Under the pieces are notes generated by a model. That model was not told the origin of the DNA. It saw only the letters and a list, made by a program, of their open reading frames with translations, and did no database searches. A DNA stretch of 64,000 nucleotides from Winogradskyella algicola (GTDB taxonomy: Bacteria > Bacteroidota > Bacteroidia > Flavobacteriales > Flavobacteriaceae), in contig NZ_SZQF01000001.1 in assembly GCF_005869935.1 (NCBI RefSeq), positions 682,001 through 746,000 of the forward strand, given 5' to 3'. Each line of letters starts with the position of its first letter. The stretch's first letter is position 1. Shown one piece after another: positions 1 through 64,000 of the stretch. Position numbers and translations under genes: made by a program.

Positions 1-2500
1 TGCCAGCTTTGGCGCCAAATACAGCGTTTCTTAGTTGTTGCCCAACTTGGCCTGCAGAAACTCCTAATTCACCAGCTTTTTCTCTATCAACAACAACTTG
101 CATAGATGGTTTAGAACGGTTTACGTCAATTTTTAACTCATCAATACCAGCAATGCTTTTGGTGTTAAGGAAATCTCGCATCTTCTCTGCAGTGTTAATT
201 AATTCTGCATAATCTTCACCGGAAAGTTCTAAGTTAATAGGTGCTCCAGCTGGTGGTCCAACAGGATCTTTTTCTACAGAAATTGTAACACCAGGATAAA
301 TGTCTTTTAAACTTTCTTGTACCTTTTTATATAGCTCGTTACTGTCTGCGCCTTTTCTATATTTAAACTCACGCATAGTAGCCGTAATCTTTCCGCGATG
401 AGGCATTTCGGCTTGAGAACCACCATCGGTCATAGGATTACCTGCACCTTCACCAACTTGAGATACTGCACTTTCTGTCATGAAATTGTAATCTCCATTC
501 ATGTACGCATCTTGGTTGATGATTTTATAGACACGTTGCTCAATATCTTTTGTAATGGCATTTGTCTTTTTTATGTCTGTACCTTCAGGATATTCTATGT
601 AAACAATAATCTGGTTTGGTGTGTTGTCTGGGAAGAATTCTACTTTAGTTCTTTGACTACCAATTGAGGCTCCAAAGCCACCAAATGCAACAAGTAATAA
701 AATGAATGTGATAATGGTAATTGCGATTGGTCTTTTGCCACGTAATGCAGTTCTCAAAGTTCTTTCGTAGATACGCTCCCAACGTGGTAATACTTTATTT
801 TGAAAGCCGTTTGCCCAACTTCTTAAGAATAAACGGTATGCCCAAAGCAATATTACTGTAACAACCATAACACTACCTAAGGCTCTATATGGTCCTCCAA
901 AAATGATTATTAATAGTCCTAAAATTCCTACAACAGCAGAAATAGAAATGATTTGTTTAAAGGTCATTTCTTTATCCTCAGTAGACATATATCTTGAGAC
1001 TAATACAGAGTTGAAAAATATAGCCACAAATAAAGATGAGCCTAATACAACTGATAAGGTTATTGGGAAATATTTCATAAATTGTCCCATTACTCCTGGC
1101 CATAAGCCTAAAGGAATAAAAGCGGCTACAGTTGTGGCAGTTGAAATTATAATAGGAAAAGCAATTTCTCCAATACCTTTTTTGGCAGCTTCCATTCGGC
1201 TCATACCTTCTTGGTCCATGAGACGGTAAACATTTTCTACAACAACAATTCCATTATCTACCAGCATACCAAGACCCATAATAAGTCCGAATAGAATCAT
1301 GGTATTCATAGTGTAGCCTAGAAGATTAAGAATCATTAACGACATAAACATGGACATCGGAATTGCAAAACCGACAAACAAGGCATTTTTGAATCCTAAA
1401 AAGAACATTAAAACCGTTACTACGAGGATAATACCGAATATGATATTGTTAACTAAATCATCAACCTGACCAATAGTTTTTGAAGACTGGTCGTTAGAAA
1501 TAGTAACTTTTAAGTCTGGAGGGAATACATTATTTACTGCATCTTCGACAATAACAACGATTTGTTCTGCTGCTGCAACCATGTTTTTACCAGATCGCTT
1601 TTTAACATCTAGCATTACAACTTCCTCACCAAATTCTCTTGCGTAGGTAGTCTTATCTTCATCTTTAAAGTTAACTTCTGCGATATCTTTAAGGTAGATT
1701 GCGTTTCCTTTTTCAGATTTTACAACAAAAGACTCTAATTCCTCAGGTGTGTCAATTTCACCAATAACACGTATAGTTCTACGTTGTCCGCTAGAGATTA
1801 AGTTACCAGCAGAAATGGTCATATTTTCATTGCTAATGGCACCAGTAATATCATTAAAACTTACTTGTGCTGCCATCATTTTGTAGATGTCTACAGCAAC
1901 TTCAACTTCTTTTTCTTGGGCACCTCTAATGTCTACTTCTTTAATTTCTGAAAGACTCTCAATCTTGTCTTCTAAATATTCGCCATAAGACTTAAGTTTA
2001 TCTACAGGATAATCACCAGATATGTTGATGTTAAGAATTGGCATTTCTTCAGACATACTAAGGTCAAAGATATTTGGCTGCACTTTGGCACCATTAAAGG
2101 TTGGCCAATCTTCACCAGATGTTTCTACGTCTACTTCATCCTTTATCTTTTGTTTTGCAGCATCTACTGAAATATTCTCGTCAAACTCTACCATAATAGA
2201 AGAATAGTCCTCTAATGATGTAGATTGAATCTCTATAACGTTACTAACCGTTTTGATTTTGTCCTCAATAGGGTTAGTAATTAACTTCTCTATATCTTCA
2301 GCAGTGTTTCCTGGATAAATCGTACTGATGTAGATTTTTGTTTCTTTAATCTCTGGGAAGTTTTCTCTAGGCATAGACCTATATGCAGAAGTTCCCAAGA
2401 TTAATATTACAGCAATGAGCACGTACATCGTGGTCTTGTTATCTATAGCCCAAGATGATAAGCGAAACTCTTTGAATACTTTTTTGAATTTATCAGTCAT
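1..2500 (-). CDS. RND efflux permease, AcrB/HAE1 type (C-terminus cut by window edge)
   Basis: Inner-membrane proton-driven pump of a tripartite efflux system. About 833 residues are visible from an ATG at 2500; the C-terminal part lies outside the window. TM1 follows the short cytoplasmic start (MTDKFKKVFKEFRLSSWAID), then a periplasmic porter domain, then a helical bundle with LVDNGIVVVENV at about residues 413-424. This is the TM4 proton-relay motif; Asp415 is kept but the second Asp of the E. coli AcrB pair is Asn416. A second periplasmic domain follows from about residue 590. It is last of the visible genes in the tetR-tolC-mfp-rnd operon, 30 bp after the adaptor gene. The substrate cannot be read from the sequence; drug, bile-salt or fatty-acid-like export are all possible. 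Confidence 0.93.
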   Translation of the reverse strand, partial: MTDKFKKVFKEFRLSSWAIDNKTTMYVLIAVILILGTSAYRSMPRENFPEIKETKIYISTIYPGNTAEDIEKLITNPIEDKIKTVSNVIEIQSTSLEDYSSIMVEFDENISVDAAKQKIKDEVDVETSGEDWPTFNGAKVQPNIFDLSMSEEMPILNINISGDYPVDKLKSYGEYLEDKIESLSEIKEVDIRGAQEKEVEVAVDIYKMMAAQVSFNDITGAISNENMTISAGNLISSGQRRTIRVIGEIDTPEELESFVVKSEKGNAIYLKDIAEVNFKDEDKTTYAREFGEEVVMLDVKKRSGKNMVAAAEQIVVIVEDAVNNVFPPDLKVTISNDQSSKTIGQVDDLVNNIIFGIILVVTVLMFFLGFKNALFVGFAIPMSMFMSLMILNLLGYTMNTMILFGLIMGLGMLVDNGIVVVENVYRLMDQEGMSRMEAAKKGIGEIAFPIIISTATTVAAFIPLGLWPGVMGQFMKYFPITLSVVLGSSLFVAIFFNSVLVSRYMSTEDKEMTFKQIISISAVVGILGLLIIIFGGPYRALGSVMVVTVILLWAYRLFLRSWANGFQNKVLPRWERIYERTLRTALRGKRPIAITIITFILLLVAFGGFGASIGSQRTKVEFFPDNTPNQIIVYIEYPEGTDIKKTNAITKDIEQRVYKIINQDAYMNGDYNFMTESAVSQVGEGAGNPMTDGGSQAEMPHRGKITATMREFKYRKGADSNELYKKVQESLKDIYPGVTISVEKDPVGPPAGAPINLELSGEDYAELINTAEKMRDFLNTKSIAGIDELKIDVNRSKPSMQVVVDREKAGELGVSAGQVGQQLRNAVFGAKAG

Positions 2501-2530
2501 TATAAAAAGACTTTATTTTGGTTAGTTGTT

Positions 2531-3703
2531 TTATTCTATTTCAAGAATTTTTACTTCTTGTCCGTCCTTAACACTACGTGCACCTTCGTCTATAAGCTCT
2601 GCGCCATTTTCTAAACCAGATAATACTTCAATGAAGTCTCCTTCGGTTTTTCCGGTTTTTATAATCACACGTTTAACAGTTGCGATACTGTCATTCTTTG
2701 AAGTTGCAGTGTAAACATATTGCTCACCTTCAGCATTTTCTGAAATAATACTCTGAGGAATAAGAATTGCCTTTTCGTTGGTGTAATCATTAATCTTAAG
2801 TTTTGCGGTAAGATTTGGTTTTATGGTTTTATCAGAATTTGGTATGGCGACTTCAACTTTAAAAGTACGGTTAGCAGGATTGATGAAATTACCAGCTTGG
2901 CGCACAGTTGCAGTCATATTCTTATTAAGTACTGGGAAATTTACCTCTACTGTTTTACCTTCAGTAACATTGGTTAAATAACTTTCTGGTACATCAGTTT
3001 CAATGTACATAGAGTTAAGGTTTACCAATCTAAAAAGTTGTGATTGGCCAGGGCCAACAACAGTTCCTTGCTCTGTAATAACGTCATCTATAGTACCAGA
3101 AAAAGGAGCTCTTACGATAGTTTTACCGATTTGTTGTTGCATTTGGCTAATCGCTTTTTGCTGTGCTTCGTAATTAGACTTAGCTTGAAGGTATTGAATT
3201 TCGCTTCCTATTTTTTGGTCCCAAAGACGCTTTTGACGATTAAAAGTGGTTTTTGCTAAATCAGCCTGAATTTGCATTTGTGCCAACTGTTGCCCTAAGC
3301 CACCATCATCTATTTTTGCTAAAGCTTGTCCTGCACTAACTTTTTGACCTTCTTTAACGTAAACCTTAGTTAAAACACCCGAATATTCTGGATAGATAAT
3401 AATGTTTTGTTTGGTGCTAACATTACCTTGAAGTTCTACAAAATGTTCAAATTTTTCTTCCTTGGCCTTAAATGTTGTAACTAAAGGTACTTTAAGTAAC
3501 GGATTGAGTTCTTTGATTTTTGCATCTATAGCCTTAATCTGAGATTCCACTTGCTTTTGTTGTTCACTTAGTTCAGATTTTTTAGTTCGTAATTGCTCTA
3601 AATTACCAGAAGCAATTAAATCTTCTACAGATTTTGTTTTTTCGCCTCCACCGCAAGAGACCAATAAAACGGTTACTAGAGTTAGTTTAATTATATGTTT
3701 CAT
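2531..3703 (-). CDS. Efflux periplasmic adaptor (membrane fusion protein), lipoprotein
   Basis: HlyD/AcrA-family adaptor (390 aa) linking the RND pump to the TolC channel. The start gives a lipoprotein signal ending in VLLVSC|GGG, so it should be lipid-anchored. A coiled-coil stretch (about residues 25-68) precedes the barrel-sandwich (lipoyl-like) half GVLTKVYVKEGQKVSAGQAL. An alpha-helical hairpin follows (about 135-190), then the second lipoyl half with IVRAPFSGTIDD, and beta-barrel and membrane-proximal domains to the end. It lies 12 bp after tolC and 30 bp before the pump gene, so all are probably one transcript. The extra N-terminal coiled coil is common in Bacteroidota adaptors. Confidence 0.95.
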   Translation of the reverse strand: MKHIIKLTLVTVLLVSCGGGEKTKSVEDLIASGNLEQLRTKKSELSEQQKQVESQIKAIDAKIKELNPLLKVPLVTTFKAKEEKFEHFVELQGNVSTKQNIIIYPEYSGVLTKVYVKEGQKVSAGQALAKIDDGGLGQQLAQMQIQADLAKTTFNRQKRLWDQKIGSEIQYLQAKSNYEAQQKAISQMQQQIGKTIVRAPFSGTIDDVITEQGTVVGPGQSQLFRLVNLNSMYIETDVPESYLTNVTEGKTVEVNFPVLNKNMTATVRQAGNFINPANRTFKVEVAIPNSDKTIKPNLTAKLKINDYTNEKAILIPQSIISENAEGEQYVYTATSKNDSIATVKRVIIKTGKTEGDFIEVLSGLENGAELIDEGARSVKDGQEVKILEIE

Positions 3704-3715
3704 TTTTTAATTGAT

Positions 3716-5128
3716 TTAAAAGTTGGTTGTTTGGTTTGTTAGTGTTTCTAGCTCAGCTTTTGTATTAATTACGTCTAGCATTGCTTTCAATAATTCTTGT
3801 TGAGCAGCGTATAACTGTGTCTGAGCTTGTCTCAACTCAAAGCTAGATCCAATGCCTTCAAAAAATTTGGTTTGATTTTTTCTTTCAATACGCTCTGCTA
3901 GAGCAAGATTTTGCTTTTTGTTATTGTAATCTTCAGTAGCAAATTTGTAATTACTTCTTGCAGTTTCAATTTCTAATTTTAGACGTTGCTCGGTTTCTGT
4001 GAGGTCATCTTTAGATTTTTCTAAGTTAATTTTTGCACGTTGAGTAGCAGCACTTCTTCCACCAGAACTAAATATTGGCAAGTTAAGGTTGAAACCAAAA
4101 GATGAAAAACCAGCCCAATCCTGTTCTTTTTCCAAGAAGGAAAAATCATCTCCAAATCCAAGATACCCTCCGTTGATATATGCACTGAGTTGGGGTAAAG
4201 CTTTACTTTTTTCTAACTTTAATAAGAGTTCTTTTGAACGCTTATCGTTTTGAGCAATTTTGTAGTCTACAGTTGAGGTAACATCATTTTCTTGTGTTAA
4301 ACTTTCAAGAGAAATATTTTTTTCTGCTAAATCTTCGAGATCTTCAGTTAGTGTAACATCAGTATTATAGTCTATACCTAAAGTAATATTAAACATTTGA
4401 TAAGCAATCCCTCTAAGACGCTTGGCATTGTTTAGACTACTTTCAAGATTAGAAAGCGTAATTTGTAATTGCTCTACACTTTCTTCTTCTTCAAGACCAT
4501 TTTCATAAATTTTAGTAGTTTCATCTAAATTTTTCTGAAGTACAGCAATATTTTTTTCATATATAATAACACTTTCTTCAGACAGAAGCACATTACCATA
4601 GGCATTGATAACTCCTTTCCTTACTTCTAGGTCAGTTTTATCTTTTGCGTTCTTAGAAATTTCTAAAAACACTTTTGCGGATTGAAGCCCTACCAAATAC
4701 GATCCATCAAAAATTAATTGACTTAAAGTAGCTGTCGCATTTACATTTTGTTTCGTTCCGAATATGACCTCTGTGAAGCCAGATTGGATTTCTGGAATAC
4801 CAGTAGGTGAAGATAATTCACTGTAATACTCATCAAGGTTTCTAATTTGGCTGAAAGGATCAAAAAATTCGTTAGGTAAAAGTGAAACCTGCTGTTTTAA
4901 AAAATTCTGATAGTTTACTGTTGCATTAAGCTGAGGTAAACCACTTGCTGTAGTTTCCCATTTTTGCTGTTTAGCCGCGTCGATATCTCTCACCGCATTT
5001 TTGGCTTGTCGGTTATTTTCTAATGCATAATCTATAGCTTCTTGTAACGAAAAGCTAGTAGGTTGCTCTTGAGAATAGCCCAACGATACTACAGATATTA
5101 CAATTAAATTTAAAATCGTTTTTTTCAT
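3716..5128 (-). CDS. TolC-family outer-membrane efflux channel
   Basis: Outer-membrane channel of the tripartite pump (470 aa). It has a signal peptide ending near GYSQ|EQ, an N-terminal SLQEAIDYALENNRQ segment typical of the OEP family, and two long helical repeats of heptad-rich coiled coil (about residues 160-260 and 340-455) separated by the strand segments. The length fits the family. It starts 3 bp after the TetR stop and ends 12 bp before the adaptor, so it is the second gene of the operon. No cysteine lipobox is present, so it is not an OprM-type lipoprotein. Confidence 0.94.
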   Translation of the reverse strand: MKKTILNLIVISVVSLGYSQEQPTSFSLQEAIDYALENNRQAKNAVRDIDAAKQQKWETTASGLPQLNATVNYQNFLKQQVSLLPNEFFDPFSQIRNLDEYYSELSSPTGIPEIQSGFTEVIFGTKQNVNATATLSQLIFDGSYLVGLQSAKVFLEISKNAKDKTDLEVRKGVINAYGNVLLSEESVIIYEKNIAVLQKNLDETTKIYENGLEEEESVEQLQITLSNLESSLNNAKRLRGIAYQMFNITLGIDYNTDVTLTEDLEDLAEKNISLESLTQENDVTSTVDYKIAQNDKRSKELLLKLEKSKALPQLSAYINGGYLGFGDDFSFLEKEQDWAGFSSFGFNLNLPIFSSGGRSAATQRAKINLEKSKDDLTETEQRLKLEIETARSNYKFATEDYNNKKQNLALAERIERKNQTKFFEGIGSSFELRQAQTQLYAAQQELLKAMLDVINTKAELETLTNQTTNF

Positions 5129-5131
5129 TGG

Positions 5132-5743
5132 TTATTGTTGATTTTGATTGATTTCTAATAGTTCGGTTAGCTTTTCTAACCCTTTTGGTGTACAAATGCC
5201 TCTTAGGTGATATTCTAAATAGTAATCCATAAGTGTTTTCATAGAAAAGTCTTTAAGTGGAAATACCATTTGATCTTTAAGGGTCATCATACAATTAAAA
5301 TAGATTCTTGATATAAACTTCACATCTATATTACTTCTATATAAGCCTAGTTCTATACCTCTGTTCAAGTTTTCAATTACACAGTCTTGCATAACCTCGA
5401 ACTGTTTTGCTTTAAGAGTAGAATAAATTTTTGGATAATATTTTTGTAGTTGATACTGTGGCGAAGATTTTTCGTCCTTAAGATGATCCATTACAAAAGC
5501 TTTTATCTGGTAAATCTCTTCTATTGGATTTTTTTTAAACGAACAGATATGGTCAATACCACAAGATATAGTTTCAAACATGTGTAATGTCGTAGATTCT
5601 ACCAGCTTTGTTTTGTTAGGAAAATGAACGTAAATCGTTTTCTTAGATATGCCTAATTCATTAGCAATATCATCCATGGTAACACTTTTAAACCCTAGTG
5701 TAAGAAATAGTTCAGTGGCTTTATCAATTATTCTTTGTCTCAT
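5132..5743 (-). CDS. TetR/AcrR-family transcriptional regulator
   Basis: Probable repressor of the efflux operon (203 aa). The N-terminal helix-turn-helix is clear: FLTLGFKSVTMDDIANELGI then SKKTIYVHFPNKTKLVE, within residues 1-60. The C-terminal ligand domain is unique and does not tell the inducer. It is the first gene of the operon, and tolC starts 3 bp after its stop. A strong promoter and a short inverted repeat lie just upstream (entries at 5787 and 5752), which suggests autorepression. It is also divergent from the polyprenyl synthase gene. Confidence 0.94.
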   Translation of the reverse strand: MRQRIIDKATELFLTLGFKSVTMDDIANELGISKKTIYVHFPNKTKLVESTTLHMFETISCGIDHICSFKKNPIEEIYQIKAFVMDHLKDEKSSPQYQLQKYYPKIYSTLKAKQFEVMQDCVIENLNRGIELGLYRSNIDVKFISRIYFNCMMTLKDQMVFPLKDFSMKTLMDYYLEYHLRGICTPKGLEKLTELLEINQNQQ

Positions 5744-5751
5744 ATATATGC

Positions 5752-5765
5752 TCCGTACAAACGGA
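5752..5765. promoter_or_regulatory. Inverted repeat, likely TetR operator
   Basis: TCCGT-acaa-ACGGA is a perfect 5-bp inverted repeat with a 4-bp spacer. It lies between the predicted transcription start (about 5780) and the tetR ATG (5743), where binding would block the operon's transcription. The size and position fit a TetR-family dimer site. The assignment is inferred from position and symmetry only. Confidence 0.6.
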
Positions 5766-5786
5766 CTATCTCATTAAATTAGAGGG

Positions 5787-5817
5787 CAAAAATACCTATG
5801 GAAACTTTAAAAACAAA
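5787..5817 (-). promoter_or_regulatory. Promoter of the tetR-tolC-mfp-rnd operon
   Basis: On the minus strand the segment reads TTTG (5817-5814), 19 bp, then TATTTTTG (5794-5787). This matches the Bacteroidota primary-sigma consensus TTTG-N17-23-TAnnTTTG. Transcription would start near 5780, giving a leader of about 37 nt that contains the inverted repeat at 5752-5765. Confidence 0.75.
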
Positions 5818-5884
5818 AAAAGTTTCCTAAGTTTTAATAATTATTTAACATTGTTAACCTTAGTTTTAAATATGATGAAAGCCT

Positions 5885-5892
5885 TATTTTTG
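5885..5892 (+). promoter_or_regulatory. -7 box TATTTTTG four bases before the polyprenyl synthase ATG
   Basis: An exact TAnnTTTG box ends 4 nt before the ATG at 5897, so the transcript would begin at or very near the start codon (leaderless or nearly so). A clear TTTG at the usual distance is not present, which lowers certainty. Confidence 0.5.
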
Positions 5893-5896
5893 TCTT

Positions 5897-6871
5897 ATGC
5901 AAAACATTGAAGCTTATCAAAAGTCCTTTACGAAGTATTTAGAGGATTTTGCTATAAATAGAGAACCTGTTAATCTTTACGAACCTGTAAATTATATATT
6001 GAAGTTAGGTGGAAAGCGTCTTCGACCTGTATTAACTTTAATGACTGCTGATATTTTTGGTAGAAAGGCAGAAATGGCAATGAATGCGGCGCTTTCTGTG
6101 GAAGTTTTTCATAATTTCTCGTTGATACACGATGATATTATGGATGATGCACCATTGCGTAGAGGAAAAGCAACTGTTCATGAAAAGTGGGATATAAACA
6201 CAGGGATTCTTTCTGGTGACGCCATGCTTATTTTAGCGTATCAATTATTTGAAAACTATGAGCCTAGAATTTTTCAAGCCCTGGCAAAATTATTTAGTAA
6301 AACGGCTTTAGAGGTTTGTGAAGGTCAACAATATGATATTGATTTTGAAACCCGAAATGACGTCACAATACCAGAATATCTAAAAATGATTGAGTATAAG
6401 ACTGCTGTTTTAGTAGGCGCTGCTATGAAAATGGGAGCTATTGTTGCTGAAGCTTCAGAAGAAGATCAAAATTTAATTTACGATTTTGGACGTTATCTCG
6501 GAGTTGCTTTCCAACTTCAAGACGATTACTTAGACGCCTTTGGTAATCCTGAAACATTTGGTAAGCAAGTAGGTGGTGATATTTTAGAGCATAAGAAAAC
6601 CTATTTGTATCTCAAAACCCAAGAATTAGGTAGTGAGGCAGAAAAATCTAACTTACTAGACTTAATGACTAATATAGCATTATCTGATTCAGAAAAAGTT
6701 GAGAAAGTAAAGCTGCTTTTTAATGCTTCTGGTGCGGCAGATGCCACGCAATCAGCTGTTAAGGATTATACCAAAAAAGCGTTTAGTGTTTTAGAGAAAT
6801 TAAATATTTCTAATGACAAAAAACAATTACTCCTATTGTTTGGGGAGCAATTAATGAATAGACGTGTGTAA
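5897..6871 (+). CDS. Polyprenyl diphosphate synthase (IspB/IspA family, long-chain type)
   Basis: Condenses IPP with allylic diphosphates to make the polyprenyl chain, probably for menaquinone (324 aa). Both aspartate-rich Mg-binding motifs are intact: first motif D79-D80-x-x-D83 within LIHDDIMDDAPLRRGK, second D209-D210-x-x-D213 in LQDDYLDAFG. The GGKRLRP substrate motif is at about 37-43. The residues before the first motif are not bulky aromatics (VEVFHNFSL), which favours a chain longer than C15, but length should not be guessed precisely. Its stop overlaps the start of the next gene. Confidence 0.95.
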   Translation: MQNIEAYQKSFTKYLEDFAINREPVNLYEPVNYILKLGGKRLRPVLTLMTADIFGRKAEMAMNAALSVEVFHNFSLIHDDIMDDAPLRRGKATVHEKWDINTGILSGDAMLILAYQLFENYEPRIFQALAKLFSKTALEVCEGQQYDIDFETRNDVTIPEYLKMIEYKTAVLVGAAMKMGAIVAEASEEDQNLIYDFGRYLGVAFQLQDDYLDAFGNPETFGKQVGGDILEHKKTYLYLKTQELGSEAEKSNLLDLMTNIALSDSEKVEKVKLLFNASGAADATQSAVKDYTKKAFSVLEKLNISNDKKQLLLLFGEQLMNRRV

Positions 6872-7221
6872 TGGCATTGCCTGTAAATTTTGAAGATTTA
6901 ATTGTTGAGGCAAACAAATTAAAACTATATAAACAGTTAATAATTCAGCTTAATAAAGATTTGCTTTTTGCAAATATAGATTTAGAATTTAATGAAGATA
7001 CTTTGCCCACAAGCCTAAAGTTGGTGCTGCAAGACACTGTTTTTCAACTTATACAACATAAATTCTCAGACTATCTTAATTTGCTTTATCAAGTTGATGT
7101 TGCAGAAAAGAAAGTAAGATTGCTAGATGGTGAAGATGTTGTTAAATTATCAGAGGATATTACTTTTCTAATACTACAACGAGAGTGGCAAAAGGTGTGG
7201 TATAAAGAAAAATACAAATAG
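6871..7221 (+). CDS. Conserved small protein coupled to polyprenyl synthase
   Basis: A 116-residue soluble protein that I do not recognise by domain. Its ATG overlaps the upstream TAA by one base (TAATG), so translation is probably coupled. The sequence is rich in Leu/Lys/Asp with no membrane segment, signal or obvious catalytic motif, and predicted helices predominate. Placement suggests a helper or regulator of isoprenoid metabolism, or simply a co-transcribed core gene. No terminator is obvious after it. Confidence 0.75.
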   Translation: MALPVNFEDLIVEANKLKLYKQLIIQLNKDLLFANIDLEFNEDTLPTSLKLVLQDTVFQLIQHKFSDYLNLLYQVDVAEKKVRLLDGEDVVKLSEDITFLILQREWQKVWYKEKYK

Positions 7222-7256
7222 AGGCTGTTTAAAGCTTTTTCAATGGGAATGAAATC

Positions 7257-7754
7257 CTATTGTGAGCTAAATAATTCACTTCCTTTTTTTGTTAAAAAAT
7301 AACAAGTAATAGCACCTAATATATTGTAAGGGACAGACAGTAAAATTATAAGCCAGCCAATTTCAAGGCCTTGTACAAAGCCATTTTTTATCATTTTCAA
7401 AATCCAATTTGAAGGGAAATAACCGGCTTTCATGTCATAATAATGCCATAACATACCGCCAAATGGAGAACTCAGAAAAATTGTTAGCGTTATTATTACA
7501 AGGGTTAGTAGAATTTGCTTGGCAATGGTTTGACTTAAAAATGTTTTAGCAAATATTGTTGCCAGGATTCCATAGAAAAAACACGGTATAGCTATAAATG
7601 AAATGGGATATTCCCAATGGTATAAAAACATTCTGAATAGTGCAGCAAACACGTTATGCCTGGGCATTATCATCCACAAAATATAATAGAAAATAGTAGC
7701 AAGAATAAAACTTGTTGCCCAATAAAAAAGCAATTTTTTGGTTGCTATATTCAA
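7257..7754 (-). CDS. Small integral membrane protein, unknown function
   Basis: 165 residues with four hydrophobic segments (about 8-30, 46-70, 82-104 and 130-156) and no charged catalytic motif. I do not recognise the family. It is oriented away from the polyprenyl synthase operon (convergent) and separated from the next minus-strand gene by about 95 bp containing an AGTCCTTCTC...GAAGGATT dispersed-repeat-like hairpin. The start MNIATKKLLFYW is the only good one. Confidence 0.65.
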   Translation of the reverse strand: MNIATKKLLFYWATSFILATIFYYILWMIMPRHNVFAALFRMFLYHWEYPISFIAIPCFFYGILATIFAKTFLSQTIAKQILLTLVIITLTIFLSSPFGGMLWHYYDMKAGYFPSNWILKMIKNGFVQGLEIGWLIILLSVPYNILGAITCYFLTKKGSELFSSQ

Positions 7755-7849
7755 TTTATGTCCTCTCTTTTATTCAGGATATTTTTATTCTAAATGTTCA
7801 ATTTTCGAAGTCCTTCTCTTTGGGAAGGATTTAGGAAGGGCTTGAGCTT

Positions 7850-8392
7850 TTAAAACCAAAACCTCACAAAAGGCATCCATGCTTGGTTTTGTATGCTCTT
7901 GTCTTCATCATATAGGACGTCGTATCGTATACCAAAAGTGATGTTTCCATTTCGGTAACCAATGCCTAGAAAAAGCGCTGGATACCAATAGTTATCATCC
8001 ACATTGCTCAAAGACTGCTCGTCAAAATCGCGGTTTACATAAAGCTGTTCAAACTCAGTCGATAGTTGTAATTCTCTATAAGGATTAAACAAGCCGATAA
8101 CACTGCCTCCAACGACTGTAGATTTAAAAACATCACGTTGCGAGCTGTATTGAAAATTGAGTCCTACACCAGTAGCTACATAAGGATTGAAATTATAAAG
8201 AGCATTAGGAGCTATAGCTGCGCTAAAAAAACCATCACCAAAGTTTAAGCCTACACCACCTCCAAATTGAACGTTTTGCCAAAAACCATCATCATTACTA
8301 ATACTTTGTGCATTTGAGAAAATCACAAAAAAATATAAAATAACACTACTTAAAATCATTTTTTTGGCAGTCTTTAATCTAAATTTTATCAT
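7850..8392 (-). CDS. Secreted outer-membrane beta-barrel-like protein
   Basis: 180 residues: signal peptide (cleavage after FSNAQ), then alternating aromatic/glycine strands (GGGVGLNFGDGFF, ITFGIRYDVLYD) and a C-terminal FVRFWF ending in Phe, as in outer-membrane barrels. It is small, so about eight strands are likely. I have the impression that relatives in flavobacterial genomes carry the label alpha-ketoglutarate decarboxylase because of the neighbouring sucA; nothing in the sequence supports an enzyme. An alternative start at the internal Met12 (8359) would give a shorter, equally good signal peptide. Confidence 0.75.
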   Translation of the reverse strand: MIKFRLKTAKKMILSSVILYFFVIFSNAQSISNDDGFWQNVQFGGGVGLNFGDGFFSAAIAPNALYNFNPYVATGVGLNFQYSSQRDVFKSTVVGGSVIGLFNPYRELQLSTEFEQLYVNRDFDEQSLSNVDDNYWYPALFLGIGYRNGNITFGIRYDVLYDEDKSIQNQAWMPFVRFWF

Positions 8393-8460
8393 CTCAATAA
8401 TTCTTTAATCCTTATTTGTTATAAATATAATAAAACCGATAGTTTATCTACTAAAAGTTG

Positions 8461-8468
8461 TATTTTTG
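8461..8468 (+). promoter_or_regulatory. -7 box of the sucAB promoter
   Basis: TATTTTTG fits TAnnTTTG and puts the transcription start near 8475, leaving a leader of about 32 nt before the sucA ATG at 8507. It supports the ATG over an in-frame TTG at 8477. No convincing TTTG lies 17-23 bp upstream. Confidence 0.5.
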
Positions 8469-8506
8469 AAGAAATTTTGTTGAAACGACAACGTCTCGTA
8501 AAAATA

Positions 8507-11269
8507 ATGGATAAATATTCCTTTCTCAACGCAGCACATACAGCATACTTTGCTGATTTATACGACCAATACCTTAAAAATCCAGATGCCATAGAACCGA
8601 GTTGGCGAGCCTTTTTTCAAGGCTATGATTTCGGGTCTGAAAATTATGGGATGGATGGCGAAATAGTAGAAGGTGTTTCTGCTCAAATCCCTGAACAGCT
8701 TCAAAAAGAGTTTCAGGTTGTAAAACTTATAGATGGTTATCGAAACAGAGGACATTTGTTTACAAAAACCAATCCTGTAAGAGCTAGAAGAAAATATGCA
8801 CCAACTTTAGAAATTGAAAATTTCGGGCTTTCTAAAAGTGATTTAAATACTGTTTTCTCAGCAGGCGAAATCATTGGTATTGGCACTTCTACCTTACAAA
8901 ATATTATTGACCACCTAGAGCGTATATATTGCGATTCTATAGGTGTAGAATATATGTATATAAGAAAACCAGAGGAAATTCAGTGGATACAAGAGAAACT
9001 GAATATTAATGATAATCATCCTCAGTTTTCTCCAGATCAAAAGAAAAATATTCTAAGAAAATTAAATGAAGCCGTTTCTTTTGAAAACTTCTTGCATACC
9101 AAATATGTCGGTCAAAAAAGATTTTCTTTAGAAGGTAACGAATCTCTTATTCCTGCTTTAGACGCTATGATAGAAACGGCGGCAGAGTATGGTGTTAAAG
9201 AGTTTGTGATGGGTATGGCACATCGCGGTCGTTTAAGTACACTTACAAATATTTTTGGCAAGTCTGCAAAGGACATTTTCAGTGAGTTTGATGGTAAAGA
9301 TTATGAAGAACAGGTTTTTGATGGTGATGTGAAGTATCATTTAGGTTGGACAAGCGATCGTGAAACCGACTCAGGTAAAAAAATAAATTTAAGTATAGCT
9401 CCAAATCCTTCTCACCTCGAAACTGTAGGCGCAGTTGTAGAAGGTATATCTAGAGCAAAACAAGACAAGCCAGAAATTGAAGATGCCTCACAAGTTTTAC
9501 CGATTGTGGTACACGGTGATGCAGCAATAGCTGGTCAAGGTATAGTGTATGAAGTCGTGCAAATGGCACAGTTAGATGGTTATAAAACTAACGGAACTGT
9601 ACATATTGTAGTTAACAACCAAATTGGTTTTACTACAAACTATTTAGATGGCCGTTCTAGTACGTATTGTACCGATGTTGGTAAAGTAACGTTGTCTCCT
9701 GTACTTCACGTCAATGCAGATGATGCTGAGTCTGTAGTGCATGCAACACTATTTGCACTTCATTTTAGAATGAAATTTAAGCGCGATGTTTTTATAGACT
9801 TACTAGGGTATAGAAAATATGGTCATAACGAAGGGGACGAACCTAAATTTACACAACCACTATTATACAAAGCAATTGCTAAGCATAAGAATCCAAGAGA
9901 TATTTATGCACAGCGCTTGATTTCAGAAGGCATAATTGATAAAGATTATGTTTCAAAAATTGAGAAAGAATACAAAGATAGATTAGAGGAAAAACTAGAA
10001 GACTCTCGTAAAATAGAGAAAACTGTAATTTCACCCTTCATGCACGAGCAATGGAAAGATTTTGAACGTGTGGATGAAAGCGAAATGATGAAACCAATTG
10101 ATACAAAGGTTTCTAAAGAACTGCTTTCTGATATTACTAAAGTTATTTCTAATTTGCCTGAGGATAAAAAGTTTATCAGAAAGATTCAACGTTTGGTAGA
10201 ATCGCGTCAAACTATGTTTGATGAAGATAGATTAGATTGGGCAATGGCAGAACATTTGGCTTATGGTTCATTATTAGCTGAAGGCTTTAATGTTAGAATT
10301 TCTGGTCAAGATGTAGAGCGTGGTACCTTTTCTCATAGGCATGCTGTTGTAAAAGTAGAGGACAGCGAAGAAGAGATTATTTTACTAAAAAATGTGTCTG
10401 AAAACCAAGGGCAATTCAATATCTATAATTCATTATTGTCAGAATATGGCGTTGTAGGTTTTGATTATGGCTATGCTATGGCAAGTCCTAACACCTTAAC
10501 AATCTGGGAAGCACAATTTGGTGACTTTAGTAATGGAGCTCAAATTATGTTAGACCAATATATTTCTTCTGGTGAAGATAAGTGGAAAACGTCTAACGGA
10601 TTAGTAATGTTATTGCCACACGGTTACGAAGGTCAAGGTGCAGAGCACTCTTCGGGTCGTATGGAACGTTACTTACAACTTTGTGCAAAAGACAATATGT
10701 TTGTAGCAGATTGTACAACGCCTGCTAATATGTTTCATTTGTTGCGTAAGCAAATGAAGGCTAATTACAGAAAGCCATTAATTGTGTTTACACCAAAAAG
10801 TTTATTACGTCATCCTAAGGTAATTTCTACTGTAGAAGAATTTGCAAACGGAAGTTTTCAAACCGTAATAGATGATACAAGTGCCAAAGCTGATAAGATT
10901 AAAACATTAGTTTTTGTAACAGGTAAATTCTATTACGATCTTTTAGAAGCACAAGAAAAATTAGGAAGAGAAGATGTTGCTTTAGTGAGGATAGAGCAAT
11001 TGTTTCCATTACCAATAGATGAAATTAAAAGTATTTTAGGTAAATATAAAAATGCAGAAGATATAGTTTGGGCTCAAGAAGAACCACGTAACATGGGCGC
11101 TTACAGCCATATGATGATGCATTTAGATGAAGCAAGAACTTGGAGAGCTGCTAGTAGAAGACCGTATGGAGCTCCAGCCGCAGGTAGTTCTGTGCGTTCA
11201 AAAATAAGGCATCAAGAAGTTATCGATTACGTTTTCGATAAGAAAAAAAATAACCAAATAAGAAAGTAA
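8507..11269 (+). CDS. sucA: 2-oxoglutarate dehydrogenase E1 component
   Basis: Thiamine-diphosphate-dependent decarboxylase of the TCA cycle (920 aa); it transfers the succinyl group to the lipoyl arm of SucB. The N-terminal MDKYSFLNAAHTAYFADLYD segment is the family's E2-binding start, which decides for ATG 8507 rather than the upstream TTG 8477. The ThDP/Mg site is at GDAAIAGQG (Asp338) and HNEGDEP begins at His440. The transketolase-like pyrimidine domain (about 590-790) contains HGYEGQGAEHSSGRMER. It is full length and followed 39 bp later by sucB, so this is a two-gene operon. E3 is elsewhere. Confidence 0.98.
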   Translation: MDKYSFLNAAHTAYFADLYDQYLKNPDAIEPSWRAFFQGYDFGSENYGMDGEIVEGVSAQIPEQLQKEFQVVKLIDGYRNRGHLFTKTNPVRARRKYAPTLEIENFGLSKSDLNTVFSAGEIIGIGTSTLQNIIDHLERIYCDSIGVEYMYIRKPEEIQWIQEKLNINDNHPQFSPDQKKNILRKLNEAVSFENFLHTKYVGQKRFSLEGNESLIPALDAMIETAAEYGVKEFVMGMAHRGRLSTLTNIFGKSAKDIFSEFDGKDYEEQVFDGDVKYHLGWTSDRETDSGKKINLSIAPNPSHLETVGAVVEGISRAKQDKPEIEDASQVLPIVVHGDAAIAGQGIVYEVVQMAQLDGYKTNGTVHIVVNNQIGFTTNYLDGRSSTYCTDVGKVTLSPVLHVNADDAESVVHATLFALHFRMKFKRDVFIDLLGYRKYGHNEGDEPKFTQPLLYKAIAKHKNPRDIYAQRLISEGIIDKDYVSKIEKEYKDRLEEKLEDSRKIEKTVISPFMHEQWKDFERVDESEMMKPIDTKVSKELLSDITKVISNLPEDKKFIRKIQRLVESRQTMFDEDRLDWAMAEHLAYGSLLAEGFNVRISGQDVERGTFSHRHAVVKVEDSEEEIILLKNVSENQGQFNIYNSLLSEYGVVGFDYGYAMASPNTLTIWEAQFGDFSNGAQIMLDQYISSGEDKWKTSNGLVMLLPHGYEGQGAEHSSGRMERYLQLCAKDNMFVADCTTPANMFHLLRKQMKANYRKPLIVFTPKSLLRHPKVISTVEEFANGSFQTVIDDTSAKADKIKTLVFVTGKFYYDLLEAQEKLGREDVALVRIEQLFPLPIDEIKSILGKYKNAEDIVWAQEEPRNMGAYSHMMMHLDEARTWRAASRRPYGAPAAGSSVRSKIRHQEVIDYVFDKKKNNQIRK

Positions 11270-11308
11270 GAATAATTAAACCAAAACAAGGTTAAATACA
11301 ATAAACGC

Positions 11309-12565
11309 ATGATTTTAGAAATGAAAGTGCCTTCGCCAGGCGAATCAATTACTGAGGTAGAAATTGCAGAGTGGTTAGTAGAAGATGGAGATTATGTAGA
11401 AAAAGACCAAGCTATTGCAGAGGTTGACAGTGATAAAGCAACATTAGAGTTGCCTGCTGAAGCTAGTGGTACAATTACTTTAAAAGCTGAAGAAGGTGAT
11501 GCTGTTGCCGTTGGGCAAGTAGTTTGCTTAATTGACACTAGCGCAGAACCTAAGGCAGATGCAACAACAACATACAAAGGTGGAGACGAAGGCGGAAATG
11601 ATGACAATGTTGAAGAGAAGTTGGCGAAAGAGCAAGCTGATACAGAAAAATCTGGTGAAAAAGCTCCAAATCCTGCAAAAGAAACATATGCCTCTGGTAC
11701 ACCAAGTCCTGCAGCTAAAAAGATTTTAGACGAAAAGGGAATTGATGCTGGCTCTGTAAAAGGAACTGGTAGAGATGGTCGTATTACTAAAGATGATGCT
11801 GTAAATGCCGTGCCATCTATGGGTACACCAACAGGTGGGAATAGAGGAACATCTCGTAGCAAAATGTCTATGTTACGTCGAAAAGTCGCTGAGCGTTTAG
11901 TAGAGGCTAAAAATACTACTGCTATGTTAACCACATTTAACGAGGTTGATATGTCTCCAATTTTTGATTTGCGTAAGCAATACAAGGAAGACTTTAAGGC
12001 TAAGCATGGAGTAGGTTTAGGCTTTATGAGTTTCTTTACTTTAGCTGTAGTGAGAGCACTAAAAATGTATCCTGCTGTAAACTCCATGATTGATGGTAAA
12101 GAAATGATTTCTTATGATTTCTGCGACATAAGCATTGCTGTTTCTGGACCAAAAGGTTTAATGGTGCCAGTAATTAGAAATGCTGAAAACTTAACCTTTA
12201 GAGGTGTAGAGTCTGAAGTAAAACGCTTGGCATTAAGAGCCAGAGATGGTCAGATTACTATTGATGAAATGACAGGTGGCACATTCACAATTTCTAACGG
12301 TGGTGTATTTGGTAGTATGCTATCTACTCCAATTATCAACCCTCCACAAAGTGGTATATTAGGAATGCACAACATTGTAGAGCGTCCTGTAGCAATAGAT
12401 GGAAAGGTTGAAATTAGACCTATCATGTACGTGGCCTTATCCTATGATCATAGAATTATTGATGGAAAAGAATCTGTTGGATTCCTAGTAGCTGTTAAAG
12501 AAGCATTAGAAAATCCTACAGAATTATTAATGGATAATGATCCAAAGAAAGCTTTAGAAATGTAG
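11309..12565 (+). CDS. sucB: Dihydrolipoyllysine succinyltransferase, E2 of 2-oxoglutarate dehydrogenase
   Basis: 418 residues. One lipoyl domain (1-78) has the attachment lysine K43 in [10 protein letters not shown], followed by an acidic linker. The peripheral-subunit-binding domain is at about 132-165 ([13 protein letters not shown]...[10 protein letters not shown]). The catalytic domain carries [11 protein letters not shown] (His381, Asp385). It transfers succinyl from lipoamide to CoA. It directly follows sucA, and a bidirectional hairpin terminator begins about 20 bp after the stop. Confidence 0.98.
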
Positions 12566-12586
12566 ATTTTTTCTAATTTAGATATT

Positions 12587-12622
12587 AAAAAAGCGCAATT
12601 AATTACTAATTGCGCTTTTTTT
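12587..12622. terminator. Bidirectional terminator between sucB and a small minus-strand ORF
   Basis: AAGCGCAATTA and TAATTGCGCTT form an 11-bp stem with a short loop, flanked by an A-run on the left and a T-run on the right. It therefore works as an intrinsic terminator for sucB (plus) and for the small ORF ending at 12655 (minus). Confidence 0.85.
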
Positions 12623-12654
12623 ACTCCTAACTAACAAAGAGTAACTAACTAAAA

Positions 12655-12768
12655 TTAATTAAAAAAATTAACAGCTATATTCGCTGAGATAACGATAACA
12701 GAACTTACAATTAATAGAACCATAAAAATTTTATCCCTTCTTGTCGTATTGTCTTTCATTGTTTCCAT
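12655..12768 (-). CDS. Small single-span membrane peptide (37 aa)
   Basis: A short ORF from ATG 12768 with a charged, lysine/arginine-rich start (METMKDNTTRRDK), then one continuous hydrophobic span (IFMVLLIVSSVIVISANI), then AVNFFN. That architecture is typical of real small membrane proteins and unlikely by chance in AT-rich spacer. It sits between the second small-RNA terminator (12784-12822) and the shared terminator at 12587-12622, on the same strand as the response regulator. Function unknown. It could be translated from read-through of the small-RNA promoter or from its own start. Confidence 0.55.
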   Translation of the reverse strand: METMKDNTTRRDKIFMVLLIVSSVIVISANIAVNFFN

Positions 12769-12783
12769 GATGTTTCATTTTTT

Positions 12784-12822
12784 AAAAAAGCTCTGAACTT
12801 TAAGTTCGGCCCAGAGCTTTTT
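12784..12822. terminator. Terminator of small RNA B
   Basis: AAAAAAGCTCTG (12784-12795) pairs with CAGAGCTTTTT (12812-12822). T-runs exist on both strands, but the relevant direction is minus, where six T follow the stem. The loop carries AACTT-T-AAGTT. Confidence 0.7.
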
Positions 12823-12849
12823 GAGAATATAATCTGAGGCATTGATTAA
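12784..12849 (-). ncRNA. Candidate small RNA B, downstream twin
   Basis: About 66 nt running from just after the promoter-like repeat at 12856-12912 to an intrinsic terminator. On the minus strand the 3' end is AGCTCTG-loop-CAGAGCT followed by six T. The body begins AAGCTATTAATCAATGCC and resembles the twin locus (AGCTATTAAT, then GATTAT). No ORF of note lies inside. The transcription start is inferred from where the two repeats stop being identical; expression is not shown. Confidence 0.55.
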
Positions 12850-12855
12850 TAGCTT

Positions 12856-12912
12856 TGTAAAATTCCGAATAATTTTAATGCAATACTATACGTAACTTTA
12901 CGTATTTTTTGA
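12856..12912 (-). promoter_or_regulatory. 57-bp direct repeat, copy 1: operator plus promoter of small RNA B
   Basis: Identical over 57 bp to 13011-13067. On the minus strand it begins with a perfect 18-bp palindrome ATACGTAA-ag-TTACGTAT (12888-12905), continues through AGTATTGCATTAAAATTATT, and ends at TTTTACA, after which the copies diverge. The layout (dimer site about 35 bp upstream of a TTTACA box) looks like an activator-controlled promoter. The nearby LuxR-family response regulator is the obvious candidate binder, by inference. Confidence 0.65.
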
Positions 12913-12922
12913 GTTTTTTTAT

Positions 12923-12954
12923 AAAAAAAAGAGCCTTGGAAGACTCCAAGGCTC
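12923..12954 (-). terminator. Terminator of small RNA A
   Basis: Perfect 10-bp stem GAGCCTTGGA / TCCAAGGCTC with a 4-nt loop, followed on the minus strand by eight T (A-run 12923-12930 on plus). There is no T-run on the plus side, so it acts only on the minus strand. Confidence 0.85.
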
Positions 12955-13004
12955 AAATAATCCCCTAAGAACTAATTAATAGCTCGTTATTAACCCTTAA
13001 TTAA
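12923..13004 (-). ncRNA. Candidate small RNA A, upstream twin
   Basis: About 80 nt between the promoter-like repeat at 13011-13067 and the strong minus-strand terminator at 12923-12954. The 5' part can fold as GTTATTAA-loop-TTAATAAC (8-bp stem). It is followed by an unpaired GAGCTATTAATTAGTTCTTA stretch that shares AGCTATTAAT and GATTAT with twin B, then the terminator. No credible ORF. The 5' end is inferred. Read-through from the response-regulator gene, which ends only 6 bp before the repeat, could also produce it. Confidence 0.6.
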
Positions 13005-13010
13005 TAACAG

Positions 13011-13067
13011 TGTAAAATTCCGAATAATTTTAATGCAATACTATACGTAACTTTACGTATTTTTTGA
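13011..13067 (-). promoter_or_regulatory. 57-bp direct repeat, copy 2: operator plus promoter of small RNA A
   Basis: Second identical copy of the repeat, offset by 155 bp. Its 18-bp palindrome is at 13043-13060. It begins 6 bp after the response-regulator stop codon on the same strand, so regulator and target promoter are directly adjacent. No terminator separates them. Confidence 0.65.
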
Positions 13068-13073
13068 AAAATT

Positions 13074-13697
13074 TTAGAGATAATCAGAATTTTCTTTTGC
13101 CCAAATAAGAAGACTGTTCTGTTTGCTAGGTAATTTTAATTTTTTAATGATATTGCTCTTGTGCTTTTCTATAGTTCTTGCTGATACAAAAAGTAAATCT
13201 GCAATTTCAACACCAGTTTTATTCTGTGCTATAAGACCAACGATTTTGGTTTCGGTTTTTGTTAAAAGTCTTAGTTCCTTAGGAGATTCATCAACTTCTA
13301 TATAATCTAAAAGTTCAGGGCTAAAATAAGACTTGTCTTTAATTACCGAAGCAATGCAATTTTCTATTTCGTCTAGTGCAAACTCTTTTAATACATAACC
13401 GTAAACACCAAAAGATTTGGCTGCGCTATATATTTTTTCTTCTTTTTCAAAAGTAATAAGGACTATTTTTGTTTTAAGGTTTGCCTTTTGACACTTTTCT
13501 GCAATCTGTAAACCATTAAAGAAAGGCATTTTAATATCTAGAATTGCAATATCCGGCACATGAGCTTTTATTAATGACAAAGCTTCTTTACCATTTTTTG
13601 CACTGGCAAGAACGTTATATTCTTTCTCGTGTAAAAAATCTTGAAGACCTTTTAGTACCAAAGGATGGTCATCTGCTATAATGATGGTAGGGCTCAT
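13074..13697 (-). CDS. LuxR/NarL-family response regulator, orphan
   Basis: Two-domain regulator (207 aa from ATG 13697; an upstream in-frame ATG at 13712 would add MINSL). The receiver domain has the acidic pair in IIIADDHPL, the phospho-acceptor Asp54 in AILDIKMPFFNG, Thr in VLITFEK and the conserved Lys in YVLKEF. The C-terminal LuxR HTH spans about residues 143-205 (LTKTETKIVGLIAQNKTG, then IADLLFVSARTIEKHKSNI). No histidine kinase is adjacent. Its 3' end abuts two promoter-like repeats with palindromes of the size such dimers bind, which suggests local targets. Confidence 0.93.
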   Translation of the reverse strand: MSPTIIIADDHPLVLKGLQDFLHEKEYNVLASAKNGKEALSLIKAHVPDIAILDIKMPFFNGLQIAEKCQKANLKTKIVLITFEKEEKIYSAAKSFGVYGYVLKEFALDEIENCIASVIKDKSYFSPELLDYIEVDESPKELRLLTKTETKIVGLIAQNKTGVEIADLLFVSARTIEKHKSNIIKKLKLPSKQNSLLIWAKENSDYL

Positions 13698-13745
13698 AAG
13701 ACTATTAATCAACTAGAATAGTTAAATATAACAAGAATCTACGGG

Positions 13746-14198
13746 TTAAGAAATTTCTTTAAGTTTTAAATAGAGGTATTTTTTGTCATAATCGATAATG
13801 GCCTTTCCCTTTTTTAAAATATCTGCACCAATGATACCATCTACAGGATCTGCATTATGATTAATTAGACCGTTGTTTACATGTGAAAGATTAAAAAGAA
13901 TCAAAGCGACTCTGTTTTTTTTCCATTTACCAATTTTTAAGTTGTTAGAATTAGAAATTTGAGTAGTCATATTAGAAGCACCAGCTCCAACAGCTTTAAT
14001 TTCGGAATCTTTTACTCTAAGGTTAAATCTTTCTATGGCTTCAAAACCTACGCAGCTACTTGAAGCACCAGTGTCTAAAATAAAACGCCCTTTAACTCCA
14101 TTTACAGTAGCCTTTATTTCAAAGTGATTGGTCTTAGTCAATTTGAGTTTTATCTTAGAGTAACCTTTGCCTTCTAGAAAGTCTTTTAACGTTTCCAT
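13746..14198 (-). CDS. Retropepsin-like aspartic protease family protein
   Basis: 150 residues with one aspartic-protease half: FILDTGASSSCVG (Asp42-Thr-Gly) and the downstream DGIIGADIL hydrophobic-Gly element that caps the active site in clan AA proteases. There is no signal peptide or membrane span, so it is cytosolic. Such single-half proteases act as homodimers. It is transcribed in the same direction as the response regulator, ending 33 bp before that gene's longer start, so the two may share a transcript. Substrate unknown. Confidence 0.85.
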   Translation of the reverse strand: METLKDFLEGKGYSKIKLKLTKTNHFEIKATVNGVKGRFILDTGASSSCVGFEAIERFNLRVKDSEIKAVGAGASNMTTQISNSNNLKIGKWKKNRVALILFNLSHVNNGLINHNADPVDGIIGADILKKGKAIIDYDKKYLYLKLKEIS

Positions 14199-14234
14199 TT
14201 TAAAAATTTGTGTAAATATAATATTCTAAACGAT

Positions 14235-14242
14235 TATTTTTG
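14235..14242 (+). promoter_or_regulatory. -7 box TATTTTTG four bases before tatD ATG
   Basis: TATTTTTG-N4-ATG is the same spacing as at 5885 and 33762. It favours ATG 14247 as the start and a leaderless or near-leaderless message. TTTG at 14207-14210 is 24 bp upstream, slightly long for a -33 element. Confidence 0.5.
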
Positions 14243-14246
14243 GCAA

Positions 14247-15014
14247 ATGATTATTACAGATACGCATACACATTTATATAGTGAAGCTTTTGATGAGGAT
14301 AGAAAAGCTATGATCCAGCGTGCTCTGGATGCTAATATTTCACGTTTTTTTATCCCTGCAATAGACTCTGCTTATACCGAAGCAATGCTTCAGCTCGAAA
14401 ACTATTTTCCTGAGAACGTTTTTTTAATGATGGGTTTGCATCCTACTCATGTAAAAGAAAATTATAAGGAAGAATTGGCACATGTTGAGGACATGTTGTC
14501 TCAAAGGAAATTCTATGCTGTAGGTGAAATAGGAATTGACTTATATTGGGACAAATCAACATTAGATATACAGATTGAAGCATTCAAATATCAAATTAAT
14601 CTGGCAAAAAAATATAAGTTGCCAATTGTAATTCACTGTAGAGAAGCATTTGATGAGATTTTTGAAGTTTTAGAACAAGAAAAATCAGATGACCTTTTTG
14701 GGATTTTTCACTGTTTTACAGGTACGCTAAATCAAGCACAACAAGCCATATCTTATAATATGAAGTTGGGAATTGGTGGAGTAGTGACCTTTAAGAATGG
14801 TAAAATAGATCAATTTATTAATCAAATCGATTTAAAACACATTGTGTTAGAAACAGATTCGCCTTATCTGGCTCCAAAACCATATCGTGGCAAGCGAAAT
14901 GAAAGTTTATATATTATTAAGGTATTAGAAAAATTATCCGAACTTTACGGAATCAGCATCGCAGATGTCGCTAAAATTACAACCGAAAACTCAAAACACG
15001 TATTTGGTATATAA
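14247..15014 (+). CDS. TatD-family metal-dependent hydrolase
   Basis: TIM-barrel hydrolase, probably a 3'-5' DNA/RNA exonuclease type (255 aa from ATG 14247). Metal ligands visible: TDTHTHLYS (His-x-His) at the start, GEIGIDLYWD (Glu, Asp), IVIHCREAFDE (His), GIFHCFTG (His) and ETDSPYLAPKPYRGKRNE (Asp). A longer in-frame start at 14208 exists, but the promoter box at 14235 would lie inside it. asparaginase begins 1 bp after the stop, so the two are co-transcribed. Confidence 0.95.
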   Translation: MIITDTHTHLYSEAFDEDRKAMIQRALDANISRFFIPAIDSAYTEAMLQLENYFPENVFLMMGLHPTHVKENYKEELAHVEDMLSQRKFYAVGEIGIDLYWDKSTLDIQIEAFKYQINLAKKYKLPIVIHCREAFDEIFEVLEQEKSDDLFGIFHCFTGTLNQAQQAISYNMKLGIGGVVTFKNGKIDQFINQIDLKHIVLETDSPYLAPKPYRGKRNESLYIIKVLEKLSELYGISIADVAKITTENSKHVFGI

Positions 15015-15015
15015 T

Positions 15016-16041
15016 ATGCAAAAGCCTAATATCCTATTAATATATACAGGTGGAACAATTGGTATGATAAAAGATGCCGATACAGGAGCTTTACGAGCAT
15101 TTGATTTTGATAGCATCTTAACACGTATTCCTGAGATTCGCCTATTAGATTGTAATATCGAAACCATTTCTTTTGAAGAGCCGATAGACTCTTCTAACAT
15201 GAATCCTAAGTATTGGGCAGATATTGCTCAAATTATTGAAGTTAATTATCAATCGTTTGACGGTTTCGTGGTTTTACATGGTAGTGACACCATGAGTTAT
15301 TCTGCTTCAGCTCTGAGTTTTATGTTAGAGAATTTGTCAAAGCCAGTGATTTTTACAGGATCGCAATTACCAATAGGTGACTTAAGAACTGATGCTAAGG
15401 AAAATTTAATTACCTCTATTCAAATGGCATCATTACAAAAAGATGGTTTACCTGTTATTAAAGAAGTAGGACTTTATTTTGAATACAAATTATACAGAGG
15501 TAATAGAACAACCAAGATAAATGCAGAACATTTTGAAGCTTTTGAGTCTTTTAATTATCCTAATCTAGCAGAATCTGGGGTACACCTTAACATTAATAAG
15601 GAGTATTTGTTGAGTGCGAAATCAACAGACCAATTAATTGTTCGAACAAAAATGAACACAAATGTTGGTATTTTAAAGTTGTTTCCAGGTATTTCAAAGG
15701 CTTTAATTGAGACGATATTAAACTGCAAAACACTTGAAGGTTTAATCCTAGAAACTTATGGAGCAGGCAATGCAACAACCGAAGATTGGTTTGTAGAATT
15801 ATTAAAAAATGCAATATCCCGAGGGCTTCATATTATTAATGTATCACAATGTGCAGGCGGAAGTGTTAATATGGGGCAATATGAAACAAGCTCTTCATTA
15901 AAGACTATAGGAGTAATTTCTGGCAAAGATATGACTACAGAGGCTGCCATTACCAAATTAATGTACCTTTTGGGAGAGAATATACCACACTCTGAATTCA
16001 AAAAAACATATGAAATATCGCTACGTGGCGAAATGACTTAA
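15016..16041 (+). CDS. Type I L-asparaginase
   Basis: Hydrolyses asparagine to aspartate and ammonia (341 aa). The N-terminal catalytic threonine is in YTGGTIGM (Thr14) and the second signature HGSDTMSYSASALSFM carries the nucleophile-activating Thr/Asp/Lys region. No signal peptide, so it is a cytoplasmic type I enzyme. ATG 15016 follows the tatD stop by one base; a longer GTG-start version overlaps tatD and lacks support. It is followed by the tRNA-Ser gene about 75 bp downstream. Confidence 0.94.
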   Translation: MQKPNILLIYTGGTIGMIKDADTGALRAFDFDSILTRIPEIRLLDCNIETISFEEPIDSSNMNPKYWADIAQIIEVNYQSFDGFVVLHGSDTMSYSASALSFMLENLSKPVIFTGSQLPIGDLRTDAKENLITSIQMASLQKDGLPVIKEVGLYFEYKLYRGNRTTKINAEHFEAFESFNYPNLAESGVHLNINKEYLLSAKSTDQLIVRTKMNTNVGILKLFPGISKALIETILNCKTLEGLILETYGAGNATTEDWFVELLKNAISRGLHIINVSQCAGGSVNMGQYETSSSLKTIGVISGKDMTTEAAITKLMYLLGENIPHSEFKKTYEISLRGEMT

Positions 16042-16116
16042 AATTAACGATACAAATTTTAGTGTTTGAAGTTTTTTTCGTTATTTGGCACACCGTAATT
16101 TTTTGGTAAAATTTAT

Positions 16117-16204
16117 AGAGAGGTGGCCGAGTGGTCGAAGGCGCACGCCTGGAAAGTGTGTATACTCCAAAAGGGTATCGAGGGTTCGAATCCCTTCCTC
16201 TCTG
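16117..16204 (+). tRNA. tRNA-Ser (anticodon GGA)
   Basis: 88 nt class II tRNA. The 7-bp acceptor stem AGAGAGG/CCTCTCT is perfect, the D arm contains GCCGAGTGGTCGAAGGC, the anticodon loop is CTGGAAA (GGA, reading UCC/UCU), a long variable arm follows (TATACTCC-aaa-GGGTAT), and the T loop is GTTCGAAT. The discriminator is G204; CCA is not fully encoded and must be added. The reverse strand gives a spurious ORF with the well-known GRDSNPR tract. Confidence 0.97.
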
Positions 16205-16279
16205 CATAGATTTTAGGCGATTGTTACATTATTTTTTTTATCTTTAACACTTTAACTAATAAAATTAAGATTAAGAACA

Positions 16280-17050
16280 ATGAAAAGATTATTTTCTATT
16301 CTTGCCATAACATGTTTAATGGCTATCGGAACTGTTAATGCCAATGCAACAACATTAGCAACTACAACAGCAACTATCACTACAGTAACTCAAGATGCTG
16401 ATGAAACAGCAGGCGAAAATTTGAGTTTCCATCAAGAATTAAAAAAGCGTTTTATTGAAGGTGGCCCAGGTTTTATGGGTATTGTACTATTATGTTTAAT
16501 TCTTGGTTTAGCTATCGCTATTGAGAGAATTATCTTTTTAAACCTTTCAACTACAAACACTAAAAAATTAACTCAAAATGTAGAGGATGCTCTTGCATCT
16601 GGTGGTATAGAAGCTGCTAAAGAAGTTTGTAGAAACACAAAAGGACCAGTTGCCTCAATTTTCTATCAAGGTTTAGATAGAGCTGACGAAGATATCGATG
16701 CTGCTGAAAAAGCTGTAGTGGCTTATGGTGGTGTACAGATGGGTCAGTTAGAAAAGAATGTGTCTTGGATTTCTTTATTTATCGCATTAGCACCAATGCT
16801 TGGTTTCATGGGTACGGTAATCGGTATGATTCAGGCCTTTGATAAGATTGAAGCAGCAGGTGACATGCAGCCATCATTAGTAGCAGGTGGTATTAAAGTA
16901 GCACTTTTAACAACAGTATTTGGTCTTATTGTGGCTATCATTCTTCAAATATTTTACAACTACATCATCGCTAAGATAGATAGTATTGTAAATGACATGG
17001 AAGACGCATCAATTACATTGATGGACTTATTAGTAAGACACAAAAAATAA
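16280..17050 (+). CDS. exbB: MotA/TolQ/ExbB-family proton channel subunit
   Basis: 256 residues. An N-terminal signal-like segment (to about 24) is followed by three TolQ/ExbB helices: about 62-84 (GPGFMGIVLLCLILGLAIAI), 161-182 (SLFIALAPMLGFMGTVIGMI) and 200-225. The LGFMGTVIGMIQAF motif and the conserved Thr of the last helices are present. With the two ExbD proteins downstream it uses proton-motive force to energise TonB-dependent outer-membrane uptake. First gene of a four-gene operon. Confidence 0.93.
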   Translation: MKRLFSILAITCLMAIGTVNANATTLATTTATITTVTQDADETAGENLSFHQELKKRFIEGGPGFMGIVLLCLILGLAIAIERIIFLNLSTTNTKKLTQNVEDALASGGIEAAKEVCRNTKGPVASIFYQGLDRADEDIDAAEKAVVAYGGVQMGQLEKNVSWISLFIALAPMLGFMGTVIGMIQAFDKIEAAGDMQPSLVAGGIKVALLTTVFGLIVAIILQIFYNYIIAKIDSIVNDMEDASITLMDLLVRHKK

Positions 17051-17065
17051 AAGATCATATAAACT

Positions 17066-17506
17066 ATGTTACATAAAATATTAAAAATAGTTGCCGCAAT
17101 TTTAAGTCTGGCTGGGATTGTTTCCCTAGTTAGAATTATTGCTGCTGGTGACGAAGCAATTAAAACAGGCGAAAAAGCCGGTCTTGTAGACCCTATGGCT
17201 TACATCGCTTACATCATCCTGATTTTAGTTTTAGCATTTGTGGTGGTTTTTGTAATAAAAAATCTTTTCACAAATACGTCTGGACTAAAAAACACGTTAA
17301 TAGGAGTAGGAGCATTTGCTGCTGTCTTAATTATTTCTTATGTGGTTTCTGGCGGAGACACAATGAAATACAAACTACAAGAAGGAATTGCAACAGAAGG
17401 TCAATCACATATGGTTGGTGCTGGTTTAACAGCATTCTATGTGTTGATTATAGTAGCGGCATTAGCAATGATTTTCTCAGGAGTTAAAAAAGTAATAAGT
17501 AAATAA
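17066..17506 (+). CDS. Four-span membrane protein inside the Exb operon
   Basis: 146 residues with four hydrophobic segments (about 7-26, 46-66, 77-94 and 121-142). I do not recognise a domain. It lies 15 bp after exbB and 6 bp before the first exbD, so co-translation is likely. Such a protein between ExbB and ExbD seems common in flavobacteria and may be an accessory subunit or assembly factor of the proton channel; that role is inferred from position only. Confidence 0.8.
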   Translation: MLHKILKIVAAILSLAGIVSLVRIIAAGDEAIKTGEKAGLVDPMAYIAYIILILVLAFVVVFVIKNLFTNTSGLKNTLIGVGAFAAVLIISYVVSGGDTMKYKLQEGIATEGQSHMVGAGLTAFYVLIIVAALAMIFSGVKKVISK

Positions 17507-17512
17507 TAAGGT

Positions 17513-18154
17513 ATGGCAAAAAGAGCAGCACCAGAAGTTAATGCAGGTTCAATGGCTGACATTGCCTTCTTACTACTTATCTTTTTCTTGGTAACTACTA
17601 CAATAGAAAAGGACAAAGGTTTATTAAGAAGTTTGCCACCTATTGACGACTCTGAAGTAGAACCACCTATTATTAAACAAAAAAATCTATTTACAGTTCT
17701 TATAAACCGTAATAACCAATTGCTTGTAGAAGAAGAGCAAATGGAATTAAAGGATTTAAGACAAGCTGCAATAGAGTTTTTAGATAACGGAGGCGGAACT
17801 AATGCAGCAGGCGAAAGTTGTGATTACTGTAAAGGGAAAAGAGATGAGTCATCATCTGACCATCCTGATAAAGCGATCATTTCAATGAAGCATGACAGAG
17901 AGACTTCATATGAGAAATATATAGATGTACAAAACGAACTTGTAGCAGCATATAATTTCTTAAGAGAAAGGGAAGCAAAACGTTTGTATGGTAATTTAAA
18001 GCAGTATAGAGGTACTGAAAAAGTTTACCAAGCGATGTTAGAAGAGAAAGAGAAGAACCAATTTAGTAAGGATACAATCTTAAACGGTCGTATTGAAACC
18101 ATTAAGAAGTTATTCCCAATGAAATTGTCTGAAGCAGAACCAGATAAAAGTTAA
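17513..18154 (+). CDS. exbD: ExbD/TolR-family protein, long form
   Basis: 213 residues with a single TM near the start (IAFLLLIFFLVTTTI, about 18-32) preceded by the conserved MADIAF aspartate that carries protons. The periplasmic part is longer than usual ExbD (about 140 residues) because of an insert with a CDYCKGK cysteine pair and a Lys/Glu-rich helix. It pairs with ExbB and the second ExbD. It ends 12 bp before that gene. Confidence 0.92.
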   Translation: MAKRAAPEVNAGSMADIAFLLLIFFLVTTTIEKDKGLLRSLPPIDDSEVEPPIIKQKNLFTVLINRNNQLLVEEEQMELKDLRQAAIEFLDNGGGTNAAGESCDYCKGKRDESSSDHPDKAIISMKHDRETSYEKYIDVQNELVAAYNFLREREAKRLYGNLKQYRGTEKVYQAMLEEKEKNQFSKDTILNGRIETIKKLFPMKLSEAEPDKS

Positions 18155-18166
18155 AAAGTAACAATT

Positions 18167-18628
18167 ATGTCAAAGTTTAAAAAAGGAAAACAAGGAGATT
18201 TGCCAGCTATTTCAACGGCATCTTTACCAGATATTGTATTTATGTTACTTTTCTTTTTCATGGTAGCAACGGTAATGCGCGATAGTTCTTTAATGATTGA
18301 GAATAGATTACCAAGCGCAGATCAGGTAGAGAAGCTTAAGAAAGATAGAACTGCTTTTATCTATGCTGGTAAGCCTAGTGCTCAATTTAAACAATTAGGT
18401 ACAGAGCCGGTAATACAATTTAATGATAAAATTATTAAAGTAGAAGAAGTACAAGCAAGTGTTATTGCTGCACAGCAAGAATTAACCGAAGAGTTACAAC
18501 CAAAATTTGTGGTTGGTCTCAAAGTTGATAAAGACACACATGCAGGTTTAGTTTCTGATATTAAGCAAGAGCTTAGACAAGCAAATACATTAAAAGTAAT
18601 GTATATTGCCAACGCTAGAGCTGAATAA
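18167..18628 (+). CDS. exbD: ExbD/TolR-family protein, standard length
   Basis: 153 residues: short cytoplasmic tail, TM span LPDIVFMLLFFFMVATVM (about 21-38) with the proton-carrying Asp23, then a periplasmic domain ending LKVMYIANARAE. It is the last gene of the exb operon, and a strong terminator follows. Two different ExbD copies with one ExbB imply a heteromeric ExbD pair or alternative partners for TonB proteins. Confidence 0.93.
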   Translation: MSKFKKGKQGDLPAISTASLPDIVFMLLFFFMVATVMRDSSLMIENRLPSADQVEKLKKDRTAFIYAGKPSAQFKQLGTEPVIQFNDKIIKVEEVQASVIAAQQELTEELQPKFVVGLKVDKDTHAGLVSDIKQELRQANTLKVMYIANARAE

Positions 18629-18651
18629 AAATAGTCTTAGTTTTTATATAT

Positions 18652-18680
18652 AAAACGTCCTGAGTAATCAGGACGTTTTT
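18652..18680 (+). terminator. Terminator of the exb operon
   Basis: AAAACGTCCTGA and TCAGGACGTTTT form a 12-bp stem with a GTAA loop, ending in a T-run. Confidence 0.9.
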
Positions 18681-18717
18681 GTTTTATATCGTATAAAGAT
18701 TTTGTAGTTTTATCTTT

Positions 18718-19416
18718 ATGAAGAATACTATTTTAGTTGTCTTATTCATTACAGGCTTTTTGGGGTTTTCACAAAATAAAGAAGATAGAGAAAAGTCTGA
18801 ATTGTATAAAAACTATCGCGAGGATCAGTTTTATATCTCTGTGACTTATAATCTTCTTAATAAAAAGCCTGGTGACATAAGTCAAAGTGGATTTTCAACA
18901 GGATTTCACTTCGGTTTTATTAGAGACATGCCAATTAACGACAAACGAACCTTTGCTCTAGGTTTGGGTTTGGGGTTGTCTACCAATTCGTATAATCAAA
19001 ATATAGCCATTACTGAAGTTGATAACCAAGTTTCATTCGATATAATAGACGAAAGTGAATTTAATGTTTCAAAGAATAAGTTTACGACATATTTGTTAGA
19101 AGTTCCGTTTGAGCTTAGGTGGCGAAAGTCTAGCCCAACCGATTATCAATTTTTAAGAATTTACCCAGGCTTCAAAGTAGGATACCTTTTTTATAATTCA
19201 ACTAAGTTGAAAACAGATCAAGGTAGTGAAAAGCTGTCTAATATTGACAACTTTAATCGTTTACAATATGGATTAACTTTAAGTGTTGGTTATGACACAT
19301 GGAATATTCATGCATATTATGGGCTAAATCCCATTTTTGAAGATTCAGCAAAATTAGATGGTGAAGAGCTAAATATGAGTGCTTTTAAAATTGGTCTAAT
19401 CTTCTACATTTTATAA
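18718..19416 (+). CDS. Outer-membrane beta-barrel protein (PorT-like family)
   Basis: 232 residues. Signal peptide ends near FLGFSQ. The rest alternates short polar and aromatic strands (FYISVTYNLL, FALGLGLGLST, YGLTLSVGYDTW), finishing with KIGLIFYIL, as in eight-to-ten strand outer-membrane barrels. It resembles the broad PorT-like porin family, but I do not see reason to equate it with the T9SS PorT/SprT protein. It overlaps the convergent gene at 19411 by 6 bp. Confidence 0.75.
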   Translation: MKNTILVVLFITGFLGFSQNKEDREKSELYKNYREDQFYISVTYNLLNKKPGDISQSGFSTGFHFGFIRDMPINDKRTFALGLGLGLSTNSYNQNIAITEVDNQVSFDIIDESEFNVSKNKFTTYLLEVPFELRWRKSSPTDYQFLRIYPGFKVGYLFYNSTKLKTDQGSEKLSNIDNFNRLQYGLTLSVGYDTWNIHAYYGLNPIFEDSAKLDGEELNMSAFKIGLIFYIL

Positions 19417-20019
19417 CCAATACTTCATAAATAATATCTGAGGGAATAAACCGGTCATTAGACCAATAAAAAGTTCTTGGTTTGTATGTGCCTTAAGATG
19501 TAAACGCGATGTTGCAATAGCACCAAGAATAATCATCATTAATGCTATTGTTCCGTTAATATTTATCTTGTAATGAAGACCAATAGCTACAGTAAACATA
19601 AAGAAGCCAGAAGCTGCAATCATGTGTATACTTGCTTTAATCTTAAAAATTGCCAGAATAAAACAAGCTAGTGTAGAGCATAATATTCCCAAAAAGAAAT
19701 AGTATAGTTCTACAATCTCATTTGGTGTTAAAACCCGTATTAAAATTAAGGTAATAATGATACAATTAATAAGTAGTGGTATAAGGCGTTCCTTGGTGCT
19801 TTTTAAATAAATAGAATCTACTTTATTTATAGTTTTAAGTAGAAAAAACAATAATATAGGAAGTATTATTGTAAGAATAACTATAGAGAAAATTTTAGCA
19901 TTCTGTATAGGTTTGGGGATATAACGAGGTGTTTTGTGAAAATAAAACATCACACCAAGTAAAGGCATAATCAAAGGATGAAAAACAAAGGATATGCTTT
20001 TAAGAAGAAAATTTTTCAT
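19411..20019 (-). CDS. Membrane protein resembling a PAP2-type phosphatase
   Basis: 202 residues with six hydrophobic spans. Elements of the PAP2 signature survive in order: KSTKERLIP (motif 1, K..RP-like), SIHMIAASG (motif 2, H after S) and SRLHLKAHTNQELFIG (motif 3, SRx5Hx3E rather than Hx3D). If active it would remove phosphate from a lipid such as undecaprenyl diphosphate or phosphatidic acid. Motif 1 is weak, so catalysis is uncertain. It is transcribed after rpoN, 8 bp downstream. Confidence 0.7.
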   Translation of the reverse strand: MKNFLLKSISFVFHPLIMPLLGVMFYFHKTPRYIPKPIQNAKIFSIVILTIILPILLFFLLKTINKVDSIYLKSTKERLIPLLINCIIITLILIRVLTPNEIVELYYFFLGILCSTLACFILAIFKIKASIHMIAASGFFMFTVAIGLHYKININGTIALMMIILGAIATSRLHLKAHTNQELFIGLMTGLFPQILFMKYWL

Positions 20020-20027
20020 CCAAACAA

Positions 20028-21491
20028 TTATAGTTCTTTTCTTAATCTAGCAACCGGAATATCTAATTGCTCTCTGTATTTAGCAACTGTACGTCTAGCA
20101 ATTGGGTAACCCTTTTCTTTCAAGATTTTAGAGAGTGCTTCGTCAGTTAAAGGTTTCTTTTTGTTCTCTTCTTCAATTACAGTTTCTAAAATCTTTTTTA
20201 TTTCTCTAGTAGAGACTTCTTCACCTTGGTCATTAGTCATAGACTCCGAGAAGAATTCCTTTATTAGCTTTGTTCCGTAAGGTGTGTCAACATACTTACT
20301 GTTAGCAACTCTAGATATGGTTGAAACATCCATTTCAATTTCATCTGCAATATCTTTCAAAATCATTGGCCTAAGCTTACGCTCATCACCAGTAAGAAAG
20401 TATTCTTTTTGATAGTGCATAATGGCACTCATCGTAACAAAAAGTGTCTGTTGACGTTGTCTTACAGCTTCAATAAACCACTTTGCAGCATCTAACTTTT
20501 GCTTTATAAAGAGTACAGCATCTTTCTGTGCTTTGGATTTCTCTTTAGTGTCCTTATAGCCCTTAAGCATATTACTGTATTCTCTAGATACGTGTAACTC
20601 TGGTGCATTTCTGCCATTAAGGGTTAGTTCTAACTCACCATCAACAATTTTAATAGCAAAATCCGGGACAATATGCTCTACAATTTTATTGTTGCCAGCA
20701 TAAGAACCACCTGGTTTTGGGTTAAGCCGTTCTATTTCTTCGATTGCATCTTTAAGTTGCTCTTCATCAATACTAAATTTTTGCATTAATTTTTTGTAAT
20801 GCTTTTTAGTGAACTGTTCAAAGGCTTTATCGATAATCTGACTTGCTAATTCTACTTCTGGATTTTGCTCTTTTCTGCTTAATTGAATACTTAAACATTC
20901 TTGCAAATTACGAGCACCAACACCTGCAGGATCTAGTTGATGGACAACTTTAAGCACTTTTTCAACTTCTTCTACAGAAGTAAATACATTTTGAGTAAAT
21001 GCTAAATCGTCTGTAATATCAGATAAAGAACGTCGTATATAACCACTTTCATCTACACTTCCAACTAAGAAATAGGCAATTTCTTCTTCTTGTTCAGATA
21101 GTCTAAATGTATTAAGTTGATTAATTAGATGTTGTGTAAACGATGTTCCGGCTGCATAAGGTACATTCTTTTCTTCATCGTCTGAGCTGTAATTGTTGGC
21201 CTGAGTTCTGTAGTCTGGTATCTCATCATCACTAAGATACTCATCGATATTAATATCGTCAGCCTCAATAGAATCGTTATCGTTAAAGTCGTCAACAGAA
21301 TTGTCAAACTCATCAAAATTGTCATCAGAAGGCTCATCTTTTCCAGTATCTAACGCAGGATTTTCTTCAAGTTCCTGTTTTAAACGTTGCTCAAAAGCTT
21401 GTGTAGGAAGCTGTATCAACTTCATGAGTTGAATTTGCTGAGGAGATAGCTTCTGGGATAACTTAAATTGTAAATACTGTTTTAGGGACAT
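20028..21491 (-). CDS. rpoN: RNA polymerase sigma-54 factor
   Basis: 487 residues with the three sigma-54 regions. The Q-rich activator-interacting N-terminus is MSLKQYLQFKLSQKLSPQQI..., followed by an acidic linker (about 52-105), the core-binding domain (about 120-300) and the DNA-binding region. The RpoN box is present as ARRTVAKYREQ close to the C-terminus, and the HTH is near MDVSTISRVANSK. It directs transcription of activator-dependent genes. The PAP2-like gene follows it closely, so they are likely co-transcribed. Confidence 0.97.
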   Translation of the reverse strand: MSLKQYLQFKLSQKLSPQQIQLMKLIQLPTQAFEQRLKQELEENPALDTGKDEPSDDNFDEFDNSVDDFNDNDSIEADDINIDEYLSDDEIPDYRTQANNYSSDDEEKNVPYAAGTSFTQHLINQLNTFRLSEQEEEIAYFLVGSVDESGYIRRSLSDITDDLAFTQNVFTSVEEVEKVLKVVHQLDPAGVGARNLQECLSIQLSRKEQNPEVELASQIIDKAFEQFTKKHYKKLMQKFSIDEEQLKDAIEEIERLNPKPGGSYAGNNKIVEHIVPDFAIKIVDGELELTLNGRNAPELHVSREYSNMLKGYKDTKEKSKAQKDAVLFIKQKLDAAKWFIEAVRQRQQTLFVTMSAIMHYQKEYFLTGDERKLRPMILKDIADEIEMDVSTISRVANSKYVDTPYGTKLIKEFFSESMTNDQGEEVSTREIKKILETVIEEENKKKPLTDEALSKILKEKGYPIARRTVAKYREQLDIPVARLRKEL

Positions 21492-21566
21492 TGAAATTTC
21501 TGTTGAATATAAAAGTAAGAAAAAAACCTGTGAGGTAACTTATACCTAACAGGTTTAATAATAATT

Positions 21567-23000
21567 TTAGAACTCTGCGTTTTGCGGTGTTCTTGGATAA
21601 GGAATAACGTCTCTAATATTACCCATTCCTGTTGCAAACATTACGAGTCTTTCAAAACCAAGACCAAAGCCAGAGTGTACAGCTGTACCATATTTTCTGA
21701 GGTCTAAATACCACCATAATTCTTCTTCTGGTATATCTAATGCCTTCATTTTTTCTTTAAGGACATCTAAACGTTCTTCACGCTGAGAGCCACCTACCAT
21801 TTCACCAATACCTGGGAAAAGTATATCCATTGCTCTTACGGTTCTTCCATCTTCATTTAAGCGCATATAGAAAGCTTTAATGTTAGCAGGATAATCAAAT
21901 AAGATTACTGGACACTTAAAGTGTTTTTCAACTAAATAACGTTCGTGCTCAGATTGTAAGTCTGCTCCCCATTCTTCAATGATATATTTAAATTTCTTCT
22001 TCTTGTTTGGTTTACTGTTTCTAAGGATATCTATAGCTTCTGTATAGCTTACACGTTTAAAGTTGTTTTCTACAACAAACTTTATTTTATCTATTAAGTT
22101 CATTGGGCTACGCTCTGCTTGAGGTAGGGACTTTTCAGCATCTTGTAAACGCTTGTCTAAAAACTCTAAGTCTTCTTTGTTGTTTTCTAGTACGTAGCTT
22201 AAAACAGATTTCATAAAATCTTCGGCTAAATCCATGTTGCCAGCCAAGTCCATAAAAGCCACTTCTGGTTCTATCATCCAGAATTCAGCTAAGTGACGAG
22301 ATGTGTTTGAATTTTCTGCTCTAAAGGTTGGTCCAAAAGTATACACCTTACCTAAAGACATCGCATAAGTTTCAGCTTCTAATTGTCCAGAAACGGTTAG
22401 GTTGGTTTCTTTTCCGAAGAAATCTTCTTTATAATTCACGTCACCAGCTTCTGTTAATGGTGGGTTTTTAGGGTCTAGTGTGCTTACTCTAAACATTTCT
22501 CCAGCACCTTCTGCATCACTGCCAGTTATAATTGGTGTGTGCATGTAATAGAAACCATTTTCGTTAAAATACTTGTGAATAGCAAAAGACAGCGAAGAAC
22601 GCAAACGCATTACTGCGCTAAACGTGTTTGTTCTTGTGCGCAAGTGAGCATTTTCTCTTAAAAACTCAAAAGTGTGTTTTTTTGGTTGAATAGGATAAGT
22701 TTCAGGATCAGAATCGCCTAAAACTTCAAGTTCCTTGACTTGAATTTCGACGGATTGACCTTTACCTTGACTTTCTACCAATTCACCCTTAACGTGAATG
22801 GCAGCACCAGTTGTGACGCGTTTTAATAATGCTTCATCAAAATTTTCAAAATCAACAACACACTGAATATTATTTATGGTAGAACCATCATTTAAGGCTA
22901 TAAAGCGGTTTGCTCTAAATGTTTTTACCCATCCTTTTACAGAAACATCTTGTAAAGTGATATCTGCTGATAATAATTCTGATACAGTTTTTGTTGTCAT
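21567..23000 (-). CDS. asnS: Asparagine-tRNA ligase
   Basis: Class IIb aminoacyl-tRNA synthetase (477 aa). An N-terminal OB-fold anticodon-binding domain (about 1-115, [20 protein letters not shown]) is followed by the catalytic core with motif 2 [15 protein letters not shown] and motif 3 [11 protein letters not shown]. The signature separating it from AspRS is retained ([13 protein letters not shown]). A TATCTTTG box on the minus strand at 23021-23028 lies 20 bp upstream of the ATG. It is downstream of the MMPL exporter with its own promoter. Confidence 0.97.
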
Positions 23001-23020
23001 TTTAATTTATTTTGAAAAAA

Positions 23021-23028
23021 CAAAGATA
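23021..23028 (-). promoter_or_regulatory. -7 box of the asnS promoter
   Basis: TATCTTTG on the minus strand ends 20 nt before the asnS ATG (23000), giving a leader of roughly 13 nt. Confidence 0.55.
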
Positions 23029-23034
23029 ATTCTT

Positions 23035-25443
23035 CTAATCGTTTTTAAAAGTGTCTTCGTTATCGTCTTCCGAAGGTATAATATCAATTGAAGGCTCTTT
23101 AAGAACTGTCTTATTTGCAATATTACGTTCTAATGATAATAGTAACGATGGTAATAACAGTAAATTAGATAACATGGCAAACAATAATGTTATTGAAACC
23201 AGAGCTCCTAAAGCTACTGTGCCACCAAAGCTGGAAATGGTAAATACAGAAAAACCGAAGAATAGAACGATTGAAGTGTAAAACATACTTACACCAGTTT
23301 CTCTTAACGCAGCGTAAACCGATTTTTTAATCTTCCAATGGTTAGCTTGCAATTCTTGTCTGTATTTTGCCAAAAAGTGAATAGTATCATCTACCGAAAT
23401 ACCAAAAGCGATACTAAATACTAATATTGTGGACGGCTTAATAGGTACACCTAAATATCCCATTAAACCAGCTGTTACTAACAATGGTAAAAGGTTAGGA
23501 ATAAGTGATACAATGATCATTCTAAACGAACGGAACAAATACGCCATAAATAGCGATATAAGTATAATGGCAAGCGTTAATGAAATAACAAGGTTTCTTA
23601 CAAGGTATTTTGTACCTTTTTGAAACACTAAAGCTTTACCAGTCATGGTTACTTCGTAACGCTCTTTAGGGAAAACTTTATCTATTTTATTCTGAAGATT
23701 TTCCTGAATGCGCTCCATTTTATCAGTACCAATATCTTTCATGAAGGTAGTAATACGTGCATATTGCCCAGTGCTGTCTACAAAATTCTTGAGTAAGTCT
23801 ACATCAGAAGATGAGTTTTTAGCATAAGACAGAATGAAACTGTTTTCTTGGCTAGTAGGTAATTGGTAATATTTAGGATTACCATTAAAGTAAGCTTGTT
23901 TGCTGTATTTTACCAAACTAACAACCGATATTGGCTTAGATAGTTCTGGTGTTTCTTCAATAAGTTCTTCAAGCTCATTAATGCGTTTTAAGGTTGCCAA
24001 TTTCATAACGCCTTTTTTACGCTTAGTATCTACCATTATTTCTAAAGGCATAATGCCGTTAAACTCTTCTTCAAAAAAACGAATGTCTTTAAAGAATTGT
24101 TTGTTTTTCGGCATGTCTTCAATCAAACTACCTGATATTATCATTTGATTAATGCCAATCATACTTGCCATGATGAGTATAAATGCAGTAACGTAAATGG
24201 TAATGCGTTTGTGTTTTACCATACGTTCCATCCAATCTACAAAACCACCAATCCAACGTTTATTTAAGTGTTCTAAATGACGCTCTTTTGGATAAGGTAA
24301 AAACGTATATACTATCGGAATGATAAGTAAACATAAAATGAAAATAGCCAAAATACTCAGCGACGCAACGATACCAAATTCTTTTAGAAGCTTGCTTTCA
24401 GTTAAGATGAACGTTGCAAAACCAGAAGCTGTAGTCACATTAGTCATTAAGGTAGCATTACCAACTTTGGTAATAACACGTTGTAGCGACTTTACCTTGT
24501 TACCATGCGATTTTACTTCGTGCTGATATTTATTAATTAAAAAGATACAGTTAGGTATGCCAATAACAATAATTAATGGTGGAATAAGAGCTGTAAGCAC
24601 TGTAATTTCATAGCCAAGTAAACCTAGTATTCCAAAGGTCCACATTACACCAATACAAACAACAATCAATGATATAAACGTAGCTCTAAAAGATCTAAAG
24701 AATAAAAAGAAAATTAACGAAGTCACAAACAAAGCTGCACCAATAAAAATCGGAATTTCGTCAACAATGTTTTGAGAATTTAATGTTCTAATATATGGCA
24801 TACCAGACACCTTGACATCTAGCTTAGGATGTTTTGCTTCAAATTCTTGTATTCTTTTTTCAAGAATATTTATGATAAAATCTTTTCTGGCAGACGTATT
24901 AACGATCTCTTTCTTTAGATAAATTGCAGTACGAAGTGTTTTGTTTTCTGAATTAAATAAAAAGTTATCGTAAAATGGATATTTCTTGAAAAGGTCTTCT
25001 TGCAGTTTGTTAATTTCATCAAGACTAGATATAGAATCTTTTATGAATGGAACTAAATCAAACTGTTTCTTTTCGTTGTTTTTTACCAGTTTTTGAAGAT
25101 CTTTTATTGAAAGAACAGTTTCAACTTCATCATAAGGTCTAAAAGACTCTGCAAGGTTGTTCCAAGCATTAAACTGATTAACCGTAAATACACTAGAATC
25201 TTTGACACCTAATACAATGAGATTACCTTCTTCTCCAAATACTTCTAAAAAATCGTTGTATATAAGGTTGACTTCATGGTCATCAGGCAACATATTGGCT
25301 TCCGTGTAAGTAAAGCGCATATGTTTCCATTGCATACTCAAGAACACTGTAGCTAATATTATGACAAGAAGAATGAATATTTTATTGCGAAGAATAATCC
25401 TCGCAACACCTTCCCAAAATCCAGTAGTCAACAGTTTAAACAT
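23035..25443 (-). CDS. MMPL/RND-superfamily exporter
   Basis: 802-residue inner-membrane transporter, shorter than AcrB-type pumps. Twelve spans arranged as 1+5 and 1+5: TM1 at about 19-37, TM2-6 between 225 and 385, TM7 around 412-430, TM8-12 from 625 to 775, with two periplasmic loops. FSIAFGISVDDTIHFLAKYR in the C-terminal half supplies the proton-relay Asp pair. Relatives export hydrophobic molecules such as lipids or carotenoid-like compounds; the cargo here is unknown. It has its own TACCTTTG promoter box at 25499-25506. Confidence 0.9.
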   Translation of the reverse strand: MFKLLTTGFWEGVARIILRNKIFILLVIILATVFLSMQWKHMRFTYTEANMLPDDHEVNLIYNDFLEVFGEEGNLIVLGVKDSSVFTVNQFNAWNNLAESFRPYDEVETVLSIKDLQKLVKNNEKKQFDLVPFIKDSISSLDEINKLQEDLFKKYPFYDNFLFNSENKTLRTAIYLKKEIVNTSARKDFIINILEKRIQEFEAKHPKLDVKVSGMPYIRTLNSQNIVDEIPIFIGAALFVTSLIFFLFFRSFRATFISLIVVCIGVMWTFGILGLLGYEITVLTALIPPLIIVIGIPNCIFLINKYQHEVKSHGNKVKSLQRVITKVGNATLMTNVTTASGFATFILTESKLLKEFGIVASLSILAIFILCLLIIPIVYTFLPYPKERHLEHLNKRWIGGFVDWMERMVKHKRITIYVTAFILIMASMIGINQMIISGSLIEDMPKNKQFFKDIRFFEEEFNGIMPLEIMVDTKRKKGVMKLATLKRINELEELIEETPELSKPISVVSLVKYSKQAYFNGNPKYYQLPTSQENSFILSYAKNSSSDVDLLKNFVDSTGQYARITTFMKDIGTDKMERIQENLQNKIDKVFPKERYEVTMTGKALVFQKGTKYLVRNLVISLTLAIILISLFMAYLFRSFRMIIVSLIPNLLPLLVTAGLMGYLGVPIKPSTILVFSIAFGISVDDTIHFLAKYRQELQANHWKIKKSVYAALRETGVSMFYTSIVLFFGFSVFTISSFGGTVALGALVSITLLFAMLSNLLLLPSLLLSLERNIANKTVLKEPSIDIIPSEDDNEDTFKND

Positions 25444-25498
25444 GTATAAGTTTCTGCGTCTTTAAATAGCAAATAATGCCTTAATTTGAAACGAGCCG

Positions 25499-25506
25499 CA
25501 AAGGTA
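25499..25506 (-). promoter_or_regulatory. -7 box of the MMPL exporter gene
   Basis: Minus-strand TACCTTTG matches TAnnTTTG and gives a leader of about 50 nt before the ATG at 25443. Confidence 0.5.
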
Positions 25507-25602
25507 GAAAAAACCTAAGGATTAGCTAAGGAATTAACACTAATATAATTGACGAAACATCAAAGAATTTAATACTATAATTCTTTTAAATATTAAAGTG
25601 TC

Positions 25603-26640
25603 TTAGGTTGCAGGATTAGGAATAACAGCATGAACATCATTAATGGCTTTTAGCATATCATTTGATAAGGTTATGTTGATACTTTCAATGTTTTCTTCAA
25701 GCTGTTTTATACTTGTAGCGCCAATAATATTACTTGTTACAAAAGGTCTTTGGTTAACAAATGCTAAAGACATTTGCGCTAAAGACATATTATTATCTTC
25801 AGCTATTTGTAAGTATCGCTTAGTGGCTTCTGTTGCCTGATCACTACTGTATCTAGCAAATCTTGGAAACAGTTTTAACCTTGCATTATCTGCAGCAGTA
25901 CCTTTGATATATTTACCAGATAAAACACCAAATGCCATAGGTGAGTAGGCTAGTAAACCAATATTTTCTCTGTGTGCAATTTCTGCCAAATCACCTTCAA
26001 AAGGTCTACATAGTAAAGAATATGCATTCTGAATGGTAATCATTCTTGGTAAATTATTGTATTTAGACTCTTCTAAGTAGCGCATGGTTCCCCAAGCTTT
26101 CTCATTAGATAAACCTATGTGTCTAATTTTTCCAGATTTAATAATTTCATCGAGATTGTGTAAAATTTCATTGAAATTATCTTCCCAGCCATCATTGGCA
26201 TTATGAATATAATCTCTAACACCAAACGTATTTGTACTGCGCTCTGGCCAGTGCAATTGGTATAAATCTATGTAATCTGTTTGTAAGCGTTTTAGACTGT
26301 TGTCAACAGCTTCGTTTAATGCTTGTTTGCTAAAACCAGTAGTTCTTATATGAGCTGTATAATCGCCAGGACCAGCAATTTTAGTTGCCAAGACAACCTT
26401 ATCTCTATTGCCTGTTTTTGTAAACCACTTACCAATAATGCGCTCGGTTTCGGCATAAGTTTTTGCTTCTGCTGGTACAGGATATAATTCAGCAACATCA
26501 AAAAAGTTAACACCTTTGTCTAAAGCCAAGTCCATTTGGGCAAAACCTTCGTCTTGAGTGTTTTGATTTCCCCAAGTCATTGTGCCTAAACATATTTTAC
26601 TAACTTTTATATCTGTGTTTGGTAAGGTTGTGTATTTCAT
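25603..26640 (-). CDS. Aldo/keto reductase (Tas-like)
   Basis: NADPH-dependent oxidoreductase on a TIM barrel (345 aa). The catalytic tetrad is recognisable: Asp and Tyr in NFFDVAELYPVPAE, Lys in VVLATKIAG, His in LYQLHWPER. The phosphate-binding loop IIGATSIKQLEEN lies near the C-terminus. Similar to E. coli Tas in length and in the MTWGNQNTQDEGF start. Substrate unknown. It is preceded by about 200 bp carrying dispersed repeats and a terminator for the OmpA gene. Confidence 0.93.
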   Translation of the reverse strand: MKYTTLPNTDIKVSKICLGTMTWGNQNTQDEGFAQMDLALDKGVNFFDVAELYPVPAEAKTYAETERIIGKWFTKTGNRDKVVLATKIAGPGDYTAHIRTTGFSKQALNEAVDNSLKRLQTDYIDLYQLHWPERSTNTFGVRDYIHNANDGWEDNFNEILHNLDEIIKSGKIRHIGLSNEKAWGTMRYLEESKYNNLPRMITIQNAYSLLCRPFEGDLAEIAHRENIGLLAYSPMAFGVLSGKYIKGTAADNARLKLFPRFARYSSDQATEATKRYLQIAEDNNMSLAQMSLAFVNQRPFVTSNIIGATSIKQLEENIESINITLSNDMLKAINDVHAVIPNPAT

Positions 26641-26646
26641 GCTTAC

Positions 26647-26740
26647 TTCCCACGAAAGTGGGAATCTTATTAATTAAACTTAAATTTTGTAATTCTGAAC
26701 TTGATTCAGAATCTCATAGAGCATTTGCTCTATCACTACC
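26647..26740. repeat. Two dispersed intergenic repeat pieces
   Basis: TTCCCACGAAAGTGGGAATC (26647-26666) is a palindrome like that at 42466. A second piece, TTCTGAACTTGATTCAGAATCTC, matches one arm of the inverted repeat at 37942-38025. The rest of this 200-bp gap holds only the promoter box and terminator. Confidence 0.6.
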
Positions 26741-26741
26741 A

Positions 26742-26769
26742 CAAAAATAAGAAGACCTTTCATGTTGTA
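26742..26769 (-). promoter_or_regulatory. -7 box abutting the ompA terminator, likely aldo/keto reductase promoter
   Basis: Minus-strand TATTTTTG at 26749-26742 follows directly on the U-tract of the ompA terminator hairpin; TTTT lies 19 bp further upstream (about 26772-26769). It would drive the aldo/keto reductase gene with a leader of about 100 nt. Confidence 0.4.
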
Positions 26770-26786
26770 AAAACACGAAAGGTCTA
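26751..26786 (-). terminator. Terminator after the OmpA-family lipoprotein gene
   Basis: AGACCTTTC pairs with GAAAGGTCT around an A-rich loop, followed on the minus strand by TCTTCTTATTTTT. Confidence 0.65.
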
Positions 26787-26840
26787 AATCTATGTTAAGG
26801 TTTTTACTTAAGAGGATTCCTTTCTTAACAGAAGTGACAA

Positions 26841-27800
26841 TTAGATGTCATTCAATAATTTAGAAATCTCATCAAGTTTTGGTGTTAAAATCACTTCAAT
26901 TCTACGATTTTTTGCTCTGCCTTCCGCACTGTCGTTTGATGCTACTGGTGCATATTCGCCACGTCCTGCTGCTGTTAAGTTTTCAGGATTAATAGCATTG
27001 TTTTCTCTTAAAATGTTTACAATAGCTGTAGCACGTTTTGTAGATAAATCCCAGTTGCCACTTAATTGTGCATTGCCTTTGTATGGTACATTATCTGTAT
27101 GACCTTCTATTAAAATTGCAATTTCAGGGTTTTCCGCCAAAACGCTTCCTAATTGTTTTACGGCTTGTTTTCCTTGTGCACCAACATACCAGCTACCAGA
27201 CTCAAAAAGTAGTTTGTTTTCCATAGATACATAAACTTTTCCATCGCGTTGTTCTACGGTAAGACCTTTGCCTTCAAAGTTAGTTAAGGCTTTAGAAATA
27301 GCGTCTTTTAAAGCTCGCATGTTAGCATCTTTAGCGGCAATCACGCTTTCTAATTCTGCAACGCGTTGCGATCTGCTTTCGAGTTCTTTTTTTAATTTTT
27401 CTAAACGCTCATTTTCGGCAGCAAGTGCTTGTTCTTTGGCCTCTAATTGTGCTAAAAGTTCTCGATTCTTCTTAGAATTCTTGGCAATTTCTGCAGAGCT
27501 ATTTTTTTCTAGTGCATCATAGGATGCTTTAAGATTATCATATTTAGATGATAAAGCTTCTAGTTCAGTTGATAATTGTGCCACTTCGTTTTTTGCTGCA
27601 TCATGTGCATTGACTAAAGCAGTATAATCGTTATCAAGTTGATTTTTGGATTTTGAAAGTGCTTCTAATTCATCATTTAAGGCTCTGTTGTCCTTTTTTA
27701 AGTTTGCATATTTGTCCTCGAGTTCTGTATATATTTTTTTAGAAACACAAGAGGTCATCGTAATTAGTAAAAGTGCGATTAATGAAAGTTTTTTAATCAT
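26841..27800 (-). CDS. OmpA-family peptidoglycan-binding lipoprotein
   Basis: 319 residues from ATG 27800, chosen because it gives a lipoprotein signal MIKKLSLIALLLITMTSC; the longer frame start at 27854 runs into xth. A long coiled coil follows (about 22-165). The OmpA domain occupies about 200-310, with the diaminopimelate-binding pattern ILIEGHTDNVPYKG...NWDLSTKRATAIVNIL and GRGEYAPVASNDSAEGRAKNRRIE. It anchors the outer membrane to the cell wall. It lies 23 bp after xth and may be in the same transcript. Confidence 0.95.
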   Translation of the reverse strand: MIKKLSLIALLLITMTSCVSKKIYTELEDKYANLKKDNRALNDELEALSKSKNQLDNDYTALVNAHDAAKNEVAQLSTELEALSSKYDNLKASYDALEKNSSAEIAKNSKKNRELLAQLEAKEQALAAENERLEKLKKELESRSQRVAELESVIAAKDANMRALKDAISKALTNFEGKGLTVEQRDGKVYVSMENKLLFESGSWYVGAQGKQAVKQLGSVLAENPEIAILIEGHTDNVPYKGNAQLSGNWDLSTKRATAIVNILRENNAINPENLTAAGRGEYAPVASNDSAEGRAKNRRIEVILTPKLDEISKLLNDI

Positions 27801-27823
27801 GGTTGCTATTGATTTGAGAGTGT

Positions 27824-28585
27824 TTATAAATCTAATTCTAATAAAATTGGGCAATGGTCACTATGTACTGCTTCAGTGAGTATAACGCTTCGTTTTATGT
27901 TTTCTTGTAAAGGCTCGCTAACCATGGCGTAATCTAATCGCCAGCCTTTGTTATTAGCTCTTGCGTTGGCTCTATAGCTCCACCAAGAGAATTCTTGTTT
28001 TTCAGGATGTAAGTGTCTAAAACTGTCAATAAAACCACTATCAATAAAATTACCTAGCCATTCTCGCTCTTCTGGTAAAAAACCAGATACACCTTTCATT
28101 TTTGGATTGTGGATATCTATAGGCTCATGGCAAATATTATAATCTCCACACACTACAAGATTTGGTTTTTCGTTTTGCAATTCGTTTAAATAATTATGAA
28201 TTAAATCCATGTATTCAAACTTGTGCGATAACCTAGCGTCGTTAGTCCCAGAAGGTAAATACATGCTCATAACAGAGACCTTGTCGTAATCTACTCTGAG
28301 ATTTCTACCTTCATAATCCATAGATTCTATACCAGTGCCAAATTCTATATGGTTGGGTTCTTTTTTGCAAAGAATTGCAACACCACTGTAGCCTTTTTTT
28401 TGTGCGCTAAACCAATAGTTATTTTCGTAACCAGCTTCTGCAAAAAGATCTAAATCTAGCTGCTCTTCCATAGCTTTAATTTCCTGTAAACAAATTACAT
28501 CTGGATTTGTGGCTTGTAACCAATCAATAAACCCTTTATTTATGGCAGCTCTTATGCCATTAACATTGTACGAAGCTATTTTCAT
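27824..28585 (-). CDS. xth: Exodeoxyribonuclease III / AP endonuclease
   Basis: 253-residue Mg-dependent nuclease for base-excision repair. The whole set of family motifs is present: SYNVNGIRAA, CLQEIKAMEEQ (catalytic Glu), GDYNICHEPIDIH (Asp-x-Asn), and the terminal SDHCPILLELDL with the catalytic Asp-His. WWSYRANARANNKGWRLDYAM is in the expected place. Cytoplasmic. It precedes the OmpA lipoprotein gene. Confidence 0.96.
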   Translation of the reverse strand: MKIASYNVNGIRAAINKGFIDWLQATNPDVICLQEIKAMEEQLDLDLFAEAGYENNYWFSAQKKGYSGVAILCKKEPNHIEFGTGIESMDYEGRNLRVDYDKVSVMSMYLPSGTNDARLSHKFEYMDLIHNYLNELQNEKPNLVVCGDYNICHEPIDIHNPKMKGVSGFLPEEREWLGNFIDSGFIDSFRHLHPEKQEFSWWSYRANARANNKGWRLDYAMVSEPLQENIKRSVILTEAVHSDHCPILLELDL

Positions 28586-28719
28586 GTTAATTAAATTTCC
28601 TGATTTGTATTGTTTTTCTAGCTATTCGGCTAAAATAAATAATAGAGTACTTTTACACTATAAATTTATACTGCTTTTAACGATAAAATATTTCAAACGT
28701 TAGGCAGTTATTATTTTAG

Positions 28720-31700
28720 ATGAAAAAAGCGCTATTTCTTATTACATTATTGATGTCTTTTTGGGGTTTTACCCAAGAAAAATCAAGTAATTATAAGAAA
28801 ATACGTGTCACTGTTGCAGATTCTATTCTCATTGATTCTGTTAGCATAAATCCTTCAAGATTTATTATAAAAACTAAGCAAGGCGTTGTTTTGGATTCTA
28901 CACTTTATAACGTTGATTTTTCAAAATCTATTTTGAAATTCAACCAACAGATTGAATTAGATTCTATAGATATTGAATATCTACGCTATCCAGATTTTAT
29001 AACCAAGGTTTACAAACAGCTCGACGATGATATTATTGTAGATCGATCTATTCCTGGGATTGAAACCCTGTACAAGCTTGAAAATTCTTCAAATCAAAAT
29101 GTTTTTACTCCTTTTGATGGTTTAACCACTTCAGGTAGTATTTCCAGAGGTGTAACGATTGGAAACAATCAAAATTCTGTTTTAAATAGTGAACTCGATT
29201 TGCAAATTTCAGGAAAATTGAGTGACAAAGTATCGCTTAGAGCTTCGATACAAGATGCTAATATTCCGTTGCAAGAAAGTGGATATTCTCAGCGATTAGA
29301 TGAGTTTGATCAAGTTTTTATAGAACTTTTTAGTGACAATTGGAATATTAGAGCAGGTGATATCGATTTGGTAAACACCAAAAGTTATTATGCTAACTTC
29401 TCTAAACGTGTGCAAGGTTTGTTGGTAAATGCTAATTTGAGCGACAAGACTTCGGTTTTTGCTTCAGGTGCACTCGTACGAGGTCAGTTTACAACAACCC
29501 AATTTACGGCTCAAGAAGGCAATCAAGGACCTTACAAACTACGAGGACCAAACAATGAGTTGTTTGTACTTATTGTTTCTGGTAGTGAGACCGTTTATGT
29601 TAATGGTGTGCCTTTGGAACGTGGCGAAAACAATGATTACATTATTGATTATAATGCTGGCGAGATTATTTTCAACTCAACCTATCCGATCACTTCCGAA
29701 ATGCGTATTACGGTAGATTACCAGTTTAGTGAACGAAATTATTCGAGATTTACTGTGTTTGGTGGCAGTACTTTTGAAACCGAAAAATTACAGTTAAACG
29801 TTTCTGTGTATTCTGAAAGTGATGCCAAAAATCAGCCGTTGCAGCAAAATCTATCAACAGAACAAACGGAAATTTTAGCTAATGCTGGTGATGATACTAG
29901 CTTAATGGTTGCGCCTTCAGCGACGGAAGAATCGTTTTCTGAAAACAGAATTCTCTACAGAAAAGAAATTGTAGGTGGCGAAGAAATTTTTGTCTTTTCT
30001 CAAAATCCCGAAGACCAATTGTTTAGGGTATCTTTTACCTTGGTTGGTGCAAATCAGGGAAATTACATACTTAGTAACGATAATACGGTAAGCAATATTT
30101 TTGAATACGTTGCACCAATTGGTGGTGTTCCGCAAGGAAATTACGAACCTATTACCCAACTCGTGGCACCAGAACGCTTGCAAATTGCAGTGCTCAATGG
30201 TCGTTACCAGCCAACCGAAAAAACAGATGTATTTTTTGAATTGACAGGAAGTAAAAACGATATCAATTTGTTTTCGAGTTTAGATGATGATGATAATGAT
30301 GGTTTTGCTGGGAAGTTTAAAGTGAATCAAAAGCTAATAAAACACGATAGCCTTTGGAATTTGTCTGCACTTATTGATGCCGATTTTATTCAAGAGAATT
30401 TTAGAACCATTCAGCGTTTGTACAGAGCCGAATTTAATCGCGATTGGAATCTTGAAGATAACAGAGATGATCAAGGAAATTTTATTTTGGGAAATCAACT
30501 TTTGCTTACTTCAGGATTGCAATTATCGCATGCTAAAAAGGGAGTGGCTTCTTATAATTTTGAATATTTAGATTACGCTAATAATTTTAATGGAAGTCGT
30601 CATAATCTCATGGCAGACTTACGTTTGGGTAACTTTAGGATTTTTACAAATTCAAGCTTTCTCAATAGCGAAAGCACTATTAATCGTTCGACCTTTTTAA
30701 GGTCTTATAATCGTGTGGTATATGCCAAAAACAATAAATGGATTGGTGCAAAATTTGCCACTGAGGACAATGAGCAAACCGTTATAGCTACCGATTCATT
30801 GACACCATTGAGTCAGCGATTTTCAGCATACGAAACCTTTGTTGGAATTGGTGATAGTACTAAAGTCTATGCTGAGGTTGGTTACATAAAACGCTTCAAT
30901 GATAGCTTAAGAAATAACTTAGTTGAGCGTGTAAATGCTTCAAACACCTATTATCTCAAATCGCGATTAATTCAAAATAAAAATACCAATCTTCAGCTTT
31001 TTGTGAATTATAGAAGTTTGAAGGCTGAAGATGACACCTCTGAAGACGAACAGAGTTTAAACAGCAGATTAAACTACAACCAAAAACTGTTTAATAATCT
31101 TGTGCTTTGGAACACAAGTTTTGAAACCAATTCAGGCACGTTGCCACAGCAAGATTTTACTTATGTAGAGGTAGAGGCTGGGCAAGGAGCTTACACGTGG
31201 ATTGATTATAATGAAAACGGCATACAAGAACTCAATGAATTTGAAATAGCACAATTTACAGACCAAGGCAATTACATACGCGTATTATTGCCAAACCAGG
31301 TTTTTGTTAGGACGCATCAAAATAGATTGAGCCAGACGTTGACCATAAATCCTATACAATGGAGCAGTTCTGAGGATAGAACCAAAAAGTTCTTTTCACA
31401 TTTTTATAATCAAACATCTTATCTTATTGATAGGAAGATTAGAAGAGAAGGCAATAATTTTAATTTAAATCCTTTTGAAGCTGATGAAGACAATCAATTA
31501 GCTTTAAATAATAGTGTGAGAAATGTATTGTTTTACAACAGAGGAAAACAGCGCTATACCACTTCTTATACGTTTTTAACCAATACGAGCAGAAGTTTGC
31601 TGTCCATCGGATTTCAGGAAAATAAACTCACCAATCATCAGTTTAATTTTAACCATAAATTTGCCACTAATTGGTTGGCAAATGCGCAAGCAAGTTTTGG

Positions 31701-32148
31701 AACAGATGAAAGTCTTAGTGAAAACTTTGCCAACAGAAATTACCTGATAGAAGAAGAGCGTTTTCAACCTAAATTATCCTATTTGTTTAGTGACAATGCG
31801 CAGTTTGATGTCTTTTATCAATACACTTCAAAAGAAAACACGATTGGAAGTTTAGAAGCATTATCACAGAATAATTATGGATTTTCTTTTACCTACAATA
31901 AAGCTGCAAAAATTGCATTAACAGGTGAATTTAATTTCTTTCAAAATGAATATGAAGGCAATCCTAATACACCAGTAGCATACCAAATGTTAGAAGGTTT
32001 ACAGCCAGGAAAAAACTTCACTTGGAGTTTATTGGCACAAAAGAAGCTGACTAAGTTTTTAGATTTAAACCTCAATTACTTTGGTCGTAAAACCGAGACA
32101 TCTAAAACTATCCATACAGGCACCATTCAGTTGAAGGCTTATTTTTAA
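28720..32148 (+). CDS. Large outer-membrane beta-barrel protein of unknown function
   Basis: 1142 residues with a signal peptide (MKKALFLITLLMSFWGFTQ|E). The first ~100 residues form a beta-sandwich-like module. Then comes GLTTSGSISRGVTIGNNQNS, and from there to the end a long series of amphipathic strands resembling barrel strands of very large Bacteroidota outer-membrane proteins, ending LKAYF with terminal Phe. The part around residues 140-215 recalls the giant SprA-type proteins, but the protein is less than half their length. No TonB plug and no T9SS C-terminal domain. Monocistronic: a terminator follows. Confidence 0.7.
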   Translation: MKKALFLITLLMSFWGFTQEKSSNYKKIRVTVADSILIDSVSINPSRFIIKTKQGVVLDSTLYNVDFSKSILKFNQQIELDSIDIEYLRYPDFITKVYKQLDDDIIVDRSIPGIETLYKLENSSNQNVFTPFDGLTTSGSISRGVTIGNNQNSVLNSELDLQISGKLSDKVSLRASIQDANIPLQESGYSQRLDEFDQVFIELFSDNWNIRAGDIDLVNTKSYYANFSKRVQGLLVNANLSDKTSVFASGALVRGQFTTTQFTAQEGNQGPYKLRGPNNELFVLIVSGSETVYVNGVPLERGENNDYIIDYNAGEIIFNSTYPITSEMRITVDYQFSERNYSRFTVFGGSTFETEKLQLNVSVYSESDAKNQPLQQNLSTEQTEILANAGDDTSLMVAPSATEESFSENRILYRKEIVGGEEIFVFSQNPEDQLFRVSFTLVGANQGNYILSNDNTVSNIFEYVAPIGGVPQGNYEPITQLVAPERLQIAVLNGRYQPTEKTDVFFELTGSKNDINLFSSLDDDDNDGFAGKFKVNQKLIKHDSLWNLSALIDADFIQENFRTIQRLYRAEFNRDWNLEDNRDDQGNFILGNQLLLTSGLQLSHAKKGVASYNFEYLDYANNFNGSRHNLMADLRLGNFRIFTNSSFLNSESTINRSTFLRSYNRVVYAKNNKWIGAKFATEDNEQTVIATDSLTPLSQRFSAYETFVGIGDSTKVYAEVGYIKRFNDSLRNNLVERVNASNTYYLKSRLIQNKNTNLQLFVNYRSLKAEDDTSEDEQSLNSRLNYNQKLFNNLVLWNTSFETNSGTLPQQDFTYVEVEAGQGAYTWIDYNENGIQELNEFEIAQFTDQGNYIRVLLPNQVFVRTHQNRLSQTLTINPIQWSSSEDRTKKFFSHFYNQTSYLIDRKIRREGNNFNLNPFEADEDNQLALNNSVRNVLFYNRGKQRYTTSYTFLTNTSRSLLSIGFQENKLTNHQFNFNHKFATNWLANAQASFGTDESLSENFANRNYLIEEERFQPKLSYLFSDNAQFDVFYQYTSKENTIGSLEALSQNNYGFSFTYNKAAKIALTGEFNFFQNEYEGNPNTPVAYQMLEGLQPGKNFTWSLLAQKKLTKFLDLNLNYFGRKTETSKTIHTGTIQLKAYF

Positions 32149-32151
32149 AAC

Positions 32152-32192
32152 AAAAAAACTCATAAATCTAAAAAGACCTATGAGTTTTTGTT
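32152..32192. terminator. Bidirectional terminator between the large OMP gene and glyS
   Basis: AAAAACTCATA (from 32154) pairs with TATGAGTTTTT (32179-32189) around a 14-nt loop. A-run and T-run flank it, so it serves both convergent genes. Confidence 0.8.
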
Positions 32193-32212
32193 TACATAAA
32201 AGATGTTGATGA

Positions 32213-33757
32213 TTATTGCATCTTCATCAACCATTCCTTAACATCCACTTCTTTTTTTATGATATCTCTCAATTCTTCAGCCTTAACACGCTTTTGTTCC
32301 ATAGTATCTCTATGACGTATGGTTACTGTGTTGTCCTCTAAACTTTCGCCATCTACAGTAATACAAAACGGTGTACCAGCAGCATCTTGTCTTCTATAAC
32401 GTCTACCAACAGCATCTTTTTCATCATAAACCACATTGAAATCCCATTTAAGATCGTCAACAATGTCTTTTGCCATTTTGGTTAATCCTTCATCCTTTCT
32501 TACTAAAGGTAGAATAGCGGCTTTAGTTGGTGCTAATACAGCAGGTAGTTTTAATACTGTTCTTTCACTTCCGTCTTCTAAAGTTTCGTCTTGTAAACTA
32601 TTAGAAAAAACCGCTAAGAACATACGATCTAGGCCTATTGAAGTTTCTAACACATAAGGTGTGTAGCTTTCATTATCTTCATGATCGAAGTATTGTAGCT
32701 TTTTGCCAGAGTATTCTTCGTGTTGCTTTAAGTCGAAATCTGTTCGTGAGTGGATTCCTTCCAATTCTTTAAAACCAAATGGGAAATTAAATTCTATATC
32801 TGTAGCAGCATCTGCGTAATGTGCTAATTTTTCATGATCGTGGAAACGATAATTATCATCTCCCATGCCTAAGGACTTATGCCATTTTAAACGGGTTTCT
32901 TTCCAGTAATCAAACCACTCTTTTTGCGTTCCTGGTTTAATGAAAAACTGCATTTCCATCTGTTCAAACTCACGCATTCTAAATATAAATTGTCTTGCAA
33001 CAATTTCATTTCTAAAAGCTTTACCTGTTTGAGCAATTCCGAAAGGAATTTTTAGTCTTCCCGTTTTCTGAACGTTTAAGAAGTTTACAAAAATACCTTG
33101 AGCTGTTTCTGGTCTAAGATATAAATCCATTGCAGTGTCTGCAGAAGCACCTAGCTTAGTGCCAAACATAAGGTTGAATTGCTTTACGTCTGTCCAGTTA
33201 CGACTTCCTGTTAACGGATCGGCAATTTCTAATTCTTCAATTAAAGCTTTTACATCTGCTAAATCTTCTTTTTCTAAAGATTGGCCTAAACGTTTAAGAA
33301 TGGTGTCTATTTTTTCTTGATAACCAAGTACTCTGGCGTTTGTAGATACAAATTCTTCTTTGTTGAAGGTATCTCCAAAACGTTTTTCAGCTTTTTTGAT
33401 TTCTTTATTGATTTTAGCTTCAATCTTAGCGCAATAGTCTTCAACTAAAACATCTGCTCTGTAGCGTTTTTTCGAATCTTTGTTGTCAATTAAAGGATCA
33501 TTAAACGCTTCAACATGTCCAGAGGCTTTCCAAGTGGTTGGGTGCATAAATATTGCTGCGTCTATACCAACAATATTATCGTGCATTTGTACCATGGCTT
33601 TCCACCAATAGTCTCTAATGTTTTTCTTTAATTCTGCACCGTTTTGTGCATAGTCGTATACAGCACTTAAACCGTCATAGATTTCACTGCTCTGAAATAC
33701 GTAACCATACTCTTTAGCGTGAGAGATTACCTTTTTGAATTTGTCGTCGTTTGCCAT
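32213..33757 (-). CDS. glyS: Glycine-tRNA ligase, alpha2 class II
   Basis: 514-residue dimeric-type GlyRS. MANDDKFKKVISHAKEYGYV is the usual N-terminus. Motif 2 region FRNEIVARQFIFRMREFEQMEMQFF, motif 3 TSIGLDRMFLAVF and the C-terminal anticodon-binding domain (from about 405, LAPTKAAILPLVRKDEGL) are all intact. It makes Gly-tRNA for translation. The ATG is preceded at 4 nt by a TATTTTTG box, so the message may be leaderless. Confidence 0.97.
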   Translation of the reverse strand: MANDDKFKKVISHAKEYGYVFQSSEIYDGLSAVYDYAQNGAELKKNIRDYWWKAMVQMHDNIVGIDAAIFMHPTTWKASGHVEAFNDPLIDNKDSKKRYRADVLVEDYCAKIEAKINKEIKKAEKRFGDTFNKEEFVSTNARVLGYQEKIDTILKRLGQSLEKEDLADVKALIEELEIADPLTGSRNWTDVKQFNLMFGTKLGASADTAMDLYLRPETAQGIFVNFLNVQKTGRLKIPFGIAQTGKAFRNEIVARQFIFRMREFEQMEMQFFIKPGTQKEWFDYWKETRLKWHKSLGMGDDNYRFHDHEKLAHYADAATDIEFNFPFGFKELEGIHSRTDFDLKQHEEYSGKKLQYFDHEDNESYTPYVLETSIGLDRMFLAVFSNSLQDETLEDGSERTVLKLPAVLAPTKAAILPLVRKDEGLTKMAKDIVDDLKWDFNVVYDEKDAVGRRYRRQDAAGTPFCITVDGESLEDNTVTIRHRDTMEQKRVKAEELRDIIKKEVDVKEWLMKMQ

Positions 33758-33761
33758 GCCA

Positions 33762-33769
33762 CAAAAATA
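33762..33769 (-). promoter_or_regulatory. -7 box TATTTTTG four bases before glyS ATG
   Basis: Minus-strand TATTTTTG-TGGC-ATG. The first T of the box is also the last T of the terminator T-run of the upstream gene (33769-33801). No clear -33 element is seen at the usual distance. Confidence 0.5.
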
Positions 33770-33801
33770 AAAAACCGCTCAAATTAATTGAGCGGTTTTT
33801 T
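33769..33801. terminator. Terminator of the coiled-coil membrane protein gene
   Basis: CCGCTCAA/TTGAGCGG, 8-bp perfect stem with ATTAA loop, A-run on the left and T-run on the right. Confidence 0.85.
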
Positions 33802-33819
33802 AAAAATAATGAGATTGAT

Positions 33820-34707
33820 TTATTTTAATTCTATACTAGTGCTTCCTAGTTTTCTGTTTTCATGGAAAACATTAATAAAATAAGTACCTTTTTTAAGAGG
33901 TCTATCTTCTTTGTAAGTCGCTACAGTAGTGCATATGTCTAGGTTTTTGTTGTCAAAATTCACAACTTCTTTTTTACTGTAGATTAAAGAGGTATTACTA
34001 AAAAACACTTCGCCTTTATCGGCAATAACGTTATTTTCTGGACTTACAATTTGAATGTAAATTTCTTTATCTCCTTTTTCGGTTAATGGGTTTTCTGTAA
34101 GAGCTATACAAACATCCATGGCATTGACACGTTTGGCTCTTATGGTAGCTTTCTTTTTACTATTATTAATTTTAAAGGCTTCAACTCTGACGTTATTAGC
34201 TCTTAAAATAGCTGCGTTATCAATGGTCTCGTTGAGAGAATCATTGGCTTCTTCCAGAGCATTAATGGTCAAGTTGTTATTTTTTATAGTATTCATGGCG
34301 TAGCGTTTTTCTCTTTCTAACCTGAGATTAGCTGAGTTGAGAGAATCTACTGTAGCCAATAGAACCTTGCTCTTAGTTTTTAAAACCGAGAGTTGGTCTT
34401 TAAACTTTGTGATTATTGATAAGTCACTTTTTAATAATCTTAAAGAATCTAAAGCTATTTTAGTTTCTAGTTTTGCCTCTTGGAGCTGCGAGGACATAAG
34501 ATCATAATCTTGGCTTAGTTCGTCATAACTAGTTAAAATTTCTGATAGCTCTTTTTCTATCAAAACTTTTTCTTGTTTTAGAAAGTCTTCGTAGGATTTA
34601 ATGGATTTATAATTAGTAAAACTATAGACTCCTAAAACTGTTAAAACAACTAATAAAGAACTTATAATTAATCTGTAGTTAAATAATTGAGGGTTAACTA
34701 TCATCAT
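33820..34707 (-). CDS. Membrane-anchored coiled-coil protein
   Basis: 295 residues: one N-terminal TM (about 13-31), then coiled coil with many Leu/Ser/Asn heptads to about 185, then a compact beta domain (about 190-295) containing DVCIALTENPLTEKGDKEIY and ending RKLGSTSIELK. Conserved in appearance but without a domain I can name. Topology places the beta domain outside the cytoplasm, perhaps as an envelope sensor or scaffold. It is divergent from comF, and its transcript ends at the hairpin beside glyS. Confidence 0.8.
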   Translation of the reverse strand: MMIVNPQLFNYRLIISSLLVVLTVLGVYSFTNYKSIKSYEDFLKQEKVLIEKELSEILTSYDELSQDYDLMSSQLQEAKLETKIALDSLRLLKSDLSIITKFKDQLSVLKTKSKVLLATVDSLNSANLRLEREKRYAMNTIKNNNLTINALEEANDSLNETIDNAAILRANNVRVEAFKINNSKKKATIRAKRVNAMDVCIALTENPLTEKGDKEIYIQIVSPENNVIADKGEVFFSNTSLIYSKKEVVNFDNKNLDICTTVATYKEDRPLKKGTYFINVFHENRKLGSTSIELK

Positions 34708-34769
34708 TAATTTCTTAGTTGCAGCGAAATTAGAGTATATTGAAGTTCATTTTTATTTTATTCGATTAA

Positions 34770-35450
34770 GTGGTGAAAAATTTGTTGAATTTGTTTTTTC
34801 CTGTAGTTTGCGAAGCATGTAATAATGCTTTAGCAGATAATGAACTAGTTATTTGCACTAATTGCAGACACGATTTACCAGTGACAAATTTTCATTTCGA
34901 GAATGCTCATAATGTTAAAAAAGTAGTTTATGGACGTGTAAAACTAGAACAAGCAACAGCCCTCTTGCATTTTTCAAAAAAAGGAATCGTACAACAATTA
35001 CTTCATAACTTAAAATACAGAGGTCATCAAAATATAAGTGATTTTCTTGGCAGGTGGCTTGGTTCAGAATTAAAAACAATTGAAGCTTATAAAAAGATAG
35101 ATGTTGTAGTACCTGTGCCACTTTACAAAACGAAGTTGCGACAACGAGGTTATAATCAAGTTGAACAATTTGGAAAAGCAATAGCTGAAGCAATAAATGC
35201 TGACTATAATGATACTGTACTCATAAAGACAAAACCTACCAAAACCAAAGTGTTTGAAGGTAGACTTTCAAGGTGGAGTGATGACGGAGCTGTTTTTGCA
35301 ATTAGTGAAAACTTATCCTTGAGAGAAAAGCACATCTTACTTGTAGATGATATTATTACCACAGGTGCAACAGCAGAAGCTTGCGCTACAGAATTGTTAA
35401 AAATTGATAATATTAAGTTAAGTCTTGCTACGATGGCAATTGCCGATTGA
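34770..35450 (+). CDS. ComF-family phosphoribosyltransferase-like protein
   Basis: 226 residues, GTG start at 34770 (a second in-frame GTG follows). An N-terminal zinc-ribbon CEACNN...CTNCRH is followed by a type I PRTase fold: substrate loop PLYKTKLRQRGYNQ and PRPP motif HILLVDDIITTGATAEA. In Gram-negative relatives it takes part in uptake of transforming DNA (ComF/GntX). Divergent from the coiled-coil gene and upstream of a lipoprotein gene. Confidence 0.93.
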   Translation: MVKNLLNLFFPVVCEACNNALADNELVICTNCRHDLPVTNFHFENAHNVKKVVYGRVKLEQATALLHFSKKGIVQQLLHNLKYRGHQNISDFLGRWLGSELKTIEAYKKIDVVVPVPLYKTKLRQRGYNQVEQFGKAIAEAINADYNDTVLIKTKPTKTKVFEGRLSRWSDDGAVFAISENLSLREKHILLVDDIITTGATAEACATELLKIDNIKLSLATMAIAD

Positions 35451-35506
35451 TTTTTTCGTTTCTAAAGTTTAAAAATTGTTTCTTTGTGTAAAATAATTCT
35501 CATTAA

Positions 35507-37123
35507 ATGCGGTCATATCTCACACGAATTTTAGGCATTATTTCCATAGCATTAGCAATAGTTAGCTGTGCAAATCGTGGTTCTCCTTCAGGTGGAGAAA
35601 AAGATATAGACCCACCAGTAATAACAAGTGAAAGTCCGAAGAATTTTTCGACTAATTTTAAAGGCAATGAAATACGTATAACCTTTAATGAGTATGTTAA
35701 AATTAAAGACTTAAGAAAGCAGCTTATAGTTTCACCACCTATGGATGTTGATCCAATAATTTATCCAATGGGTGGAGCAAGTAAGTATATTTCAATAAAA
35801 ATAAAAGATACTTTACAGCCTAATACCACATATGCTTTTAATTTTGGTGAAAGTATTGTAGATAATAATGAAGAAAACCCCTATCCATATTATCGCTATG
35901 TGTTTTCAACAGGTGAAACCATAGATTCACTTTCGGTAAAAGGCTATGTTGAAGATGCACTTCTAAAGAAACCTGAGACCTTTATTTCGGTAATGTTGTA
36001 TGAAGTTGATTCTACGTATTCAGACTCAATAGTTTATAAAGAAAAGCCAAGATATATTACCAATACCTTAGATAGTCTTACCACTTTTAGTATCGATAAT
36101 ATAAAAGCTGGCACCTATAAATTAATAGCTTTAAAAGATAAAAATAATAATTACACCTTTGATCAGAAAAATGATAAGATAGGGTTTTATGAAGATGTTA
36201 TAACAGTACCTAAGGATGAAGATTTTAAGCTCACTCTTTTTAAGGAAGAGGTAAATTTTAAAGCTGTTAAGCCAAAGCAAGAAGGGCAAACCAGAATCAT
36301 GTTTCCTTATGAAGGAAATTATGAAAATATGCGTATTAAAGTTTTGGGTGAGACACCTGAGGGTTATACCACCAGAGTAACTAAAGATACTGAGGCAGAT
36401 ACGCTTTATTATTGGTATAAACCAAAGTTTGAAATCGATACGACATTCTTTGTGGTTTCTAATCAAAAATATGTAGATACTTTTAAGCATCGCTTCAGAA
36501 ATCTGGATGCTGATACTCTAACTATAAAGATAATTTCACTCAGAAACTTAAATTACGATAAACATTTTACTGTACAAGCAAGCACTCCTTTAGAGATAAT
36601 AGATGATTCTAAAATAAGCATAATAGATAAGGACTCTATTGCTGTTGAGTTTAGCACAGAGTATGATTCTATTTTAAATCAATTTAGAGTGCCTTTTAAA
36701 AAAGAGGAAGGTCAAAAATACACCATCAAATTGCTGCCTGGTACATTTACAGATTTCTACGGAAGTATCAATAAGGATACAATAGTCGATGGAATAAACG
36801 CCAAAATGAAATCGGATTATGGTAATGTTAGAGTTAAATTAATTAATGCTAAGTTTCCTTTAATAGTTCAAATGGTTAATAGCAGAGGTGAGGTGGAGTA
36901 CGAGCGCTATACTACAGAATCACCAGTAGTGGATTTTACTAATGTAATTCCAAAATTATATGATATTAGAGTCGTTTACGATACTAATAAAAATGGTGTT
37001 TATGATACAGGGAATTACCTTTTGGGTATTCAACCAGAGCGTGTTAGTTATATGCCATCTTCTCAGCTCGAAGAAGTAAGAGCAAGTTTCGATTTTATCT
37101 ATGAGTTTACACTTCTAGACTAA
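35507..37123 (+). CDS. Lipoprotein with N-terminal bacterial Ig-like (Big_5) domain
   Basis: 538 residues. The lipobox is ALAIVSC|ANRG, followed by the typical SPSGGEKDIDPPVI motif and a Big_5 Ig-like domain (about 35-140: FSTNFKGNEIRITFNEYVKI...FSTGETIDS). The rest contains a beta-sandwich module GTYKLIALKDKNNNYTFDQK that recurs as VYDTNKNGVYDTGNYLLG near the C-terminus. Both carry DxNxNGxxD-like calcium-binding loops. Surface or periplasmic anchoring is expected. The reading frame overlaps the 3' end of the convergent nitrilase gene by 17 bp. Confidence 0.85.
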   Translation: MRSYLTRILGIISIALAIVSCANRGSPSGGEKDIDPPVITSESPKNFSTNFKGNEIRITFNEYVKIKDLRKQLIVSPPMDVDPIIYPMGGASKYISIKIKDTLQPNTTYAFNFGESIVDNNEENPYPYYRYVFSTGETIDSLSVKGYVEDALLKKPETFISVMLYEVDSTYSDSIVYKEKPRYITNTLDSLTTFSIDNIKAGTYKLIALKDKNNNYTFDQKNDKIGFYEDVITVPKDEDFKLTLFKEEVNFKAVKPKQEGQTRIMFPYEGNYENMRIKVLGETPEGYTTRVTKDTEADTLYYWYKPKFEIDTTFFVVSNQKYVDTFKHRFRNLDADTLTIKIISLRNLNYDKHFTVQASTPLEIIDDSKISIIDKDSIAVEFSTEYDSILNQFRVPFKKEEGQKYTIKLLPGTFTDFYGSINKDTIVDGINAKMKSDYGNVRVKLINAKFPLIVQMVNSRGEVEYERYTTESPVVDFTNVIPKLYDIRVVYDTNKNGVYDTGNYLLGIQPERVSYMPSSQLEEVRASFDFIYEFTLLD

Positions 37124-37886
37124 AAGTATCTCTGTCTTTTAAGAAGCCAAGTCTTTCTCGGTATTTGGTAATATGAGATTTTTCTAGTGTTATAACTTCC
37201 GTAGTTTCTATGCTTTCAGGAATACTGTCCATACGGTTTCCTAAAACATCATAAGCTGCAGAGTGTCCAGAATATTCGTAATTATTACCATCTAAGCCAA
37301 CACGATTTACACAAATACAGTAACTCATGTTCTCTATAGCGCGCGCTTTAAGAAGGGCATCCCAAGCTGCAATGCGCACTTTTGGCCAGTTAGCTACGTA
37401 AATGAGTACGTCATAGTCTTCAGAATTTCTTGCCCAGACAGGAAAACGTAAATCGTAGCAGACTAAAGGGCAAATTTTAAATCCTTTATATTCGATGATA
37501 ATTTTTTTAGATCCAGCTGTGTAAACCTTATGTTCGCCAGCCAAGGTAAAGGTATGTCGCTTATCGTAGGTTGTTAATGTTCCGCTTGGCTCTACAAAGA
37601 CTAAGCGATTATAATAATTCTCATTTTCGGTAATGACCAAACTACCAACGATTGCTGCATTTTTAGTTTTAGATAATGCTTTTAACCAGGTTATGGTTTC
37701 ACCATCCATAGTTTCTGCTACCTTAGACGCATTCATAGTAAAACCAGAGCTAAACATTTCTGGTAAAACAATAAGGTCAGCATCAGTAATGCCATTGACC
37801 TTCTGTTCTAAATTTTTTCGATTTGCTTCCGGATTTTCCCAAACCAAATCCGTTTGTATCAGTGCAACTTCTAGTGTTGTTTGCAT
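37107..37886 (-). CDS. Carbon-nitrogen hydrolase (nitrilase superfamily, omega-amidase-like)
   Basis: 259 residues from ATG 37886; an extra upstream MYIYT start is less likely. The Glu-Lys-Cys triad is intact: Glu in VLPEMFSSGF, Lys in YDKRHTF, Cys in CPLVCYDLRFPVWAR. The short length and these motifs place it near E. coli YafV / omega-amidase, which hydrolyses 2-oxoglutaramate or 2-oxosuccinamate. This fits the methionine aminotransferase gene 0.7 kb away, since omega-amidase removes the product of glutamine transamination in methionine salvage. A TACATTTA box sits 4 nt before the ATG. Confidence 0.92.
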   Translation of the reverse strand: MQTTLEVALIQTDLVWENPEANRKNLEQKVNGITDADLIVLPEMFSSGFTMNASKVAETMDGETITWLKALSKTKNAAIVGSLVITENENYYNRLVFVEPSGTLTTYDKRHTFTLAGEHKVYTAGSKKIIIEYKGFKICPLVCYDLRFPVWARNSEDYDVLIYVANWPKVRIAAWDALLKARAIENMSYCICVNRVGLDGNNYEYSGHSAAYDVLGNRMDSIPESIETTEVITLEKSHITKYRERLGFLKDRDTFSLEV

Positions 37887-37941
37887 AGTATAAATGTACA
37901 AATTTATTGCTCAAAAAAAAGCTGCATAAAAAGTAGTTGTT

Positions 37942-38025
37942 TTGTCAATCTGAACTTGTTTCAGATTCTAAAAACACATCGAAAACTCGGCAGCTAAGAC
38001 TCTGAAATTAATTCAGAATGACAAG
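37942..38025. repeat. Inverted dispersed repeat (TCTGAA..TTCAGA type)
   Basis: Left arm TTGTCAATCTGAACTTGTTT begins at 37942 and the right arm ending at 38025 reads AATTCAGAATGACAAG. The arms are imperfectly inverted (about 22 of 29 positions). A related arm occurs at 26692. This looks like a flavobacterial dispersed palindromic repeat; the remaining spacer between the nitrilase and the coiled-coil protein holds nothing else. Confidence 0.65.
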
Positions 38026-38069
38026 TTTTCTTACTTTTTGTACAGCTTCTGTCCGATATTAGGATTGTT

Positions 38070-38558
38070 TTACATTTTACTTTTTGCTTTTTTAACCTTT
38101 TCGGTAAGCTTTTCAATTTTATCTAACCACTTACTTTCATCAACAGGTGACAATTTACCTTTCTTTTTTAATTTTTCGTACTTCTTTTGGGCTTTTTTAA
38201 GGTTGTCTTGCGCCTTTTTATAATTTTTCTGAAGTTTTTCTTTTTTCTTTAAGGCTTTCTCTGCTTTCTTTTGTGCTTTCTCGGCCTTTTTTTGAGCTTT
38301 TTCTGCTTTTTTCTTCTCTTTTTCTAGTTTTTCTGCTGTTTTTTGTGCATTTTCTTCTTGTTTTAGTTTTTCTGAAATAATCGCAGCTTCTTTAAAAATC
38401 ACTTCTTTTTCTTCTACACTTAAAGTTGCGGTAACGTCTTCGCCATTCAAAAATATTTTTTCCTTTTTTACTTCATATGTTTTTTCACCTTGCTTTACTT
38501 CCTGAGCAAAACTGATTAAAGAAAAAGTTGATAATAAAAGTATAATGTAATATTTCAT
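38070..38558 (-). CDS. Secreted lysine-rich coiled-coil protein
   Basis: 162 residues. Signal peptide to about SFAQ|E, then a Lys/Glu/Ala-only stretch of about 95 residues with repeats such as EKAQKKAEKAQKKAEK that should form one long helix. The mature N-terminal part (EVKQGEKTYEVKKEKIFLNG) is not repetitive. Strong base-composition bias (AAA/GCT/GAA codons) reflects the protein, not transfer. No function can be assigned; a periplasmic helical spacer is plausible. Confidence 0.75.
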   Translation of the reverse strand: MKYYIILLLSTFSLISFAQEVKQGEKTYEVKKEKIFLNGEDVTATLSVEEKEVIFKEAAIISEKLKQEENAQKTAEKLEKEKKKAEKAQKKAEKAQKKAEKALKKKEKLQKNYKKAQDNLKKAQKKYEKLKKKGKLSPVDESKWLDKIEKLTEKVKKAKSKM

Positions 38559-38610
38559 CTGTAATAAATTTTAGTTCACTAATGTGACACAAAACATAAC
38601 AAAAAGTAAC

Positions 38611-39756
38611 TTAAATTCTACATAAAATTTCTGAAGCTTTTATTAAAGTTTCGTCTGTCTTGGCAAAACAAAATCGAAGCACCTTGTCATCTTTGTTATT
38701 TTCATTAAAAACCGAAAGTGGAATTGAGGCTATTTTGAATTCTTTTGTCAAACGTTTTGCAAAATCCACATCGTACTCGTCGGTAATTTCAGAATAATCC
38801 AACACCTGAAAATACGTACCTTTTGAAGGTGTAAATTTAAAACGAGATTCAGCAATTAAATTCAAAAATAAATCACGTTTTTGTTGAAAGAAATTATTCA
38901 AACCAAGATAAGTTTCGGCATCTGCCATATAATCTGCTATGCCTTTTTGAGCAGGATGATTCACAGAAAACAGATTGAATTGGTGTACTTTCCTGAACTC
39001 GTTTATTAAATCTTCAGGTGCGCAGCAGTAGCCAATTTTCCAACCTGTATTATGAAATGTTTTTCCGAACGACGCTGTGATAAAACTTCGTGCTTTTAAA
39101 TCCGGAAACTTGCAAGCACTTTGATGTTGTTCACCATCAAAAACAATATGTTCGTACACTTCATCACTCAAAACGATAATGTTGGTGTTTTTGGTTAATT
39201 TTTCAAGTTGAAGCATATCATCTTCTGACCAAATGGTACCACTAGGATTGTGAGGTGTATTAATGATTATCATCTTGGTTTTAGACGAAATTTTTGAAGC
39301 CACTTCGTCCCAATTCACACTATAATCTGGCGCAGATAATTGAATAGGGATCGTCTTTCCGCCATTAACTTCAATAGCAGGTTGGTAGCAATCGTAAGCA
39401 GGTTTAAAAATGATGACTTCGTCATTCGGCTTTACAAATGCCGAAATGATAGTATAGATAGCTTGTGTTGCACCAGCAGTAACTGTGATTTCAGTGTCTG
39501 GATGATAACTTGTATTGTAAAGTAGTTGAAATTTATTCGCAATGGCCAAGCGCAAATCTAAATTACCAGCCATTGGTGCGTACTGGTTGTAACCACTGTT
39601 CATGGCATTGGCAACCAAGTCGTTTAATAGTTGAGGACTAGGATAATTTGGGAAACCTTGCGATAGGTTTAAGGCTTTATATTCGTTGGCCAAAGCACTC
39701 ATTACGGTAAAAATGGTAGTGCCTACATTGGGTAGTTTAGATTGGTGTGCGATCAT
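38611..39756 (-). CDS. Methionine aminotransferase (YbdL-like, PLP-dependent)
   Basis: Class I/II aminotransferase (381 aa) with preference for methionine/aromatic keto acids in known relatives. Features: ALNLSQGFPNYPSP near the start, YAPMAGNLDLRLAI, NTPHNPSG, SDEVYEHIVFDGE, the PLP lysine in SFGKTFHNTGWKIGYC and LRFCFAKTDETL at the end. Soluble, cytoplasmic. With the omega-amidase-like gene upstream it suggests a methionine-salvage or keto-acid recycling pair. Confidence 0.94.
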   Translation of the reverse strand: MIAHQSKLPNVGTTIFTVMSALANEYKALNLSQGFPNYPSPQLLNDLVANAMNSGYNQYAPMAGNLDLRLAIANKFQLLYNTSYHPDTEITVTAGATQAIYTIISAFVKPNDEVIIFKPAYDCYQPAIEVNGGKTIPIQLSAPDYSVNWDEVASKISSKTKMIIINTPHNPSGTIWSEDDMLQLEKLTKNTNIIVLSDEVYEHIVFDGEQHQSACKFPDLKARSFITASFGKTFHNTGWKIGYCCAPEDLINEFRKVHQFNLFSVNHPAQKGIADYMADAETYLGLNNFFQQKRDLFLNLIAESRFKFTPSKGTYFQVLDYSEITDEYDVDFAKRLTKEFKIASIPLSVFNENNKDDKVLRFCFAKTDETLIKASEILCRI

Positions 39757-39835
39757 AATATCTCGTTAAATAGAAAGGTTTTAAAGATATAAAATGTGCT
39801 TTTGCTATCTTTACAAAATCAATAAAATATATACT

Positions 39836-41923
39836 ATGCGATTAATAAAATTACTCTGTTTTTTCGTTGTTTTTCAGGTGTCTGCTCAACAAGGCGGTAT
39901 GTGGATTCCCTCACTTTTAGAAGGCATGAATGAAGACGAAATGCAAAGCCTTGGTAGTAAATTAACTGCCAAAGACATTTACGATGTTAACAATTCTAGT
40001 CTTAAGGACGCTATTGGTCATTTTAATGGTGGTTGTACCAGCGAAGTGATTTCTGACAAAGGTTTAGTGCTTACCAATCATCACTGTGGATTTAGCCAGA
40101 TTCAGTCGCATTCGTCATTAGAAAACGATTATATAAAAAATGGATTTTGGGCAATGTCTCTCGAAGAAGAGCTACCAAATGAAGGGTTGTTTATTGAGTT
40201 TATTGTAAGCATTCACGATGTTACAGATACTGTTTTAAATGGTGTAAACGATGCTATGACCGAAAAGGAAAAACAATCCTTAATTACCAGAAACAGCAAT
40301 GCTGCAATGGCATCCTGGCCAAAAGAAAATTGGCAAGATGTTAAAACAAAGTCGTTTTACGAGGGTAATCAGTATTTCTTATTTGTAACTGAACGTTTTG
40401 AAGACATAAGATTGGTTGGTGCACCACCAAGCAGTATTGGTAAGTTTGGTAGCGATACAGATAACTGGGTGTTTCCGAGACATACAGGCGATTTTTCTAT
40501 GTTCAGAATATATGCCGATAAGAATAATAGACCAGCAAAATACAGCAAAGACAATGTGCCTTACAAGCCAAAGCATTATTTGCCAGTGTCCTTAGATGGT
40601 GTTGAAGAAGGCGATTTTACAATGGTTTTTGGCTTTCCTGGTCGTACCAATGAATATCTGCCAGCTGTAGCGATTGAGCATATTACTAAGGAATTCAACC
40701 CAACAAATATCGAAATTAGAGAAGCGGCTTTAAAAGTGATTGATGCCAATATGAAAGCCAGCGATGAGGTGCGTATTAAGTATGCGTCAAAACAAGCTAG
40801 AATTGCAAACGCTTGGAAAAAGTGGATTGGCGAAAACTTAGGTATTGAAAAAAGTGATGCTGTAGCTAAGCGTCGTGAATTTGAAGCAACTTTTAAAAAA
40901 GCATTAAAGGAAAATGGACTAGAGGCAAAGTATGGTCATATTTTACCTGAGTTTGATAAGCTTTACAAAGAATTTGGTTCAATAAATATTAAGCGAAGAA
41001 ATTTTGTTGAAGTCTTTTTGGTTACGAGTGAATTAATGCAAATGACTTTTAGAGCGTATCAGGTTGAGCAAGCACTTTTGGCAAATCCTGAAAGTTTAGA
41101 ACGTGCCAAAGCAAGTTTAAAAGGTCGTTTTGAAGGTATTCTAAAAAACTTTGATGCCAATGTAGACAAAGGTGTGTACTTAAATGTAATGCCATTATAT
41201 GGAAAACCAGTTGATGCTTCAATCTATGATAAAACGGCATTTACGGATTTAGATTCGGCTTTAAAATTATTAGAAGGTGATGCCAAAACTGTGATTAAAA
41301 ACTTAAACAATGATGCGGCTTATGCTTATGCGAAACCAATCATTGATGAATTTTTTACTACGATTGATACAGAATTTCAACAAAAGAATGAAACTATTTC
41401 AGCATTACAAACTGAGTATATGACGGCTTTAATGAAAGCCTTACCAAACGAGCGTTATTTCCCAGATGCAAATAGTACGCTGCGCGTTACTTATGGTCAA
41501 GTAAGAGGGTATTCACCAAGAGATGCTGTGTATTATGAGCCTGTGAGCCATCTCAAAGGCGTCATGGAAAAGTATGTGCCAGGTGATTATGAGTTTGATG
41601 TACCTCAAAAGCTAATCGACCTTTATGAAGCCAAGGATTATGGTCAATATGCTGATAGCAATGGTAATATGCCTGTTTGCTTTTTAGGAACAAACCACAC
41701 GACTGGTGGTAATTCTGGTAGTCCGGCCATTGATGCCGAAGGGAATTTAGTAGGTTTAAACTTTGACCGTGTTTGGGAAGGTACAATGAGTGATATGAAC
41801 TACGACCCAGAAATCTGCCGAAACATAATGGTAGATTTACGCTATGTGCTTTTTATCGTCGATAAATATGCTGGTGCAAAACACTTAATTGATGAAATGA
41901 AGTTAGTGCATCCGAAGAACTAG
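39836..41923 (+). CDS. S46 family dipeptidyl-peptidase (DPP7/DPP11 type)
   Basis: 695 residues from ATG 39836, which gives a signal peptide (MRLIKLLCFFVVFQVSAQ); the longer start at 39794 does not. Catalytic elements: LTNHHCGF (His82/His83), an Asp in the DTDNWVF...GDF region, and TGGNSGSPA with nucleophile Ser627. The S1-site residue in NFDRVWEG is Arg645. In Porphyromonas DPP11 an Arg at the equivalent place confers Asp/Glu specificity, while DPP7 has Gly, so a DPP11-like specificity is inferred. Periplasmic enzyme for peptide use; terminator at 41946. Confidence 0.93.
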   Translation: MRLIKLLCFFVVFQVSAQQGGMWIPSLLEGMNEDEMQSLGSKLTAKDIYDVNNSSLKDAIGHFNGGCTSEVISDKGLVLTNHHCGFSQIQSHSSLENDYIKNGFWAMSLEEELPNEGLFIEFIVSIHDVTDTVLNGVNDAMTEKEKQSLITRNSNAAMASWPKENWQDVKTKSFYEGNQYFLFVTERFEDIRLVGAPPSSIGKFGSDTDNWVFPRHTGDFSMFRIYADKNNRPAKYSKDNVPYKPKHYLPVSLDGVEEGDFTMVFGFPGRTNEYLPAVAIEHITKEFNPTNIEIREAALKVIDANMKASDEVRIKYASKQARIANAWKKWIGENLGIEKSDAVAKRREFEATFKKALKENGLEAKYGHILPEFDKLYKEFGSINIKRRNFVEVFLVTSELMQMTFRAYQVEQALLANPESLERAKASLKGRFEGILKNFDANVDKGVYLNVMPLYGKPVDASIYDKTAFTDLDSALKLLEGDAKTVIKNLNNDAAYAYAKPIIDEFFTTIDTEFQQKNETISALQTEYMTALMKALPNERYFPDANSTLRVTYGQVRGYSPRDAVYYEPVSHLKGVMEKYVPGDYEFDVPQKLIDLYEAKDYGQYADSNGNMPVCFLGTNHTTGGNSGSPAIDAEGNLVGLNFDRVWEGTMSDMNYDPEICRNIMVDLRYVLFIVDKYAGAKHLIDEMKLVHPKN

Positions 41924-41945
41924 AAATATATTATTTATAAAATTG

Positions 41946-41980
41946 AACCTCACAATCACCAATGTTTGTGAGGTTTTTTT
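41946..41980 (+). terminator. Terminator of the S46 peptidase gene
   Basis: AACCTCACAA pairs with TTGTGAGGTT (10 bp) and is followed by a T-run of seven. Confidence 0.85.
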
Positions 41981-42003
41981 GTGAAATACATTGAAGTTGA
42001 GAC

Positions 42004-42048
42004 GTCAGTTCGAGTGAAATTGCTTTTCTGCAATTTTGTATCGAGAAC
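42004..42048. repeat. REP-like repeat, left flank of the GIY-YIG cassette
   Basis: Unit begins GTCAGTTCGAGTGAAATT and ends AATTTTGTATCGAGAAC; itself an imperfect palindrome. The same pattern (GTCACTTCGAGTG ... TATCGAGAAG) occurs at 42359-42404 inverted, at 49323-49365 and at 61241-61283. Confidence 0.75.
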
Positions 42049-42050
42049 TT

Positions 42051-42347
42051 TTATTTGTCAAAATTTTTCTTAGCTAAATTAGGAAGCTTATCAAATTCAT
42101 TATTTATTAATGCTTCTTTCTTTAACCTAGACCGTTTTTTAATTTGCTTTTCACTTTGGATGGCCGGGTTTATATCAGTAAATTCAGCATAATAAACCAA
42201 TTCTAAAGGTCTACGATTGTATGTTTAGCTATCAAGATGTTTTCCTGTCGTATGTTCTAATATCCTTTTAGGAAGATTTGAAGTTATTCCTGTGTAATAA
42301 GAGCTGTCAACATTTGAGAATATATACATATGATAATTTCGTGTTTT
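42051..42347 (-). pseudogene. GIY-YIG nuclease family gene, broken by an in-frame stop
   Basis: Reading the minus strand from about 42347: KTRNYHMYIFSNVDSSYYTG ITSNLPKRILEHTTGKHLDS, then TAA (42227-42225), then TYNRRPLELVYYAEF..., ending with NLAKKNFDK and a stop at 42051. The stop falls where relatives have LDSYTY, so a single Tyr codon change to TAA is the probable lesion. The normal start codon also seems missing (first in-frame ATG is internal, 42329). It is flanked by inverted REP-like repeats and ends 3 bp from one of them. Family: short (about 100 aa) URI-type GIY-YIG proteins common in flavobacteria. Confidence 0.85.
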
Positions 42348-42358
42348 AAATATAAAAA

Positions 42359-42404
42359 CTTCTCGATACAATTTTTTCGTTCCTTAAAAATCACTCGAAG
42401 TGAC
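42359..42404. repeat. REP-like repeat, right flank, inverted
   Basis: CTTCTCGATACAATTTTT ... CACTCGAAGTGAC is the reverse complement pattern of the repeat at 42004. The two face each other across the GIY-YIG pseudogene, giving a 401-bp inverted-repeat-bounded unit. Confidence 0.75.
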
Positions 42405-42417
42405 AAATAATAATATT

Positions 42418-42450
42418 AAAAAAATCCCAAACATTTCTGCTTGGGATTTA
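42418..42450 (-). terminator. Terminator of ahcY
   Basis: AAATCCCAA / TTGGGATTT stem with a 10-nt loop, followed on the minus strand by a T-run of seven. Confidence 0.8.
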
Positions 42451-42465
42451 ACTTTTGGAATTTGA

Positions 42466-42486
42466 GATTCCTGCGAAAGCAGGAAT
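42466..42486. repeat. Short palindromic repeat next to the ahcY stop
   Basis: GATTCCTGCGAAAGCAGGAAT, nearly perfect palindrome, 2-3 bp past the ahcY stop. Similar units occur at 26647 and, degenerate, near 53397. Confidence 0.6.
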
Positions 42487-42488
42487 TC

Positions 42489-43805
42489 TTAATATCTGTA
42501 GTGTTCTGGTTTAAATGGACCTTCAACCGTTACACCAATATATTCAGCCTGCTCTTGCTTAAGTTCTGTAAGCTCAACACCAATTTTTTCTAAGTGTAAT
42601 GCAGCTACTTTTTCATCTAAATGTTTTGGTAGCATATATACTTGATTTTCATACTTGTCAGAATGATTCCAAAGCTCTATTTGCGCTAACGTTTGGTTCG
42701 TAAATGAGTTGCTCATTACAAAACTTGGATGACCAGTTGCACAACCTAAATTTACTAAACGTCCTTCTGCTAAAACAATAATATCATTACCATCAATAGT
42801 ATATTTATCTACTTGAGGTTTAATTGTGTTTTTAGTATTACCGTAGTTTTCGTTTAACCAAGCCATTTGTATTTCGTTATCAAAATGACCAATGTTACAT
42901 ACTATGGTTTTATCTTTCATTGCCTTAAAGTGTTCTGCACGTACAATGTCTTTGTTACCTGTTGTAGTAATTACGATATCTGCATTACCAACTACAGTTT
43001 CTAATTTTTTAACTTCAAAACCGTCCATTGCAGCTTGTAAAGCACAGATTGGATCAATCTCAGTTACTGTTACAATACTTCCTGCTCCTTTGAAAGACGC
43101 AGCAGTGCCTTTACCAACATCTCCGTAACCACAAACTACAACACGTTTACCAGCTAACATAACGTCTGTTGCGCGACGAATAGCATCTACAGCACTTTCG
43201 CGACAACCATACTTGTTATCGAATTTAGATTTAGTAACCGAGTCGTTTACATTAATTGCAGGCATTGGTAATGTTCCGTTTTTAACACGCTCGTATAAAC
43301 GGTGTACACCTGTTGTAGTTTCTTCAGATAGACCTTTAATTCCAGAAGCTAATTCTGGGTATTTATCTAAGACCATATTTGTTAAATCTCCACCATCATC
43401 CAAAATCATGTTTAATGGCTTGCGATCTTCTCCAAAAAATAAGGTCTGTTCTATACACCAGTCAAACTCTTCTTCTGTCATATCTTTCCAAGCATAAACA
43501 GCAGTACCAGCTTCAGCAACGGCAGCAGCAGCTTGATCTTGAGTAGAGAAAATGTTACAAGAACTCCAAGTTACTTCTGCACCTAATGCTTGTAAAGTTT
43601 CAATTAAAACAGCAGTTTGTATGGTCATGTGCAAACAACCTGCGATACGTGCGCCTTTTAACGGTTGCTCGTTTTTATACTCTTCACGTAAGCTCATTAA
43701 ACCTGGCATTTCTGCTTCGGCTAGTTCAATCTCTTTTCTTCCCCAAGCCGCTAACGACATGTCCTTTACCTTGTTTGGTACATAAGGAATTGTTTTTGTA
43801 CTCAT
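42489..43805 (-). CDS. ahcY: Adenosylhomocysteinase
   Basis: Reversibly hydrolyses S-adenosylhomocysteine to adenosine and homocysteine in the methyl cycle (438 aa from [10 protein letters not shown]; the upstream extension to 43910 is not homologous-looking). The NAD-binding motif [32 protein letters not shown], the substrate region [14 protein letters not shown] and the C-terminal [10 protein letters not shown] are all intact. The leader is about 95 nt and has a short CTGCCTAAGGCAG hairpin. Terminator at 42418-42450. Confidence 0.97.
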
Positions 43806-43907
43806 ATTGTTTTTTCTCAAATTTTTAAAATGGTTCTTGCCTTTGGGTTTAACATTGAAATGGTTAAATTCGCTTACCAAAAAATGCGAAACCTGCCTTA
43901 GGCAGTG

Positions 43908-43915
43908 CAAAGATA
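43908..43915 (-). promoter_or_regulatory. -7 box of the ahcY promoter
   Basis: Minus-strand TATCTTTG, placing transcription start near 43901 and a leader of about 95 nt that begins with the palindrome CTGCCTAAGGCAG (43894-43906). I could not match the leader to a known riboswitch class. Confidence 0.6.
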
Positions 43916-43938
43916 ATCAATAGGTTTTACAATATTAA

Positions 43939-44565
43939 ATGCCACTTTACAAAACCATTAATGTAAACTCACAAACTACTGTTAAAATCTGGAAGATTGA
44001 AGAGTCTTATAATGAGCTATTTGAACCTTTAGATTTAAAACCACAAAGTCTTGAGCGGGTTTTAAGCATGAAAAGCGAACTGCATCAACGTGGTTTTTTA
44101 AGTGTGCGACACTTGCTGCGTGAGTTTGGTTATACAGATCAGGATTTATTTTATGACGACAATGGAAAACCACATCTCAAAGATGGTAAGCATATTTCTA
44201 TAACACACAGTTTTACGTTTTCAGGTGTAATTATTAGCGATAAAGAAGTTGGTATAGATATTGAAAAGCAGCGTGATAAAATTGCGATTATTGCGCACAA
44301 GTTTGTGGATTATGAGTTTAATTATTTAGACAAATCTGCTGACGATTACATCAATAAACTCACTGTAATTTGGGGAATTAAGGAATCGTTATATAAACTT
44401 TTTGCAACTCCAGGTATGCTATTTGCAGCACATTTTTTAGTGATTCCATTTACGTTTGAAGATGGCGAAACCATTGCTTGGATAGATTTTAAAGGTAGAA
44501 AATACAGATATAATACTGCGTTTTTAGAGTTTGAAGGCTTTACTTGTGCATACGTCGTTCCTTAA
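43939..44565 (+). CDS. 4'-phosphopantetheinyl transferase superfamily protein
   Basis: 208 residues. Activates carrier proteins by transferring phosphopantetheine from CoA. Signature Mg/CoA motif VGIDIEKQRDKI and WGIKESLYKLF (WxxKE) are both present, with SITHS-type substrate segment HISITHSFTFSG. Size is like Sfp-type enzymes. It starts the co-directional series with GGGP synthase 3 bp after its stop. Confidence 0.94.
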   Translation: MPLYKTINVNSQTTVKIWKIEESYNELFEPLDLKPQSLERVLSMKSELHQRGFLSVRHLLREFGYTDQDLFYDDNGKPHLKDGKHISITHSFTFSGVIISDKEVGIDIEKQRDKIAIIAHKFVDYEFNYLDKSADDYINKLTVIWGIKESLYKLFATPGMLFAAHFLVIPFTFEDGETIAWIDFKGRKYRYNTAFLEFEGFTCAYVVP

Positions 44566-44568
44566 TTT

Positions 44569-45291
44569 ATGGCCATCTATTCTCACATAAAAAAGTCTAT
44601 AGCAGAAGACAAAAAGTTACTTGCCGTTTTAATCGATCCTGATAAAACGGAACTTGACACTATTGAAGGCATCGTAACAAAAGTCAATCAATCTGTAGCA
44701 ACTCACATTTTTGTTGGAGGAAGTGAAGTAGATGAAGGTGCTACTGAAGTTGTAGTACAAGCCATTAAGCGATATACAACACTACCTGTAATACTCTTTC
44801 CTGGTGATGTAACACAAATTACAGATGAAGCTGATGGTATTCTGTTTTTGTCTTTAATTTCAGGTCGAAATCCGGATTACCTGATTGGTAAACATGTAGA
44901 AGCAGTTTCAAAATTAGCCAAAACACAACTAGAAGTGATTCCAACAGGATATATTCTTATTGAAAACGGAAAGCAAACTGCTGTAGAGCGTGTAAGTAAT
45001 ACCAAACCGTTAAGTAGATCGAATAAGCAACATATTGTAGATACGGCCAAAGCAGGAGCGCTTTTAGGGATGCAACTAATCTACCTTGAAGCCGGAAGCG
45101 GAGCAACACATCCAATTGAGCCTGAGATTATTTCAGCAGTAAAAAACACTTTAAATATACCGCTTATTGTTGGTGGAGGTATAAGATCTAAAACCGAATT
45201 GGAAGCAGCCTATAAAGCAGGAGCAGATCTTGTGGTTATAGGCACAGCCTTTGAAACGAATCAACATTTTTTTGAACAACTAAAATTATAA
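44569..45291 (+). CDS. Geranylgeranylglyceryl phosphate synthase family protein
   Basis: TIM-barrel prenyltransferase (240 aa), the family that joins a prenyl diphosphate to glycerol 1-phosphate in archaeal ether-lipid synthesis; bacterial members occur in Bacteroidota. Visible motifs: LLAVLIDPDKTEL (Mg/Asp), HIFVGGSEVDEG, YLEAGSGATHPI and LIVGGGIRSKTEL (phosphate-binding). What the bacterium makes with it is not clear. Located 3 bp after the PPTase gene; probably in one transcript. Confidence 0.92.
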   Translation: MAIYSHIKKSIAEDKKLLAVLIDPDKTELDTIEGIVTKVNQSVATHIFVGGSEVDEGATEVVVQAIKRYTTLPVILFPGDVTQITDEADGILFLSLISGRNPDYLIGKHVEAVSKLAKTQLEVIPTGYILIENGKQTAVERVSNTKPLSRSNKQHIVDTAKAGALLGMQLIYLEAGSGATHPIEPEIISAVKNTLNIPLIVGGGIRSKTELEAAYKAGADLVVIGTAFETNQHFFEQLKL

Positions 45292-45293
45292 TT

Positions 45294-45554
45294 ATGCAAA
45301 TATCAGTAGACTTAACCTTATCTCCTTTACAAAACGATTACGAAGCTCATATTATAAATTTCATTAAAGCCTTGAGAGCTTCAAAATTTACGGTTTTAGA
45401 AAATCCATTAAGTACACAGATTTTTGGGGAATTTGATGAATTAATGCCATTTTTAAATGATGCCATTAAAACGTCTTTTGAAAATACAGATATTAGCGTG
45501 CTCACCATGAAAGTAGTAAAAACAAACAGAAGTGAATACGAACCACATTTTTAA
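45294..45554 (+). CDS. Thiamine-binding-like protein (MTH1187/YkoF family)
   Basis: 86 residues, starting 2 bp after the GGGP synthase stop. The N-terminal ISVDLTLSPLQNDYEAHII with its two-strand and helix pattern and the closing ISVLTMKVVKTNR fit the ferredoxin-like thiamine-binding/UPF0045 family. It is cytoplasmic, without signal or TM. The ligand is inferred from the family and from the closeness of the PnuC-type permease and TPP-controlled receptor. Confidence 0.75.
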   Translation: MQISVDLTLSPLQNDYEAHIINFIKALRASKFTVLENPLSTQIFGEFDELMPFLNDAIKTSFENTDISVLTMKVVKTNRSEYEPHF

Positions 45555-45604
45555 AATGCCTTTGTAATTAGCTGTCTTAACTATCTCAATAAAATCTGTA
45601 GCAA

Positions 45605-46126
45605 ATGATAATTAATGTAATAGGAAGTGTTTTAGTAAGCCTAATAACGGGAATTGTGTTTTGGTATTCTGAAACTAAATCAAATAAAAAGTTAAAAAAA
45701 GAAATAACAGACAGATATTCATTGAAAGCTAATTTAGTTTATAAAATTGTTGGGATAGTCTGTATTATTATAGGTGTAATTTTAGTTAATGTTATGATTT
45801 TAAATTGGAATGAGGAGATAAAAGTTATTGCACCTATAGTTGCCTCTATATTTTTGATTTCCGGAACATTAATAACTATGTTTTATGATAACTATAGAGT
45901 TGAATTTGATGAACTACGAATAATTATTACAAATTGGTTAGGGAAGAAAAAGACCTTTTACTGGAACGAAATAATTAAAATAAACCTTGTCGGTTCAATA
46001 AAATGTTTAAAAATAAAGTCTAAAACCAAACAAGCATTAATAAATCAAGATACCATTGGGTTCATTAGTTTTATGGAAATGATGGAATTAAAGACAGGTT
46101 ATTCAATGGAAAATTTAAAATCATAA
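45605..46126 (+). CDS. Membrane protein with PH-like C-terminal domain, unknown function
   Basis: 173 residues with three hydrophobic spans (about 1-22, 45-66, 74-94), followed by a domain YRVEFDELRIIITNWLGKKKTFYWNEI that looks like the bacterial PH-like fold. I do not recognise the family more closely. It sits between the thiamine-binding and PnuC genes with larger gaps (50 and 62 bp) than its neighbours, so it may be an insertion into an older operon. Very AT-rich. Confidence 0.65.
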   Translation: MIINVIGSVLVSLITGIVFWYSETKSNKKLKKEITDRYSLKANLVYKIVGIVCIIIGVILVNVMILNWNEEIKVIAPIVASIFLISGTLITMFYDNYRVEFDELRIIITNWLGKKKTFYWNEIIKINLVGSIKCLKIKSKTKQALINQDTIGFISFMEMMELKTGYSMENLKS

Positions 46127-46188
46127 AAATTACTATAACTAATTTCTTCCCTCTGGGAATATAAAGATGAACTGCAACAGAAGCGATT

Positions 46189-46821
46189 ATGAGCCAAGTT
46201 TTTGATTTTTTCTTTTCGCAATATGCTGAATATGCCACAACTGATATCGTATTAGAAATCGTTGCGGTCGTATTTGGGTTTTTATCGGTTTGGTTTTCTA
46301 AGCAAAATAACATTTTAGTCTTTCCAACCGGAATGATAAGTACAGTGATTTTTGTGTATCTTTTATATAAATGGGAATTGCTCGGCGATATGATGATTAA
46401 CGCATACTATTTTGCTATGAGCGTTTACGGATGGTTTGTTTGGACGCGAAAGGTTGACGAAACACACGTAACGCCAATTTCCAAAACCACATCAAAAGAA
46501 AAATCATTAAGTTTAGGTATCTTTTTAGCAACCTTGGTTTTTGTTTTTGTAGTCTATAAAACTTTTGATAAATGGAATGGTTGGGTAGCGTATGTAGATA
46601 CCATTACAACTGCCATTTTCTTTGTTGGTATGTGGCTAATGGCACGAAGAAAAATTGAAAACTGGATCTTCTGGATTATCGGAGATATTATCTCTGTACC
46701 TTTATATTTCTATAAAGGGTTCACTTTCACGAGTTTTCAATATCTTGGCTTTACAATTATTGCAATATTCGGATACTTAGCATGGAAGAAGCACTTAAAC
46801 AGCAACCAAGCAACTGCATAA
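46189..46821 (+). CDS. PnuC-family vitamin permease (nicotinamide riboside or thiamine)
   Basis: 210 residues with about seven spans. Typical elements of the PnuC fold: YEWLG/W-type LEIVAVVFGFLSVWFSKQNN, the Trp-rich MSVYGWFVWTRK and IENWIFWIIGDIISVPLYFYK. Such permeases import NR or, in the PnuT branch, thiamine. The neighbouring NadR-like kinase suggests NR, but the thiamine-binding protein upstream and the TPP riboswitch downstream suggest thiamine; I cannot decide from the sequence. Overlaps the kinase gene by 40 bp. Confidence 0.88.
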   Translation: MSQVFDFFFSQYAEYATTDIVLEIVAVVFGFLSVWFSKQNNILVFPTGMISTVIFVYLLYKWELLGDMMINAYYFAMSVYGWFVWTRKVDETHVTPISKTTSKEKSLSLGIFLATLVFVFVVYKTFDKWNGWVAYVDTITTAIFFVGMWLMARRKIENWIFWIIGDIISVPLYFYKGFTFTSFQYLGFTIIAIFGYLAWKKHLNSNQATA

Positions 46822-47351
46822 AAGTTGTATTATTTGGTCCGGAATCTACTGGTAAAACAACACTGTCTAGGCAATTGGCCAGACATTACAATTCGGTTTG
46901 GGTGCCAGAATATGCGCGAGAGTATCTTCAAAATAAATGGAACAACGAAAGAAAAACCTGTGAGCCTCACGATTTATTGCCAATAGCCATAGGCCAAATG
47001 AAATTAGAAAATGAATTGGCTCAAAAAACAGATTCCGTACTCATTTGCGATACAGATATACTTGAAACTAAGGTGTATAGCGAAGCATACTACTCCGGTA
47101 CATGTGACCCGATTTTAGAAGCACATGCTCTAAAAAATTCGTATGACCTCTATTTTTTAACCTATATTGACACGCCTTGGGAAAAAGACGATTTACGTGA
47201 TAAACCCAATGAAAGAGAACTGATGTTCAAAGCATTTGAAAATACCCTCATAAAGTACAACAGACCATATGTGCTATTAAAAGGAAATAAAGAGGAGCGT
47301 TTGAAAATAGCGGTTGAACATATTGATAACCTACTTAAAAATAAACAATGA
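46782..47351 (+). CDS. NadR-like ATP-binding kinase domain protein
   Basis: 189 residues with a P-loop GPESTGKTTLS at about 19-29, a Walker-B-like ICDTDILET, and the lid segment YIDTPWEKDDLRDKPNERE of the ribosylnicotinamide kinase domain of NadR. The NMN adenylyltransferase half of full NadR is missing. Role: phosphorylates the vitamin brought in by the PnuC-type permease, trapping it. It overlaps that gene and is overlapped by DUF4301, so coupled translation is likely. Confidence 0.9.
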   Translation: MEEALKQQPSNCIKVVLFGPESTGKTTLSRQLARHYNSVWVPEYAREYLQNKWNNERKTCEPHDLLPIAIGQMKLENELAQKTDSVLICDTDILETKVYSEAYYSGTCDPILEAHALKNSYDLYFLTYIDTPWEKDDLRDKPNERELMFKAFENTLIKYNRPYVLLKGNKEERLKIAVEHIDNLLKNKQ

Positions 47352-48904
47352 GTTTTACAGAAAACGACATTAAACAAATTAAGGCTAAAGGCCTAACGCT
47401 GCCGCAAATAGAGTCTCAAATAGAATTGTTTAAAACAGGAATACCTTTTACAAACATTGCTGCAGCTGCTACTATTGGTGATGGAATCCTAGATTTATCC
47501 GAACGTCAGAAAGAAGAAGCCATATCACATTTTGAAAGTAATAAAAAAGGCTTGTCGCTTCTAAAGTTTGTACCTGCATCAGGCGCAGCCACAAGAATGT
47601 TTAAATTTCTATTTAAGTTTTTAAAAGAATACAACCCACAAAAAGAATCTTTAAATGCCTTTATCAATAAGAATGACTCTAAGGACTTAGCGTTTTTTTT
47701 AGTTGGATTAGAAAAATTTCCATTTTACGACCAAGTTTTAGAACGCTTACTCGAAAAAGGAATAGATTTTAAAACGTTATCTACCCAAGACAAGGCCATC
47801 CATTTTATACAAATAATGCTTAATGAAAATGAGCTCAATTTTGGTAATTCACCAAAAGGACTGCTTCCATTTCATAAATATAAAAACGGTTATATTTCCA
47901 CTGCTTTTGAAGAGCATTTATACGAGGCAGCCTTATATGCTTCAGAAGATAAGAAGGCTGAACTTCATTTTACAATATCTGAGCGCTATAGAGACAAATT
48001 TACAGAAGAGTTTAGACGTATTGAGGAGTATGTTGAAGAAAACACATGTGTATCATTTAATATTTCATTTTCGTATCAGCAAGAATCTACAGATACTATA
48101 GCTGTAACACCTAAGGATGTGCCTTTTAGAAATGATGATGATACGTTGCTCTTTAGGCCATCTGGCCATGGTGCACTATTAAAAAACTTAAATGCATTAG
48201 ATGCCGACGTTATATTTATTAAAAATATAGATAATGTAGTAGTAAAACAATATAAGGAAGAGGTTGCTAAGTATAAGAAAGTCCTCGCCGGAATTTTATT
48301 AAAACTACAAAAAGAGTCATTTGAATGTCTCAGAGTGTTAGATAAGGACAATATTTCAGACAGTGAGTTTGAAACTATAGAAACCTTTTTAACCAATAAG
48401 ATGTGCATTAAAATTTCAGGAGAGTACAAAAAATACCTAAATAAGTACAAAATTGAATACTTAAAAGAAAAATTAAACAGACCAATTCGTATCTGCGGTA
48501 TGGTTAAAAATGAAGGAGAACCTGGCGGAGGCCCATTTTGGGTGAGAGATATGTATGGTAATTTATCCCTACAAATTGTTGAGTCTGCCCAAATAAATCT
48601 TAAGAATAAGAATCAAAAAGACATTCTTACAAACGCAACACATTTTAACCCGGTTGATTTAGTGTGTGGTGTTAAAAACTACAAAGGAGAAAAGTTTGAT
48701 CTTGAAGATTTTGTGGATCATAATGCAGCTTTTATCACTGCAAAAACCAAACTAGGAAAAGACCTTAAAGCATTGGAATTACCTGGACTTTGGAATGGTA
48801 GTATGGCACATTGGAACACTATTTTTGTTGAGGTGCCAATCATTACATTCAACCCAGTAAAAACAGTAAATGACTTACTAAAAGCTCCACATCAAATTGA
48901 CTAA
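47348..48904 (+). CDS. DUF4301 family protein
   Basis: 518 residues, cytoplasmic, starting with a 4-bp overlap with the kinase stop (ATGA). FVPASGAATRMFKFLFKF (about 75-92) resembles a nucleotidyltransferase-type phosphate loop. The central DVPFRNDDDTLLFRPSGHGA and RICGMVKNEGEPGGGPFWV regions also recall sugar-nucleotidyltransferase folds. The family function is unknown to me. Its position in the vitamin gene set suggests a nucleotide or cofactor link, which is only inference. Confidence 0.88.
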   Translation: MSFTENDIKQIKAKGLTLPQIESQIELFKTGIPFTNIAAAATIGDGILDLSERQKEEAISHFESNKKGLSLLKFVPASGAATRMFKFLFKFLKEYNPQKESLNAFINKNDSKDLAFFLVGLEKFPFYDQVLERLLEKGIDFKTLSTQDKAIHFIQIMLNENELNFGNSPKGLLPFHKYKNGYISTAFEEHLYEAALYASEDKKAELHFTISERYRDKFTEEFRRIEEYVEENTCVSFNISFSYQQESTDTIAVTPKDVPFRNDDDTLLFRPSGHGALLKNLNALDADVIFIKNIDNVVVKQYKEEVAKYKKVLAGILLKLQKESFECLRVLDKDNISDSEFETIETFLTNKMCIKISGEYKKYLNKYKIEYLKEKLNRPIRICGMVKNEGEPGGGPFWVRDMYGNLSLQIVESAQINLKNKNQKDILTNATHFNPVDLVCGVKNYKGEKFDLEDFVDHNAAFITAKTKLGKDLKALELPGLWNGSMAHWNTIFVEVPIITFNPVKTVNDLLKAPHQID

Positions 48905-48906
48905 TT

Positions 48907-49311
48907 GTGGATGTTGAAGCTTTAAAATCTGAGTTAACATATAAAGCTGTCAGAAGCTCTGGTAGTGGAGGACAGCATGTTAATAAAGTCGCTTCAAAAG
49001 TAGTACTGTATTTTAATCTTGAAGCTTCAGCACAATTTACAGACGAAGAAAAAATACGCTTGTCCGAGTATTTGCAGAATAGGTTGAATAAACAAGGTGT
49101 TTTAATCTTAGATTCTAGCGAAAGCCGAAGCCAGTTTAGAAACAAAGCCTTAGTCACCCAAAAGTTTTTAGATCTTATTGTTGAAGGATTAAAAGAAGAA
49201 AAAGAGAGAAAACCAACCAAAGTACCCAAAGCAGTAAAACGTAAGCGTCTCGAAACCAAACGTAAAAACGCTGAAAAAAAGGCAAATAGAAAACCGCCAA
49301 AAATCGATTAA
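48907..49311 (+). CDS. arfB: ArfB-like release factor / peptidyl-tRNA hydrolase
   Basis: 134 residues with GTG start 3 nt after the DUF4301 stop. It has the GGQ catalytic loop (residues 21-23 in SSGSGGQHVNKV), no codon-recognition domain, and a basic lysine/arginine tail (from about 95), all typical of ArfB/YaeJ that rescues stalled ribosomes. Length and tail match the family. It ends the co-directional set; a REP-like element follows. Confidence 0.93.
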   Translation: MDVEALKSELTYKAVRSSGSGGQHVNKVASKVVLYFNLEASAQFTDEEKIRLSEYLQNRLNKQGVLILDSSESRSQFRNKALVTQKFLDLIVEGLKEEKERKPTKVPKAVKRKRLETKRKNAEKKANRKPPKID

Positions 49312-49322
49312 CTGATGAGTAC

Positions 49323-49365
49323 GTCACTTCGAGTGATTCTGAAGTATAAGAATAGTAACGAGAAG
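49323..49365. repeat. Solitary REP-like repeat
   Basis: GTCACTTCGAGTGATTCT ... GTAACGAGAAG, one half of the family seen at 42004, 42359 and 61241, without a GIY-YIG gene nearby. Confidence 0.65.
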
Positions 49366-49387
49366 TTTTAATTATTGCAGTTTTTCA

Positions 49388-49418
49388 TTTGCTAATATTT
49401 AAATGTGACATATCTTTG
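49388..49418 (+). promoter_or_regulatory. Promoter of the TPP riboswitch / TonB receptor unit
   Basis: TTTG (49388-49391), 19 bp, TATCTTTG (49411-49418): an exact fit to the Bacteroidota promoter. Transcription should start near 49425, right before the riboswitch. Confidence 0.8.
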
Positions 49419-49425
49419 CAGCGTT

Positions 49426-49620
49426 CTCAAAAAAGGGGTGCTTTTTTGATTGACGAATGACGATTTGAGATTGACGATTGATGAATTCTAAGATTCAAAA
49501 ATCTAAAGTCTAAAATCTGAAATCTAAAATCATTTAGGCTGAGATCATACCCATTGAACCTAGAACAGGTAATGCTGTTTAGGAAACGAGCGTTAAGGAA
49601 ATGTCTGGTAGACATTTTTA
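49426..49620 (+). promoter_or_regulatory. TPP riboswitch with enlarged P3 arm
   Basis: THI-element core: GGGGTGC at 49435-49441, then CTGAGA at 49539-49544, ACCCATTGAACCTAGAACAG and GTAATGCTGTTTAGGAAACGAG. The two halves are separated by 97 bases, where most TPP riboswitches have only a short P3 arm. The inserted bases are low-complexity (GATTGACGA, AAATCTAAAATCT). The end of the region folds as AAATGTCT-GGT-AGACATTT-TT (49599-49619), a likely terminator of the expression platform. It should repress the downstream TonB receptor when TPP is plentiful. Confidence 0.9.
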
Positions 49621-49802
49621 GCGAGTGCGATTAGGTCATCAATGTTGGTTTTACTTCTAAGCATTTAATGACTTTAAAATATGCATTTAATGTTTCAGAA
49701 TTCTACCAACAAGCATCAAATCTCATTCTAAAACTGCTCACAAAACCAATTATTAACAAAGAATAATTACCTCTTTTTATTCGATTATAAGACTATAGTC
49801 GT

Positions 49803-52247
49803 ATGAAAAATTTATTCAACAATCTCTCAAAAACAAAACGACAGAGATTAACAATTTTCATTTTTATTTTAAGCCTTTGTTCAGCTTATGGACAAGAAAA
49901 GTTTACAGTTTCAGGTATCGTAACAATTGATAAGGAACCCTTACCTGGAGTAAGTGTGTACGCAGAAGGTACTGAAAAAAGTGTACAAACTGATTTTGAA
50001 GGCAAATACGTATTAAGCCTTCCTAAAGGTGAATACGAATTGGTGTTTAATTATATGGCGCCAAACCCTATTCAGAAGTCAATTATTTTGGATAGAAACC
50101 TAATTCTGAATGTAGAAATCAATGAGCAGATTAGAAAGCTAGACGAAGTTTTAGTAAAAGCTGTACGTGTACAGGAAAAAGCGCCAATTACACACTCTAA
50201 CGTTACCAAAGAAGAGATTTCAAAACGCAATTTAGGACAAGACATTCCTGTGTTGTTAAACTTTTTACCATCTGTAGTTACTACAACAGATGCAGGTGCT
50301 GGTGTAGGTTATACAGGTATTAGAGTAAGAGGTGTAAGTCCGCAATCTACCAACGTAACTATTAATGGTATACCTTATAATGACGCTGAATCTTTAGGAA
50401 CATTTTGGGTTAATTTAGGAGATATTGCGTCTTCTGTAGAAAGCTTACAGTTGCAACGTGGTGTTGGTACATCTACTAATGGTTCTGGTGCGTTTGGTGC
50501 GAGTATTAATGTACTTACAGATGCTGTTTCAAAGGAAGCTTATGGCGAAATTTCAAATTCATTTGGAAGTTATAACACTAGAAAACATACGGTAAAATTT
50601 AGCACAGGATTGTTAAACGATCATATTGAAATTGCTGGTCGTTTGTCTAACATTGCATCAGATGGTTACATCGATCGAGCTTCAGCAGATTTAAAATCAT
50701 ATTTCTTACAAGGTGCTTATGTAGATGACAATACTTTAATCAAAGCAGTTGTTTTTGGTGGTAAAGAAGTAACATATCAAGCTTGGTATGGTTTAGAGGA
50801 TTTAGATGTATTAAGAAATGATAGAACCTTTAATGTTGCTGGTATCTACACTGATGATGATGGCAACACTCAATTTTATGATAACGAAGTTGATAATTAC
50901 AGTCAAGATCATTATCAATTGCACTGGAATCAACGTTACAACAATAATTGGTCTACAACTATTGGTCTAAACTATACCTATGGTCGTGGATATTTTGAGC
51001 AGTATAAAGAAGATGAAGATTTTGCAGACTACGGTTTAGAAACATTAGACTTTAATGGTGAGGTGGTAAATACCACAGACCTTATTCGTCGTCGTTGGTT
51101 AGACAATGATTTTTACGTTGTAAATGCCACTGCGAACTATAAAGACGCGAATATCGATTTAATTTTTGGTGGTTCTTTTAGTCATTATGATGGTGATCAT
51201 TTTGGTGAAATTATTTGGGCAGAATTTGCCAGCCAAAGCGAAATTAGGGACCGTTACTACGATGGTAATAGTTTAAAAAATGATTTATCAGTGTTCTCTA
51301 AAGCTAACTATAAGCTAAATGACAAAGTAAGCCTTTACGGAGATTTACAAGTTAGAAATGTAACCTATAAAACCTTTGGAAACACTTCTGATTTAGTAGA
51401 TTTTGAAGTTGATAAAGATTTCACCTTCTTCAATCCTAAAGCAGGTATAACGTATGAACTAAATGCAGGTAACAGCCTTTATTTCTCTTATGCCAGAGCT
51501 AACAGAGAACCAAATCGTACCGATTTTGAAAGCAATAACGATATTGAGCCAGAACAGCTTAACGACTTTGAGTTAGGATGGAGACACAAAAAAGGAAACT
51601 TTACGTTTAATGCCAATGCTTACTATATGTTGTACAACCAGCAGTTGGTGTTGTCTGGGCAGTTAGATGATGTTGGTAACCCAATACGTACCAATAGTGG
51701 TAAGAGCTACCGTTTAGGTTTAGAGTTAGAAGCGATAATTCCTGTAACACCAAAATTAACCTTACAGCCTAATATGACCTTGAGCTCTAACAAGAACAAG
51801 GAAACTATCATCGATTTTGATGGTGAATTACAAAACTTAGGTAAAACAGACATCTCGTTTTCCCCAGAACTTGTAGCAGCAAATGCAATTGTGTTCCAAC
51901 CAGTTCAAGATTTACAAATGGCTTTATTAAGTAAGTATGTAGGTGAGCAATACATGAGTAATACTGAAGCCGATGTATCTAAGCTAGATAGCTACTTCAT
52001 TAATGATTTTAATATTACTTACAAATTATCATTTGAAGGAACAGAGAACTCTCAGCCTATTTTTGATTCTGTAGTGTTCACAGGATTAGTAAACAATATT
52101 TTTAATGTAAAGTATATTTCTAATGGTTACTATTATACGTTTGACGATACATGGTCAGATCCTAATGTAGTAACAACTATTGAAGGAGCAGGTTTTTATC
52201 CTCAAGCTACAACTAACTTCTTGGTTGGTATGACTTTGAATTTTTAG
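49803..52247 (+). CDS. TonB-dependent outer-membrane receptor under TPP riboswitch control
   Basis: 814 residues. After the signal peptide (ends near SAYGQ), a carboxypeptidase-like beta-sandwich (about 35-115) precedes the plug domain (VRGVSPQSTNVTINGIPYND, then GVGTSTNGSGAFGASINVLTD). A 22-strand barrel follows, ending NFLVGMTLNF with terminal Phe. The TPP riboswitch upstream makes thiamine or a thiamine precursor its probable cargo, and the ExbB/ExbD system in this window would power it. About 180 bp lie between the riboswitch and the ATG, with no ORF seen. Confidence 0.94.
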   Translation: MKNLFNNLSKTKRQRLTIFIFILSLCSAYGQEKFTVSGIVTIDKEPLPGVSVYAEGTEKSVQTDFEGKYVLSLPKGEYELVFNYMAPNPIQKSIILDRNLILNVEINEQIRKLDEVLVKAVRVQEKAPITHSNVTKEEISKRNLGQDIPVLLNFLPSVVTTTDAGAGVGYTGIRVRGVSPQSTNVTINGIPYNDAESLGTFWVNLGDIASSVESLQLQRGVGTSTNGSGAFGASINVLTDAVSKEAYGEISNSFGSYNTRKHTVKFSTGLLNDHIEIAGRLSNIASDGYIDRASADLKSYFLQGAYVDDNTLIKAVVFGGKEVTYQAWYGLEDLDVLRNDRTFNVAGIYTDDDGNTQFYDNEVDNYSQDHYQLHWNQRYNNNWSTTIGLNYTYGRGYFEQYKEDEDFADYGLETLDFNGEVVNTTDLIRRRWLDNDFYVVNATANYKDANIDLIFGGSFSHYDGDHFGEIIWAEFASQSEIRDRYYDGNSLKNDLSVFSKANYKLNDKVSLYGDLQVRNVTYKTFGNTSDLVDFEVDKDFTFFNPKAGITYELNAGNSLYFSYARANREPNRTDFESNNDIEPEQLNDFELGWRHKKGNFTFNANAYYMLYNQQLVLSGQLDDVGNPIRTNSGKSYRLGLELEAIIPVTPKLTLQPNMTLSSNKNKETIIDFDGELQNLGKTDISFSPELVAANAIVFQPVQDLQMALLSKYVGEQYMSNTEADVSKLDSYFINDFNITYKLSFEGTENSQPIFDSVVFTGLVNNIFNVKYISNGYYYTFDDTWSDPNVVTTIEGAGFYPQATTNFLVGMTLNF

Positions 52248-52260
52248 AAAATGTAAAACT

Positions 52261-52308
52261 TTAATATAAAAACCCTGTAAACTAATGTTTACAGGGTTTT
52301 TATATTAA
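52261..52308. terminator. Unusually long perfect hairpin terminator (bidirectional)
   Basis: A 22-bp perfect stem with a TAAT loop: AAAACCCTGTAAAC and its complement with T/A runs built into the stem. Serves the TonB receptor and the convergent lipoprotein gene. Confidence 0.9.
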
Positions 52309-52321
52309 ATGAATCATATTT

Positions 52322-52753
52322 TTAATTAGAAACCAAATATTGGCCGTTACCTAAATCATCAACTCTATAAGGTTTTAATGTGCATGGCAATGTGTTACCT
52401 TCTAAACCAAAACCAGTAGATAGACTATATTGGTTAACATCCTCACAACTAGACTCTACAATGTCTCCACTTACAAATGTTAAAGTTGAACATGCAGAAG
52501 GAGTACGACTTGGATCTGCAGCATCCCAAGCATAAAGCGTAGAAGAGGTTAATCGGTATAGCCAAATGCCATTATTTCCTTGGTTAGCAACGTAGACACC
52601 ATTACCATTAAATTGTAGTTGATTAAACTGAGGTAAATTGGTGTTTACTGTTAAGTTAACGCCAGCGTCAAATAAAAAGTTGCAATTGTTGATATTATCG
52701 TCACCACTGCATGACATTGCTATTAATGAGAGGATTATAATCAGTTTTTTCAT
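52322..52753 (-). CDS. Lipoprotein resembling a Rieske domain without its ligands
   Basis: 143 residues; signal and lipobox SLIAMSC|SGDD. The order of strands GIWLYRLTSSTLYAWDAADP, then SACSTLTFVSGDIVESSCED, then TLPCTLKPYRVDDLGNGQY parallels the Rieske [2Fe-2S] fold seen in Bacteroidota lipoproteins. However, the Cys-x-His...Cys-x-x-His ligands are absent, so no cluster is expected. Four cysteines besides the lipid one could form disulfides. Function unknown. Confidence 0.65.
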   Translation of the reverse strand: MKKLIIILSLIAMSCSGDDNINNCNFLFDAGVNLTVNTNLPQFNQLQFNGNGVYVANQGNNGIWLYRLTSSTLYAWDAADPSRTPSACSTLTFVSGDIVESSCEDVNQYSLSTGFGLEGNTLPCTLKPYRVDDLGNGQYLVSN

Positions 52754-52807
52754 CCTATTTTTTGGGGCTCAATTTACAATTATTTAAGCTTTGCACTAAA
52801 TATTTTA

Positions 52808-52878
52808 TATATTTGTAATGTAATCTCGTTGACGCGAGATTTTTTCTTTAGTCCCGAATTTGTTTCGGGATCTTTTTT
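52808..52878 (+). promoter_or_regulatory. greA leader with promoter box and two tandem terminator-like hairpins
   Basis: TATATTTG (52808-52815) would start transcription near 52822. Immediately downstream AATCTCG/CGAGATT with TTTTTT (52822-52845) and then TCCCGAA/TTCGGGA with TTTTTT (52852-52878) each look like intrinsic terminators, 40-100 bp before the greA ATG. This suggests premature termination (attenuation) of greA. The second hairpin could be a dispersed repeat. Confidence 0.55.
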
Positions 52879-52919
52879 GAAATAGCACGAGAGATTACAA
52901 TTTCTAAAACGAATGAATT

Positions 52920-53393
52920 ATGAGTAAAGTATCTTATTATACAGCAGAAGGATTAAAAAAATTAAGAGAAGAATTAAATCACCTTAAGGATGTAGAGCGT
53001 CCAAAAGCGTCTCAAGCCATTGCAGAGGCTAGAGATAAAGGAGATTTGAGTGAAAATGCTGAGTATGATGCAGCTAAAGAAGCGCAAGGTATGTTAGAAA
53101 TGAAAATTTCTAAAATGGAAGAAACTTTAGCCAATGCTCGTGTTATTGATGAGTCTCAACTTGATACTTCAAAAGTATTGGCATTATCTAAAGTGAAGAT
53201 AAAAAACCAAACCAATGGAATGGAGATGACCTATACTTTAGTAGCTGAGAGTGAGGCAGATTTAGCATCTGGTAAAATTTCTGTGAACTCACCAATAGGG
53301 AAGGGTCTACTTGGTAAGTCAGTAGGTGATGTTGCAGAAATTCAGGTTCCAAGTGGTATTATGAAGTTTGATATTCTTGAGATTTCGAGATGA
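52920..53393 (+). CDS. greA: Transcription elongation factor GreA
   Basis: 157 residues: N-terminal coiled-coil finger (1-75) with SYYTAEGLKKLREEL and the acidic tip ARDKGDLSENAEYDAAKE that reaches the RNA polymerase active site (Asp41/Glu44 equivalents), then the FKBP-like C-terminal domain with SPIGKGLLGKSVGDV. It rescues backtracked polymerase. Preceded by a leader with tandem terminator-like hairpins; terminator at 53439-53466. Confidence 0.97.
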   Translation: MSKVSYYTAEGLKKLREELNHLKDVERPKASQAIAEARDKGDLSENAEYDAAKEAQGMLEMKISKMEETLANARVIDESQLDTSKVLALSKVKIKNQTNGMEMTYTLVAESEADLASGKISVNSPIGKGLLGKSVGDVAEIQVPSGIMKFDILEISR

Positions 53394-53438
53394 CAAATTC
53401 CTGCGTAGGCAATAATCTCAATTTATAAGACATATAAT

Positions 53439-53466
53439 AAAGATTCCTTTATCGAGGAATCTTTTT
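53439..53466 (+). terminator. Terminator of greA, abutting the next promoter box
   Basis: AAAGATTCCT / AGGAATCTTT, 10-bp stem with TTATCG loop and T-run. The last T belongs to the TATCTTTA box (53466-53473) upstream of the HIT gene. Confidence 0.8.
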
Positions 53467-53492
53467 ATCTTTATAAGATATTCTTTAAAGCT

Positions 53493-53885
53493 ATGGCCAC
53501 ACTTTTTACTAAAATTATAAATGGTGAAATTCCCTCTTACAAAGTTGCAGAGACAGAAGATTTTTATGCGTTTTTAGATATTAATCCTAACTCAAAAGGC
53601 CACACACTTTGTATACCTAAAAAAGAGGTTGATAAAATTTTCGATTTAGACGAGGGAACTTATATGGGTTTAATGCAATTTTCTAGACGTGTAGCTTTAG
53701 CGATAGAAAAAGTAATTCCTTGCCAACGTGTTGGGATGACAGTTATTGGTCTAGAAGTACCGCATGTACATGTGCATTTAATACCGCTCCATACTATGGA
53801 AAATGTACGTTTTACTCAGAAAGAAAAGTTAACTTCAGAAGAGTTTGAAACAATTGCTAAAAAAATAGCTGATAACTTTGTCTAA
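53493..53885 (+). CDS. HIT family hydrolase/transferase
   Basis: 130 residues with the histidine-triad HVHVHLIPL (about 98-106) and the N-terminal ADP-ribose-binding segment FTKIINGEIPSYKVAE. Cleaves nucleoside phosphoramidates or similar nucleotidyl substrates in Hint relatives. Cytoplasmic. The 3' end overlaps the convergent zinc-ribbon gene by 4 bp. Confidence 0.95.
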   Translation: MATLFTKIINGEIPSYKVAETEDFYAFLDINPNSKGHTLCIPKKEVDKIFDLDEGTYMGLMQFSRRVALAIEKVIPCQRVGMTVIGLEVPHVHVHLIPLHTMENVRFTQKEKLTSEEFETIAKKIADNFV

Positions 53886-54244
53886 AAAGAGACTACGCCT
53901 GTTGCAAATAAGATTACTACTGTTACGATGAGCAAATCAAAAAAGATAAATGCCCACGCTAGTGGTTTTAGCTTTATAGATTTTGGTCTAGGTTTCACAG
54001 CACGTTTCTGATAGTTTACAACACGCTCAATATCATCTGTCCATCGTACTGGAAAAATAGCAGAGTCACAATTATAGCAGTGTATGTGATGGGAGATTTC
54101 AGAAGTTATAGCTTTGTAAAAGATGTTTTCAGTCAACTTTTGTTTAAAGGTGATTTCCAAACCATCATTAGAGTAGCATTCTGGGCAATTATTACTCAGT
54201 CTGGCCTCTTTGAGTGTAAAGTATTTTGACGATCCCATACCCAA
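53882..54244 (-). CDS. Small zinc-ribbon membrane protein
   Basis: 120 residues: CPEC (20-23) and HCYNC (about 55-60) form a four-cysteine zinc ribbon, followed by a basic linker RAVKPRPKSIKLKP and one C-terminal TM (about 93-117). Tail-anchored topology with the ribbon in the cytoplasm. No named family. It is transcribed 70 bp after the histidine kinase gene and may share its message. Confidence 0.7.
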   Translation of the reverse strand: MGMGSSKYFTLKEARLSNNCPECYSNDGLEITFKQKLTENIFYKAITSEISHHIHCYNCDSAIFPVRWTDDIERVVNYQKRAVKPRPKSIKLKPLAWAFIFFDLLIVTVVILFATGVVSF

Positions 54245-54317
54245 ATTTATAATATTTTTTTAAAACCTTAAAGATGAATTGTTTAACTAGAAGATGTTGT
54301 TCAACTTTTCTTTAAAA

Positions 54318-55478
54318 TTAGATTGTTTTTAAGCTAATTTGAATAGTTGTACCCTTACCGATTTCAGATTCAGTAACTTTTATTTTTCCTTTATGATAAT
54401 CTTCGATAATTCGTTTAGCTAACGACAAACCAAGTCCCCAACCACGTTTTTTTGTAGTGTATCCAGGTTCAAAAATTTTAGTAAATAGTTGCTTAGGAAT
54501 GCCCTTGCCAGTGTCTGTGATATTTACAAATACTTGTTTTTCAACTTGAGAAATTCTTAGTTTTAAATCTCCTTTACCTTTCATGGCATCAATGGCATTT
54601 TTCACTAAGTTTTCAATAGTCCAACTGTATAATTGTGCATTAAGATGTACTAGAATTTCTGTATCAGGATGTTCAATTTCAAAATTAATAAGTTTTGAAG
54701 ATCTAGATTTCAAGTACTCGTAAGATGATGTCGTAACTTCAACTAAATCTAATGCTTCCAAAGTAGGAGCAGAACCAATTTTGCTAAAACGATCTGTGAT
54801 TGTTTGTAGACGATCTATGTCTTTTTCAATTTCAGTAATGTATTCAGGTTTTACATTTTCGGTTTTCAAAATTTCTGTCCAACCCACTAAAGAAGAAAGC
54901 GGAGTGCCAATTTGATGGGCTGTTTCTTTGGCCATACCTGTCCAAAGCTTGTTTTGTTCAGCGGTTTTAGTACTTCTGTAAAAGAAATAAACCACTGCAG
55001 CAAACAACAGTATAATCAATAACAAAGCCAATGGGTAATAGCCTATTTTTTTGAGTAATGGAGAATTACCATAATAAATAGTCTGATAAACCTCACCCTT
55101 AACTATAACTTCAATAGGTTCATTTTCGCTTGAAAATTTATCAATTAGATAATTAACGTATGCAGGATCTTTAAGTTTTTCTTCATCTAAATTAATAGAA
55201 TTATAGCCGCCATTTTTATCAATAACCAGCATAGGTGTACTGGTTGTAGTTTCAGTAAGCACATGCGTGGTCACTGGATCAACATCTTCATCCAAGTTTT
55301 CATAAACGCTCCTCAATAAATTATTTTGAGCTACAGACCAAGTTTTGATTTTTACGCGTTCTTCGGCTTTAAATTTTTGAAAAAACGAATACGTATTCCA
55401 AAGAATTAGAGTTACAATAATAAATGAAGAGAAAATAATAATCCAACGGATAAGATTTCGGTTTGAGCTAAAGGTCAT
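54318..55478 (-). CDS. Sensor histidine kinase, orphan
   Basis: 386 residues. Two TMs (about 12-32 and 148-168) bracket a periplasmic sensor of about 115 residues. The H box is AKETAHQIGTPLSSLVGW, with phospho-acceptor His188 followed by Gln where Glu/Asp is usual. The N box NLVKNAIDA, G1 DTGKGIP, F box FTKIFEPGYTTKKRG and G2 GWGLGLSLAKRI are complete. No response regulator is next to it. The HQ start of the H box recurs in Bacteroidota kinases. Confidence 0.93.
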   Translation of the reverse strand: MTFSSNRNLIRWIIIFSSFIIVTLILWNTYSFFQKFKAEERVKIKTWSVAQNNLLRSVYENLDEDVDPVTTHVLTETTTSTPMLVIDKNGGYNSINLDEEKLKDPAYVNYLIDKFSSENEPIEVIVKGEVYQTIYYGNSPLLKKIGYYPLALLLIILLFAAVVYFFYRSTKTAEQNKLWTGMAKETAHQIGTPLSSLVGWTEILKTENVKPEYITEIEKDIDRLQTITDRFSKIGSAPTLEALDLVEVTTSSYEYLKSRSSKLINFEIEHPDTEILVHLNAQLYSWTIENLVKNAIDAMKGKGDLKLRISQVEKQVFVNITDTGKGIPKQLFTKIFEPGYTTKKRGWGLGLSLAKRIIEDYHKGKIKVTESEIGKGTTIQISLKTI

Positions 55479-55574
55479 TAGTTATTACAATTTCTTTTTA
55501 AATATAATGTAAAACTGTTAATAATATTGTTTGGATACAGAGGCAAAACACTTTCATCGGCTCGGCAATATAAT

Positions 55575-55582
55575 TATCTTTG
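55575..55582 (+). promoter_or_regulatory. -7 box of the flavin reductase gene
   Basis: TATCTTTG matches TAnnTTTG and puts the transcription start near 55589, about 13 nt before the ATG. Confidence 0.55.
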
Positions 55583-55601
55583 TTGAAAATCAGCAAGCTA
55601 C

Positions 55602-56471
55602 ATGATTTCATTTAATCCCAAAGACCTATCAACAGGTAGATTACATGGTTATTTGCTAAGCGCAGTTGCGCCAAGGCCTATTGCCTTTGCGAGCACAGTA
55701 GACAAAGATGGTAATCCTAATTTGTCTCCTTTTAGTTTCTTTAATGTGTTTAGTGCAAATCCTCCGATCTTAATTTTTTCTCCTGCCAGGCGTGTAAGAA
55801 ATAATACAACAAAGCATACATTAGAGAATGTTGAAGCGGTTAACGAAGTAGTGATTAATGTTGTAAATTATGATATTGTACACCAAATGTCCTTGAGTAG
55901 TACAGAATATCCTGAAGGTGTCAATGAGTTTGAAAAAGCAGGTTTAACGATGTTGGCTTCAGATGAAGTTAAGCCCTTTAGAGTCGCTGAATCTCCAATT
56001 CAAATGGAATGCAAAGTTAACGATATTGTAAAGTTAGGGACAGAAGGAGGAGCAGGAAATTTGGTGATTTGTGAGGTTGTAAAACTTCATATTTCAGAAG
56101 AGGTAATGAATGAGGATAACACCTTAAATCAAGAAGCTTTAGATCTAGTTGCTAGGGCAGGAGGTAGTTATTACAGTAGAGCTAAAAATGGGTTTTTTGA
56201 AATCCCGAAACCCCTACAGACTTTAGGAATCGGAGTGGATAATTTACCAGAGCACGTTAGAAACAGTATGATTTTAACTGGAAATAACTTAGGCATGTTA
56301 GCCAATGTTGATAAGTTACCAACAGAAGATGAGGTTAAGCAGTTTGTAAATGATATTAGTGAGCGTTATCCAGATATAAAAACGGCAACACATAGAGAAA
56401 AACATAAGCTGGCAAGAAATTATTTAAGCTACGGAGATGTAGAAAGTGCATGGAAGTTATTACTTTCGTAA
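55602..56471 (+). CDS. Flavin reductase-like / flavoredoxin family protein
   Basis: 289 residues with the FMN-binding split-barrel: LLSAVAPRPIAFASTVDKDG, NLSPFSFFNVFSANPPIL and GAGNLVICEVVKLHI. It is longer than single-domain flavin reductases by about 90 residues; the C-terminal helix bundle (about 205-289, SAWKLLLS end) matches the larger DIM6/NTAB-type group. Probably supplies reduced FMN, or acts on an unidentified aromatic substrate. Soluble. Confidence 0.88.
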   Translation: MISFNPKDLSTGRLHGYLLSAVAPRPIAFASTVDKDGNPNLSPFSFFNVFSANPPILIFSPARRVRNNTTKHTLENVEAVNEVVINVVNYDIVHQMSLSSTEYPEGVNEFEKAGLTMLASDEVKPFRVAESPIQMECKVNDIVKLGTEGGAGNLVICEVVKLHISEEVMNEDNTLNQEALDLVARAGGSYYSRAKNGFFEIPKPLQTLGIGVDNLPEHVRNSMILTGNNLGMLANVDKLPTEDEVKQFVNDISERYPDIKTATHREKHKLARNYLSYGDVESAWKLLLS

Positions 56472-56514
56472 ATTCAATTAATATAGAAGGAAAATAAAAT
56501 TAGATTAAACAAAA

Positions 56515-56892
56515 ATGGAAGTACAAGGACGTATTAAGATGATTGGTGAGACTCAAACTTTTGGTAGTAATGGGTTTAGAAAAAGAGAGGTTGTAGTAAC
56601 AACTGAAGAGCAATATCCACAACATCTTATGATAGAGTTTATTCAAGACAAAACAGATTTGTTAAATACCTATCAGGTAGGACAGCAGGTTAAAGTTAGT
56701 ATTAACCTTAGAGGACGTGAGTGGGTAAACCCACAAGGGGAAACTAAATATTTTAACTCTATCCAAGGATGGAGAATAGAAGCTTTACAAGCTGATGCGC
56801 CTAGTGGTGATATGCCACCAGTACCACCAACAGAAGCTTTTGAACCTGTAAGTGATTTAAATGAAGATGATCATGATGACTTGCCTTTCTAA
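56515..56892 (+). CDS. DUF3127 OB-fold-like protein with SSB-type C-terminal tip
   Basis: 125 residues. The N-terminal part (EVQGRIKMIGETQTFGSNGF, FRKREVVVTTEEQYPQHLMI) fits DUF3127, an OB-like domain. After a proline-rich linker the last residues are NEDDHDDLPF, almost the same as the acidic tip of single-stranded DNA-binding protein (DDxPF) that recruits repair and replication factors. ssDNA-linked function is suggested by that tip; direct DNA binding is not shown. Monocistronic, terminator follows. Confidence 0.88.
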   Translation: MEVQGRIKMIGETQTFGSNGFRKREVVVTTEEQYPQHLMIEFIQDKTDLLNTYQVGQQVKVSINLRGREWVNPQGETKYFNSIQGWRIEALQADAPSGDMPPVPPTEAFEPVSDLNEDDHDDLPF

Positions 56893-56916
56893 TAAGAAAG
56901 AATTTCAATAAAATTG

Positions 56917-56950
56917 AAAAGACTTGTTTTATTTAAAACAAGTCTTTTTT
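56917..56950 (+). terminator. Terminator of the DUF3127 gene
   Basis: AAAAGACTTGTTTT and AAAACAAGTCTTTT, 14-bp stem with ATTT loop and a T-run. Confidence 0.88.
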
Positions 56951-56957
56951 ATTTTTA

Positions 56958-57015
56958 ATAAAAAAGTCCCAATGGTTAATTGGGACTTAGTATTGTGGTT
57001 TTAGGTTTTGACCTT
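56958..57015 (-). ncRNA. Candidate small RNA, minus strand, between DUF3127 and aat
   Basis: A minus-strand promoter-like pair TTTG-N18-TAAGTTTG (57051-57022) faces a minus-strand intrinsic terminator AAGTCCCAAT/ATTGGGACTT followed by six T (56988-56958). About 58 nt lie between the predicted start (about 57015) and the end. No ORF is present and no minus-strand gene precedes the terminator, so a short RNA is the simplest explanation. Expression is not shown. Confidence 0.5.
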
Positions 57016-57021
57016 CACAAA

Positions 57022-57051
57022 CAAACTTAAAAAAAAGCAATGATGAACAAA
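57022..57051 (-). promoter_or_regulatory. Promoter for the small RNA at 56958-57015
   Basis: Minus strand: TTTG (57051-57048), 18 bp, TAAGTTTG (57029-57022), in agreement with the Bacteroidota consensus. Confidence 0.6.
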
Positions 57052-57152
57052 AAATTTATTTAATAAAGATCAGGTCAAATATCAATAAAATTCTTATACT
57101 ATCAAAACCAAGTCCTTTATTTAACAGTAAAAATCGCTTAAAAGCTTAAATA

Positions 57153-57776
57153 ATGTACTTCTTAACCGATAAAATAGAGTTCCCTGACGTATCTGAAGCC
57201 TCTTTTGAAGGCTTGTTGGCTATTGGTGGTGACTTATCTTCAGAACGCTTAATACATGCGTATTCTAGCGGGATTTTCCCATGGTTTGAAGACGAAGAAC
57301 CACTACTATGGTGGTCGCCAGACCCAAGATTTGTGTTGTTTCCTAAAGATTTGAAAATTTCAAAGAGTATGAAACAGGTTTTGAAAAAAGGTAAATTTAA
57401 AGTTACGGTTAATAAGGACTTTAAAACTGTTATTGAGGAATGCGCTTTAGCAAAGCGCGAAGGGCAAAATGGTACTTGGATTACGAAACAAATGATAAAG
57501 GCTTATGTTAAACTTCATCAATTAGGATACGCTAAGTCAGTTGAAGTATGGCAAAACAACAAATTAGTCGGTGGACTTTATGGTGTAGATTTGGGTAAAA
57601 ACGTGTTTTGTGGGGAGAGTATGTTTGCCAAAGTCAGTAATGCAAGTAAAGCTGGATTTATAACCTTTGTACAAAATTCAAATTATCATTTAATAGATTG
57701 TCAGATACATACTAAGCATCTTCAAAGCTTAGGAGCTAAGCATATTCCGAGAGCCGAATTTTTAAAATACCTTTAA
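57153..57776 (+). CDS. aat: Leucyl/phenylalanyl-tRNA-protein transferase
   Basis: 207 residues. Attaches Leu or Phe to proteins with basic N-termini, marking them for degradation by ClpAP (N-degron pathway). Family hallmarks GLLAIGGDLSSERLIHAYSSGIFPWF, WWSPDPRFVLFP, GLYGVDLGKNVFCGESMF and the C-terminal IDCQIHTKHLQSLGAKHIPR are all seen. Monocistronic and convergent with the DUF2490 gene (stops adjacent). Confidence 0.96.
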   Translation: MYFLTDKIEFPDVSEASFEGLLAIGGDLSSERLIHAYSSGIFPWFEDEEPLLWWSPDPRFVLFPKDLKISKSMKQVLKKGKFKVTVNKDFKTVIEECALAKREGQNGTWITKQMIKAYVKLHQLGYAKSVEVWQNNKLVGGLYGVDLGKNVFCGESMFAKVSNASKAGFITFVQNSNYHLIDCQIHTKHLQSLGAKHIPRAEFLKYL

Positions 57777-58460
57777 TTAAATCTTAAGAATTGCAGAACT
57801 TAAAAAAAACAACTTTTGTTCGGTATTTAGATTAAAAGCTTCAAAACGATATTCTAGACCAAATTGAATTTTAAGGTGTTCTGAGACTAATAACCCTAAG
57901 TGCAAAGTAGTTCTGTGGTCTAGTTCAGGTTTTTCATTTTTACCAATGCTTAAGAGTCCTTCCATTGAGTTGATTATATAAGCCTCTCCTATATCTAATT
58001 TTTGACCATTAAGAGGAAAATCTAGAGTAAAACGATAACGCGATCTAATGATTGTTTTATCGGAAAATATACGTTGCTCTAATCTAGCACGATGACCAAA
58101 GCGTAAAGCTTCATTTTTTTTTGTGTAATTATACTGTTGAGTTAAACGAAGTTCATTACTGCCACCATCAATAGATTCTCTAATACGATACTGTATACCC
58201 AAACTAACAGAACGATTATGATCGATGCTTAACGTTGAAAAATGCACAAAATCAAGCTGTCTGTTTTCAAAATCAAAATTTTCTTCTTGATACAAATAAT
58301 AACGCGATCGAACAGAAAAATTTAATTTGTAATAATCGTTTACATCTGTATTAAAAGAAAAATCTGTCTCACCTAAACCTTCAAAGTCAGACTGAGAAAA
58401 TAACGTATTATGGACTGAGAAACATGCCAATAAAACTACAAGTATTTTAATATAAGACAT
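57777..58460 (-). CDS. DUF2490 outer-membrane beta-barrel protein
   Basis: 227 residues with signal peptide (to about LFSQ|SD) and a barrel of alternating strands: FSVRSRYYLYQEENFDFENR, SLGIQYRIRES, YRFTLDFPLNGQ and IQFGLEYRFEAF, ending SSAILKI. The pattern and length fit DUF2490. The start overlaps the upstream gene by 14 bp, so the two are translated together. Third gene of the tag operon. Confidence 0.85.
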   Translation of the reverse strand: MSYIKILVVLLACFSVHNTLFSQSDFEGLGETDFSFNTDVNDYYKLNFSVRSRYYLYQEENFDFENRQLDFVHFSTLSIDHNRSVSLGIQYRIRESIDGGSNELRLTQQYNYTKKNEALRFGHRARLEQRIFSDKTIIRSRYRFTLDFPLNGQKLDIGEAYIINSMEGLLSIGKNEKPELDHRTTLHLGLLVSEHLKIQFGLEYRFEAFNLNTEQKLFFLSSAILKI

Positions 58461-59025
58461 GCTCGTAAGACGTTGGATTTATAATTCTGAAATTCACAAA
58501 TTCGCCTGAAGCGTTGAACGTAAACTCTCTAATATCTCGTTTTTTATCTGTTTTAACTTCTGCAATGATTTCAAAATTTGGAGCTTCGGTTGTGGTGTTT
58601 TTCAATATGTTTTTAATAAAAATCACAGGGTCTAATTCTTTTTGATAGACATATTGTTTTTGTGCTTTTATGAATTTGTGTTTGGTAAAGTTAGACCTAA
58701 AATAGTCTTTAATTTTAGATTTTTTTTCTTCGTTTATAGTTTTGAATTTGGTAAGGACTTCTAAGTCTTCGATAACACCATCTTTAGTAAACTCAAGGCT
58801 ACAGCGCTTTTTTTTGTATTTGAATTTTACCTCAAAACTCTGTTTTTCACCATCAGTTTCTTTGTAGAATTTTAAGCGCTTACAATCATCAGGTAAGCTT
58901 TTTATAACTTCAATAGCAACTTCTGGAAATTCTGATTTAGTGATACGCTCTTCCTTTTCATTTTTAGTTTGACTAAAAACGAATTGGCAAATAAATATTA
59001 AAGCGAGGAGTGTTTTTGTCTTCAT
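58447..59025 (-). CDS. Secreted protein with PepSY-like features
   Basis: 192 residues: signal peptide (to FVFSQ|T), then two beta-rich halves of similar shape (KFKYKKKRCSLEFTKDGVIEDLEV and EVKTDKKRDIREFTFNASGEF), each ending in a Gly-containing turn as in PepSY modules. It is rich in Lys. Function unknown. It begins 3 bp after the tag stop and overlaps the DUF2490 gene. Confidence 0.65.
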   Translation of the reverse strand: MKTKTLLALIFICQFVFSQTKNEKEERITKSEFPEVAIEVIKSLPDDCKRLKFYKETDGEKQSFEVKFKYKKKRCSLEFTKDGVIEDLEVLTKFKTINEEKKSKIKDYFRSNFTKHKFIKAQKQYVYQKELDPVIFIKNILKNTTTEAPNFEIIAEVKTDKKRDIREFTFNASGEFVNFRIINPTSYEHVLY

Positions 59026-59028
59026 TTT

Positions 59029-59592
59029 TTAAACTTCATTATATCTAAAACAAGTAACTTCATGGTCGTTAACCATACCAGTAGCTTGCATGTGTGCATA
59101 AATAACAGTAGTGCCAACAAATTTAAACCCTCTTTTTTTAAGGTCCTTACTTATTTTGTCACTAAGCGCTGTATTGACTGGTGCATCTTTATAATTTTTA
59201 ACACTGTTCTTTATAGGTTTTCCATCTACAAAATTCCAAATATATTTTGAAAAACTCCCAAACTCATCTTGTATTTTCATAAAAGCTTGCGCATTAGTCA
59301 CTGTAGCATTGACCTTCAACTTGTTTCTTATTATACCTTTATCCTGAAGAAGTGTTTCAATTTTAGCTTGCTTATAGTTTGCAATCTTTTTGTAGTCAAA
59401 ATTATCAAAAGCTTTTCTGAAATTTTCGCGCTTGCGTAAAACAGTAATCCAACTCAGACCAGCCTGAAAAGTTTCGAGAATTAAAAACTCAAACAACGTA
59501 TCATCATCATAAACAGGAACTCCCCATTCTTGATCATGGTAGGCTTCATAAAGCGGATCGCCAACACACCAGCCACATCTGTGCTTTGTCAT
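59029..59592 (-). CDS. tag: DNA-3-methyladenine glycosylase I
   Basis: 187 residues; removes 3-methyladenine from alkylated DNA. The start RCGWCVGDPLYEAYHDQEWG and the C-terminal NDHEVTCF carry the Cys/His zinc ligands of the E. coli enzyme, and FEFLILETFQAGLSWITVLRKRE contains the catalytic-site region. First gene of a three-gene operon with two envelope proteins, which is odd for a repair enzyme. Confidence 0.96.
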   Translation of the reverse strand: MTKHRCGWCVGDPLYEAYHDQEWGVPVYDDDTLFEFLILETFQAGLSWITVLRKRENFRKAFDNFDYKKIANYKQAKIETLLQDKGIIRNKLKVNATVTNAQAFMKIQDEFGSFSKYIWNFVDGKPIKNSVKNYKDAPVNTALSDKISKDLKKRGFKFVGTTVIYAHMQATGMVNDHEVTCFRYNEV

Positions 59593-59732
59593 TTTGTAAG
59601 GTTTAGAGTTTTATGCTACTAAGGTAACAAGTGTCACATAATTTATGTGCAATCAGCAGTATTTTTGTATACTGAAAATAAAAAAATAAAACAATAATAG
59701 CACTGAGTTATAAACCAATTAGTTTTACCACG

Positions 59733-60350
59733 ATGGAAATTTTAGAAAACACAATGATTACAGATATCATCAAACAAAGTTTAAATAAATCAATAAGCTA
59801 CCAAGATTACCGAACTTTAGTTGCCTCTCTTGTTGAACAACAATCAACAACAGGTAATGAAAAAACAGAAGCCTTAGTAAATTATACAAAAATGAATGAC
59901 AGACGTATGAAGCGTTGGGATAAAACGATTAAGCTATCTGATGATGCTATTGAAAAAATTACTGCATATACTAAAAATGTAACTTGGTTAGTGCTAACCG
60001 AAAGTTGGTGTGGAGACGCAGCGCATATAATGCCTGTAATTAACAAGGTGGCTGAGCAAAATAAAAATATAAATTATAAAGTAGTGCTGAGAGATGAGAA
60101 TGAAGATTTAATGAATCAGTTTTTAACCAATGGAGGTAAGGCTATACCGAAGTTAATTGCGATTGATAATGAAACATTAGAGGTTTTAGATACTTTTGGC
60201 CCAAGACCTTCAATAGCTACAGAAATGGTTAATGTTTACAAAGCGCAATATGGAAAGCTAACACCAGAATTTAAAGAAGATTTACAACGTTGGTACAATA
60301 AGGATAAAGGACAATCTACAATTGAAGACTTGGTTAAACTTTTAGATTAA
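59733..60350 (+). CDS. Thioredoxin-fold protein with a single active-site cysteine
   Basis: 205 residues with thioredoxin-like core NVTWLVLTESWCGDAAHIMPVI and later NGGKAIPKLIAID (cis-Pro). The usual CxxC is replaced by CGDA, leaving one Cys (about residue 96), so disulfide exchange by the ordinary mechanism is unlikely. An extra 75-residue helical N-terminus precedes it. Glutathione- or bacillithiol-type chemistry or a non-redox role is possible. A TATTTTTG box lies at 59660-59667. Confidence 0.85.
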   Translation: MEILENTMITDIIKQSLNKSISYQDYRTLVASLVEQQSTTGNEKTEALVNYTKMNDRRMKRWDKTIKLSDDAIEKITAYTKNVTWLVLTESWCGDAAHIMPVINKVAEQNKNINYKVVLRDENEDLMNQFLTNGGKAIPKLIAIDNETLEVLDTFGPRPSIATEMVNVYKAQYGKLTPEFKEDLQRWYNKDKGQSTIEDLVKLLD

Positions 60351-60358
60351 ATTATAGC

Positions 60359-60398
60359 TGACTGAGCGTAGTCGAATTGGTGACTGAGCGTAGTCGAA
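60359..60398. repeat. Two tandem copies of an 18-bp dispersed unit
   Basis: TGACTGAGCGTAGTCGAA at 60359-60376 and again at 60381-60398 (exact), separated by TTGG, between convergent stop codons. Looks like a member of a short intergenic repeat family; only this site is seen in the window. Confidence 0.7.
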
Positions 60399-60399
60399 G

Positions 60400-61134
60400 T
60401 CAACTTTTCCCTCTAAACAAAAATGTAATTGTACCAATTTGCTTATTTTGAGAAGAAGTATCAAATTGAGTTTCTTTAGCATATTCTAAAGCACGATTTA
60501 TTAAACATTGGTTGCTGGAATTTGAAGAACCATTAATAGTGGCATCGGTAACAATGCCTTTTCCATTTACCACAATATTTACCACGATTTTACCACCGCT
60601 TTCGCACAAGTATCGTGGAATATCATAATCTTGCATCGTTCTTCCTACTAGAGAATAAGTAAGTGTACTTTTGGTTTTAGCGTGTTCGTCTGCTATCTTT
60701 TTATTTTCTAAACGCTTGTTTAATTCTTCCTGAAGTTTTTTGTAAGATGCTGTTTCTTCAGAATTTAAAGCATATGCATTACTGTTGGCATATGATTTAT
60801 TAATACTAGTTTCTTCTGAGATATCACTTGCCTTTGCATCTTCTAGAGCTTTGGTGGTACGTTCAAAATCATTTGCACTTATAGTTTTAAAGTTGCGCAT
60901 TAGGTCTTTGTATTCCTGGTCTTCGTTAAAAGCTTTGTTGGTAGATTTACCGTCTAGCGCATCAATTAATTCTTGCTCTTCTTCAGTAATTTTGGGTTCT
61001 GGTAAAATTTCGTAATAGCTTTCCGTAATGAGTTTGCCTTTTTGTTTTAGTTGAATACTAAACATACTTAACACCACAATTCCTGTAAGTAGGAATGTAA
61101 TTATTGCAGCTTTATGTTGTTCAATAAACTTCAA
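60400..61134 (-). CDS. TonB-like energy transducer
   Basis: 244 residues: N-terminal signal anchor (about 8-26), periplasmic helical region (about 60-150), and a C-terminal domain of the TonB/TolA fold (about 160-244: DYDIPRYLCESGGKIVVNIV, VNGKGIVTDATINGSS). It should transfer energy from ExbB/ExbD complexes such as that at 16-18.6 kb to outer-membrane receptors. The missing Pro-rich spacer suggests a shorter reach than classical TonB. Convergent with the thioredoxin-like gene. Confidence 0.85.
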   Translation of the reverse strand: MKFIEQHKAAIITFLLTGIVVLSMFSIQLKQKGKLITESYYEILPEPKITEEEQELIDALDGKSTNKAFNEDQEYKDLMRNFKTISANDFERTTKALEDAKASDISEETSINKSYANSNAYALNSEETASYKKLQEELNKRLENKKIADEHAKTKSTLTYSLVGRTMQDYDIPRYLCESGGKIVVNIVVNGKGIVTDATINGSSNSSNQCLINRALEYAKETQFDTSSQNKQIGTITFLFRGKS

Positions 61135-61240
61135 AGTTATAAGAGATTCGTGTGTTTAGATATACGAATATAACCATGAAAAAGTTTAAATCACATTAAC
61201 TAAACGCTTATTAACTTGAATAATGTATAGGGTTTAAATC

Positions 61241-61360
61241 GTCACTTCGAGTGAAATTCTGAAAAGAATTTTGTATCGAGAAGTAAAGTTATAAAAGAAA
61301 TTTTCTTGTTTTCGATACAAATTTCACTCACTTCAATCGTGAAATTCACTCTAACTGACG
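61241..61360. repeat. REP-like repeat pair, inverted, upstream of truB stop
   Basis: GTCACTTCGAGTGAAATTCT...TATCGAGAAG at 61241-61283 and a degraded inverted copy TTCGATACAAATTTCACTCA... at 61311-61360. Same family as 42004 and 49323. Fills most of the 246-bp gap between the TonB-like gene and truB. Confidence 0.7.
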
Positions 61361-61380
61361 AAAATTTATGTCTTGTTAAA

Positions 61381-62091
61381 TCATTGATCTAGTGGAAGCG
61401 TAGCTATATAATCTTCTGGACTTAGTGCATTTTCAACCTTAAAATCACCAATTCGGGTTCGTCTTAAAACCGACAAATGTGCTCCAGAGTTTAGGGCTTC
61501 TCCAAAGTCGTGCGCAAGCGATCGAATGTAAGTACCTTTGCTACAAACCACTTTAAAATTCAGCTCTAAGGTACTTTCAAGTGCATTTATATCTGTGATT
61601 TCGAACTCAGAGATTTCAATTTCTCTCGATTTAATTTCTACAGCTTCACCTGCTCTTGCAAATTCGTACAAGCGTTTACCATCTTTCTTTATAGCTGAAA
61701 ATACTGGAGGAAATTGCTCTATTTTACCAATGAATTGTTTGGTTGTTTCGTGAATTAAGTCCTGCGAAATATGGTCTATCGGAAAAGTAGCATCAATTTC
61801 GGTTTCCAAATCATAAGATCGAGTTGTACTACCAATAACAAAAGTACCTGTATATTCTTTTTCCTGACCTTGAAAGGTGTTAATCTGTTTGGTCATTTTA
61901 CCAGTGCAAATCACTAATAAACCTGTGGCTAGTGGGTCTAAAGTGCCAGCATGCCCAACCTTTATTTTCTTAATGGCATAGGCTTTTCTAATGGCCCAAC
62001 GTAGCTTGTTAACCGCTTGAAATGAAGTCCAGGTTAGAGGTTTATCAATCAATAAAACCTGACCGTCTTTGTAATCTTCTAAAGTTTTCAT
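61381..62091 (-). CDS. truB: tRNA pseudouridine(55) synthase
   Basis: 236 residues; isomerises U55 in the T loop of tRNAs. Catalytic Asp52 in GHAGTLDPLATGLL; motifs LLIDKPLTWTSFQ, QFPPVFSAIKKDGKRLYE and CSKGTYIRSLAHDFG present. Four-base overlap with uppP. Last gene of the ftsX-DUF3098-uppP-truB series. Confidence 0.97.
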   Translation of the reverse strand: MKTLEDYKDGQVLLIDKPLTWTSFQAVNKLRWAIRKAYAIKKIKVGHAGTLDPLATGLLVICTGKMTKQINTFQGQEKEYTGTFVIGSTTRSYDLETEIDATFPIDHISQDLIHETTKQFIGKIEQFPPVFSAIKKDGKRLYEFARAGEAVEIKSREIEISEFEITDINALESTLELNFKVVCSKGTYIRSLAHDFGEALNSGAHLSVLRRTRIGDFKVENALSPEDYIATLPLDQ

Positions 62092-62882
62092 GATGCGAAT
62101 GACCAGATTATTGCAATAAGACCAACAATGATGCAGTAGATAGAAAAGTAAGTGAGTTTACTTTGTTTTACTAAAGCAATCATCCATTTACAAGCAAATA
62201 ATCCTGCTACAAAAGCAGCTATAAAACCAATGCTTAGTGTTGTAAAGTTGGCACTGTCGTAAGTGATCTCTCCACCTAAAATATCTTTAGCAATTTTTCC
62301 AAAAATTAAAGGAACAACCATTAAAAATGAAAAACGTGCAGCCTTGGTTTTGTCATTACCCAATAATACCGAAGTAGAAATGGTAGCGCCAGAACGAGAG
62401 ATACCAGGCAACATAGCAATAGCTTGAGAAATACCAATAACAAACGCATTACTAAACGTTACATTTTTGTTGGTGTCCTTAGCTCTATCTGCCATAAACA
62501 ACAAAATTGCAGTAACAATTAGCATAATGCCAACAAGTAAGATGTTGCCGTTAAAAAGAGCCTCGAGCTGTTCTTCAAAAAACAAACCAACAATTACAGC
62601 AGGTATCATGGAGATTACAATTTTGCTTAGAAATTGTAAATCTTCGTTCCATTCAAATTTCAAGATACCTTTTATGATCTCTATAATATCTTTTCTAAAA
62701 ATGACAATGGTACTTAGTGCTGTAGCAAAGTGAAGCACTACTGTAAATAATAAACTTTCTTTTGGTAAAGAATTATCGCCAAGAATAGCTTTTCCTAATT
62801 CTAAATGACCACTAGAGGATACAGGTAAAAACTCAGTTAAACCCTGTACAATTCCTAAGATAATAGCATCAATAACTTCCAT
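62088..62882 (-). CDS. uppP: Undecaprenyl-diphosphatase
   Basis: 264 residues with about eight spans. Recycles the lipid carrier of peptidoglycan synthesis and confers bacitracin resistance. The two signature segments are intact: GLTEFLPVSSSGHLELG (about 15-31) and LPGISRSGATIS. Overlaps truB by 4 bp and follows the DUF3098 gene, giving the typical flavobacterial order. Confidence 0.97.
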   Translation of the reverse strand: MEVIDAIILGIVQGLTEFLPVSSSGHLELGKAILGDNSLPKESLLFTVVLHFATALSTIVIFRKDIIEIIKGILKFEWNEDLQFLSKIVISMIPAVIVGLFFEEQLEALFNGNILLVGIMLIVTAILLFMADRAKDTNKNVTFSNAFVIGISQAIAMLPGISRSGATISTSVLLGNDKTKAARFSFLMVVPLIFGKIAKDILGGEITYDSANFTTLSIGFIAAFVAGLFACKWMIALVKQSKLTYFSIYCIIVGLIAIIWSFAS

Positions 62883-62934
62883 ACAACAAATGTATCAAAA
62901 TTGATATGCTGATTGTTAAAATTAAAGTAGAATT

Positions 62935-63198
62935 TTATTTTTTAGAGTCCTTGTTAGGATTCAATAGAATGGCATACACCTGGAACCCAAAACCAATAAG
63001 CACTAAAGTTGGTGCTAAGCGAATACGTCTCCAGCTAAAAACATCAGGATTCCAAACATTAGGATCGTCACTTCCACCACCAGACATAAGGATAAACCCA
63101 ACAACAATACATGCCAAACCTATGAGCATAAACTTATAGTTCTTTTTTCCGAAGATAAATTCTGCCTTAGATTGTTCTTTACGTTTTTGTTCGCCCAT
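62935..63198 (-). CDS. DUF3098 family membrane protein
   Basis: 87 residues, with a basic cytoplasmic start (MGEQKRKEQSKAEF) and two spans (about 22-40 and 60-80) linked by the conserved SGGGSDDPNVWNPDVFSWRR loop. Unknown function; between ftsX and uppP in the usual order, suggesting a role in envelope or division. Confidence 0.88.
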   Translation of the reverse strand: MGEQKRKEQSKAEFIFGKKNYKFMLIGLACIVVGFILMSGGGSDDPNVWNPDVFSWRRIRLAPTLVLIGFGFQVYAILLNPNKDSKK

Positions 63199-63265
63199 GC
63201 TTATTGGATTATAATTGCAAAGTAATAGTTTTATTTAAAACTTTTGCGTTAAGAGCATCTAAAAT

Positions 63266-64000
63266 TTAATAATACAACTGATCCGTTTTTAAATTCAAGA
63301 AGCGTTGCGTAGCAATAAAAGTGCTAATCCAGGTGATGATTACACCCAACACAAAAATACCCACAAAAAGTCCAGTAATCATTACGGTATTTCTAAGTAA
63401 TTCTAACTCTGGAAAATACTGGTCTAAATAATATAAAACAACTGCCATGCCTGCTAAAGCGACGATGGCACCAACGATACCAAGTTGAACGCTTTTCCAA
63501 ACAAACGGTCTACGGATAAAACTTTTTGTCGCACCAACCATTTGCATAGTTTTAATAATAAATCGTTTAGAGTATACAGCTAAACGAATAGAACTGTTAA
63601 TTAATAAAACAGCGATAAGTGTAAATAATCCACTAATGATAAGGACCCAGAAACTAATCTTTTTAACATTATCGTTCATTAGTTCTACAAGGTCATTATC
63701 ATATCTTATGTCTTCGATAAACGATTTGGTTGAAAGACTTTCTGAGATTTCACTTAGCTTTTCAGTTGTGACAAAATCAGCTTTTAAGTACACGTCAATC
63801 GAATTTTTCAACGGATTATAACCCACAAAATCCATAAAATCTTCACCAGTTTCTGCTTTCATCATCTCGGCAGCTTCTTCTTTAGAGACATAGGTAGCTT
63901 CTTTAGAATACTCAGCCATGGCTAAACTTTTCTTTAACTGATTTACCTCAACCTCTTTTGCAGTATCATTCAAATAAATTGTCATCACAACTTGCTCCTT
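63266..64000 (-). CDS. ftsX: Cell-division permease-like FtsX (5' end outside the window)
   Basis: About 245 residues are visible; the open frame runs to the window edge (KEQVVMTIYLND...), so the first ~50 residues, including TM1, are missing. The extracellular domain EEAAEMMKAETGEDFMDFVG and three spans (about residues 113-133, 165-186 and 207-231 of the visible part) match FtsX, including KTMQMVGATKSFIRRPF after TM2. It links FtsE ATPase to cell-wall hydrolases at the septum. Transcribed toward DUF3098, uppP and truB. Confidence 0.95.
   Translation of the reverse strand, partial: KEQVVMTIYLNDTAKEVEVNQLKKSLAMAEYSKEATYVSKEEAAEMMKAETGEDFMDFVGYNPLKNSIDVYLKADFVTTEKLSEISESLSTKSFIEDIRYDNDLVELMNDNVKKISFWVLIISGLFTLIAVLLINSSIRLAVYSKRFIIKTMQMVGATKSFIRRPFVWKSVQLGIVGAIVALAGMAVVLYYLDQYFPELELLRNTVMITGLFVGIFVLGVIITWISTFIATQRFLNLKTDQLYY

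Follow-up and report, generated by a model that had tools for sequence, protein, structure and literature searches.

The locus described here lies on the minus strand of a 64,000-nucleotide stretch of the Winogradskyella algicola genome, hereafter the window (contig NZ_SZQF01000001.1, positions 682,001 to 746,000). Read along that strand, it comprises a regulator gene, a putative promoter with a first palindrome, unit 1 with its terminator, a putative promoter with a second palindrome, unit 2 with its stem, an open reading frame (ORF) of 37 amino acids and an inverted repeat, followed on the opposite strand by a gene that we take to be odhB. The individual features, in window coordinates, are as follows.

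13746..14198, minus strand: aspartyl-protease-like protein upstream of the regulator, a conserved neighbourhood (Pfam Asp_protease_2)
13074..13697, minus strand: NarL/LuxR-type response regulator with receiver and GerE domains, first gene of the module (Pfam Response_reg 3.6e-25, GerE 3.1e-12)
13011..13067, minus strand: promoter repeat copy 1 (direct-repeat search and reading)
13044..13059, minus strand: palindrome 1, TACGTAAAGTTACGTA, probable operator (spacing and correspondence with the regulator)
12923..13008, minus strand: unit 1, candidate small RNA with a predicted start (conservation and folding); family core GCTATTAATTAGTTCTTAGGG at 12963-12983
12931..12954, minus strand: intrinsic terminator of unit 1 (terminator scan; paired changes)
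12856..12912, minus strand: promoter repeat copy 2 (direct-repeat search and reading)
12889..12904, minus strand: palindrome 2, probable operator (sequence)
12784..12852, minus strand: unit 2, diverged small-RNA paralogue with a terminator-like stem and a predicted start, most likely the attenuated 5' leader of the small ORF
12655..12768, minus strand: 37-aa ORF, one hydrophobic helix, METMKDNTTRRDKIFMVLLIVSSVIVISANIAVNFFN (dN/dS 0.15; unannotated)
12591..12622, no strand assigned: inverted repeat, probable shared terminator of the small ORF and odhB (read in the sequence; similar layout in relatives)
11309..12565, plus strand: presumed odhB (2-oxoglutarate dehydrogenase E2), the convergent neighbour that marks the locus (conserved neighbour)

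The phmmer matches of the window regulator include NarL, DesR and VraR chains. No kinase was seen among its neighbouring ORFs in the window when these were checked by eye.

The array and its conservation in Winogradskyella

A sequence-only reading of the window had described two exact 57-bp direct repeats (12856-12912 and 13011-13067) beginning 6 bp after the regulator. Both details are correct: 6 bp separate the stop codon (13074-13076) from the first repeat, and the pair lies inside a longer 87-nt direct repeat (12842-12928 and 12997-13083) that is 87% identical. The shared AGCTATTAAT and GATTAT are likewise present in both bodies. Two strong terminators had also been proposed. The terminator scan flags that of unit 1, with two overlapping hits at 12931-12954 on the minus strand against 0.2 expected, but the long-looped stem of unit 2 (12784-12822) goes unflagged; it nevertheless folds, and the folding z-scores are -3.7 for unit 1 and -3.6 for unit 2, with 0 of 200 shuffles as good for either. 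That reading had missed the small ORF that follows unit 2 (12655-12768).

The module is conserved and syntenic within the genus. Its regulator is 62-92% identical in 17 named loci, all from Winogradskyella, and two other matches are weak and partial. A DNA search returned some match in 35 of 36 genomes of the same genus, the one in genome G027 being spurious. By inspection, the palindrome and the unit-1 core are found together in 31 of the 36, and the small ORF is found in 34 (33 by motif and G006, locus L033, by eye). In three genomes (G007, G020, G024) the regulator orthologue and unit 1 are both missing, and what is kept is one palindrome, a leader and the ORF; no array element was found in G021 or in G027, the latter genome being 85% complete. 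Other genomes vary the layout, with three units in G012 (L070), a second unit 1 whose palindrome has decayed in G009 (L076) and an insertion between the units in G001 (L049, L072). Since the same array stands behind the orthologous regulator in most of the examined Winogradskyella genomes, a check that the sequence-only reading had itself proposed, it is not a product of chance, and it is found in other genera as well. The exact 57-bp identity is limited to the nearest relatives of the window: when the 54 nt counted from the palindrome are compared, identity between the copies is 89-94% in five loci (L017-L020, L047), against 61-81% in the remaining 33.

Dispersed palindromes in the same genome might suggest that the repeats are a mobile or intergenic element without a regulatory role, for a TACGTA palindrome with adjacent TTGACTTGTT or TAGACTTGTT does recur there. 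However, throughout most of the genus the array is found at a single locus, in the same position, order and spacing, and the core is linked to regulators across many genera; set against this synteny, such an origin is close to refuted.

Two further observations concern individual loci. In three loci from species without the orthologous regulator (L080, L081, L082, at about 2110-2140), the best paralogue shows 41-43% identity and carries TACGTA-N4-TACGTA a few bases past its stop; in L082 the gene next after this motif is leucine-rich-repeat-like. Positions 1430-1477 of L074 are a contig end with apparent sequencing-adapter letters, as we take them to be, and thus an assembly artefact.

Unit 1 and a core found across Flavobacteriaceae

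Unit 1 holds no ORF of 50 aa or more. It is predicted to fold into hairpin 1 (GUUAUUAA/UUAAUAAC, with an AAGGG loop), hairpin 2 (GAGCUA/UAGUUC), a single-stranded UUAGGGGAUUAUU and the terminator, and its loops carry (U)AGGG(G). The first 50 nt are near-invariant in the 27 sequences of clade 1, where 7 of 26 pairs show at least one two-sided change, all of them in the terminator. For hairpins 1 and 2 these 27 sequences give no covariation, their letters being invariant bar a few unpaired or one-sided changes. The 11 sequences of clade 2 keep hairpin 1, hairpin 2, UUAGGG and the terminator with different stem letters, and in one of them (L036) the best fold pairs hairpin 1 differently. Unit 1 looks like a real, conserved small RNA. 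At the gathering thresholds of Rfam 15 the window gives only a tRNA and eight related loci give no match; sub-threshold matches (tsr26, RsaF, FopS and others) were taken as noise. No report of this RNA, by name or by its motif letters, was found in the open-access literature, and as far as that literature and Rfam were searched it is apparently unnamed.

Beyond the genus, the conserved part is a 21-nt core, GCUAUUAAUUARUUCUUAGGG. A strict pattern, requiring the exact core (R as letter 12) and, 24-50 nt away, a TAC...GTAT palindrome, is matched in 80 of 397 Flavobacteriaceae genomes drawn, representing 58 of 237 genera, and is unmatched in the other 317; the reversed control gave 0. Among the 80 is one Winogradskyella genome, G396, where the palindrome match is accidental, since the extra 5' hairpin shifts the spacing in this genus. 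In a draw of 296 genomes from the order, six match the core within one mismatch, all among the 50 Flavobacteriaceae, and none of the 246 genomes of other families does. Nor was the core found within one mismatch in 25 drawn genomes of the large genus g147, presumably Flavobacterium.

Looser searches reach further at the price of noise. A covariance model of unit 1 gave weak hits in 29 of 394 genomes of other genera. Of 27 weak-hit loci read (L089-L115), seven hold the core and L100 holds a diverged form recognized by eye; the remainder look like terminators and were set aside. Some of the covariance-model loci share the common core behind TACGTA palindromes. Allowing up to three mismatches to GCTATTAATTAGTTCTTAGGG gave 130 of 397 family genomes against 33 in the reversed control; among the 30 loci read (L116-L145), five (L118, L122, L134, L135, L144) look like chance and were rejected, and two (L117, L123) have the core with no visible palindrome. 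In view of the control and the chance-like loci, the stricter combination of core and palindrome was relied on. In other genera, too, second copies of the RNA exist whose core has diverged (GCTATTAATTAATTCTTTGAG; L141, L143).

The start of the core is not peculiar to the RNA. The pattern TAnnTTTR-N3-GCTATTAATYA, with at most one mismatch, occurs at ten places in the window's own genome (L149-L158) against one in the reversed control, several of them just upstream of secreted-looking ORFs, so the first nine core letters are not unique to this RNA; the pattern may be a common start-site signature in Winogradskyella. These places, several standing before ORFs, are also what would be expected if the core were conserved as a promoter or initially transcribed DNA element and not as RNA. 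We consider this improbable, because conservation continues through GTTCTTAGGGAGAATTA, which the other genomic places lack, a terminator follows in the sites read, and clade 2 keeps the hairpins with altered letters.

Palindromes and neighbouring regulators

The key part of the repeat is the palindrome TACGTAA-N2-TTACGTA, which is likely a regulator-binding site. NarL-family operators are 7-2-7 inverted repeats of TAC-type heptamers, and the window's 16-bp inverted repeats and the 16-bp TACG palindromes of relatives share this geometry (geometry being all that is compared). The four central letters vary among Winogradskyella species and yet match between both copies in 36 of 38 loci; shuffling the centres, which ignores kinship, gave a mean of 13.4 and a maximum of 25 in 10000 shuffles. 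Such agreement is as expected if both copies answer to one protein, and kinship or recent exchange between the copies could add to it.

For the family as a whole, 104 distinct sites were collected from 96 loci (L159-L254), covering nearly all places of the strict search; the places in G290 and G404 and one of those in G130 were covered by loci read earlier, and one at a contig end in G298 was left out. The palindrome has the form TAC...GTA and precedes the core at exactly 35 nt in 102 of the 104. By half-site, 77 are type A (TACG), 23 type B (TACTC, a 15-bp palindrome), two type C (TACCT) and two other. At 96 sites a loose motif pattern located a LuxR-type helix-turn-helix gene in the same orientation, no more than 700 nt upstream; at eight, including both TACCT-type sites, none was detected within that distance. 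With regulators sorted by C-terminal motif (Pfam analysis covered the window regulator, L129 and L133), half-site corresponds to regulator type: type A goes with a NarL-like response regulator at 73 of the 73 sites where a regulator was found. Type B, with palindrome TACTCAAATTGAGTA, goes with a PAS-LuxR protein at all 22 such sites, and a protein of this kind also accompanies one further site whose palindrome is a variant. Among the convergent genes that could be identified, presumed odhB stands at 51 of 59 A sites and presumed murF at 19 of 20 B sites; Pfam finds Mur-ligase domains at the murF-type neighbour. The order protease, regulator, palindrome, RNA and odhB is common to many Flavobacteriaceae genera. 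Genome G336 (L239) has an A unit adjacent to a B unit, both in front of odhB. A type-B regulator was not found in the window's own genome, where the best match is 34% over residues 164-242.

Distances bear on what the palindrome does. For the PAS-LuxR type the gap from stop codon to palindrome varies widely and the 35-nt spacing to the core stays constant. At the 23 sites lying more than 150 nt from the regulator stop, the 35 nt are kept in 23 of 23; seven of these are later tandem copies. Later tandem copies that each have a palindrome, again at this distance, are seen in L104, L177, L188, L227, L232, L233 and L250. The fixed spacing, with the match of half-site to regulator type, is the main reason for regarding the palindrome as the probable operator of the RNA promoter.

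It might instead be a terminator or other 3'-end element of the regulator gene, given that it follows the regulator stop by 2-5 nt in 43 of 53 near type-A sites, that A and T runs flank type-A palindromes, and that seven of eight further palindromes in the window's own genome lie 4-20 nt past an ORF stop. Yet the distance that is fixed is that to the core, and the distance to the regulator varies; each tandem RNA copy has one palindrome, even behind an RNA terminator; the half-site tracks the regulator type; and the window palindrome has no downstream T run in the direction of transcription. A 3'-end role is therefore very unlikely, and we keep to the operator.

The eight further palindromes (TACGTA with at most one mismatch; L009-L016) are a separate matter. 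Four are flanked by TTGACTTGTT, one by TAGACTTGTT, and some continue with CGAACTTCGCTTATCGGTGGATATAAAT. Because of the TTGACTTGTT and TAGACTTGTT flanks and the position of seven just past ORF stops, they were not counted as a regulon, a reading that was dropped; they are probably a separate dispersed repeat. In three other loci (L195, L199, L243) a third palindrome type with TACCTA-like half-sites precedes the same core, and no LuxR-type gene was found nearby.

Unit 2, the membrane protein and a model of the module

According to the sequence-only reading, a regulatory-RNA gene had been duplicated behind the LuxR-type regulator, with the promoter kept and the bodies partly conserved. This is partly supported, but the units are not equal twins. 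Unit 1 has the family core. Unit 2 has AGCTATTAAT and GATTA in common with that core but not its UUAGGG part, and is followed by a conserved ORF for a small membrane protein. In the window, 15-20 nt separate the unit 2 stem from the ATG. The ORF stands behind the last unit in all 43 genus arrays scanned and is 36-40 aa long in most, with exceptions of 31 aa (L067-L069) and of 47 aa from an earlier ATG (L023, L058). The encoded protein combines a charged N-terminus with one hydrophobic helix; it has no Pfam match at E 0.001. Over a 26-codon block in 34 distinct sequences, mean pS is 0.63 and mean pN 0.11, a pattern that the shifted frames do not have, and mean dN/dS is 0.15 (281 of 561 pairs, those with dS below 1.5). 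The small ORF is under strong purifying selection for its coding sequence. A tblastn search (E 1e-3) of the first locus set found relatives only in Winogradskyella and none at L141 or L143.

Four genomes have no strong stem between promoter and ORF: none was found in L060 (W. wichelsiae), and those in L067-L069 are weak (-4 to -5 kcal/mol). For this reason unit 2 is best read as the leader, with an attenuator-like stem, of a membrane peptide gene. A true twin of unit 1, that is, a stand-alone second small RNA with the ORF made only by rare read-through or from another promoter, is possible but doubtful. The window stem does fold well (z -3.6) and ends in six T, a stem precedes the ORF in most of the 43 arrays, and the diverged-core second copies of L141 and L143 have no relative of the small ORF at E 1e-3. 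However, the T run is broken in L036, L039, L040 and L043 (which end in TTTATA, TTATA or TTA), L060 has no stem and L067-L069 only weak hairpins, the 15-20 nt between stem and ATG leave little room for another promoter, and the selection on the ORF is strong. The unit 2 stem, AGCTCTG/CAGAGCT, is similar to terminators seen in some other genera (L092, L140). Two additions to the leader reading were discarded: an antiterminator seen in the window and in some of 19 folded loci is not conserved, and pairing of the unit 1 UUAGGG with the small-ORF leader is no better than with shuffled leaders (mean p 0.57, 37 loci), which gives no indication that unit 1 acts on unit 2.

The best explanation of the whole, to which we give a probability of about 0.8, is a module of regulator and small RNA with a trans-acting core, in which unit 2 has become a peptide-gene leader in Winogradskyella. 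The NarL-type response regulator, phosphorylated by a kinase, would bind TACGTAA-N2-TTACGTA, whose centre would lie at about -41, 43 nt before the core; the start site is placed just before the core on the basis of a TTTAC box. Bound regulator would activate both units, unit 1 giving an RNA of 65-90 nt that ends at its own terminator. Acting in trans, this RNA would use its near-invariant 5' core and its exposed UAGGG(G) to pair with mRNA or to bind a protein. The PAS-LuxR regulator, usually beside the presumed murF, has its own palindrome and its own copy of the core, so that different signals would converge on one core. A tandem duplication of the RNA gene probably took place in Winogradskyella; copy 1 would have kept the core and gained a 5' hairpin, and copy 2 would have lost UUAGGG and become, through read-through into the ORF, the leader of the 37-aa membrane protein, so that the regulator would drive an RNA and a membrane peptide in parallel. 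We also lean towards a broader picture, a family-wide RNA hub that would merge several signals, in which each LuxR-type regulator would read its own signal and, through its own operator, direct a neighbouring copy of one nearly invariant 21-28-nt core at a shared target or protein, the Winogradskyella copy having been rebuilt as a micropeptide leader with possible feedback on the sensor.

The arrangement recalls GacA-RsmX/Y/Z and LuxO-Qrr, in which one response regulator (GacA is of NarL type) drives several sister small RNAs via a shared promoter site. In Rsm/Csr antagonist RNAs, GGA motifs in loops bind CsrA/RsmA, and the exposed G-rich loops predicted here resemble them. The difference is that those systems have one regulator and several RNAs, whereas here different regulators each have a neighbouring core copy with a regulator-specific palindrome. 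Within the phylum of the window, FopS and GibS are multicopy small RNAs of Bacteroides; FopS shows bands of about 65 and 70 nt, its 5' segment pairs with mRNA starts (positions 1-21 were used for target prediction), and its genes have canonical promoters, with no neighbouring regulator mentioned in the available part of the article (PMC11697453). The likeness lies in the multiple copies and the short predicted length; here each copy stands behind its own LuxR-type regulator. With the FopS model (Rfam RF04319), unit 1 reaches 20.1 bits (E 1.2), below the threshold of 56. Closer in taxonomy is Rfp18 of Flavobacterium psychrophilum, which has a strong predicted structure with a named third stem-loop, is widely conserved in its genus and on deletion lowers two metalloprotease mRNAs; 'LuxR' and 'response regulator' have no occurrence in the main text as available (PMC9723704). 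Compared by description only, it resembles the candidate RNA in being a structured small RNA of Flavobacteriaceae.

Small RNAs of Flavobacteriaceae, a family that is major in sea, soil and fresh water, are little known. A core that barely changes across 58 genera, at a near-constant spacing to a regulator-specific palindrome, offers a handle on a shared layer of control. The 37-aa membrane protein adds a conserved small protein without a Pfam family. That each of two regulators keeps a copy of the core suggests how signals could be merged at the level of the RNA.
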